36,117 nucleotides of DNA from contig JAAYKE010000047.1 of the NCBI GenBank assembly GCA_012522575.1, positions 1 through 36,117 on the forward strand. The letters run 5' to 3'. Origin of the DNA: Armatimonadota bacterium (GTDB lineage Bacteria; Armatimonadota; UBA5829). Shown here one piece after another: positions 1-36,117 of this stretch (position 1 is the first letter of the stretch; each line of letters starts with the position of its first letter). A program made the translations under genes and the position numbers. The notes beneath the pieces were generated by a model, which saw nothing but the letters and a program-made list of their open reading frames with translations, did no database searches and was not told where the DNA came from.

Positions 1-1
1 A

Positions 2-166
2 CACGGGATGAAGGTGGCTGAGGCCGCTTTGAAAGATGTGCCTGAGCCCCGCGATGAAGCGCTTATGGAGATCAAGGCGCGAATCGACAAAGGGGAATAT
101 AAGGTTAGCGGCGCTGAGATAGCTGAAATGATGCTGAGACGCAGAGCGGCTGATAAGATAAGATAG
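2..166 (+). CDS. flgM: FlgM-like anti-sigma-28 factor, C-terminal part (cut by window start)
   Basis: The open frame enters from the left edge and ends at a TAG, leaving about 54 residues. The visible part carries a pattern like that of the FlgM C-terminus: an acidic helix, then KARIDKGEYKVSGAEIAEMM, then a basic tail ending RAADKIR. In the family this C-terminal half binds and inhibits the flagellar sigma factor FliA/SigD. The start and N-terminal half lie outside the window, so the call rests on the C-terminal pattern alone. No other flagellar gene is visible. The gene stands 101 bases before parA on the same strand. Confidence 0.6.
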   Translation, partial: HGMKVAEAALKDVPEPRDEALMEIKARIDKGEYKVSGAEIAEMMLRRRAADKIR

Positions 167-195
167 ACGGACGTCTAGTATATATGGTCAATTCG

Positions 196-223
196 GCTTT
201 ATCGTCTATGTGGCGGATAAAGC
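196..223. repeat. Inverted repeat between flgM and parA
   Basis: GCTTTATC (196-203) and GATAAAGC (216-223) are perfect 8-base inverted arms around a 12-base spacer. There is no T tract after it, so it is a weak terminator at best. It could instead be an operator or a hairpin in the parA leader. It begins 30 bases after the flgM stop and ends 44 bases before the parA start. Confidence 0.4.
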
Positions 224-267
224 AGAGTATCTATCGAGCAGAAATAATTGTGCGATAGGGGAACAGG

Positions 268-1044
268 ATGTCGTTGATATTTGCTGTTGTAAATCAGAAG
301 GGTGGAGTTGGCAAGACGACTACGGCGGTTAACGTCGCGGCGTGTTTGGCGGCTTTAGGCGAGAAGTCGCTGCTGGTGGATATTGACCCGCAGGGAAACG
401 CGACAAGCGGAGTTGGAGTTATAAAATCGGAACTCAATGCCTGCATGTATGACGTTCTGATTAATGAAGTTCCTATAGAACAGGTGATTTTGGAGACAGA
501 GACTCCAGGGCTGTTCCTCGCTCCGGCCAAACTAGACCTTGCGGGCGCGGATATTGAACTGATGTCTACCATGTCGAGGGAGACGAAACTCAAACAGGCT
601 CTTGAGCAAGTCAGCGATAGGTACGAGTATATTATGATCGATTGCCCGCCATCGCTGGGGCTGCTCACTGTGAATGTTTTGACTGCGGCTCAGTATGTGA
701 TACTGCCGATTCAGTGTGAATACTATGCACTAGAAGGCATAAGCCAATTGCTAAAGACAGTTGAGTTGGTAAATCAGCATCTAAACCCGGGTCTGGAAGT
801 TGCAAAAGTTCTGCTGACGATGTTCGATTATCGAACGAATCTATCTCAACAGGTGGTAGATGAGGTGAGAAGGTTCTTTGGTGAGCGAGTATCCCCGGTG
901 CTTGTGCCTAGAAATGTAAGATTAAGCGAGGCTCCCAGTCACGGGCAGCCAATATTGACCTATGACCCCAAATCTAAAGGGGCGGAAGCGTATATGAAGT
1001 TTGCTGCGGAGGTTGCTACCTTTGGAAAAGAAAGGTCTCGGTAA
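268..1044 (+). CDS. parA: ParA/Soj chromosome-partitioning ATPase
   Basis: This is the Walker-type ATPase of the ParABS system, which moves and separates replicated origins together with ParB-parS. The 258-residue length is normal for chromosomal Soj. The deviant Walker A motif KGGVGKTT is at residues 11-18, the Walker A-prime segment DIDPQGN at 38-44, and the Walker B segment YIMIDCPPS around 121-129. There is no N-terminal HTH extension, as expected for the chromosomal rather than the plasmid type. The ATG is preceded by AGGGG at a suitable distance. The 3' end overlaps parB by 23 bases, so the pair is co-transcribed and probably translationally coupled. Confidence 0.95.
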   Translation: MSLIFAVVNQKGGVGKTTTAVNVAACLAALGEKSLLVDIDPQGNATSGVGVIKSELNACMYDVLINEVPIEQVILETETPGLFLAPAKLDLAGADIELMSTMSRETKLKQALEQVSDRYEYIMIDCPPSLGLLTVNVLTAAQYVILPIQCEYYALEGISQLLKTVELVNQHLNPGLEVAKVLLTMFDYRTNLSQQVVDEVRRFFGERVSPVLVPRNVRLSEAPSHGQPILTYDPKSKGAEAYMKFAAEVATFGKERSR

Positions 1045-1894
1045 AGGATTGGGAGCCTTGATCCCGATGGCGGACAAGGAAGTGAACTCGGGTGCGGTAT
1101 CAGAGGTGGATTTGGAGCGAATTAGCGCGAATCCATATCAGCCTCGCAAAGATTTCGACGATGAGAAATTCCGAGAGTTAGTCAACTCGGTTCGGGTTCA
1201 CGGGGTTCTTCAACCGGTAGTTGTCCGCTCCAAGGGAGAAGGCAACTATGAACTGGTAGCCGGTGAACGACGCCTCAGAGCAGCAAAAGCCGCTGGTTTG
1301 TCGAGAATACCGGTAGTGGTGCGGGAGCTTACAAATGAGCAAAGTTTACAGGTAGCGCTCGTCGAAAACCTCCAAAGAGAAGATATAAACTCAATTGATG
1401 CGGCATTGGCTTATAAACGCTTAACTGAGGAGTTTAAGCTGTCACAGGAAGACCTCGCGTTCGCTGTTGGAAAGAGCCGGTCAACGGTGGCTAATACAAT
1501 GAGACTGCTCGGCCTGCCGGATGCTGTGAAAACTGCTCTCAAAAAGGGTAGGATAGCGGAGGGGCATGCAAGGGCGATCCTTTCAATTGAAGGCGACCCG
1601 GACAGGGTGGAGCTATGCAAGCGAATCGCCGACGCGGGTCTGTCTGTCAGGGATGCCGAACTGTTAGCTAGGGAATGGAACAGAGATGTCGACAAGCAGA
1701 GCGAAAATGTTTCACGTGAAACATTACTCGCGGACCAGGATCCGAATTTGCTGGAAGCCGAAGCACAGCTTCGCCGGTTGTATGGAACCAAGGTGTCGAT
1801 TATGCAGGGCAAGGATCGAGGTCGGATTGTGATGGAATACTACTCCGATGATGATCTCGAACGCCTGTTAATTATGTTGTGTGGGAAGACTTAG
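1022..1894 (+). CDS. parB: ParB/Spo0J centromere-binding CTPase
   Basis: ParB binds parS, spreads as a CTP-dependent sliding clamp and stimulates ParA. I chose the TTG at 1022 because it gives the standard family start MEKKGLGKGLGALIP and sits 9 bases after GCGGAGG (1006-1012); an earlier TTG at 1001 lacks such support. Visible parts are the N-terminal domain with ANPYQPRKDF, the CTP-binding arginine patch GERRLRA (residues 81-87), the ENLQREDIN segment (115-123), a helix-turn-helix at about 140-165 and a C-terminal dimerisation region. Length is 290 residues, normal for the family. The gene contains a perfect parS site. Its 3' end overlaps the convergent permease gene by 23 bases. Confidence 0.95.
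   Translation: MEKKGLGKGLGALIPMADKEVNSGAVSEVDLERISANPYQPRKDFDDEKFRELVNSVRVHGVLQPVVVRSKGEGNYELVAGERRLRAAKAAGLSRIPVVVRELTNEQSLQVALVENLQREDINSIDAALAYKRLTEEFKLSQEDLAFAVGKSRSTVANTMRLLGLPDAVKTALKKGRIAEGHARAILSIEGDPDRVELCKRIADAGLSVRDAELLAREWNRDVDKQSENVSRETLLADQDPNLLEAEAQLRRLYGTKVSIMQGKDRGRIVMEYYSDDDLERLLIMLCGKT
1708..1723. promoter_or_regulatory. parS centromere site inside parB
   Basis: TGTTTCACGTGAAACA is a perfect 16-bp palindrome and matches the canonical bacterial parS consensus exactly. It lies inside parB and encodes part of an ENVSRET stretch, which is a known way for parB genes to carry parS. It should be a ParB nucleation site. It suggests the window lies on the chromosome, probably near the origin, although dnaA, rsmG and mnmG are not in view. 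Confidence 0.95.
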
Positions 1895-3017
1895 GTTTTG
1901 AGGTCTCATCGACCGGTGTTTGGTTGTCATCCGCTTGATCATTCCTGAGCTGTGGAATTAACTCCAGCATCAGCACGCGAATGGTTGCGCCTACTGGCAC
2001 CGCAAGTATCATCCCTGTAATGCCCATCAAGGACCCACCCACCATTAAGGCAAGAATACTCCAGGGTAAGCTCAGCCCTACGGATCCGCCTAATATCCGA
2101 GGAGCAATAAAGTTGTCAAACAAGACGTTGTTTTGCAGGGTCATGGCGATGAGTACAGCAATGACGTATCCGGCGGATGGATTGGCTGCATACGCCACAA
2201 TTCCGGTAGAGAGCATAATAATCATTGAGCCGATATAAGGTATCGGCGAGACCAGCCCTGCAATCAAACCTAGAACCAGCGAGTATGGCATCCGGAAAAT
2301 AAGTGCGAGAATTAGTGCTGTAACTGCCCCGTATAACACAGCTACTACTATCGCTCCTCTCACGTATGAGTTGAGAACCGATGCTATGGTATCAATGATC
2401 CCGATCATGCGCTCTTTGTGCGCCTTCGGCAACAGGCGATAAAATGCAGCACACTGCGAATTCCAGTTGATAAGCAGCCAAACGGTCACCAGTGGAACTA
2501 TGACAAGCCAGGTCACCTTGCTTGCTACGGAAAGGACAAAGCGGCTTACAATGGTGAGGGCAGAGGTCGAAAATATGTGGATTTGATCCGGAAATTGCCG
2601 TAAAAGCTCCGATGCTGAAGTTGGAAGGCTGACTCGTTTCAAAATAGTTGCCTGGCTAGCTAGAAAGTGGTCGACACCTTTTTCGAGTGATCTAGCGTAT
2701 TGTGGCATGTTTCGTGCCAAATCTGCACCTTGTGAGACTAGTTGGGGAACAAGTAGGAATACAACGGCGGCGAAAACGGCTACAAACAGCGTGCTGGTTA
2801 GTATCACAGCCATCAGGCGAGACAGACCTTTATTTTCCAAACGAACCAACAGCGGATTCAGTAAAAATGCAATAAATAAAGCAAGAAGGAACGGTCCCAA
2901 TGACGAAATAATAGGGCTGAAAAGCCATTGCAAGTGCTCTACAAGCAGGTATCCAGCCAACAAGCCCACCAATATCCCAGCCCATCCGGTTACACGTCGC
3001 CAACTCTTCTCCGTCAT
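1872..3017 (-). CDS. AI-2E family (PerM-like) membrane permease
   Basis: This 381-residue integral membrane protein has the AI-2E/PerM layout: two or three N-terminal helices (about residues 10-90), a soluble middle part (about 90-155) and a C-terminal bundle of helices. The C-terminal segment includes NFIAPRILGGSVGLSLPWS and a GGSLMGITGMILAVPVGA stretch, both characteristic of the family. Members are proposed transporters; some act in ion/proton antiport, and the substrate here is unknown. The tail after about residue 355 is polar and rich in N, D, T and K. The start follows a GGAAAGG element. The gene is convergent with parB, and the two overlap by 23 bases. Confidence 0.85.
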   Translation of the reverse strand: MTEKSWRRVTGWAGILVGLLAGYLLVEHLQWLFSPIISSLGPFLLALFIAFLLNPLLVRLENKGLSRLMAVILTSTLFVAVFAAVVFLLVPQLVSQGADLARNMPQYARSLEKGVDHFLASQATILKRVSLPTSASELLRQFPDQIHIFSTSALTIVSRFVLSVASKVTWLVIVPLVTVWLLINWNSQCAAFYRLLPKAHKERMIGIIDTIASVLNSYVRGAIVVAVLYGAVTALILALIFRMPYSLVLGLIAGLVSPIPYIGSMIIMLSTGIVAYAANPSAGYVIAVLIAMTLQNNVLFDNFIAPRILGGSVGLSLPWSILALMVGGSLMGITGMILAVPVGATIRVLMLELIPQLRNDQADDNQTPVDETSKPKSSHTT

Positions 3018-3215
3018 TTGCGTTTCATCCTTTCCGTGTTATCCTCTTATCGCTTACGACGATATAACTCTCCTCATACACATAAACTAACACACAATGG
3101 CAAGACGAAATGGCTAAAAGATATAGACACATGTCTACATGCGTTCGTTATTCTAAATTACGTTTTGTTCTGCATAAAAGATTCGCTAAAACCTCTGTGT
3201 TTCCTGCACAACCAT

Positions 3216-3244
3216 TTGACCTGAACTTTCCTACGCAATACCAT
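3216..3244 (+). promoter_or_regulatory. Putative promoter giving a leaderless mtaB mRNA
   Basis: TTGACC (3216-3221), a 17-base spacer and TACCAT (3239-3244) are followed by exactly six bases and then the mtaB ATG at 3251. The -35 matches the sigma-70 consensus at 5 of 6 positions and the -10 at 4 of 6. There is no Shine-Dalgarno sequence before the ATG, so transcription may start at or next to the start codon. Confidence 0.45.
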
Positions 3245-3250
3245 GTTACT

Positions 3251-4555
3251 ATGCCAACAGTTGCTTATTGCACGCTTGGGTGTAAAGTCAACCAATATGA
3301 GACCGAGAAGATCCGCCAGGCGCTGGAGCAAGCCGGATTTACTACCGTGCCGTTCAACACCCCTGCGGATATCTATCTTGTTAACACCTGCTCAGTTACC
3401 GCTGTAGCCGATAGCAAGTCACGCTCAGCCATTCGAAGGGCTTTGAAGTTGAATCCGTCAGCAGTAGTTTTTGTAACTGGATGTTATGCCGAGTTGGAGC
3501 CTGATTTTATTCGTAACGCACTTGGCATAAATCATATTATCTCTAACCTCGATAAAGAAACTGCTGCACAGAAGATTATTGCACAGTTTAATACAGATAG
3601 TTCGGTACAGTCTATTGTCTGTGCGACTGAAAAGCCAGTTCCGCAGTTGCGTATCAGGACTCGAGCTGTCGTCAAGGTCCAGGATGGTTGTGACCAATTC
3701 TGTTCGTACTGTATAATCCCGCACGCTCGAAGCATCAAGTCCTCCAGATGCATAGCCGATGTGGAGCAGGAAATCCGGAGCCTGGCGACATTCGGCTATA
3801 AAGAGGTTGTGTTAACAGGGATACGTCTGGGTAGTTATGAATCGGATGATTCCCAAGTGGACGGTTCCAAATATCACGCTCAAAAAAAGCTGCCCGATCT
3901 GATCACCGCGGTGGCGGAAATTGACGGTATCGAGCGAATACGTCTCAGTTCGATAGAGCCGTGGGAGGTTGATGAGGCTCTGTTGGAAGCGATGAAGTCG
4001 GCGAAAGTGTGTCGCCATCTGCATATCCCGTTGCAGAGTGGTGATGATGAGGTGTTGAAATTGATGAATCGGCCCTACACAGCCGAGCAATATCGTCAAA
4101 CGGTCGATGCCGTCAGGTCTCAGATTCCCGACATAGGGATCACTACCGATGTTATTGTCGGATTTCCCGGCGAATCAGAACGTGCGTTCGGCAATACGTG
4201 CGCGCTTATCGAGGATATCGGATTCTCCCGGATTCACGTATTTCGATATTCTCCTCGTGAAAGGACGCCTGCGGCCACAATGCCCGGCCAGGTGCATGCG
4301 GAAGAAAAAAAGCAGAGTGCCGAGAAACTTATCTCAATTGGCATAGACGGACAACGCCGGTTTGCCAAATCGCTTATTGGTAAATCAGCCAGTGTTCTGG
4401 TCGAAAGACAGGTGTCGGGGTCTAATCATCTTGCCGGCTTTACCGATAATTATGTCGAAACCCGTTTTCCCGGGGATATCAGCCTGCGTGGGCAGGTGGT
4501 TTCGGTGAAGATCGTGGCAGTCGATCAGAACTGTGCAATAGCAACGATGCAATGA
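3251..4555 (+). CDS. mtaB: MtaB, tRNA ms2t6A methylthiotransferase (radical SAM)
   Basis: MtaB methylthiolates t6A37 of tRNA to ms2t6A using two [4Fe-4S] clusters. The N-terminal MTTase domain holds three cysteines for the auxiliary cluster (C11 in TLGCKVNQYE, C47 in NTCSVT, C78 in TGCYAE). The radical-SAM motif CxxxCxxC is at C147/C151/C154. A C-terminal TRAM-type region for tRNA contact covers roughly residues 370-434. I chose the ATG at 3251 because the family starts right at the VAYCTLGCKVNQYE segment; the longer frame from 3110 adds 47 residues that do not look like the family. The resulting 434 residues is a normal length. No Shine-Dalgarno is visible. The HIT gene follows after 15 bases. 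Confidence 0.92.
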   Translation: MPTVAYCTLGCKVNQYETEKIRQALEQAGFTTVPFNTPADIYLVNTCSVTAVADSKSRSAIRRALKLNPSAVVFVTGCYAELEPDFIRNALGINHIISNLDKETAAQKIIAQFNTDSSVQSIVCATEKPVPQLRIRTRAVVKVQDGCDQFCSYCIIPHARSIKSSRCIADVEQEIRSLATFGYKEVVLTGIRLGSYESDDSQVDGSKYHAQKKLPDLITAVAEIDGIERIRLSSIEPWEVDEALLEAMKSAKVCRHLHIPLQSGDDEVLKLMNRPYTAEQYRQTVDAVRSQIPDIGITTDVIVGFPGESERAFGNTCALIEDIGFSRIHVFRYSPRERTPAATMPGQVHAEEKKQSAEKLISIGIDGQRRFAKSLIGKSASVLVERQVSGSNHLAGFTDNYVETRFPGDISLRGQVVSVKIVAVDQNCAIATMQ

Positions 4556-4570
4556 AGGGGGTCAAATACA

Positions 4571-4915
4571 ATGGACGACTGCATTTTCTGTAAGATCGCC
4601 GCCGGAACCATAGGAACACTTGCTTATGAGGACGATGAGGTGGCGGCGTTTGATGATCTCAATCCACAAGCGCCGGTTCACGTTTTAATTGTTCCCAAAA
4701 AGCACATCACACGCATTTCGGATGTGACCGATGGCCCCGATGCCTGTTTAATGGGCAAAATTCTTGTAGTTGCCAATCGGATCGCGGCTGAGCGGGGAAT
4801 ATCGGCAGATGGCTACCGGATCGTGATTAATTGCAACGAAGGCGCCGGCCAATCGGTATGGCATGTGCATTTTCACTTGCTAGGCGGCCGTCAGATGGGT
4901 TGGCCACCGGGTTAG
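4571..4915 (+). CDS. HinT-like HIT family nucleotide hydrolase
   Basis: This is a 114-residue histidine-triad protein of the HinT/PKCI branch, which hydrolyses AMP-lysyl and other purine nucleoside phosphoramidates. The N-terminal CIFC (C4, C7) is the usual zinc-type pair. The catalytic triad HxHxH is H98, H100 and H102 in WHVHFHLLGGR. The length is normal and the protein appears complete. AAGGGGG lies just upstream of the ATG. The spacing of 15 bases from mtaB points to co-transcription. The physiological substrate cannot be read from sequence. Confidence 0.92.
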   Translation: MDDCIFCKIAAGTIGTLAYEDDEVAAFDDLNPQAPVHVLIVPKKHITRISDVTDGPDACLMGKILVVANRIAAERGISADGYRIVINCNEGAGQSVWHVHFHLLGGRQMGWPPG

Positions 4916-4938
4916 CAGGGTGAATCGTGGATGAAAAC

Positions 4939-4968
4939 TTGACACTATGGTGGCACAACGGGTATAAT
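4939..4968 (+). promoter_or_regulatory. Strong sigma-70-type promoter for rpsU-yqeY
   Basis: TTGACA (4939-4944), an 18-base spacer and TATAAT (4963-4968) match both consensus hexamers perfectly. It lies 23 bases after the HIT stop and 173 bases before the chosen rpsU start, so the mRNA would carry a leader of roughly 165 nt. It is the clearest promoter in the window and suits a ribosomal protein gene. Confidence 0.8.
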
Positions 4969-4987
4969 TCTGTTAGACGCAAAAGTA

Positions 4988-5077
4988 GGCAACAAGCAAC
5001 GTATGTGGACCAGCGGATTTGGCGAAATAGTTGCTGCACTTAACTCAATCGCTTGAAGATAGTATAGCAGCGTTGCC
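4988..5077 (+). promoter_or_regulatory. Repeated complementary segments in the rpsU leader
   Basis: GGCAAC (4988-4993) and AGCAAC (4995-5000) are close direct repeats. GTTGCT (5030-5035) and GTTGCC (5072-5077) are their complements. GGCAAC pairs fully with GTTGCC and AGCAAC with GTTGCT, and the shared GCAAC/GTTGC core lets partners be swapped. This could allow two alternative leader folds. It is a hand-found pattern with short arms and has not been folded. Confidence 0.35.
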
Positions 5078-5141
5078 AATCCTCTCCCGACACTGACGCG
5101 GTGCTACCTGCCCGATACTGTCGATGGAGGAGGGATCATGG

Positions 5142-5321
5142 TTGGCACGGGTTCAAGTAAAACCTAATGAAAGTTTGGACAGCGCTCTGAAGCGATTCAA
5201 AAAAGCGCTTCAGCAGACCGGTGTTCTGAAAGAAGCTCGTGAGCACGAACACTACGAGAAGCCGAGCGACAAAAGGCGAAAAGCCGAGGCCGCACGGCGC
5301 CGGAAAATGCGAAGAGCATAA
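5142..5321 (+). CDS. rpsU: Ribosomal protein bS21
   Basis: bS21 is a small, basic 30S protein near the mRNA exit and anti-Shine-Dalgarno region. I chose the TTG at 5142 because it yields [20 protein letters not shown], the expected family start, and follows the strong ribosome-binding sequence GGAGGAGGG (5126-5134) by seven bases. The ATG at 5124 overlaps that ribosome-binding site and would add six atypical residues. The product is 59 residues with a strongly basic tail ending RRRKMRRA, as in the family. The next gene is yqeY, a classic rpsU neighbour, starting 5 bases downstream. Confidence 0.92.
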
Positions 5322-5326
5322 AGTCC

Positions 5327-5785
5327 ATGAGCGGACCTATGTCGTTAATTGAACAGCTTCTGCAAGATCAGAAGTTGGCTATGAAAGCTAAGGATGAGTT
5401 GAGACTGGCAACCATCCGGCTTCTGCGATCATCGGTGAGCTACGCCCAAATTAATAAAGGCGAAAAGCTCACCGATGATGAAGTTTTAGAGGTGCTTTCT
5501 CGCGAGGCCAAGCGGCGCAGGGAGGCTATAGATGCCGCTGCTTCCGGGCAAAGATATGACATTGTCGAAAAAGAGCGGGCGGAGCTGGAAGTGATCAATT
5601 CCTATCTGCCCAAGCAACTTGATGAGGCTGAAATAGAAGCTATTGCACGCGAAATTGCGGCACAGGTCGATGCTGTCGAGCTTAAAGATCGAGGCAAGGT
5701 TATGGGGCCGTTGATGCAGAAAATTCGCGGTAGGGCGGATGGTAAAGTTGCAGGCCAGGTAGTCGAGAGGATATTGCGAGGCTGA
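5327..5785 (+). CDS. yqeY: YqeY-like GatB/YqeY domain protein
   Basis: This is a stand-alone YqeY protein, homologous to the C-terminal tail domain of the amidotransferase subunit GatB that handles tRNA. The role of free YqeY is not firmly known. The sequence has the family pattern: MSLIEQLLQDQKLAMKAKD start, an RLATIRLL helix, a basic KRRREAI segment, INSYLPKQLDE in the middle, and the terminal GKVMGPLMQKIRGRADGK with a VVERIL ending. The first ATG at 5327 gives 152 residues. A second in-frame ATG at 5339 gives the more typical start MSLIEQ; neither has a strong ribosome-binding site. It is translationally close to rpsU. Confidence 0.9.
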   Translation: MSGPMSLIEQLLQDQKLAMKAKDELRLATIRLLRSSVSYAQINKGEKLTDDEVLEVLSREAKRRREAIDAAASGQRYDIVEKERAELEVINSYLPKQLDEAEIEAIAREIAAQVDAVELKDRGKVMGPLMQKIRGRADGKVAGQVVERILRG

Positions 5786-5849
5786 GGCCAGCGTATCGGA
5801 CAGGCGTCCATACCATCTGGGCAGCCCGCCTGCCCCTTGGCTTTTCTAA

Positions 5850-8084
5850 ATGAAACCCTTTATGCCCCTAATTATCCGACGCGCAAAAAAGAATTCCGAT
5901 AAAAACGCGCGACCTAGAAGAGTAGACCTCAAAAGGGCAGGACTCGCCTTTATCACAATCGCCATCTTGTCTGTTCTGCTGTCGATACATATGCTGCCCA
6001 GCAGGATAGATCTCAAAGTTGGAGATGTCTCGGCTGACGAAATCATTGCTCCGAAGGCGGCGAAATACGTTGATTCCACTGAAACAAGGCTACGGAAAAC
6101 GAAAGCTGCGGCCAGCGTAGGAAAGGCCTACGATATTTTGCCCGGCGCCGAAGATCAGGCCGTAGCAACCCTGCAGACTATTTTTTCCACCATCGAATTT
6201 GTGCGACAAAATCATACCTCTCAATCGGCAGAGGCACAACTGGCAATAGTGCGTGACCGAATGGGAGCTGCACTGGGAGCGCGCATACCTGACTCCACAT
6301 TGCTATCATTGCTTGCCATAGATGCCGCCTCTTTGCGCCAGATAGAAGATGAATCCCTAAAAATCGTTAGCGCTGCAATGACCAAGGAGATCAAGGATCA
6401 TCCATCTGATGTTCGAAGTGCGCAAAATTCCGCGTCTGCCGCAGCTAGAATGCTGATTTCCGACCCGCAGAAAGCAAGCCTGACAAGCCAGCTTGTTAGC
6501 GACTCGATCAAACCCAACCGAATCTACAATCCAATGCGCACCATCGATTTGCAGGAGGCTGCGCAGGCTCGAGTGCGGCCACACTACCGGCTTATTGCCC
6601 GCGGCGAGGTGATTTTGGCCAGGGGTGAACCCGTCCTGGAGGAGCATCTGGAGAAACTTCAGGCGTTGGGCTTGCGTAATCCGCAGATCGACTATGGCAC
6701 GGTCAGCTCTCTGACTGCGCTTGTTATGCTTGCGGTATTGTTGGTCGGCGCATATCTGGCAAGATATTACCCGGAAGTATATCACAACACAAAAGCTCTG
6801 CTGCTGCTTGCGCTTCTAGCTGTGATCGGCACCCTTGCGCTGCGCATCAGCGGCAGTATGTTGGGTATCAATCTTACCCTCGATCAGGTAGGATATCTGG
6901 GCGTGCTTTGGGTAGTAACGGTAGGCATGCTTGTTAGCGCATTAGTCAACCCGCAGGTTTCGGTGGTGATCGCGGCTTTGCTGTCGATCGTATTGTCACT
7001 AATGCTCAATGGAGAACTGCGCTTTGCCGTCAGCGGATTTATGACGGCGATAGTCGGTATTTTGGGCGTAGCCGACATCAGGGATCGCACGCATCTCGCA
7101 CGCGCGGTCGGTATGCTGGCCGGGGCAGGGGTGGTATTAGTCTGGGTCACAGGCGGGCTTGCCAACGATTCTTATTACAATATACGCATGGGCACGGTAT
7201 GGGCGGGGTTGATCGTGCCGATAGGAGCGGGCGCGGTCTTTCTGATTGGCACGGTTCCTCTGGAAAGACTCTTTGGGCTGACCACTCATCTTTCCCTGCT
7301 CGAACTCGCCGATACAAATAAACCACTGCTGAGAAGGCTGGTGATGGAAGCCCCGGGGACCTATACGCACAGCATAGCTGTCGGACATCTGGCAGAGGCT
7401 GCAGCGGAGGCTATCGGAGCGGATTCGCTGATGGCCAGGGTAGCGTCATATTATCACGATATAGGCAAGATCCGAAGGCCGCACTTCTTTGTGGAAAATC
7501 AGAATTTAGAGAATGTGCACGACCGCATTAATCCCACGCTGTCCGCCCTTGTGATAACCTCACATATAAAAGACGGGGTCGATATCGCCCGCGAATATAA
7601 ACTGCCCAGGGTTGTTATAGAGGTTATCAGCCAGCATCACGGCACATCCCTTGTTCAGTATTTCTATGAACAGGCGATTGGCGTCCAGGATTCTGCCAGC
7701 GGATTGGAGAGCCAGTTCCGATATAATGGCCCTAAGCCCAAATCTAAGGAAGCGGCATTGATAATGCTTGCGGATTCGGCGGAGGCGGCTTCCAGGGCGA
7801 TGTCGAAGCCTACCAGGGCTACTATAGAGTTGATTGTGAACAAAGTTGTGGCCGAAAAGCTTCGTGACGGGCAGCTCGACGAGTCGGATTTGACGTTTAA
7901 GGAAGTGAGCAAGATCGCTGAGGCGTTCACAAAGGCCCTCACCGGCACACTGCACGCCCGCATTGATTATGCCGAAGTACTGGACAGGAAAACGAGCAAT
8001 GGAGATTCTGATTCAAAACCAGCAGCCGGCAAGGGTGAAAATCACCAGGCTGAGGAACAGCGCTCTCAAAGTGCTGCAAGCTGA
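5850..8084 (+). CDS. PgpH-like 7TM-HD family c-di-AMP phosphodiesterase (putative)
   Basis: The 744 residues follow the PgpH/YqfF layout. There is one N-terminal membrane helix (about 30-48), a large extracellular region (about 50-280) typical of the 7TMR-HD extracellular domain, a block of seven or so membrane helices (about 283-475) and a cytoplasmic HD domain. The HD residues are seen as H507 in YTHSIAVGHLAE and H536-D537 in SYYHDIGKIRRPHFF. In Listeria and Bacillus relatives the HD domain hydrolyses c-di-AMP, so that activity is inferred here. No ribosome-binding site is seen before the ATG at 5850. After the usual family end (near ARIDYAEV) the protein continues as a polar tail whose DNA also encodes the start of ybeY. 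Confidence 0.9.
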   Translation: MKPFMPLIIRRAKKNSDKNARPRRVDLKRAGLAFITIAILSVLLSIHMLPSRIDLKVGDVSADEIIAPKAAKYVDSTETRLRKTKAAASVGKAYDILPGAEDQAVATLQTIFSTIEFVRQNHTSQSAEAQLAIVRDRMGAALGARIPDSTLLSLLAIDAASLRQIEDESLKIVSAAMTKEIKDHPSDVRSAQNSASAAARMLISDPQKASLTSQLVSDSIKPNRIYNPMRTIDLQEAAQARVRPHYRLIARGEVILARGEPVLEEHLEKLQALGLRNPQIDYGTVSSLTALVMLAVLLVGAYLARYYPEVYHNTKALLLLALLAVIGTLALRISGSMLGINLTLDQVGYLGVLWVVTVGMLVSALVNPQVSVVIAALLSIVLSLMLNGELRFAVSGFMTAIVGILGVADIRDRTHLARAVGMLAGAGVVLVWVTGGLANDSYYNIRMGTVWAGLIVPIGAGAVFLIGTVPLERLFGLTTHLSLLELADTNKPLLRRLVMEAPGTYTHSIAVGHLAEAAAEAIGADSLMARVASYYHDIGKIRRPHFFVENQNLENVHDRINPTLSALVITSHIKDGVDIAREYKLPRVVIEVISQHHGTSLVQYFYEQAIGVQDSASGLESQFRYNGPKPKSKEAALIMLADSAEAASRAMSKPTRATIELIVNKVVAEKLRDGQLDESDLTFKEVSKIAEAFTKALTGTLHARIDYAEVLDRKTSNGDSDSKPAAGKGENHQAEEQRSQSAAS

Positions 8085-8472
8085 GAATTGCAGTGACAGC
8101 GCTGAGGTCAGCGTCTTGCTAACAGACGACGAGACCATTAAAATACTCAATAGGGAATATCGTGACATCGACGACTCGACCGATGTGCTGTCCTTTTCGC
8201 AGCACGAAGGGGCCGATGAGTTTTGTGGCGTTCAAGATGAGAATCTTTTGGGGGATATAGTTATTTCGGTGGAAACTGCAAAACGCCAGGCCAAAGAACG
8301 GGGAGTTGATCTTTGCGATGAGCTTGATATGTTGCTGGTGCATGGGCTGCTGCATTTGCTGGGATATGACCACGACGAACAAAAACAGGAGGAGTTAATG
8401 TTCGCCCGGCAAACGGAGTTGATACGGCAGATAGAGTTGGCGGACAAAAAGATATTAAGGACTGGCGATTAA
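7999..8472 (+). CDS. ybeY: YbeY endoribonuclease / rRNA maturation factor
   Basis: YbeY is a zinc metalloprotein involved in 16S rRNA 3'-end maturation and ribosome quality control. The metal site HxxxHxxxxxH is H115, H119 and H125 in VHGLLHLLGYDH. The upstream LTDDETIKILNREYRDIDDSTDVLSF region is the family's substrate-side segment. I chose the ATG at 7999 because it gives MEILIQNQQ, a normal start, with AGGAAAA upstream; the frame stays open to 7963 but adds nothing family-like. The 157-residue length is normal. It overlaps the 3' end of the 7TM-HD gene by 86 bases in another frame. The DGK/PAP2 gene starts 3 bases after its stop. Confidence 0.92.
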   Translation: MEILIQNQQPARVKITRLRNSALKVLQAENCSDSAEVSVLLTDDETIKILNREYRDIDDSTDVLSFSQHEGADEFCGVQDENLLGDIVISVETAKRQAKERGVDLCDELDMLLVHGLLHLLGYDHDEQKQEELMFARQTELIRQIELADKKILRTGD

Positions 8473-8475
8473 GGA

Positions 8476-9195
8476 ATGCGTTTTCTTCGTAACCCTATGA
8501 ACGGGTTTAAATATGCGGTTGAAGGGGTGGTGCACGTTTTCCGCACACAGCGACACATGCGCTTCCACTTCCTTACGATGGTGTTGGTGCTGGTGGTAAG
8601 CCTTGTGTTCAAGCTGAAGCGCGAAGAAGTGGTCGTGCTTTTGTTTACTATAACGCTGGTGCTTGCGGCAGAGATGTTTAATACGGCGATTGAGGCGGTG
8701 GTCGATCTGGTGACGCAAACCTATCATCCGCTGGCCAAGTTCGCCAAAGATATTGCGTCCGGCGCGGTGCTTATCACTGCGATCAACGCGCTGGCTATAG
8801 GATTTTTGCTTTTTCCGGGGGGCGCAAGGCTCAATTTGCTGAGCGAAGAGGTGGGATTGCATACCCCGAAATGGTCAACGGTCGGCTCAGTTGCGTTTTT
8901 GTTGCTGGGTATAATGGTTCTTATGTGGAAAGTGGCGGGTAGAAAGGGCAAACTGTTGAAGGGTGGGGTGGTCAGCGGCCATTCCGCCGTTGGATTCTTT
9001 CTCGCGACTACTATTTTGTTCATGTCGGACAGGATGGCGATAGGGATTTTGGCGTTTATGCTTGCGGTGCTGGTTGCGCAGAGTCGGGTGGAAGGCGGCA
9101 TACATACGCTTGCCGAAGTTGTGCTCGGAGCTTTGCTGGCGACCGGGGTGGCTTGCATTGTCTACGGTGTTTTATCGCCCGTGTTCCCGTTATAG
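8476..9195 (+). CDS. Diacylglycerol/undecaprenol kinase fused to a PAP2-type phosphatase domain
   Basis: Residues 1-115 are a prokaryotic DgkA-type kinase. They contain the family helix with EMFNTAIEAVVDLV and the HPLAKFAKDIASGAVL segment. In Gram-positive bacteria this family phosphorylates undecaprenol. Residues from about 135 to 239 resemble a PAP2-type membrane phosphatase, with SGHS at the second motif and SRVEGGIHTLAEV at the third. The third motif has glutamate where many members have aspartate, and the first motif (KxxxxxxRP) is poorly kept. Fusion of the two suggests local control of the undecaprenol/undecaprenyl-phosphate pool. TAAGGA precedes the ATG, and the gene is tightly packed after ybeY. 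Confidence 0.85.
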   Translation: MRFLRNPMNGFKYAVEGVVHVFRTQRHMRFHFLTMVLVLVVSLVFKLKREEVVVLLFTITLVLAAEMFNTAIEAVVDLVTQTYHPLAKFAKDIASGAVLITAINALAIGFLLFPGGARLNLLSEEVGLHTPKWSTVGSVAFLLLGIMVLMWKVAGRKGKLLKGGVVSGHSAVGFFLATTILFMSDRMAIGILAFMLAVLVAQSRVEGGIHTLAEVVLGALLATGVACIVYGVLSPVFPL

Positions 9196-9216
9196 GAGAG
9201 AGGTGAAGTTGGGCTA

Positions 9217-10575
9217 GTGGAAACCGACCCAAACCGTATTTTCACAGGATTAATTTTGATTGTGGCGCTGGTGATGCTCAACGCGTTCTTCGCAGCGGCT
9301 GAGATGGCGCTTGTTTCTGTAAGAAGAACTCGAATCAAACAGTTGGTGGAGGAGGGGGACGCGCGCGCGGTTACGGTCCTGCAGTTGCTGGAGCGCCCTA
9401 CGAGCTTTATGGCCACCGTGCAAATCGGGCTGACGCTGGTCGGATTTATGGCCTCTGCGTTTACTGCTGTCAGCATTGCCGAGCCGATTGCGATTATTCT
9501 GCACACATCAAGATCGATGGTAATCTTCGTGGGCACCGTTCTTCTAAGCTTGTTTACCCTCGTATTCGGCGAAATTGCTCCGAAATCTTTGGCAATTCAA
9601 CGTGCCGAAAAGCTGTCTCTGGCGTTCGGCGGCACGGTGAAGTTTATGTCGATTGTGGCCCTGCCTGCGGTGAAACTGGTCAGCTATCTGAGCGATATTG
9701 TAGTTCGGCCGTTCGGGGTCCAGGCTCGCTTTACAAGTCCGACTCTTACGGAGGAAGAGCTGAAAATGCTGGTGGAGGCGGGCGAGGAAGAAGGCGTCAT
9801 CGAAGAGGAAGAAAAAGAAATGATTCATTCCATCTTCGACTTCACCGATACGGTGGCAAGGCAGGTGATGGTTCCGAGGACCGATATGGATGCCGCGCCG
9901 GTGACAAGCACCCTCGATGAACTTCTGGATATCATCACGGAAACCGGCCATTCGCGCATACCCATCTATGAGGATAACGTTGACAGCGTAATAGGGGTTG
10001 TCCACGCCAAGGACCTGCTTTGCGTGCTGCGGCAGGATAAGCATGTCTTCAATATCAGGGAAGTAATGCGGGCGGCTTATTTCATTCCGGAGACAAAGGA
10101 CGTAGACGAACTGCTCGCGGATTTCAAAAAAAGCAATGTGCACATGGCTATTGTGCGGGACGAATATGGCGGCACGGCAGGGCTGGTCACGATAGAGGAC
10201 CTGCTGGAGGAAATCGTCGGAGAGATTCGAGATGAATACGATCAGGAAGAGCCGCTTATAGACGTCGAAGACATCGACCATGCTCTGGTCAGCGCGCGTA
10301 TGAGCATTGATGACCTCAACGAGCAGATGAATATCGATATTCCGGAGAGCGAAGAATTCGAAACTATCGGAGGGTTCGTATTCGATTTATTCGGCAGACA
10401 GCCCGATGAAGGGGAAGTGATAAGCTGGAGCAACCTCGATTTTGTCGTCAACAGCCTCGAAGGCGGCAGCTTGAATCGAATTCAGGTTATCCGCACCGAC
10501 AGACCCACAATCGAGGAAGAGATAAACAGCTCTAACGGCAAACCCTCGAAGGACAACGGCTCAAAGACGAAATAA
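9217..10575 (+). CDS. Hemolysin-C/CorC-type membrane protein (CNNM + CBS pair)
   Basis: The 452-residue protein begins with a CNNM (DUF21) membrane domain of three or four helices (about residues 8-180). A CBS pair follows (about 205-325), seen in [19 protein letters not shown] and [19 protein letters not shown]. The C-terminal CorC/HlyC domain (about 345-430) includes [17 protein letters not shown]. The family is linked to magnesium and cobalt efflux or transport, so the name hemolysin is historical. The start is GTG; an AGAGAGGTG stretch lies 10-15 bases upstream, somewhat far for a ribosome-binding site. It follows the DGK/PAP2 gene by 21 bases. A short polar tail ([15 protein letters not shown]) ends the protein. 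Confidence 0.9.
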
Positions 10576-10585
10576 ATACAATTAC

Positions 10586-10606
10586 GGCCGGCTTTTGCCA
10601 CCGGCC
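10586..10606. terminator. Hairpin between convergent genes
   Basis: GGCCGG (10586-10591) and CCGGCC (10601-10606) form a 6-bp GC stem around a nine-base loop. It sits in the 46-base gap between the convergent CNNM/CBS and beta-helix genes, so a bidirectional terminator is likely. There is no clear T run on either side. The stretch CGGCCGGCTTTT also occurs after etfA. Confidence 0.45.
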
Positions 10607-10621
10607 ACTCATTATAAGAAT

Positions 10622-12673
10622 TCACCGTTGCGCAGTCTGGACTCCCGTAGTCGTCCGGGGACCTGTTTTCGACATATCAATCTGCCGGAAACCCAGATCG
10701 AACGCCGGGGAACCCGGTTTTAGCCTGAAGTCATCTTTTTCCGGATCAACGAACATAGGATCGGCGACGATACTATTCCGATCGTGGCCTCGTTTCCGCC
10801 ATTCCTCCAGGCTGGCGTTGCCAAATGTGATGGGTTGACCGGAGGCGTTATGGTAGATGTTGTAGTCCATTATATATTTGTCGTCGTCCCAGTTCCCGCT
10901 CATCAGCCCGCCTTCTTTGTAGTAGATGATATTGCGCTCAAACGTAAACCCCCGGTGATCCTCGGCTCGCGTTTTCTGAAGTTGATATATCTTTGCGCAG
11001 GCGAATATATTGTTGGTTACGGTGTTATTTTTGCCGTAGTGCTGATGAAAGCCGCCGGTTTTGGTGCGATAGACTACGTTATTCTCGATCAGTATGTCGC
11101 TGCTGCCCTCATCGGTGTAGATCCCCCAGCCTCCATAGCCGGAGCAATCGCAGTCGTGAATCAGATTATGGCGCAGCACTGTGCCCGGGGAGACGCCGAG
11201 GGTGTAGATGCCTCCGAGGTCGCTGAGCAGCCCGCGGCCTATGTGGTGGATATGATTATTGGCTATCAGGTTATCGACCGCCTCGCTTTTGGCATAACCC
11301 CAACTCCATCCCGCTGAGACTCCCGTGTAATATAACTCCGCTATTTCGTTGTTGATCACCTTATTGTGAGGGCTTTCCGCGACCCAGATGCCGACCGCGC
11401 TTGCAAATATCTTGCCACCGTCAATGATTTTATTATCCGAAACGGTCGTATATCGAGACCCGGCTTGTATCTTGACTCCGCCTGCGCCCATATCTCTGAT
11501 GAGACAGCTTTGAATGGCGCAGCCAGAGCAGCCCGCGCCGAATTCCACGGCAGAGTTGCCGATTTCCGAGATCTCGCAATGATTTATTTCGCAGTTGCGG
11601 GCGTGGGCATAAGTGATCGCTGCCGGAACCTCATAAGCTGCCTGCACCGATCCTGCGCTTGTATCGGGCAGAATATGTTGAGTGTGCGCAAATTTCAGGT
11701 TGCGGAAGCGCACATGTTCGATGGGCTGAGAAACATCCCCGGCCAGTCGAATCGTGGTATCCAGAACCGGAGCTATAAACTCGGCCTCCCGCCAGTCTTC
11801 TTTGGGCTTCGGATAGTAGTAGAGCCTGCCCGCCGAACGATCCAGATACCATTGGCCGGGCGTGTCCAGCGCCTCGAAGACGTTTTCCAAAATATAGCGC
11901 GCGAAATTACGTCGATTATGTTCACGAGCGAGCCAGAACCGGCTGGGTTTTGTGAAATGCGCCGTATTGGTTGCCTCATCGATGGACCTTATCGGCAGCC
12001 GCGAATCCACCCACAAATTGAACGTTCGTACGTCTACATCACAAAGATTTTGCCAATCCGCGTTGATTTCACCCTGGTTAAATACGAATTGATCCTGTCC
12101 GTCCTGCCATTTGTCCCCTATGGGCGCGGATTTTATGCTGTAAAACCCCTGCTTGGGCAGACGGGTCCTCGGGGCGCGCCTGCCGTCTACGAAAAGCTGA
12201 TCGGGATTCCAGTTGTCTGTCTTAACCGTCGGCGCGTTGGCAGCGATCACGTTATGCCCGTTTGCCTTGGCGGGCGCAAAGCCGGTGATCTGCCTGCCTC
12301 CGCTGATAATCACGCGCTCTACGCCCGCGGATGTTGAATATGCCTGGTAGGTTATCGGACATGCGGATGTGCCGGAGTCTGGCGCGGTTAATTCAAAGGT
12401 TTTACTGAGAAAGTAGCTGCCCTTACGTATAGAGACAATCAACGGGTGCTTGAGGCCGCTTTGTTCGGATTTGATGCGCCGAATAGCGTCCCTTGCGCCC
12501 TCCAGCGTAGCCAGCGGGCCATCTGTACCGGTTTTATTTGGACAATCCAGCCTGCCGCTCCAGCTATCATTGCCATTTGTTGCCACGTAAAGCCTGTCTG
12601 CGCTTTGGGCGTGCGCCGCGTGTGAGGTAAACGAGATTATCAGCGCCAACCCAATACAATGCCATAGCGACAT
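10622..12673 (-). CDS. Secreted right-handed parallel beta-helix protein (pectate-lyase-like fold)
   Basis: The first 22 residues form a signal peptide ending AHA-QS. The mature protein begins with YVATNGNDSWSGR and a GPLATLEGARDAIRRI segment. This start is typical of large secreted beta-helix carbohydrate-active proteins. From about residue 320 there are repeated short NxIxx/INHCEISEIG-type rungs: RNLKF, NCEINHCEISEIG, SCLIRDMGAGG, NNEIAELYYTG and NNHIHHIGRG. These build a right-handed parallel beta-helix with Asn ladders. A catalytic family cannot be assigned by eye; glycoside hydrolase family 141-like or polysaccharide-lyase-like are both possible. At 683 residues it is probably complete. 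It lies 16 bases downstream of the UroD-like gene on the same strand, so the two form one unit. Confidence 0.85.
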   Translation of the reverse strand: MSLWHCIGLALIISFTSHAAHAQSADRLYVATNGNDSWSGRLDCPNKTGTDGPLATLEGARDAIRRIKSEQSGLKHPLIVSIRKGSYFLSKTFELTAPDSGTSACPITYQAYSTSAGVERVIISGGRQITGFAPAKANGHNVIAANAPTVKTDNWNPDQLFVDGRRAPRTRLPKQGFYSIKSAPIGDKWQDGQDQFVFNQGEINADWQNLCDVDVRTFNLWVDSRLPIRSIDEATNTAHFTKPSRFWLAREHNRRNFARYILENVFEALDTPGQWYLDRSAGRLYYYPKPKEDWREAEFIAPVLDTTIRLAGDVSQPIEHVRFRNLKFAHTQHILPDTSAGSVQAAYEVPAAITYAHARNCEINHCEISEIGNSAVEFGAGCSGCAIQSCLIRDMGAGGVKIQAGSRYTTVSDNKIIDGGKIFASAVGIWVAESPHNKVINNEIAELYYTGVSAGWSWGYAKSEAVDNLIANNHIHHIGRGLLSDLGGIYTLGVSPGTVLRHNLIHDCDCSGYGGWGIYTDEGSSDILIENNVVYRTKTGGFHQHYGKNNTVTNNIFACAKIYQLQKTRAEDHRGFTFERNIIYYKEGGLMSGNWDDDKYIMDYNIYHNASGQPITFGNASLEEWRKRGHDRNSIVADPMFVDPEKDDFRLKPGSPAFDLGFRQIDMSKTGPRTTTGVQTAQR

Positions 12674-12689
12674 TCGCTGCCTCCTCAGT

Positions 12690-13781
12690 TTATACGCTCT
12701 GCCTGGCGATTTCCCGGCCTCGATCTATGAAATATCGCATAGTCTCATAGTTAATGGTCGGCGGTTCCGAGTGATCAGTGTGCAGAATATAGCCGCCGCC
12801 GCCTTTTATTACAGGCGGAATCTTCTTTTGCAGTTCGGCGTCAATCTGCGCGAAATCGTTGGATATCAGGGCGCGGACGTCTATGCCGCCGAAGAACGCT
12901 ATTTTATCCCCGAAGCGGTTGAACAGGGTGGGGAGGTCAATCCCCGCCTTGACCTCCATTGCCTGCAGGCAGTCCATTCCTGCCTCGATCAGCCCCGGCA
13001 CCAGCGGCTCCACATAACCGCACGAGTGCACGATCACCTTGCAGCCCATCGAATGGGCAAAATCAAAGAGCTTCTTGTGGCCGGGCTGAATTATCTGTTC
13101 ATACATCGCAGGGGACATAAAAGGCCGGTTTTTGAAGCCCATATCCTCATAAAAGAACAAACCGTCCGGTTTGCCCTCCTCGGCAAATAGCGTTTCGAGG
13201 TGTTTGATGGTCAAATCCGCATAGACATCGACCATATCCTTCACCCAGTCGGGGTCCAACGCCATGCCCATCAGCATATATTCGTGACCGCAGAGTGGGT
13301 GAATCTGCTCAAACGGAGCCACTCCTCCCCAACAAAAATACCGATCTCTGCTTGATGCGAACTGCTTATCGCCTCTGTACCATTCCGGATTTATTCTGCG
13401 TCGGTCAAATTCGATGAGGCGCGGGCGGGCGTGTTCCTCCCAACTCTTCCTGTCTTTAACCAGAAAGTCTATGTGTTCAGGGGTGGAATCGTGCAATTTA
13501 TGCCTGCGCAGCTTCGCTCCGTTGCCGTCCAGGTGCAGAATCGTCTCCTCGGTTTCCTCAATTACGACCGGTTGGAAATCGAGATCAACCACACAGTTGA
13601 GCCAGCCCGCCTGCCGCAAATCCTGGCCGAAGTGTTCCGCTATGTCCTCTTCGGGCGCAATGTGTCCCTCCTGAACCCATCTCTGAACAGTCGCCCCCCA
13701 GGGGGTGATAGAGATGGGAAGCATATCTACGGGTTTTCTGTCTAATGCCGCCTGCATTCGCTCCTGGCTGGTCATCTGCAT
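12690..13781 (-). CDS. Uroporphyrinogen-decarboxylase-like (MtaA/CmuA-type) protein
   Basis: The 363 residues fit the UroD/MtaA/CmuA superfamily, a TIM barrel that includes heme-pathway decarboxylases and corrinoid methyltransferases. Visible landmarks are the family-type start SQERMQAALDRKPVDMLP, the segment KVIVHSCGYVEPLVPGLIEAGMDCLQAME with an HxC pair and a later Cys, and FGGIDVRALI. The HxC...C arrangement resembles the zinc site of the methyltransferase branch. The operon partner is a secreted beta-helix protein rather than heme genes, so a heme role is unlikely; the true reaction is unknown. GGAGGAA precedes the ATG by five to seven bases. Confidence 0.8.
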   Translation of the reverse strand: MQMTSQERMQAALDRKPVDMLPISITPWGATVQRWVQEGHIAPEEDIAEHFGQDLRQAGWLNCVVDLDFQPVVIEETEETILHLDGNGAKLRRHKLHDSTPEHIDFLVKDRKSWEEHARPRLIEFDRRRINPEWYRGDKQFASSRDRYFCWGGVAPFEQIHPLCGHEYMLMGMALDPDWVKDMVDVYADLTIKHLETLFAEEGKPDGLFFYEDMGFKNRPFMSPAMYEQIIQPGHKKLFDFAHSMGCKVIVHSCGYVEPLVPGLIEAGMDCLQAMEVKAGIDLPTLFNRFGDKIAFFGGIDVRALISNDFAQIDAELQKKIPPVIKGGGGYILHTDHSEPPTINYETMRYFIDRGREIARQSV

Positions 13782-13933
13782 TCGGGTTCCTCCATATATC
13801 AGACTCCAATAGGATATTCCGACACGCTGACTCGTCTAACCTTCAAAATAAGAGATACTTCTTTTTCGCAGGTCAAATGAGGTTGTTCGGCGAAGGTTGC
13901 AATGGCGGTTATGCCAGCAGAGAGGGTTGCATA

Positions 13934-15769
13934 ATGAGCGAGACATCGTTAAAGCGTTCAAAAGAGTTTCTTGAGGTGGCGGATCAGTTTAAGTTGGGCG
14001 TGCTTGTGACTGAGGCATCGCATCCGGTGACTGCGGAGCTTAGCCGGACAGCCAGACAGAGTATTGCCGATGCGCTGAGGCTGCTTTTCGAGGTCGACAA
14101 GGATGTTATCGACAAGTATCGCGAGTGGTCGGCAAGCGATTCGCCAAGAAGAGTCGCAGATACTATCCGTGATGCCATCAGCGCCGGAGGAAATATATTT
14201 TTCACCGGCTGCGGGTCTACCGGGCGTCTGTCGATTCAGCTTGCGTCGATATGGCGTGATTTCTGGCAAAAGCGCAGGGCAGGCGGCCACGCTGATCCAG
14301 AGGACTTCGAAAATCGCGCGTTCAGCGTAATGGCAGGCGGAGATTTCGCGCTGATCAAGGCTGTGGAGGGCTTCGAGGACTTCACCCAGTTCGGCGGCAA
14401 GCAGATAGGGGACCTTGGAGTAAGCCAGGGAGACGTGGTTTTTGCGATCACCGAAGGCGGGGAGACATCTTTTGTCATCGGAACTGCGTGGAAGGGCCTT
14501 GAGCGGGGAGCGAAGGTCTATTTCGTATATAATAATCCCGACGACATCCTATGCGAACATGTCCAGCGCAGCCGGGAGGTCATCGAAGAGCCTCGCATCG
14601 AGAAGATCAATCTAACCACAGGGCCGATGGCCATTACAGGCTCGACGCGAATGCAGGCTACTACAATTCAATTGTGCGTAATGCTGACGGTTTTGGAGAT
14701 GGCGCTGAGGGATATAATCGGGGATTCCGCGCTCAAATCCGATGTGGTTCCTGCTCAGTTTATGGCCAGCCTTGAGGAGATGTATGCCACGCTGCTGTCC
14801 GGGCCGTTGTGCGATTCTCTTGCAAAGCTCGTCGAATTGGAGGAGAGCGTCTACCGCGCGGATCATAAAAACAACTACTTCGCAAATCTCATCGGAGTAG
14901 ACGTGCTCACAGATACCACGGAGCGATCCCCCACGTTCTGCACGCCTCCGTTCCGCAAATTCGACGACGTTAGCGCGGCGGAGAGTTGGGCGTTTCTATA
15001 CCTGCCATACGAGAAAACTGAGGATGCCTGGAACTGGATACTGAAAAAACAACCGAGTTGTGTGGAGTGGACCGAGGAAGAGGTCCGCGAATTAGTCGGG
15101 GATACGAAGCTCGCCGCCACATTCGAGGTGGTAAAACGCATATCCCGCGAGGAATTGATGCGATTCAAGATAGGCAGGGACGGCTTGAAAAATCGACCCC
15201 TTGGCGTCGGAGACAGCGCGGTGGCTATTTTGCTGGAGGCTGAAGCGGATTCGATCACTGCGCCGGATGGATTCTTCAGAAGGCGGCTCGAAGAAGCAAA
15301 ATCTGCCGGAGCGCGCACAGGTATGGTCTATATTGGCAGCAAGGATGGGGTCGCCGAAATAGAAGATTACGTCAAAGGCTGGAATCCGGATATCGCGGCG
15401 GTCTTTGCCGAGGCTCCGCAGACCGATTTCCTGCTGGATGGAGTCACGCGAGCGGGCGCGAAAATGCTGCTTAACGCGCACTCTACCTGCACGATGGTTC
15501 GACTTGGCAGAGTGCTGGGCAATGTTATGATATGGCTGGTGGCCTCCAACCTGAAGCTCATCGACCGCTCCACGCGCTATATCTGCAATCTGACCGGACT
15601 TGACTACGTGGCGGCCAACGAACTGCTCTTTGAGGTGGTGGAATACGTCGAACCGAGGATGAAAGCCGACAAAAAATACCCGCCAATTGTCGGCACATCG
15701 GTGATGCGTGCAAGATATAATCTCAGCAACGAAGAAGCTGAGGCGAAGCTGATGGAGGAACTTGGGTAA
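13934..15769 (+). CDS. Double-SIS protein related to MurQ and glucokinase regulatory protein
   Basis: The first half follows N-acetylmuramic acid 6-phosphate etherase MurQ. It has TGCGSTGRLS (91-100), MAGGDFALIKAVEGFED (133-149) with the MurQ-type glutamate, a SIS core VVFAITEGGETSFVIG, and INLTTGPMAITGSTRMQA. In MurQ the STxxMxxLGKxxGNxM segment follows soon after GSTRM. Here it comes only near residue 515, after an inserted region of about 250 residues that ends in a second SIS-like fold and a helical C-terminus. Length is 611 residues against about 300 for MurQ. This matches the architecture of animal GKRP (SIS-SIS-lid). The ATG at 13934 follows AGAGAGGG; the frame is open upstream but not family-like. 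Sugar-phosphate binding is inferred, and etherase activity is uncertain. Confidence 0.75.
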   Translation: MSETSLKRSKEFLEVADQFKLGVLVTEASHPVTAELSRTARQSIADALRLLFEVDKDVIDKYREWSASDSPRRVADTIRDAISAGGNIFFTGCGSTGRLSIQLASIWRDFWQKRRAGGHADPEDFENRAFSVMAGGDFALIKAVEGFEDFTQFGGKQIGDLGVSQGDVVFAITEGGETSFVIGTAWKGLERGAKVYFVYNNPDDILCEHVQRSREVIEEPRIEKINLTTGPMAITGSTRMQATTIQLCVMLTVLEMALRDIIGDSALKSDVVPAQFMASLEEMYATLLSGPLCDSLAKLVELEESVYRADHKNNYFANLIGVDVLTDTTERSPTFCTPPFRKFDDVSAAESWAFLYLPYEKTEDAWNWILKKQPSCVEWTEEEVRELVGDTKLAATFEVVKRISREELMRFKIGRDGLKNRPLGVGDSAVAILLEAEADSITAPDGFFRRRLEEAKSAGARTGMVYIGSKDGVAEIEDYVKGWNPDIAAVFAEAPQTDFLLDGVTRAGAKMLLNAHSTCTMVRLGRVLGNVMIWLVASNLKLIDRSTRYICNLTGLDYVAANELLFEVVEYVEPRMKADKKYPPIVGTSVMRARYNLSNEEAEAKLMEELG

Positions 15770-15813
15770 AACCCTGCTAAGCAGTAAAAGTAACTTTTAA
15801 GAGAGGTTTTAGC

Positions 15814-17049
15814 ATGACTGACAAATATCGAATTGAATACGACATCCTCACCGAGAAACTTGCCGCTCGCGGAGTGGATGCGGACAAGGTGAAGGCAAGG
15901 CTGAAATCGCAGCATATCGAGACTCCAAGCTGGGGTTTCTCTGATGCCGGAACGAGATTCGGCACATATCAGCAGGAAGGCTCCGCGGTTACTATCGAGG
16001 AAAAGATAGCGGATGCCGCCCAGATAAACAAATTTACCGGCGTTGCGCCTACGGTCGCCGTGCATGTTCTCTGGGACTTTCCTAATGGAGTCTCTGACGC
16101 GCAGGCTCTGTCCGACTACGCAAAATCCCTCGGCGTTGCTATCGGCGCAATCAACCCGAATGTATTTCAGGGCAGGGAATATGCCTTCGGAAGCATTACA
16201 AGCGAGGATCCCGGAGTGCGCCAGCAGGCCATTGACCACATGCTGTATTCGGTGGAGATAGGCAAGGAGCTTGGCTCGGAGCTGCTCTCGCTGTGGTTTG
16301 CCGACGGCACAGATTATCCGGGACAGGGAGACTTCAGAAGACGCAAAAACTATGCCGAAGAGTCCCTCAAAACGGTCTACAAAGCTATGCCGGATAACAT
16401 GCGAATGCTCATCGAGTATAAACCGTTTGAGCCGGGATTCTACCATACGGACCTTGCGGACTGGGGGATGAGCTATGTTACAGCGCAAAAATGCGGCCCG
16501 AACGCTCACGTGCTCGTAGACCTCGGCCATCACCTGCAGGGTGCAAATATCGAGCATATCGTGGCGTTTTTGCTTGATGAACAGCGACTGGGAGGATTCC
16601 ACTTCAACAACCATAAATACGCCGATGATGACCTTACGGTCGGGTCGATTAACCCATACGAACTGTTCCTGATCTACAACGAACTCGTCAAGGCGGAGAA
16701 TGCGCCCAACAATAATCCTGCAGTTGCGTATATGATTGATCAGTGCCACACCACTAAGCAGAAGATGGATGCGATGATACAGACGATTCTTCACATCCAG
16801 ACGGCCTATGCCAAGGCAATGTGTGTCGATACCGGCAAACTTCTCGAAGCGCAGAAAGCAAATGACATCGTGTCGGCGGAAACCTGCATGCAGCAGGCGT
16901 TCAATACCGACGTCGAGCCGCTGCTTAAGGTTGTGCGCGAGGAGATGGGACTCGATCCTGATCCGCTCCGGGCATTTCGCGCCAGCGGATATTGGAAAAA
17001 GGTATGCCAGGAGCGGGGAATCCGCGCAGGCACTGGGCTGGGAGCCTAG
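15814..17049 (+). CDS. L-rhamnose isomerase-like sugar isomerase (RhaI type)
   Basis: This is a 411-residue TIM-barrel sugar isomerase of the RhaI type, which interconverts L-rhamnose and L-rhamnulose and often accepts other sugars. Likely metal-site regions are LIEYKPFEPGFYHTD, VLVDLGHHLQGANIE and GGFHFNNHKYADDDLTVGS, which carry the expected Glu, Asp, His and Asp residues. The N-terminal TPSWGFSDAGTRFGTYQQEG is typical of this group. It lies 44 bases after the double-SIS gene on the same strand and ends at a strong terminator, so the two make an operon. AGAGAGG precedes the ATG by about nine bases. The exact sugar cannot be told from sequence. Confidence 0.85.
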   Translation: MTDKYRIEYDILTEKLAARGVDADKVKARLKSQHIETPSWGFSDAGTRFGTYQQEGSAVTIEEKIADAAQINKFTGVAPTVAVHVLWDFPNGVSDAQALSDYAKSLGVAIGAINPNVFQGREYAFGSITSEDPGVRQQAIDHMLYSVEIGKELGSELLSLWFADGTDYPGQGDFRRRKNYAEESLKTVYKAMPDNMRMLIEYKPFEPGFYHTDLADWGMSYVTAQKCGPNAHVLVDLGHHLQGANIEHIVAFLLDEQRLGGFHFNNHKYADDDLTVGSINPYELFLIYNELVKAENAPNNNPAVAYMIDQCHTTKQKMDAMIQTILHIQTAYAKAMCVDTGKLLEAQKANDIVSAETCMQQAFNTDVEPLLKVVREEMGLDPDPLRAFRASGYWKKVCQERGIRAGTGLGA

Positions 17050-17075
17050 TCCGGCTTGCAGTTTTCGGTTTCATC

Positions 17076-17107
17076 GAGGCTCAGCTATCCGCTGGGCCTC
17101 TTTTTTT
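17076..17107 (+). terminator. Rho-independent terminator after the sugar isomerase
   Basis: GAGGCTCAGC (17076-17085) pairs with GCTGGGCCTC (17091-17100) through ten base pairs including one G-U, around a five-base loop, followed by seven T residues. It closes the double-SIS/isomerase operon. Confidence 0.9.
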
Positions 17108-17199
17108 GCGTTTTCGTAATTATTACAGTCAATATATACGCCCCGCATGTGGAATAAATCCCTGATAATGTATCCTTGAAAGCCGTCGAGGTTCGCTAT

Positions 17200-17544
17200 A
17201 TGAGAATGCGACTCAGCCGGGACAACAAAGGGTTCACCCTGATAGAGATAATGATTGTGATCGCGATAATTGCCGTCTTGATGGCGATTGCGCTGCCAAA
17301 CATGATGAGGGCGCGGGAGGCATCTCAAAAAAGAGCCTGCCTGTCTAATTTGCGGGAAATCAATCAGGCAAAAGAGCAATATGCTATGGAGTGTCGAAAG
17401 CAGGAGGGGGATGAGGTGAGCTGGAACGATATAGTGCCGGGTTATTTGAAAACTCAGCCGGCCTGTCCGCTTGGCTCGGCCTATGGGCTGCAGATCATTG
17501 GAACCTATCCCACATGCGCGAATCCTCAACACGTTATGCAGTAA
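17200..17544 (+). CDS. Short type IV pilin-like / pseudopilin protein 1
   Basis: The N-terminus is a class III (prepilin peptidase) signal: a short basic leader, then KG|FTLIEIMIVIAIIAVLMAIALPNM, the hydrophobic assembly helix with glutamate at position 5 of the mature protein. The remaining 80 or so residues are small and end in CPLGSAYGLQIIGTYPTC. The ATG at 17200 has GAGG upstream and gives 114 residues; a TTG at 17176 is open but less likely. Possible roles are type II secretion, a competence-type pilus or another pilus-like fibre; no assembly ATPase or prepilin peptidase is in view. It resembles the next pseudopilin, 217 bases downstream. Confidence 0.85.
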   Translation: MRMRLSRDNKGFTLIEIMIVIAIIAVLMAIALPNMMRAREASQKRACLSNLREINQAKEQYAMECRKQEGDEVSWNDIVPGYLKTQPACPLGSAYGLQIIGTYPTCANPQHVMQ

Positions 17545-17761
17545 TAAAATTGCTCGAAGGTGCTTTTTATATCAGCGCCGGCGGTGTTGTGGATCAACTT
17601 TATGTGCATTCCTGCCGATATATGAGGATGGCACAGAGGCTTATGAAATGCTCTCCGGGTAAAAAGCCTCGCGCTCATAGAAGAAATGCTTGTTCGGAAA
17701 TCCGCTCGGACTTGCCAGGGTATTTAACCGTGGTTCAGCCAGGGCCGAGGAGGTATCATTG

Positions 17762-18094
17762 ATGCGAAAGTCAATCAGAAAAAAAGGTTTTACGCTGGTG
17801 GAAGTTATGATAGTGGTGGCGATGATTGCTATGCTGCTCGCCATTGCCGCGCCCAGCTTCGTGAAAACCAGGGACACTGCGCGAACGACTGCCTGTCTTT
17901 CCAACCTCAAATCAGTCGATGACGCCAAGATGCAGTGGGCTATGGAAACTCACAAAAGCGACGGGGACGCAGTGCTATGGGCGGATCTTTCCCCGTCATA
18001 TATGAAGTCGCAGGTGGCTTGTCCGTGGGGATATGAATATACCCTGCAGCCTATCGGCGTGCCGCCATACTGTCCTGTGGTCGGCCACCACTAG
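17762..18094 (+). CDS. Short type IV pilin-like / pseudopilin protein 2
   Basis: This 110-residue protein has the prepilin signature KKG|FTLVEVMIVVAMIAMLLAIAAPSF. It is clearly a paralog of the preceding pseudopilin. Shared features are ACLSNL after the helix, AKxQxAMExxKxxGD, a W-x-D-x-x-P-x-Y-x-K segment, and CPxGxxYxLQxIGxxPxC near the end. I chose the ATG at 17762 because GAGGAGGT lies 7-8 bases upstream; the frame is open to 17690 without a leader-like sequence. The 217-base gap upstream includes a 7-bp inverted repeat GAGGCTT/AAGCCTC (17636-17642, 17664-17670), which may be an RNA hairpin. A hairpin follows the gene. Confidence 0.85.
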   Translation: MRKSIRKKGFTLVEVMIVVAMIAMLLAIAAPSFVKTRDTARTTACLSNLKSVDDAKMQWAMETHKSDGDAVLWADLSPSYMKSQVACPWGYEYTLQPIGVPPYCPVVGHH

Positions 18095-18118
18095 CTTTAA
18101 AAACAGTACATAAGCAAA

Positions 18119-18147
18119 GGGCCTGACGGGCGCGCCCGATCAGACCC
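18119..18147. terminator. Bidirectional terminator candidate between pseudopilin 2 and the LuxR gene
   Basis: A near-perfect palindrome at 18119-18147 (GGGCCTGACGGGCG against CGCCCGATCAGACCC, one mismatch and one bulge) lies between two convergent genes. On the minus strand it is followed by TTTGCTT, which suits termination of the LuxR/sigma transcript. The plus-strand side has no T run. Confidence 0.55.
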
Positions 18148-18209
18148 TATGTCTATGCCACACTTGTATTAAAGCTGGTTTCAACGTTGATTTATAATCC
18201 ACGCACACT

Positions 18210-18461
18210 TCAAGTGTCTGCAATTATTCCCAGTTCTACTGCCCTTTTGAACGCTTGAAAGCGATTCGAGGCTCCCAGTTTGACGTATGCTCTAGCCAGG
18301 TAAAAATCTACTGTCCTCTTGCTGACTGACAGTACACTAGCTACCTCGCTGGAACATTTGCCGTCAAAGATTAACTTGAGAATCTCGCGTTCCCTATCCG
18401 TAATTTGGGCCAGGGTTTCCTTATCCCCGGGGCCTAACGCAGTTCGCTCGGTGCTCTCCAT
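18210..18461 (-). CDS. Small LuxR/GerE-type DNA-binding protein
   Basis: The 83-residue protein is little more than one LuxR-type helix-turn-helix, with TDREREILKLIFDGKCSSEVASVLSVSKRTVDFYLARAYVKLG. There is no receiver or ligand-binding domain, so it resembles GerE-type stand-alone regulators. I chose the ATG at 18461, which follows GAGAGGGGG. An upstream TTG at 18482 would overlap the sigma-factor stop by four bases and lacks its own ribosome-binding site. It is directly downstream of the sigma gene on the same strand, so both are made together. Target genes are unknown. Confidence 0.85.
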   Translation of the reverse strand: MESTERTALGPGDKETLAQITDREREILKLIFDGKCSSEVASVLSVSKRTVDFYLARAYVKLGASNRFQAFKRAVELGIIADT

Positions 18462-18478
18462 GCTTCCCGTGCCCCCTC

Positions 18479-19372
18479 TCAAGTTTCGAAAAAAGTCTCA
18501 AGCCAATTTCTTGTCACCGCTAATTTTAGTTTTTTAAGCGCCCTTGCCTCCAACTGCCGCACCCTCTCCCGTGTAATGTGCATTTGTTGGCCAATTTCCT
18601 GAAGAGTGGCGACTGAACCATCCTTAAGGCCAAAGCGTTTTTCGATTATATTCTTTTCCTGAGGATTAAGCCAGGTCATCAACTCGCTTAGCACCTCAAG
18701 AGTTTCTCGCTTCATCGCATCATGTTCGGGGTTCGAAGCCCCCGAATCCGTCAGGCGTTCGAGAAGCGAAGTCAAGCCATCCTCCGTGACAGGTTCATCC
18801 AGAGACACTAATGCCTCGGATGCTTCCAGCAAACGCAGCACCTTCTCCCGGGGGAGCTGCATCTTCTGGCACATCTCTTCAATAGTAGGTTCTCTACCGA
18901 ATTCGTTTACGAACGAAGTGCCGATCTTATTCAGTTTTCGTATAGATTGAACAATATAGCTTGGTACTCTGATTGCGCGCCCCTGTCGTTCGATAGCGCG
19001 CATAATCGCCTGTCTGATCCAAGCAACCGCATACGTGCTGAACCTGAAACCTCTGTCCGGGTCAAAAGATTCCACTGCCTTCATCAAGCCTATATTGCCT
19101 TCTTGAATCAGGTCCGGCAATGGAACCCCCGAACGAGAGTAAACCTTGGCAATGCTCACAACCAGTTTCAGGTTGCATTCTATCAGTTGGCGATGTGCAA
19201 CCAAATCGCCTGCCTTAGCTTTTCGTGCCAGGCTCTGTTCTTCCTCAGGCCCTAGCAAAGGCCATTTGCCAATCCGATCCAGATACATATCCATCGAATC
19301 GGCTACTTCCGAAGTAACGGGCAGCGCTTCTTCAAGAACCGGCTCCGTCAATTCCAGCGGATCGCTGTGCAT
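18479..19372 (-). CDS. Sigma-70 family factor, group 2 (RpoD/SigA-like)
   Basis: The 297 residues carry sigma regions 1.2 to 4.2 without the acidic region 1.1 of the housekeeping factor. Region 1.2 is DSMDMYLDRIGKWPLLGPEEE. Region 2 includes LPDLIQEGNIGLMKAVESFDPDRGFRFSTYAVAWIRQAI. Region 3 covers RVPSYIVQSIRKLNKI, and region 4.2 ends LQEIGQQMHITRERVRQLEARALKKLK. Length and missing 1.1 suggest a group-2 alternative sigma that reads promoters like those of SigA, perhaps under stress or in stationary phase. The ATG at 19372 follows GGAGGAAGGAGG by seven bases. A 967-base region with many inverted repeats lies upstream. Confidence 0.9.
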   Translation of the reverse strand: MHSDPLELTEPVLEEALPVTSEVADSMDMYLDRIGKWPLLGPEEEQSLARKAKAGDLVAHRQLIECNLKLVVSIAKVYSRSGVPLPDLIQEGNIGLMKAVESFDPDRGFRFSTYAVAWIRQAIMRAIERQGRAIRVPSYIVQSIRKLNKIGTSFVNEFGREPTIEEMCQKMQLPREKVLRLLEASEALVSLDEPVTEDGLTSLLERLTDSGASNPEHDAMKRETLEVLSELMTWLNPQEKNIIEKRFGLKDGSVATLQEIGQQMHITRERVRQLEARALKKLKLAVTRNWLETFFET

Positions 19373-19434
19373 CGACAAGCCTCCTTCCTCCGATCACCTC
19401 ACCACGAGGAACGGTAACTTGATATTTCGCACCT

Positions 19435-19462
19435 CCGGGCATTTGATATTTCCTGTGCCCGG
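19435..19462 (-). promoter_or_regulatory. Hairpin in the putative sigma-factor mRNA leader
   Basis: CCGGGCA (19435-19441) and TGCCCGG (19456-19462) form a perfect 7-bp stem around a 14-base loop that contains one of the TTGATATTTC direct repeats (the other is at 19419-19428). It lies about 60 bases upstream of the sigma start codon and could act as RNA structure or as a protein-binding site. Confidence 0.4.
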
Positions 19463-19705
19463 CGTCTCCCTACTAGCAACTGCCTGCCCGCCTACCGCGG
19501 TTTCCTCCCGCTAAGCAGGTTTACACATCGCCCAGCGTAGACACATTAACTTTCCGACACATGCGCCACGCTGGATACCTTTGCCATGTTTGCTCTTCGG
19601 CGACCTCCTTGTCGTCCTGATACAGAGTTGTAAATCCGGCTGCTGCCTTCACGCTGCGGCTAATATTTGCCCGCGAATGTAAAGAATATTGATATACCAC
19701 TTGCG

Positions 19706-19719
19706 TCTATTAATATAGA
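19706..19719. repeat. Inverted repeat TCTAT-N4-ATAGA
   Basis: TCTAT (19706-19710) and ATAGA (19715-19719) flank TAAT. The arms extend to eight bases on each side with one mismatch. It lies between two TTGATAT copies and is a possible operator for the divergent intergenic region. Confidence 0.35.
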
Positions 19720-19767
19720 TGCGTTAGAAGTTGATATCAAAACCAAAACCCCGCCAAATAATATATT

Positions 19768-19784
19768 ATCACAAATATTGTGAT
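19768..19784. repeat. Inverted repeat ATCACAA-N3-TTGTGAT
   Basis: The sequence is a perfect 7-base inverted repeat with a 3-base centre, a usual size for a dimeric helix-turn-helix regulator site. It lies about 400 bases upstream of the sigma start codon. Confidence 0.4.
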
Positions 19785-19851
19785 GGTTGCGGCGGTTGTA
19801 ATGCCATACCGTGTGGGCCGACAGGCGTCTAGACAGATGTAAGCTACCGCC

Positions 19852-19866
19852 CCTGTTATAAACAGG
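19852..19866. repeat. Inverted repeat CCTGTT-N3-AACAGG
   Basis: This is a perfect 6-base inverted repeat with an ATA centre, in the same intergenic region. It is a candidate regulator-binding site with no known matching regulator in the window. Confidence 0.35.
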
Positions 19867-20307
19867 TCATACTGTCCGCCTGCCCGCATCGAATTTAGTG
19901 GTTGTTCTGTGCGTAGTCCTGTGCCCTACATGCTAACATACGTTAACAACGATTTGACAACATATATGTAACAGACTTGTAAAATCTGCTGCTGCGCGAT
20001 TGGAATCTAGTAATAATACAGCATATCGGCACGACGCCCAGCACAAACACACCGTACCTTCCGTATTACACTACAACACTGCCCTAACCACTTCCTCTAT
20101 AAAAATCGCTCTACAATCAAATAATATGGCAATTAATGTGCCAAAGGGCAAATGCCCGCCAAACCCGGTATCCTTACCCGGTTATAGGTTACCTTCCAGG
20201 TGATGTTTCTAAACGAAACAGCTCTTTTCGGCGGCTTTGCAACTTTTACGCGTTGCAGTATCTGCAAAAAATAAAAGGATAGACACGGCATCTGCCTGAT
20301 GCTTTCT

Positions 20308-20334
20308 TGGTATAATATGGCGCTGATCAGGAGA
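20308..20334 (+). promoter_or_regulatory. Extended -10 promoter and ribosome-binding site of the acetyltransferase gene
   Basis: TGG followed by TATAAT (20308-20316) is an extended -10 element (TGnTATAAT) with a perfect hexamer; no clear -35 is seen, as is usual for this type. AGGAGA (20329-20334) is the ribosome-binding site for the ATG at 20340, so the leader would be only about 17 nt. Confidence 0.6.
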
Positions 20335-20339
20335 AACAG

Positions 20340-21560
20340 ATGATTGTAAGAAACCCATCAGTCAAAGCGGAACTGCAAAGGGCAATCGAGGTGGCTGCGG
20401 TCGCGTTTCCCGATACGCCGATTGAGCAATGGGCGGAGTCCTTTGAAAATGTGGCGGAACTCTTCGGGCTGCGCTATGTGATGATAGTGGAGGATGAGGG
20501 TCTGATTGTGTCTACCCTGATCTGCCAGCCAAGACCCGTATATATCAACGGCAGCCCGGTTTCGCACGCATCAACAGGCGCAGTCGCCACCCTTCCGGAA
20601 GCGCGTAAAAAGGGTTTTGCGGGAGAGATGCTTGCACAAACGGTTCGAATGTTGCGCTCCGAAAAGGTCTGTCTTTCCTCGCTGTGGACAGGTTTGTATC
20701 CCTTTTACAGAAAGGTCGGCTGGGAGGCGGGGTCGGAGGTAAAGATATATAGCGCGCCGGGGAAAGTGTATGCGGAAATTGGCGATGCAAGCCGGGTTCG
20801 CAGTGCGAAAGAAGGCGAACTTGGCAATATCAAGGCCATCTATGACGACTGGGCGCAGGATCATAACTGCCTCACCAGTCGCAGCGATGTCTGGTGGGAT
20901 AAAGTGACGAGGGTGCGTGAGCCGTTGAAGATGATCGCTGAGCCTTGCGCTGATGTGAGCATCGTTGTGCATACGACGGGGGATCAGATCGATGGCTATG
21001 CGGCCTACAAATTCTTGCAGGACAAAGAAAATCAGGTTATTAACGTCTTCGAGATTGCGTTTTCGGAACCGACTCACCGCAGAGATATGCTGGCCGCCCT
21101 TGGATCGCTCGTCGGTGACGGCAGGCTCGCTATGTATGCGCCTTGTGATGACTTGTTTTTGCACGAAGTTCCCAACCCGCGGACTATCAGCACAAGCGTA
21201 AATACGTCTTTTCAGTTTCGGGTAGTCGACCCTGTCGAGGCGATGAAAAACCTGACAATCGACGAAGGCGCACAGGGCGCGGCGAGCTTCTCGATAAGCG
21301 ATCCGGTCTTTAATGAGGGATGGGATTTCGGCGTTGAGGCGGATGGGGAAAAACTGCGAATCACAAAGCCTGCGTCGAAGCGCCGGCTGGAAATGGATAT
21401 TCAGACATTCGCCCAACTCTATTCCGGATACCTCAAACCCTATGATGCGTGGGAGTTGGGCAGGATACGAGCCGACGGAGATGCGATGGAGATGCTGATT
21501 TGCGCAGGTGATATATTTTCTCCCCTGACGCCATACCGAACCTGGCTGGAGCCGGGTTAG
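20340..21560 (+). CDS. Eis-like GNAT N-acetyltransferase
   Basis: The 406-residue length and order match the Eis family: an N-terminal GNAT domain, a second GNAT-like domain and a C-terminal sterol-carrier (SCP2)-like domain. The acetyl-CoA loop is seen in GAVATLPEARKKGFAGEML (about residues 80-98), followed by SLWTGLYPFYRKVGWE, the typical Eis segment for the donor/acceptor groove. The SCP2-like part spans about 285-400. Eis proteins acetylate aminoglycosides or other amines, and the substrate here is unknown. It stands alone with its own promoter and overlaps the convergent DUF2007-like gene by four bases. Confidence 0.85.
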   Translation: MIVRNPSVKAELQRAIEVAAVAFPDTPIEQWAESFENVAELFGLRYVMIVEDEGLIVSTLICQPRPVYINGSPVSHASTGAVATLPEARKKGFAGEMLAQTVRMLRSEKVCLSSLWTGLYPFYRKVGWEAGSEVKIYSAPGKVYAEIGDASRVRSAKEGELGNIKAIYDDWAQDHNCLTSRSDVWWDKVTRVREPLKMIAEPCADVSIVVHTTGDQIDGYAAYKFLQDKENQVINVFEIAFSEPTHRRDMLAALGSLVGDGRLAMYAPCDDLFLHEVPNPRTISTSVNTSFQFRVVDPVEAMKNLTIDEGAQGAASFSISDPVFNEGWDFGVEADGEKLRITKPASKRRLEMDIQTFAQLYSGYLKPYDAWELGRIRADGDAMEMLICAGDIFSPLTPYRTWLEPG

Positions 21561-21901
21561 AGATGAGAATCCGATGCCGGGTCCTGCCGTATAATTTCCG
21601 CGGCTTTCCCTGCATCGCGGGCCGGCACTTTCAATTCAGGTGAATTGTCGGCTATTGACGCCTCGATTCCCCGTTCGCGCAGCTTCTGCGCCCAAACCTT
21701 TGCGGGTTCCATCTCCCGAAACCAGGCTATCGTGACGATCTCGTCGGGATTCAGGTGCGCGCTGGCGGGTATTTCCGCAACATAATACGCCGGAGCCTCG
21801 CGCTCCCGTCCCCACAGCCGTCCCAATCTGCGAAAAAATAAATAGGCCGCAAAGATGGCAATGGCCAACTGCAGTGCTATTGTGATCTCTCTTGATGTCA
21901 T
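21557..21901 (-). CDS. Membrane-anchored DUF2007-like small protein
   Basis: The protein has an N-terminal membrane helix (about residues 7-23, IALQLAIAIFAAYLFF), a basic stretch RRLGRLWGRERE, and a soluble C-terminal part with VTIAWFREMEPAKVWAQKLRERGIEASIADNS. This last part resembles the DUF2007 fold, a PII-like or putative signal-transducing domain. The ATG at 21901 has AGGAA upstream; a TTG one codon earlier is less likely. The function is not known. Confidence in the gene is fair, and confidence in the domain call is modest. Confidence 0.6.
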   Translation of the reverse strand: MTSREITIALQLAIAIFAAYLFFRRLGRLWGREREAPAYYVAEIPASAHLNPDEIVTIAWFREMEPAKVWAQKLRERGIEASIADNSPELKVPARDAGKAAEIIRQDPASDSHL

Positions 21902-22302
21902 CAAGGGTTCCTTCGGCGATTTTAGCTCGGTTACCTCTATTGAAGTAACAACTCACTCTTCGTGAGTTATAGTAGTTGCTGGCCTTTGCCCCAGCCACAC
22001 AAACTATGTCATTTCGAACGAAGTGAGAAATCCGCTTTTCCGTAAATCGCGAAAGCTCGAAAGAAGCGAAACCCGGAAAAGAGAAGGGAAAAAGCAGATT
22101 CCTCGGCATTCGCCTCGGAATGACAAAATTTGGAGGCTACGCATAACCCTCTCAATAACTCTTCTAACCTCTAACTTCCAGATCTCATCATTCGTGAGCT
22201 GTTGCGAAATAGCGGCATCGTTGCGCCCGGTGCACGCTCACGGTATACTATTAGCGCCGATTATTTGAATTGACCGTTGGCGGCGTGCCATCGGAAGAAC
22301 TT
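21902..22302. other. Intergenic region with a MITE/REP-like repeat
   Basis: No convincing gene lies in these 401 bases. An inverted repeat AACTCAC-N5-GTGAGTT lies near 21950-21970, where it may be a hairpin. A 119-base imperfect palindromic element occupies 22007-22125. The last 40 bases hold the ribosome-binding site GGAAG of the split glycosyltransferase gene. Confidence 0.6.
22007..22125. repeat. Palindromic dispersed-repeat-like element (MITE/REP type)
   Basis: The element begins TGTCATTTCGAACGAAGTGA and ends with CCTCGGAATGACA. Its two ends are imperfect inverted repeats of about 35 bases (TGTCATTTCGA...AATCCGCTTTT against TGTCATTCCGA...AATCTGCTTTT on the other strand). This pattern, with TGTCATTnCGAnCGAA at one end and CTCGGAATGACA at the other, is like dispersed non-autonomous palindromic repeats seen in many environmental bacteria. 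There is no transposase gene in the window. Confidence 0.65.
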
Positions 22303-23478
22303 ATGCGAATTGCCATATTTACAGAAAGTTATGAGCCGATAGTAAACGGTGTCAGCGTATGCGTCAGCACCCTGCGTGATGGGTTGATCAAGCGCGGACA
22401 CGAAGTTTTCATTTTTGCCCCGGCATATTAAGGATGTACCGATAAAGTCGACCGAGTCACTCGAACCCCTGCCGCCCGTACCTTTTGTATGCCGGACTAT
22501 CCGTTTCCGCTGCCGTTGGCTCCTGCGGCAAAGCGCGTCTTTTCAGAACTCAAACCCGATCTGGTGCATACGCAGTCCCCATTTATGCTTAGCGTATTAG
22601 GCGCAAGGTGGGCGCGTCAATATAACGTGCCGCTGGTGGCGACCAATCATACGCTTTATACGGAGTATGCCCACTATGCGCCGATTCGTCCCAAGTCGCT
22701 GACAAAGCGGTTTTTGATAGACTTGATAAGATGGTACTATTCCGGCCCGGATGCGGTGGTAGTCCCTTCCGGCCCGGTTGCCAAAATGCTGAGATCATAC
22801 GGCATAAAGAATCGCATGGAGGTCATTAAAACCGGCGTGGATCCGATTCCTCCTCTGACGCCGGAAGATCGAGAAGCTGCGCGAGAATTGCGCGGAGTAG
22901 GGCCGGGAGATTTCCTGCTTTTGTATGTAGGCAGAATCGCACGTGAAAAAAACCTGCGAATGCTTTTGACGGCGTTCAAGACCGTGCTTACTGCACATCC
23001 GCAGTCTAAGTTAGTCCTGGTCGGCGGAGGTCCTGCGCTTGCCGAGACCAAAGAGTATGCCGACGGGCTGCAGCTTGGGGACAAGGTGGAGTTTATGGGA
23101 ATGCTCCCGCGCAACGATATTGAGCCTGTTTACGGCGCAGCAGATGCGTTTGCCTTCCCCAGCACCACCGAGACGCAGGGGATCGCAATATGCGAAGCTT
23201 TGAGCGCGGGACTGCCGGTGGTGGCGGTCGACGCCGGCGGATTACCTGAAAATCTGGAGAACGGGTGCGATGGATTTCTGACCGCAGATGACCCTGCCGA
23301 GTTCGCCGACAGGATCAGTTTCCTTATTAAAAGCTCAGATGACCGCCGTCAAATGAGCGTGCGAGCGCGCCAAAACGCACTCAACTTCTCGATAGATCGA
23401 ATGGTCGACGAATTCGAAAGCCTGTATCAATCGGTGATCAACGCCGCCGACCAGACTGCAACGGCCGGAGCTTCATAG
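22303..23478 (+). pseudogene. GT4 glycosyltransferase gene split by an in-frame TAA
   Basis: The ATG at 22303, with GGAAG just upstream, opens a typical GT4 N-terminus: MRIAIFTESYEPIVNGVSV, with a DGLIKRGHEVFIFAPAY segment. After 42 codons there is a TAA (22429-22431). The same frame then continues without any shift as GCTDKVDR...PDYPFPLPL to the end at 23478. The C-terminal half has the nucleotide-sugar-binding GT-B domain, with LLYVGRIAREKNL, LVGGGP and STTETQGIAICEALSAGLPVV (E-x7-E type). A full product would be about 390 residues, close to diacylglycerol glucosyltransferase or mannosyltransferase relatives. An ATG at 22489 could still start a 329-residue fragment lacking the acceptor-side N-terminus. 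A sequencing error or a recent nonsense mutation are both possible. Confidence 0.75.
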
Positions 23479-23505
23479 CCGCAGATACTTCAGTCGGGCT
23501 TCAAT

Positions 23506-24975
23506 TTACCCTTTGGTAGCGCTCTCGATCTTGCGGATATCGTCCATTGCGCGTTTGGCGTCTGCGTGGTCAGGCTTGAGCTGCAGCACCGGCTCCAGAA
23601 ACTGCTTGGCCGCTTCGAGGTTACCCATTAAAATCGCCAGTCGCCCGGACACATACATGCCTTCGATTGTCCCTTCAAACAAACTAAACGAATGTTTTTG
23701 CTGCTTCAACAACCCGGCAGTCAGGAACACCTGCAGTTCAGAGTCCCTGAGATCACCCAATTCACGCTCTATCCAGGCAAGGTTCAGGCGAGCATTTACA
23801 TCCTGCGGGTTCATATCCAGCGCGAGCCGCAGCGCCGATGCCGCATCCGCCCACTTCTTTTCACCTGCCAGTTTGCTTGCTTTTTCTACCAGCCTGGGGG
23901 CTTCTTCGGAGGCTATGCCGTCGCGGATATTCTGAGGAACATAACTCATCAATATGGGCTTGAAATCGGTATTTGTGGCCTTTTGAATCGCTTCACATAT
24001 CAATTCCGTGTCCGGATTTCCGGTGTAGTTCAGCCCGCTCATTATCTTCGCAAGCGCCTGAGGTCCGGATTTAGCCAGCAAGCCGGATATTGCCTCCACC
24101 GAATATTGAATGCGAGCAACCTCCATTTTGGAATCAAACGAGGCAGGGTCCCTGTTGAGATATGGCGACTGCGGCCAGGATATCAGGTTGACCTTGTCCT
24201 TCTGCTCTTTTGCGATGGAGCTTACCGAAAACAGCGTCGAGGAGACATTATTGAGCTGCTTGGAGCCGTATTTAGCAACGATCTGCCGCGTCAAAAATCC
24301 GCTGACGCCTTCGTTGAACCACCGGCTGAACGGATTATACAACCTGAGCGGCACGGCGATCAGATAGGAGATTGTATCCTGAACGGGAGCGATAGCCATC
24401 GGATCTCCCGAACCCAGGAAGTCCATCGATATCTGAGTCAGCTTGTATTCCGCACGAATGCTGCCGTCGGCGTTAATCAAAACCGGGAAGTAGCTGCGTT
24501 TTATTTTATCGGGATTGATCTCTTCTTCGGCAAGGACCATGTTAAATTCGTCTTTTTCCTTGTTATATCTGACCTGTATCACTCCCGCATCTATGCCTTC
24601 GGTAGCAACCGCGTCGGCCTTGCGCACCAGCTTAATATCGGAAAATGCGCCGACCAGCCCTTCGGACTTGCTTTTGAACATCTGAAGCCGGGACCTGGCG
24701 TTGTCCTGCCTCTCTTCGGCCCCGAGAGCCTGGGCTATGTCCTGCGCCATAGCTCCCACATCAGAAAGCAAAGCGATTGTCTGGCGATGTGTTTCAATTG
24801 AGGGCTTGATCGTCGATTGAGCCATAGCCATCACCTTATTCGCCTGTGCTTCCATTCCATTAGGATATGTAACGGTGATCCCTGCAGTGGATATTTCCTT
24901 GACCCCTTGCGCATAGCAGCACGCGCCTCCGCAGAGTATTGTTAAGACAACAAACCATATACCGAAACGTTTCAT
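23506..24975 (-). CDS. Secreted degenerate peptidase-MA-like protein with TPR tail
   Basis: The ATG at 24975 follows GGAGGT and gives a signal peptide MKRFGIWFVVLTILCGGACC with AQ at the likely cleavage point. The frame is open further upstream but without a leader. The middle part resembles peptidase MA domains: RWFNEGVSGFLTRQIV corresponds to the WxxEGxAxY segment. The expected HExxH zinc helix upstream is replaced by a stretch around DTISYLIAVP with no histidine pair, so proteolysis is doubtful. From about residue 365 there are TPR-like helices (KKWADAASALRLALDMNPQD and GNLEAAKQFLEPVLQLKPDH). It may be a protein-binding factor at the cell surface. Length is 489 residues. Confidence 0.65.
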   Translation of the reverse strand: MKRFGIWFVVLTILCGGACCYAQGVKEISTAGITVTYPNGMEAQANKVMAMAQSTIKPSIETHRQTIALLSDVGAMAQDIAQALGAEERQDNARSRLQMFKSKSEGLVGAFSDIKLVRKADAVATEGIDAGVIQVRYNKEKDEFNMVLAEEEINPDKIKRSYFPVLINADGSIRAEYKLTQISMDFLGSGDPMAIAPVQDTISYLIAVPLRLYNPFSRWFNEGVSGFLTRQIVAKYGSKQLNNVSSTLFSVSSIAKEQKDKVNLISWPQSPYLNRDPASFDSKMEVARIQYSVEAISGLLAKSGPQALAKIMSGLNYTGNPDTELICEAIQKATNTDFKPILMSYVPQNIRDGIASEEAPRLVEKASKLAGEKKWADAASALRLALDMNPQDVNARLNLAWIERELGDLRDSELQVFLTAGLLKQQKHSFSLFEGTIEGMYVSGRLAILMGNLEAAKQFLEPVLQLKPDHADAKRAMDDIRKIESATKG

Positions 24976-25110
24976 CAACTGACCTCCAGGCTCCATACAC
25001 AACAGTATACCGTGACGAAGCGGCAAAGCTCAAATGGCGGAACATAATATATTTGCGCACCTGAGTATTAAAAAAGCGGCATTGGGAGTCCTTTTCCCAT
25101 CGCAGCGTCT

Positions 25111-26349
25111 CTAAACATCCCCATTACGATCCGAGAAGTCCAGCTCGGGTTGCGCGTCGATAGTTCGGGTATTATGATCGACGTCTATCCGCCAGCGAGG
25201 GTTTTTGGATGACATGTCGATCGTGTAGGTTATGCCGCAGGGCGCGCTGGGCTGCTGGCCGATATAGCGCATGGTGTAGTCCGAAATCCACTTTTCCAGT
25301 TTGAGCACCGTCAGCTTGCGCCTCAATCTGCCCTGCATATCGCGATTTAAGATCGAGGGTATGGTGTTTGTGGTGACTATTTCATCTACAGCCGGCGTAG
25401 CCAGAGTCTCTCTGACCTCAGGTGAGGAATAGAAATGCGTGACGAAGAACACCACCCGTCCCGCCCCAGCCTCTTTTAGCTGCCTGCAGCATTCTCTGAT
25501 CGTACTTCCCGTGCGCACCATATCGTCGAATACGATCACATCCTTGCCCGCTATTGATTCCTCCGGACAAGGGGATTCCGGGGAGATAAAGCTCGATACG
25601 CTGCGCTCGTCGGTGCGCTGTTTGGCAAAGTAAAGCAGCCCTGCCGTATCTGAGTTCAGATAATCATATACTTGAGTGGCAAACTCCCTTGCCCCTGCAT
25701 CCGGCGCGCAAACCAGCAGGCCGGCCCCGCTTGTTAGCCCGGGAGCAACGTCGGAGTTGCATATATAGTCCGCAAATACCTCGGCCGGGTTCAGGTTTAC
25801 AAACTCACCCTTCATAACTTCCCTGAAAAGCTTTTGCACGGACTCGGAATGATTGTGGATCGTGATAACCGCATCCACTCCCGCCAGTGCAAGCGCCTGC
25901 GCATAGAACCTGCTTGAAAAAGGTTGACCGTCGAATTTTTTGAAGTCCGCCGCGCTTCTTGTCCAGGTTACGTTGCCGTGCTCCGGTCGCGGGCCTCTGT
26001 CTTGCGCGCTGAAAAACAGGTCAGGTTCGACAAGCACCACTTTAACCGCGCCGTTGTCCTTGGCGGCTCGAGCAACAAGCATGGTTCGCATCGCCAGCTC
26101 ATTTCGAGTAAGGGTGTTGGATGCCGTGGAGACCATCACCACAGCGGCCCCTTTGAGCTTGTTGCCGATATCGGTCATGTCCTTTTCATCTGAGATAAAG
26201 CGCGGGCAGAACTCGGTGTTGGCAAACGTTTTCAGGGAGATGACATCCGCTATGTCGGTCATCTGGCCGCAGTATACCCCGATATCTATCGCGAACGGAT
26301 TATCCGATTCCGTGCCGGTTATAAGCGCCGGATTGTGATCGGCAGACAT
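25111..26349 (-). CDS. Divergent ribose-phosphate pyrophosphokinase (PRPP synthetase)-like protein
   Basis: The 412 residues have the two-lobe phosphoribosyltransferase layout of Prs. The PRPP-binding loop VIVFDDMVRTGST is at 271-283. CAPDAGAREFA at 214-224 corresponds to the SPDxGG region of Prs. At the ATP side, where Prs has a YARQDRK-type loop, this protein has VEPDLFFSAQDRGPRPE (108-122), and TIHNHS (163-168) stands where Prs has VDLHA. It is about 100 residues longer than standard Prs, with a longer N-terminus and C-terminal tail. It could be a paralog with altered regulation or substrate. AGAGGGG precedes the ATG. It lies 20 bases downstream of the GT2 gene, likely in one operon. Confidence 0.7.
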   Translation of the reverse strand: MSADHNPALITGTESDNPFAIDIGVYCGQMTDIADVISLKTFANTEFCPRFISDEKDMTDIGNKLKGAAVVMVSTASNTLTRNELAMRTMLVARAAKDNGAVKVVLVEPDLFFSAQDRGPRPEHGNVTWTRSAADFKKFDGQPFSSRFYAQALALAGVDAVITIHNHSESVQKLFREVMKGEFVNLNPAEVFADYICNSDVAPGLTSGAGLLVCAPDAGAREFATQVYDYLNSDTAGLLYFAKQRTDERSVSSFISPESPCPEESIAGKDVIVFDDMVRTGSTIRECCRQLKEAGAGRVVFFVTHFYSSPEVRETLATPAVDEIVTTNTIPSILNRDMQGRLRRKLTVLKLEKWISDYTMRYIGQQPSAPCGITYTIDMSSKNPRWRIDVDHNTRTIDAQPELDFSDRNGDV

Positions 26350-26369
26350 AAAAGCCCCTCTTTTCTCAT

Positions 26370-27176
26370 CTAAAATGATCTATGTCGTTTTATCGTAAAA
26401 TATACTCTGCCCGCCAGCTTCCGCGCGAACCTGGGCAGCAGGCGCAGGCGTGTGACAACCGGCGCGGTCTTCCAGTATTTCCAGATCAAGGCGGTGAGCA
26501 GTTTATTGTCATTGAGTCGGTCGACGCCATAGTTGACGTTGCTGTCGTGCAGCCTGTATCTCGCCAGCGTTTCCCGCAGGTGAACCACCGGAGCGACCAT
26601 CAATATCTTTAGCCACGCATCGAAGTCGTCGCAGGTGGAGTAACGGCTGTCGAACAAGCCGATATCAATCATCGTCTGCCGCTTTACCATAACCGAGCTT
26701 GCTGAGATCGTATAATTGCCGTGACTGACGAACCAGTAGAAATCCGGCCTGTCCGGTATGATGCTCTGGTTCAGATTCAGCCTGCCGGCGTTTGGCCCAA
26801 AGACCTCCATATCGCAGAATACCATCGCAGCGTCAGGGTTTTGCGCCAGGCTATCCACTTGTTGGCCCAGTTTATCGGCCAGCCAAATGTCGTCATGATC
26901 CAAAAATGCGACAAGGTCACCTTTGGCGGCCAATATCCCTGCGTTGCGTGATTCCGCATGGCCGATGTTGGTCTCGTTGCGAATGATCCGCACGGCCGGC
27001 AGACCCTCGATGGACTCGATTATCGGCGCAATATCCAGCGCAGAGCAATCGTCCACGCAGATAAGCTCGAAGTCCCGAAAACCCTGCGCCGCCACCGAAA
27101 GCAGCGTCTCCCGCAGATAGACTTCATGCTGCTGCGACGAGCAGTATATCGGCACGACTACTGACACCTTTGGCAT
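26370..27176 (-). CDS. Family 2 glycosyltransferase
   Basis: The start SVVVPIYCSSQQHEVYLRE, CVDDCS and NIGHAESRNAGILAAKGDLV, and the DHDD metal motif are standard for GT2 (GT-A fold) enzymes. The second aspartate region (DDFDAWLKI) and a C-terminal HDSNVNY segment also fit. These enzymes add sugars to polysaccharides, lipids or proteins; the donor and acceptor are unknown. Length is 268 residues and the C-terminus is basic without a membrane helix. AAGGA precedes the ATG. It is divergent from etfB, and the PRPP-synthetase-like gene follows on the same strand. Confidence 0.85.
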   Translation of the reverse strand: MPKVSVVVPIYCSSQQHEVYLRETLLSVAAQGFRDFELICVDDCSALDIAPIIESIEGLPAVRIIRNETNIGHAESRNAGILAAKGDLVAFLDHDDIWLADKLGQQVDSLAQNPDAAMVFCDMEVFGPNAGRLNLNQSIIPDRPDFYWFVSHGNYTISASSVMVKRQTMIDIGLFDSRYSTCDDFDAWLKILMVAPVVHLRETLARYRLHDSNVNYGVDRLNDNKLLTALIWKYWKTAPVVTRLRLLPRFARKLAGRVYFTIKRHRSF

Positions 27177-27351
27177 TTGTCCTTATTGTAACTCAAAACG
27201 GGATTTGTGAAAACAGCTATTGTCCATCGTGTCCATCGGGCGGCAACTTTGGCCGCGGTTGCCATTGACGCTCAAACAGGTTAAAATAACCTAAGCTGGG
27301 CTAATGGCGGCCCGGCTGACACAATTTGTACTGCTTTGAGGGTGAAATACT

Positions 27352-28149
27352 TTGAAAATATGTTGCTGCATCAAGCAAGTCCCCGGCACTACCGAAGTCA
27401 AGATCAACCCTGAGACCAATACGCTGGTTCGCGAAGGCGTGGAAACTCAGATCAACCCATTTGATCTCTACGCTTTGGAAGAGGCTATGCGGACTAAGGA
27501 AAAAATGGCGGAGGCGGGCGAAGAGTCCACAGTCACCGTTATCAGCATGGGCCCGCCGCAGGCCGAAGATGCGCTGCGGGAGGCAATATCACTGGGAGCA
27601 GACCGGGCTATACTGCTCAGCGACCGCGCATTCGCCGGAAGCGACACATGGTGCACAAGCTATGTGCTGGCAAAGGCGCTGGAAAAAATCGAACCTGACC
27701 TGGTTTTTTGCGGCATGCAGGCAATAGATGGAGATACGGGACAAGTCGGGCCGGGAATCGCTGTTCATCTCGATATGGCACAGACCGCTTATGTTGCCGA
27801 GGTCGTCTCTATCGACGCAAAAAAAATGGTCGCAAAGAGATTGATAGAAGAAGGCTACGAAACCGTTGAGTTGAAGCTGCCGGCCCTTTGCACCGTTGTC
27901 AAAGAGATAAATGAGCCGAGAACCGCTTCGCTGCGAGGAAAAATGGCCGCTAAAAAGGCAGAGATTACACAGTGGGGAGCCGCTGAGCTGGAGACCCCGG
28001 AGGATAAAGTGGGACTGGCCGGTTCGCCTACACAGGTTGTCAAGATTATGACCCCGCCGTGCAGGGAAGGCGGAGAGAAGTTCACCGGAGAAACCCCGGA
28101 GCTTGTCGACAAACTCTATGCTGAGCTGAAATGCCTGGAGGTGGTGTGA
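27352..28149 (+). CDS. etfB: Electron transfer flavoprotein, beta subunit (EtfB/FixA-like)
   Basis: EtfB forms a heterodimer with EtfA that carries electrons between dehydrogenases, ferredoxin and quinone pools. The 265 residues begin with a KICCCIKQVPGTTEVKINP segment. They include CGMQAIDGDTGQVGPGIAVHL, the family nucleotide/FAD-binding signature, and end ELKCLEVV. The start is a TTG at 27352 preceded by GAGGGTG. etfA follows after a single base, with GGAGG upstream, so they are translated together. Whether the pair bifurcates electrons cannot be decided from the sequence alone. No partner acyl-CoA dehydrogenase or FixC/FixX is in view. Confidence 0.92.
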   Translation: MKICCCIKQVPGTTEVKINPETNTLVREGVETQINPFDLYALEEAMRTKEKMAEAGEESTVTVISMGPPQAEDALREAISLGADRAILLSDRAFAGSDTWCTSYVLAKALEKIEPDLVFCGMQAIDGDTGQVGPGIAVHLDMAQTAYVAEVVSIDAKKMVAKRLIEEGYETVELKLPALCTVVKEINEPRTASLRGKMAAKKAEITQWGAAELETPEDKVGLAGSPTQVVKIMTPPCREGGEKFTGETPELVDKLYAELKCLEVV

Positions 28150-28150
28150 G

Positions 28151-29368
28151 ATGTCTATCAAAGTCGACCCGACCAAGTGTAACGGTTGCACGCTGTGTGT
28201 GAAGGCGTGCCCGGTGGATGCCATTGAGGTCAAGGATAAGCTCGCAGTCATCGATTTGGATAAATGCACGCTATGCAGTGCATGCGTCAGCGCGTGTCGG
28301 TTCAAAGCGATATCTATCGAAGTCGACAAACAGCCGGCGGAGGATCTGCAAAACTACAAGGATGTATGGGTTTTCGGCGAACAAAGAGACGGCAAAGTCG
28401 CGCCGGTGGTCTTCGAACTGATTAACGTCGGCAGACAACTTGCCGATGATCGCAGCTCCGAATTGAGCGTGATTATACTTGGCGATAATCTGGATGAGGC
28501 AGTTGCGGATTTGGCGTCGTATCCCGTTGATAAGGTATATGTCTACGAAGCTCCGGAGCTTGAGATTTACGACTCGGAGCGATACTGCCGCGTGCTTACG
28601 GACGTTATGCGTGACTACAAGCCGGAAATCGTGCTTGCCGGCGCAACTACCACAGGGCGCAGCTTTATGAGCGGGGTGGCTATCCGGCTCTACACCGGCC
28701 TGACCGCGGACTGCACCGGGCTTGAAATTGGAGAGGATGGCCTGCTGCATCAGACCCGACCTGCCTATGGCGGCAATATTATGGCCACCATTTTGTGTCC
28801 ATACACTCGACCGCAAATGGCTACGGTGCGCCATAAAGTGTTCCCTACGAGCGCGAAACGATGCGAAGGGGAAGCAGAAATTATCCGACTCACCCCAAAA
28901 CCAGCGCTGTTTGGATCAAGATCCAAGTTCGTCGATTTTGTAGAGACGGTCGGAGAGCAGGGCAATTTAGTCGATGCAGACATTATTATCAGTGGCGGCA
29001 GAGGGCTAGGTGGACCCGAAGGCTCCGCGCCTATTCGCGAACTTGCCGATGAACTCGGAGCTGCGGTAGGGGCAAGTCGAGCCGCAGTGGATGCCGGGTG
29101 GATTCCCTATGCCCACCAAGTCGGGCAGACAGGCAAAACCGTGTGCCCTAAGATATATATAGCCTGCGGGATATCCGGAGCGGTTCAGCACCAGGTGGGA
29201 CTGAAGAGCTCGGATGTGATCATCGCCATCAATAGGGATCCCAATGCCCCCGTCTTCGATATAGCCACGCACGGATTCGTGGGAGACATATTCGAGGTGC
29301 TGCCGGCTTTGACGAAGAAGATCAAAGCTCTGCGAGGCGCACCCGCAGACAGTTGCGTGATTCAATAA
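28151..29368 (+). CDS. etfA: Electron transfer flavoprotein alpha subunit with N-terminal 2x[4Fe-4S] domain
   Basis: Residues 1-60 are a bacterial ferredoxin-type domain with two CxxCxxCxxxC clusters (C10, C13, C16, C20 and C39, C42, C45, C49). The rest is an EtfA/FixB-type subunit. The C-terminal FAD-binding domain includes IIISGGRGLGGPEGS, HQVGQTGKTVCPKIYIACGISGAVQH and IIAINRDPNAPVFDIATHGFVGD. Ferredoxin-fused EtfA subunits are known in anaerobe complexes such as CarE of caffeyl-CoA reductase. Length is 405 residues. The start is one base after the etfB stop, and a terminator follows. A redox partner is not visible, so the pathway is open. Confidence 0.92.
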   Translation: MSIKVDPTKCNGCTLCVKACPVDAIEVKDKLAVIDLDKCTLCSACVSACRFKAISIEVDKQPAEDLQNYKDVWVFGEQRDGKVAPVVFELINVGRQLADDRSSELSVIILGDNLDEAVADLASYPVDKVYVYEAPELEIYDSERYCRVLTDVMRDYKPEIVLAGATTTGRSFMSGVAIRLYTGLTADCTGLEIGEDGLLHQTRPAYGGNIMATILCPYTRPQMATVRHKVFPTSAKRCEGEAEIIRLTPKPALFGSRSKFVDFVETVGEQGNLVDADIIISGGRGLGGPEGSAPIRELADELGAAVGASRAAVDAGWIPYAHQVGQTGKTVCPKIYIACGISGAVQHQVGLKSSDVIIAINRDPNAPVFDIATHGFVGDIFEVLPALTKKIKALRGAPADSCVIQ

Positions 29369-29373
29369 AGTAT

Positions 29374-29390
29374 GCCGGCGGCCGGCTTTT
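29374..29390 (+). terminator. Terminator after etfA
   Basis: GCCGG (29374-29378), CGG and CCGGC (29382-29386) form a short GC hairpin followed by TTTTCTGT. A second, overlapping stem GCGGCCG (29378-29384) with CGGCCGC (29395-29401) is also possible, so the region is probably a bidirectional-type hairpin. Confidence 0.65.
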
Positions 29391-29570
29391 CTGTCGGCCG
29401 CAATTCCCTCATTTACCCAACACCAACCTCCTTTTTTGCCTCTCGTAAAATATGTTGCGTAATTCGACAAATCTACAATACCAGCATCAGATAGTCGCAA
29501 TATCAGAAAAATAGTGACACTATTCACAGCTTATAACTGTAATAATGCAGGTTCCAGGTAATATTACTAG

Positions 29571-29599
29571 TTGACAGTTCTGCTGTAGCATGGTAAATC
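29571..29599 (+). promoter_or_regulatory. Putative promoter of secreted protein gene 1
   Basis: TTGACA (29571-29576), 17 bases and TAAATC (29594-29599). The -35 is perfect; the -10 is weak (3 of 6). The implied start point near 29606 puts the conserved leader element within about seven bases of the 5' end, the same arrangement as in the second copy. Confidence 0.5.
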
Positions 29600-29612
29600 T
29601 ACTGATAGAGGT

Positions 29613-29711
29613 ATTAGGCCGCGATTGACCACGATCGGGCCACTGTGTTTCTGTGGCCGGAAACCCAAAAATAATACCTGCTGATGCAGGGTCCGTGTGC
29701 TTACGCACGGA
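29613..29711 (+). ncRNA. Conserved structured leader RNA element, copy 1
   Basis: This element is shared with 35008-35105. Helix A: GGCC-(G)-CGAT (29617-29625) with ATCG-GGCC (29634-29641). Helix B: GGCCAC (29638-29643) with GTGGCC (29653-29658). Helix C: CCTGC (29678-29682) with GCAGG (29686-29690), weakly kept in copy 2. Helix D: TCCGTGT (29692-29698) with GCACGGA (29705-29711). A and B share the central GGCC (29638-29641), so they exclude each other in part and may form a two-state fold. Pairing in A, B and D is kept between copies in spite of base changes. It is about 190 bases before the start codon. I do not recognise it as a known riboswitch. Confidence 0.6.
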
Positions 29712-29901
29712 TTCTGCAATAATGCTTTAGTATGATTACGCACTCACGACGTTGTGTATTATTAATTGTAAGTTGTTAGAGATAGATGAAATGGAATATG
29801 TTTTATAGCAGTCCTGCAATTATAACCTAGCGTATAAGTGCGTGTCTTCCGATAATATGCAAATCGGGCAAGAAATCCTTATAGGAGGGTAAACAGTAAT
29901 A

Positions 29902-32900
29902 ATGAAAGGGAAACCAACTACATTGCTTGCACGTATCCCCGCTGCGACAATAATAGCCTGCGTATTGCTGGCTGTCATGGTGGTGGGCGTTGCGCAAGCG
30001 GCCGGACCGTATTATTATACGGCTCGCAAATATTCCGGGGCCGATGTTACGTACGCCGACAATTTTCAGACATCCGGCGGAATTGGTCATATCGCTGCAT
30101 CCGGTGGTGTTCTGACTCCTGCGGACCTTGTAGCAGCCGTTGGCGGGGGCTTCCAGGGCTACTACGTTAGTTCCAACAACACTGTGGTCGGCGACCGCTG
30201 GGGCAGATGGGAAGTAAACCTGCCGGAAGCCGGTGTGTTTAAGATCTGGGCTGTAGTCGCCGCGAACACCAGCGGACTGCCTTCTGTTCTACATCACGTT
30301 ACGGACAGGTTTGGGAACAGAGTGGCGGCAACTCCTGTCGATCAAAGTGTAGCCGGTGGCAAGATCAACACCTGGCAGGAACTCGGAACCTATGAGTTCG
30401 CTGCAAACGATGCCGCTCATTGCCAGGTCGAGTTGAACAACATAGGTTGGATCAACACCTCTGGCAGTATGTATTACGGCGCTCTTAAGTTCGAGCTTGT
30501 CGGCAAGACGCATCCGACGCTGATTTCTGCTGAACCAAAAGAGGACGGAACTGCCGTAGATCTCGTGTGGAGCGCTCCAACTTACGGGACGGTCGATCAC
30601 TACATCGTCGAGCGCAGCGATGGTAACGACGAGAGCTTCTCCGTCATCGAAGAGGACATTGCCAGCACTGAAACGACCTTTGCCGACTCAACCGGCGACT
30701 GCGACATTCTGTATTACTATCGCATCATCGCTGTTAATGACGACGAGGTAGAATCGGTGCCTTCCAACGTAAAGACAAGCATCAAGTGCGCGTCTGGCAC
30801 CCCCATGAAGGCCACCGATCCGGATCCTTATGATTGGGCCGACGTAATTCACACTAACCTGGACGACGTGAACGTTGTCGGCAAGCTCTCCTGGGAGCCC
30901 GGTGACGGCGCGACCGATCAGAACATTTACTTTGGCACCAGCGAGACCGCTGTTACCGATGCGGATGATACTTCTGCAGAGTTTAAGGGCACGCTGTCTG
31001 CGGCAGTCAAGAGTTGGACTCCTCCGGCCCTTGCTGCGAACACCGAATACTTCTGGCGCGTCGATCAGATGAACGTCGGCGGCGTTACAAAAGGCGACGT
31101 GTGGAGATTCAAGACCGGCGTTTCTGTCAAGCTGGTTCCTGTTCGAAGCACAGACCGCGGACACATTGAGTATCCAACCCGCGAGTGGAACGAAGTAACC
31201 TGGCATGAAGCTGGTGAGGTTCTTGACTTCGCAGTTTCTCCAGAGACCGGTGTCACCTGGCTCGGCTGGTCGATGAACGCCAGCGGCGCCCCGATTTTCG
31301 ATACAGAACTTGAGCTTAGCTCCGGCGCGGGCAACGGCTTTGTGGTTCCTGGCAATCATGCGACCCTGTATGCAGTCTTCCAGATGCCGACATATACTCT
31401 GAGTTTCGTCGGCGATCCGGTTGCCGGTCAGACATCTATGACACACAAGAACCTGACTTGGCCGACTGCCACCGACTACGAAGATGGCGACGTGGCCGAG
31501 ATCAAGGTTACTCCGGCTTCCAAGTGGCTCTTTGCAGGTTGGGAGAGCGACAAGGGCGGCGTATTCAACAACCGGTTCGCTGCCACCGCGACATATAAGA
31601 TGACTGCCGAAAATACGACCATCAAGGCGTATTTTACCAAGGCAGTTACAAACAACGTTGCCACTGGCACACGAGCCATAGTAGCCAACAGCGCCGAAGG
31701 TGACAGCAATGACTGGTATACAAGCCAGATCAACATCGGAGCTTACACTACTGACCCTGTTCAGAACTGGTCAAGAGTAATGATCAAGTGGGAGGACTGG
31801 GCCGGCTTCCAGTCATTCCCGGACCAGAGCCTGTTGCACGGTCTGGGTAAGATCACCCTGACCCACACTACTGCTTCCAGCTATTCGTCATTGGAGGCTA
31901 ACAATCTCAATGTTTCATTGTATGAAGTATTGAAGCCGTGGGTTTACACAACCGATGACAATGGTTGCTGGTGGCTTACCACAGACGGCACGACTCCTTG
32001 GGATACTCCCGGCGGAGACCGTGGCGAGCAGCTTGGCCCGACTCTTGAGTGGGTAGGCGTTCCTGTTCCTGACGCTCTAAAGATCTACACTCTGGAGCCA
32101 GGCAAAGACTATCGATACCTTCTTCGCAACGGCATACAAGCCAAGAGCGATAAAGAAGGCGCGATTCAGTACCGCAAGGGTATGACCAAAGATACGCTTG
32201 TAAACCTCTTCTACAACCCGCCGACCGGCGTGGGCAATGTAATTAGAGACTGGGCGTATCTGGGCGCATATGCTCAGGGTGGTACTGATGATCACCAACT
32301 GCGAATCGACACCGACCAGGTAGTTGGCACTTATAACGGCGTTCCGGTTAACGAGACTCAGTTGGCGGCTAAGACCGGCAAGGCCTTCGGCGACAAGTCC
32401 TGGGCTGTAACGACTGCCGATGACGATATCGTCGATATCAATGCTCTCTACGGAAGCGCGAAAGACAACTCATCCAGCTACTTCGCGGTCTACGTGAACA
32501 ACCCTGGCGATGCTGTATGGCCTGCGTATATCGGACTTGGTTCCGATGACTATGCAAAAGTCTGGACAAACGGCGTCCACCGCGGAACCAGAGCGATTGC
32601 TGCCGGCGTCAACGTTGACCAGTCCTGGATTGGCCCGTTCACCCTTACTTCGGGTTGGAACAGGGTTATTGTTAAGGTTGAGAACGGTGGCGGCGCCCAC
32701 GGAGTCTATGCACGACTTGCATATCAGGACCGCACAGCCATCACTGGTTTGACCTATTCTACATCTGACGATGTCGCTCCTACCAACCCGACCTCAGTTA
32801 CCGAGGCCGGCGGCGCTCAGAGCGGCGTTGCTCAGTCTGCAGTTACTGCTCCTACGTTCGCCTTCAACGGCGCAGCCGACGACAAGTCAGGCGTTCGCGG

Positions 32901-33366
32901 TTTCAAGGTCTACTTCGGAACAGATGCTAATGGCGTGCCTAACACCTGGCATGCGACCGGTTCTGCGTTTGCGCCGGGCGCCAAGGATCCTGGCACTTAC
33001 TATCTGCGCATAGCCACTGTTGACTATGCTCTGAACGAGGCTGCTGCTGTAACCGCGTTCACGTTTATTGTCGATGAGCAAGAGCCGGAGCCGGAGCACG
33101 TCGATTCTTATGGTATTTCCAATAAGGCGACCCTCGACGCTGCTACTGCTGCCGCTGCTGCTACCGAGAAGTTCACGGTTTGGGGTAAGGTCACCAAGCT
33201 CAACGATGATAGCTTCAAAGTTGACGATGGATCTGGCGTTCCTGTGAAGATCATCAAGACCGCTCACGGACTTGCCAATGGCGACTTTGCTTCTGCTACC
33301 GGAACTCTTGACGTTAGCGGAGCCGAGCCGGTTCTGACTGCAGTTTATGTTACCAAGCAGGAATAA
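29902..33366 (+). CDS. Large secreted multidomain protein, paralog 1
   Basis: The 1154 residues start with a signal peptide (cleavage after about residue 33, VAQA-AG). Domain order by eye: a golvesin/CBM-like beta domain (about 36-200) with RWEVNLPEAGVFKIWAVV and NTWQELGTYEF; an FN3-like domain (about 205-295); a second FN3-like domain (about 303-410) ending FWRVDQMNVGGVTKGDVWRF; two Listeria-type beta-repeat segments (about 411-590) with WLGWSMN and LFAGWESDKGG; a DNRLRE-like part (about 590-790); a further beta region with SDDYAKVWTNG; an FN3-like segment near 1000-1080; and an OB-like C-terminus (about 1095-1154). No sortase, PEP-CTERM or membrane anchor is seen. It is probably a surface or matrix protein. 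The ribosome-binding site GGAGGG is 12 bases from the ATG, longer than in paralog 2. Confidence 0.8.
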   Translation: MKGKPTTLLARIPAATIIACVLLAVMVVGVAQAAGPYYYTARKYSGADVTYADNFQTSGGIGHIAASGGVLTPADLVAAVGGGFQGYYVSSNNTVVGDRWGRWEVNLPEAGVFKIWAVVAANTSGLPSVLHHVTDRFGNRVAATPVDQSVAGGKINTWQELGTYEFAANDAAHCQVELNNIGWINTSGSMYYGALKFELVGKTHPTLISAEPKEDGTAVDLVWSAPTYGTVDHYIVERSDGNDESFSVIEEDIASTETTFADSTGDCDILYYYRIIAVNDDEVESVPSNVKTSIKCASGTPMKATDPDPYDWADVIHTNLDDVNVVGKLSWEPGDGATDQNIYFGTSETAVTDADDTSAEFKGTLSAAVKSWTPPALAANTEYFWRVDQMNVGGVTKGDVWRFKTGVSVKLVPVRSTDRGHIEYPTREWNEVTWHEAGEVLDFAVSPETGVTWLGWSMNASGAPIFDTELELSSGAGNGFVVPGNHATLYAVFQMPTYTLSFVGDPVAGQTSMTHKNLTWPTATDYEDGDVAEIKVTPASKWLFAGWESDKGGVFNNRFAATATYKMTAENTTIKAYFTKAVTNNVATGTRAIVANSAEGDSNDWYTSQINIGAYTTDPVQNWSRVMIKWEDWAGFQSFPDQSLLHGLGKITLTHTTASSYSSLEANNLNVSLYEVLKPWVYTTDDNGCWWLTTDGTTPWDTPGGDRGEQLGPTLEWVGVPVPDALKIYTLEPGKDYRYLLRNGIQAKSDKEGAIQYRKGMTKDTLVNLFYNPPTGVGNVIRDWAYLGAYAQGGTDDHQLRIDTDQVVGTYNGVPVNETQLAAKTGKAFGDKSWAVTTADDDIVDINALYGSAKDNSSSYFAVYVNNPGDAVWPAYIGLGSDDYAKVWTNGVHRGTRAIAAGVNVDQSWIGPFTLTSGWNRVIVKVENGGGAHGVYARLAYQDRTAITGLTYSTSDDVAPTNPTSVTEAGGAQSGVAQSAVTAPTFAFNGAADDKSGVRGFKVYFGTDANGVPNTWHATGSAFAPGAKDPGTYYLRIATVDYALNEAAAVTAFTFIVDEQEPEPEHVDSYGISNKATLDAATAAAAATEKFTVWGKVTKLNDDSFKVDDGSGVPVKIIKTAHGLANGDFASATGTLDVSGAEPVLTAVYVTKQE
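29948..30739 (+). repeat. Duplicated coding block, copy 1
   Basis: This 792-base block aligns without gaps to 35326-36117 at an offset of 5378 bases. I counted roughly 45 differences by eye, about 94% identity. It begins abruptly at codon 16 of the gene; the first 15 codons and the leader outside the structured element are far less alike. The true 3' end of the block is unknown because copy 2 is cut by the window edge. Confidence 0.85.
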
Positions 33367-33391
33367 ACATAACGCAGTAATCTGAGTACCC

Positions 33392-33426
33392 AACCGGGTC
33401 GATCTTATGGTCGGCCCGGTTTTTTA
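33392..33426 (+). terminator. Rho-independent terminator after secreted protein gene 1
   Basis: AACCGGG (33392-33398) pairs with CCCGGTT (33415-33421), with extra inner pairs, followed by a run of T residues to 33425. It lies 26 bases after the stop codon. Confidence 0.85.
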
Positions 33427-33500
33427 TGTGTGGCGGCTGCAGACAGGATGCTGAGAAAGTTGCAACCAAAGTCGAGGATGGGACGATGCGGGCGCGGAAA

Positions 33501-34793
33501 TCAAACGCCCCCTGATGCGTAGAACGCAAGCTCGCAGCCAATCACCGCGATATTTCCGAGAATCATAATAATTATGCCGACTGCAACGGCGATCTTTTTG
33601 GCTCGCTGAGTGGGCAACAGCGCGTCGAATCCCGTCACAAAAGCAATTCCAATCACGCCGGCCACACACATAAACAACCGGCCCTGCAGGTTGGCCATGC
33701 TGTCAACCACCAGCACATACCTTACCCACGAAACCCAGACCGTCAATGCCGTGAACAGCAAAACCCACAAATTTCGATCGAGGTTGCGTCGAATGGCCCG
33801 AACAATCAGACCTGCGATTGCTGCGGCAGTGATACCCAGCACCGGCCAGAAGTATGCCCACCAGGTTACATATTTCCAGAGAAGCCAGAAAGGGGTCCAG
33901 AAATAACCGTAGGCATCGCGCGTTGCCAAAAAGATTGTATATAATGTAAGCGCCGGTTCCGCCAGCGCGCTTGCCAATCCGTGAGGAAGCACAGGATGAT
34001 AGAGCGATCGCGGCATAACTGAGCCGTGCACGATCCAGCACCTCACAAACCACCAGCCCCCCACGATTATCGCAGTTGCCAGGACAATTCCCAGCGATGT
34101 CAGCACGCTTTTGTAGTTTGCATATTGCCTCCTGCGGCATACGGCGATAGAAATTATCAGGAAAACAGGAGAGAGTATCAATCCCTGCGCTTTGCTTAAA
34201 GCGGGAAGTCCGATAACCACCCCAAGCGTTGCGGCATCGCGCCGCGACAGGGATTCGGCTTTGAAATAGCGCGTCATAATAGCCAGCGCCCACGTGAATA
34301 GAAGAGCAATGAGTATCTCGTTATTCAGCACTCCGGCTGTATAAGCCGCGTTTGGGATCAGGGCAACAAACGCCGCAGTCGCCAGGGCATAGGCCGTGTT
34401 TTGGAAATGCTCGTGAGCCAGTCTATACACCCAGTAAATCCAAATCACTCCAATGCCGATGCCAAGCAGCCGTAAAATTCTCCAGATAACGTCTGATGGG
34501 ATGCCCAGAAAGCTGCATATCGAGTAGGGCAGTGCCATTATCGCATAGTACAAAGGAGGGTGATGCCCGGCATGGGTTGATATCGAGCGCTCAGAGGTCG
34601 TTATTTGATTAGAAATCGGCGGCAGCGCGAGTTTGGTTGCGATCGATCTTATATAAATGAAGTGCGCAGGCTCATCCGGGCCGTATTTTAGCCAGGTCGC
34701 CAGTGAATATATCAGGGACAGCACGGCGAATGCTGTGAGTATCAAAACGAGCGATCGCGTTGCGTTGCGGTTGATGTCGGACTGTTCAGGCAT
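33501..34793 (-). CDS. Polytopic membrane glycosyltransferase-like protein (ArnT/PMT or DUF2142 type)
   Basis: The 430-residue protein has about ten membrane helices. The first periplasmic loop holds the acidic motif GPDEPAHFIYIRSI, followed by HHPPLYYAIMALPYS, PNAAYTAGVLNNEILIALLFTWAL and GLPALSKAQGLIL. These fit GT-C type enzymes that use polyprenyl-phosphate sugars (ArnT/PMT or DUF2142 families). It may glycosylate surface lipids or proteins; the flanking secreted proteins are conceivable acceptors but that is a guess. There is no ribosome-binding site before the ATG, and a promoter-like sequence sits so close that the mRNA may be leaderless. It lies inside the duplicated interval, opposite to both secreted-protein genes. 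Confidence 0.8.
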   Translation of the reverse strand: MPEQSDINRNATRSLVLILTAFAVLSLIYSLATWLKYGPDEPAHFIYIRSIATKLALPPISNQITTSERSISTHAGHHPPLYYAIMALPYSICSFLGIPSDVIWRILRLLGIGIGVIWIYWVYRLAHEHFQNTAYALATAAFVALIPNAAYTAGVLNNEILIALLFTWALAIMTRYFKAESLSRRDAATLGVVIGLPALSKAQGLILSPVFLIISIAVCRRRQYANYKSVLTSLGIVLATAIIVGGWWFVRCWIVHGSVMPRSLYHPVLPHGLASALAEPALTLYTIFLATRDAYGYFWTPFWLLWKYVTWWAYFWPVLGITAAAIAGLIVRAIRRNLDRNLWVLLFTALTVWVSWVRYVLVVDSMANLQGRLFMCVAGVIGIAFVTGFDALLPTQRAKKIAVAVGIIIMILGNIAVIGCELAFYASGGV

Positions 34794-34799
34794 ACTAAA

Positions 34800-34828
34800 A
34801 GTATATCAATACCACAATCGCAGAGCAA
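34800..34828 (-). promoter_or_regulatory. Putative promoter giving a leaderless membrane-glycosyltransferase mRNA
   Basis: On the minus strand TTGCTC (34828-34823), 17 bases, then TGATATACT with the -10 TATACT at 34805-34800, then six bases, then the ATG at 34793. The TGA before TATACT makes an extended -10. The -35 is weak (3 of 6). Confidence 0.45.
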
Positions 34829-34966
34829 TAAACGAGCTTAACACTCATAAGCTCCCTATACTGAGTAACCCGCTTGTGGCGGGTCACAAATATAACCCTT
34901 GATAGTTGGCTTTCGAACAAGTAACCGAGGAAATAGCAATATTATATATAAATTAATCGATACCCC

Positions 34967-34995
34967 TTTACAAAAGCCAATTTATGGGGAATAAT
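34967..34995 (+). promoter_or_regulatory. Putative promoter of secreted protein gene 2
   Basis: TTTACA (34967-34972), 17 bases and AATAAT (34990-34995), each matching the consensus at 5 of 6 positions. The implied start near 35002 puts the leader element within about six bases of the RNA 5' end, as in copy 1. Confidence 0.55.
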
Positions 34996-35007
34996 ACCGG
35001 TGAGAGC

Positions 35008-35105
35008 ATTAGGCCGCGGTTGTTCACGATCGGGCTATTGTGTTTCTGTGGCCGGAAACGAGAATGATTCCTGCTGTTGTGGAGTTCGTGTAGTTGATAT
35101 GCGAA
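35008..35105 (+). ncRNA. Conserved structured leader RNA element, copy 2
   Basis: This copy aligns with 29613-29711. Helix A: GGCC-(G)-CGGT (35012-35020) with ATCG-GGCT (35029-35036), where A-to-G and C-to-T changes keep pairing as G-U. Helix B: GGCTAT (35033-35038) with GTGGCC (35048-35053), all six pairs kept with two G-U. Helix D: TTCGTGT (35085-35091) with ATGCGAA (35099-35105); relative to copy 1 one C-G pair has become U-A and three others switch between Watson-Crick and wobble. Loop sequences TGTGTTTCT in B and the following GTGGCCGGAAAC stretch are identical in both copies. It is 175 bases before the start codon. Confidence 0.6.
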
Positions 35106-35279
35106 TTCTGCGAACTTGCGTTACGCAGGCGTGTATGGCCGCGGCGCAATGTTTCTCAAAGACGCTGAGCATTATAAGCAGCGTAGTTTGTTTTTCGCTG
35201 CCCTGGGTTGGGTTGTATGCAAATATGCATATCTAACATATCTTTCCAACCGGGCAGAAATATTGTAGGAGGGTAAACA

Positions 35280-36117
35280 ATGAAAGGTAAGCTTTCAGTT
35301 TTACTTGCGCGTGTTCCCGCCACCGCAATAATAGCCTGCGTATTGCTGGCTGTTATGGTGGTGGGCGTTGCGCAAGCGGGCGGACCGTATTATTATACGG
35401 CTCGCAAATATGCCGGAGGCGATCTTACGTACGCCGACAATTTTCAGACATCCGGCGGAATCGGTCATATCGCTGCATCCGGTGGTGTTCTGACTAATAC
35501 GGAGCTTGTAGCAGCCGTTGGCGCGAACTTCCAGGGCTACTACGTTAGTTCCAACAACACTGTGGTCGGCGACCGCTGGGGCAGATGGGAAGTAAACTTG
35601 CCGGAACCCGGCGTGTTTAAGATCTGGGCTGTAGTTGGCGCGAACACCAGTGGGCTGCCTTCTGTTCTACATCACGTTACAGACAGGTTTGGGAACAGAG
35701 TGGCGGCAACCCCTGTCGATCAAAGCGTAGACGGCGGCAAGATCAACACCTGGCAGGAACTCGGAACCTATGAGTTCGCTGCAAACGATGCCGCTCATTG
35801 CCAGGTCGAACTGAACAATATAGGTTGGATCGACACTTCGGGCAGTATGTATTACGGCGCTCTTAAGTTCGAGCTTGTCGGCAAGACGAATCCGACGCTG
35901 ATTTCTGCTACACCAAAAGAGGACGGAACTGCCGTCGAACTCGTGTGGAGCGCTCCAACTTACGGGACGGTCAATCACTACATCATTGAGCGCAGCGATG
36001 GTAACGACGAGAACTTCTCCGTCATCGAAGACGACATTGCCAAAACTGAAACGACCTTTGCCGACTCAACCGGCGACTGCGACATTCTGTATTACTATCG
36101 CATCATTGCTGTTAATG
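35280..36117 (+). CDS. Large secreted multidomain protein, paralog 2 (cut by window end)
   Basis: The ATG at 35280 follows GGAGGG by six bases. The frame stays open for 279 complete codons to the window edge. The protein has the same signal peptide (VAQA end), the golvesin/CBM-like domain (GRWEVNLPEPGVFKIWAVV, NTWQELGTYEF) and the start of the first FN3-like domain as paralog 1, so it is probably another large secreted surface protein. Its first 15 codons differ from paralog 1 (MKGKLSVLLARVPATA against MKGKPTTLLARIPAAT), and then the two are about 94% identical in DNA. Confidence 0.85.
   Translation, partial: MKGKLSVLLARVPATAIIACVLLAVMVVGVAQAGGPYYYTARKYAGGDLTYADNFQTSGGIGHIAASGGVLTNTELVAAVGANFQGYYVSSNNTVVGDRWGRWEVNLPEPGVFKIWAVVGANTSGLPSVLHHVTDRFGNRVAATPVDQSVDGGKINTWQELGTYEFAANDAAHCQVELNNIGWIDTSGSMYYGALKFELVGKTNPTLISATPKEDGTAVELVWSAPTYGTVNHYIIERSDGNDENFSVIEDDIAKTETTFADSTGDCDILYYYRIIAVN
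35326..36117 (+). repeat. Duplicated coding block, copy 2
   Basis: This is the partner of 29948-30739, same orientation, gap-free over the visible 792 bases. The unit distance of 5378 bases includes the oppositely oriented membrane glycosyltransferase gene. The block continues past the window edge. Confidence 0.85.

Follow-up and report, generated by a model that had tools for sequence, protein, structure and literature searches.

A structured leader RNA of two Armatimonadota secreted-protein genes as the predicted docking site of a conserved 3'UTR-derived RNA

Introduction

What does a structured RNA do at the start of two neighbouring genes for secreted proteins? The question is raised by a stretch of 36,117 bp from an Armatimonadota genome (contig JAAYKE010000047.1; the whole stretch is referred to here as the window), in which an element of ca. 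108 nt occurs twice, each time directly behind promoter-like sequence. An initial annotation of this DNA had described a structured leader RNA common to two secreted-protein paralogs, with its pairing kept through sequence changes, and that description stands. As possible functions it had offered a new riboswitch class, a protein-binding leader or an mRNA-stability element, and of these the riboswitch fares less well. Our searches of the open-access literature for Armatimonadetes in combination with riboswitch, candidate structured RNA or small RNA found nothing relevant.

The analysis presented below argues that the structured leader probably presents a docking site for a predicted trans-acting RNA and is part of a secreted-protein regulon. 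If true, this would be, as far as we could find, the first regulon of such a kind for the Armatimonadota, made up of one single-copy RNA, whose seed is conserved order-wide, and of matching sites in many secreted-protein leaders. It would also mean that a leader resembling a lone riboswitch candidate can belong to a pair of RNAs that act in trans.

Position of the element, promoters and genes

The features are listed in Table 1. The copy in front of gene 1 is called w1, that in front of gene 2 is called w2, and a third copy, from a sister genome, is called G001. The two window copies can be aligned end to end and the remaining leader sequence cannot, so that two earlier statements, namely that there are two conserved copies behind promoter-like sequence and that the rest of the leaders has diverged, are both borne out. 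The promoter-like site of gene 1 was missed by the consensus scanner because its -10 hexamer is weak; the sister genome has the same promoter arrangement (TTGACA-17-TAAACC) directly upstream of its element. Since promoter-like sequence is found right upstream of all three copies the RNA probably begins at P1, the first helix, and in each copy the transcription start predicted from this sequence falls within a few nt of the 5' end of the element. The distance from the element to the ATG is 184 nt for gene 1 (ATG at 29902) and ca. 168 nt for gene 2 (ATG at 35280). Between the element and the ribosome site the leader is diverged and variable in length, the start codon being ca. 170–185 nt away in the window and ca. 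40 nt away in G001.

The gene 1 protein has a weak golvesin-like N-terminal region, an InlB-type B repeat, and a C-terminal domain which is common to many secreted proteins of the same genome. This shared C-terminal stretch of ca. 90 aa (window 33094-33363), with no Pfam family over it, is possibly a sorting or attachment domain. Contig C71 of the same genome (G000) ends in a frame with 84% identity to gene 1 residues 388-1154; judged by this similarity, the frame may be the continuation of gene 2. Elsewhere in the window (17176-18094) lie two adjoining prepilin-like genes of nearly the same layout, the first of which, the only one scanned, matches Pfam N_methyl.

Table 1. Locations of the leader elements, their helices, the associated genes and signals, and the conserved 3'UTR RNA
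Feature	Location	Strand	Basis or remarks
Promoter-like site, gene 1 (TTGACA-17-TAAATC)	29571..29599	+	Read from sequence; expected start ca. 29605
Leader element copy 1 (w1)	29610-29718	+	Alignment, folding, column comparison
Helices of w1	P1 29610-29616/29672-29678; P2 29617-29641; P3 29647-29664; P4 29686-29718	+	
Shine-Dalgarno AGGAGGG, gene 1	29883..29889	+	Sequence
Gene 1	29902..33366	+	Secreted protein, 1154 aa, signal peptide
Promoter-like site, gene 2 (TTTACA-17-AATAAT)	34967..34995	+	Promoter scan and reading
Leader element copy 2 (w2)	35005-35112	+	Alignment, folding
Helices of w2	P1 35005-35011/35065-35071; P2 35012-35036; P3 35042-35059; P4 35079-35111	+	Two pairs of P1 lost
Shine-Dalgarno AGGAGGG, gene 2	35267..35273	+	Sequence
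Gene 2	35280..36117	+	Gene 1 paralog (90% identity over the first 279 aa), runs off the contig
Conserved 3'UTR RNA (L024)	G000:C117:2505-2611	-	Behind secreted 243-aa protein; counterparts in 11 relatives

Fold and conservation

The element is composed of four helices: P1 (7 pairs), P2 (10 pairs and one bulged base), P3 (7 pairs) and P4 (14 pairs). P4 contains what had been called helix D, to which seven pairs with compensatory changes had been assigned. The changes are real and the helix is longer than claimed, with 14 of 14 pairs kept in both window copies and none broken, by way of one C-G to U-A double change and several one-sided wobble changes. The folding z-scores are -5.7 for w1, -5.8 for G001 and -2.9 for w2. 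The w1 and G001 copies fold unaided into P1-P4; the predicted fold of w2 consists of P4 and an alternative pairing of the 5' GGCCGCG with UGUGGCC, the probability of which is 0.92 in w2, ca. 0.5 in G001 and 0 in w1. The potential for two competing folds suggested by the initial annotation thus exists with this helix as the real competitor; the proposed competition between helices A and B falls away, helix B having a pair probability of ca. 0 in all three copies and not being expected to form.

Between w1 and G001 only 5 of the 74 paired columns differ as against 14 of 29 unpaired ones, and this far greater conservation of the paired columns is good evidence for a selected fold. The variable P4 stems look like scaffold, and to judge from these alignments the leader fold is under selection. 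Significant covariation, which had been named as a check, was not obtained: the counts of both-sided changes were not above those in column shuffles, three sequences being too few for a test, and the competing helix has no covariation across the three copies.

Homologs and database searches

Covariance models (R1 and R2) run over 61 and 291 genomes of the phylum recovered only the three leader copies. The search for relatives proposed earlier was therefore rewarded within the genus, with a third copy at G001:C79:155-259 (JAAYKG010000172.1), and yielded none beyond it. The sister genome, Armatimonadetes bacterium AS10tlH2TH_387, is the other genome of the genus compared, and its copy precedes the orthologous gene and, like the window locus, follows etfBA. 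A partial match on contig C117 involved P3 alone and was not counted as a leader copy; a match in G265 (E 0.057, in one of the 291 genomes) was taken as chance. The comparison with Rfam, likewise suggested, returned no family at the gathering threshold, and at relaxed thresholds gave low-scoring chance matches only, mostly to microRNA models and none on the elements discussed. The structured 5' leader is what the element has in common with Rfam riboswitches and leaders, none of whose families matches it.

Two mutually exclusive folds, the balance of which differs among the three copies, are what a metabolite riboswitch or other cis-acting sensor would need if it were to work through competition of P2/P3 with GGCCGCG:UGUGGCC. 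We consider such a sensor highly improbable. It would be represented by three copies in one genus, with no homolog further afield among the 291 genomes and no Rfam match; promoter and terminator scans of the leaders revealed no terminator behind the element, the downstream leader is diverged, neither a terminator nor sequestration of the ribosome site is conserved there, and the competing helix does not covary. Moreover, the sole invariant part of the element would be explained by pairing in trans, as described below. Control of the ribosome site by the leader was rejected separately, the site being predicted by folding to pair not with the element and at most with nearby sequence.

P3 and its antisense match in a conserved 3'UTR

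The hairpin GUUUCUGUGGCCGGAAAC is the sole part of the element that is invariant in all three copies; P3 (GTTTCTGTGGCCGGAAAC) is identical over 18 nt, loop included, in contrast to the drift of the other stems. Outside the two leaders the genome has a single exact match to the 18-mer. It lies on contig C117, immediately past the stop codon of a gene whose product is a 243-aa secreted protein with no Pfam match, and is antisense to that gene. The C117 mRNA therefore ends with the exact reverse complement of P3 (G000:C117:2594-2611), which lies in the 3'UTR and is followed by a hairpin and then by an intrinsic terminator. Across all species genomes the exact P3 18-mer was found at 11 places, which, apart from the sister genome, is about the number due to chance (the expectation being an estimate). 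The sister genome has the same 3'UTR arrangement with one inserted base, an extra A in the seed which its leader does not match. The predicted leader/3'UTR duplex has an energy of -35.6 kcal/mol here and -33.8 kcal/mol in the sister. Within the window's genus no other leader carries the site.

The complement of P3 falls on a single-stranded, order-wide conserved stretch, UCCGGCCAC(UAYGAA), which precedes the terminator. TCCGGCCAC is invariant in the 3'UTRs of 12 of 12 genomes, where it is succeeded by a hairpin and a terminator-like hairpin. In ten further genomes of the family or order an unpaired [A/T]TCCGGCCAC-TAYGAA is present at the same place (TAAGAA in G016), and downstream of this seed come a G+C-rich hairpin of varying sequence and then a terminator-like hairpin. 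No Rfam family matched this 3'UTR RNA in the loci scanned. Conserved seed, hairpin and terminator together are the anatomy of a 3'UTR-derived small RNA, e.g. CpxQ, the small RNA itself being predicted in the present case. An antiterminator (GGCCAC:GUGGC) between the 3'UTR seed and its own terminator was considered by eye and rejected; it is possible in some genomes and absent from G016 and G000.

A leader of this kind could also act without any partner. The 5'UTR of ompA is an mRNA stabiliser, and the small RNA MicA pairs at the ompA translational start site (PMC7509114). In a stabiliser of the ompA type the folded transcript start protects the mRNA of an abundant surface protein from 5'-end-dependent decay, which would suit an element that has strong stems, begins within a few nt of the predicted start in three copies, and whose P4 drifts in sequence with pairing kept, in a leader that can otherwise vary freely. 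Such a function leaves unexplained why P3 is invariant over 18 nt, loop included, when other stems vary, and why it should have an exact antisense match on a conserved 3'UTR seed; as the whole explanation we judge it unlikely. The stabilising and docking roles can coexist, and the element would then resemble ompA, a surface-protein mRNA whose folded 5' end is likewise targeted by a small RNA (here both the 5' end and the targeting are predicted). The difference from the MicA/ompA case is one of position, the window element being separated from the downstream ribosome site by ca. 155 nt or more.

Complementary sites in the leaders of relatives

In nine relatives with the 3'UTR RNA seed UCCGGCCACUA its complement UAGUGGCCGGA is mostly found in 5' leaders. 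The exact seed complement TAGTGGCCGGA has 29 sites in nine genomes besides the 3'UTR and 21 of these are intergenic, compared with 3 of 60 for control variants carrying one- or two-base changes (Fisher p ca. 5e-11, the count not being fully independent because orthologs and paralogs occur among the leaders). The control sites differ in the first two letters (CAG, CTG, TTG and, in the window's genus, also TAG). Seven of the 29 were already known when the count was devised, and without these the figure is 16 intergenic sites out of 22. With open frames of 110 codons or more taken as genes, 19 of the 21 intergenic sites have a same-strand gene as their next downstream neighbour, and each of those 19 genes specifies a hydrophobic, signal-peptide-like N-terminus (signal peptides being called by hydrophobicity only), the background being 36 of 128 genes around control sites. 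The 3'UTR motif escaped detection in five family genomes, and these have zero occurrences of TAGTGGCCGGA in 13.2 Mb.

Seed complements with up to two mismatches were not in excess over controls. The same applies to the pooled 11-mers; only the position of the exact matching 11-mers differed from the controls. Among individual genomes G008 has the 3'UTR RNA and no exact 11-nt site, G004 has only one such site, and in G017, where the site is present in leaders, a 3'UTR seed was not recognised.

In the leaders of genus g4 (G011 and G013) the site is invariant, unpaired, and located between two hairpins that differ in sequence yet are paired; in some of them the second hairpin is followed by a T-run and is terminator-like. 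This leader class sits upstream of secreted-protein genes, its stems vary with pairing kept, and it has no Rfam match. At L243, L245, L241, L262, L263 and L247 (G011, G013) the order is hairpin, hairpin, unpaired RTAGTGGCCGGA and terminator-like hairpin.

The sites might instead be recognized as DNA, that is, as the binding site of a transcription factor or as an alternative promoter signal which is near-palindromic by chance. They do lie near promoters, and their arms (GTTTC/GAAAC) are palindromic in the window's genus. Nevertheless, 19 of the 21 intergenic sites in relatives are oriented towards the next gene (one having a divergent gene on the left), they are mostly 49-253 nt from that gene and between RNA hairpins of varying sequence, and the 3'UTR complement precedes a terminator at the end of a gene. 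A DNA-level element is on these grounds very unlikely.

Seed and sites changing together

Recognition by base pairing between two RNAs, the reading favoured here, can be followed through the differences between genera. The g4 seeds read CUAUG and 5 of 9 g4 leaders have CATAG. In g2, g3 and G015 the seed is CUACG; six of the leaders there have CGTAG and none has CATAG, so that a C-A mismatch is never seen in genera with the CUACG seed; the CATAG versus CGTAG contrast is weak when taken alone (p = 0.03). In the window's genus (g1) the seed is CCACAGAAAC and the leaders have GTTTCTGTGG, the two being complementary over 18 nt, and one g3 leader is complementary to its own seed over 17 nt. Three genus-level versions of the seed are thus matched by leaders, with one unmatched insertion in the sister genome. 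Taken with the 18-nt match peculiar to the window's genus, the contrast between CATAG and CGTAG indicates that the two predicted RNAs base-pair. Since seed and sites vary together between genera, the pairing is directly testable.

Proposed mechanism and comparison with known systems

We propose that the element, at the very start of two tandem secreted-protein mRNAs, would offer P3 as the docking site of a trans-acting RNA derived from the 3' end of the C117 243-aa secreted-protein mRNA. This 3' end, presumably released as a small RNA, would carry the seed UCCGGCCAC and genus-specific bases, followed by a hairpin and the intrinsic terminator. An RNA partner fits better than a small molecule because the invariant 18-nt hairpin complements the conserved seed of another 3' end. 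Both partners can here fold as hairpins with complementary loops and the pairing may therefore start loop-loop. Pairing would disrupt P3 and so alter the equilibrium of the two leader folds, a possible use for the modelled bistability; of the steps proposed this one has the least support. In vivo the pairing would be expected to change mRNA stability or early transcription and not to block the ribosome site. Such a block is unlikely in the window because at least ca. 155 nt separate the element from that site; the sister genome has a spacing of just ca. 40 nt. Stabilisation of the mRNA may be the outcome.

In related genera the same predicted RNA has complementary sites between hairpins in several secreted-protein leaders, in some of them right before an intrinsic terminator. 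The comparisons suggest that a little-studied bacterial group may use one predicted small RNA to control many secreted proteins. A more far-reaching version, which we put forward tentatively and regard as rather doubtful, is that throughout the order one conserved 3'UTR-derived RNA would control a secreted- and surface-protein regulon via small-RNA-controlled transcription attenuation at leader terminators, and that in the window's genus this has been narrowed to two tandem mRNAs, with an 18-nt hairpin-hairpin match refolding a bistable leader.

Antisense pairs such as RNAI/RNAII and CopA/CopT consist of complementary hairpins with fully complementary loops. The window's genus is similar in having hairpins with complementary loops; unlike these pairs the two RNAs would be trans-encoded from unrelated loci, and in other genera both seed and sites are unpaired. 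CpxQ is an RNase E-processed small RNA derived from the 3'UTR of cpxP in enterobacteria (PMC9438474). The likeness lies in an unusually conserved 3'UTR of an envelope- or secreted-protein gene, a conserved seed, and several targets among membrane or exported proteins (PMC9438474). In contrast to CpxQ the small RNA is predicted only, the complementarity to leaders extends over 11-18 nt, there is no sequence relation, the phylum is the Armatimonadota, and the docking sites lie at a long distance 5' of the ribosome site and in several leaders immediately precede a terminator.

Related sequences in G017 and g3

Four leaders of G017 (L332, L348, L350 and L353) have TAGTGGCCGGA ca. 90-140 nt upstream of prepilin-like genes (FTLIELLVVIAIIAILAAILFP); in three of them a strong hairpin follows the site, and L350 and L353 have in addition a T-run. 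The same genome contains dispersed palindromic REP-like repeats with GTAGTGGCCGGG-N6-CCCGGCC (L355, L362, L364), which are similar in sequence to the site and could confuse motif counts. Lastly, in genus g3 (L258, L266 and L198) an extra copy of the seed or of its complement is found inside a long near-perfect intergenic stem (GAGACTGTCTCG...CGAGACAG).
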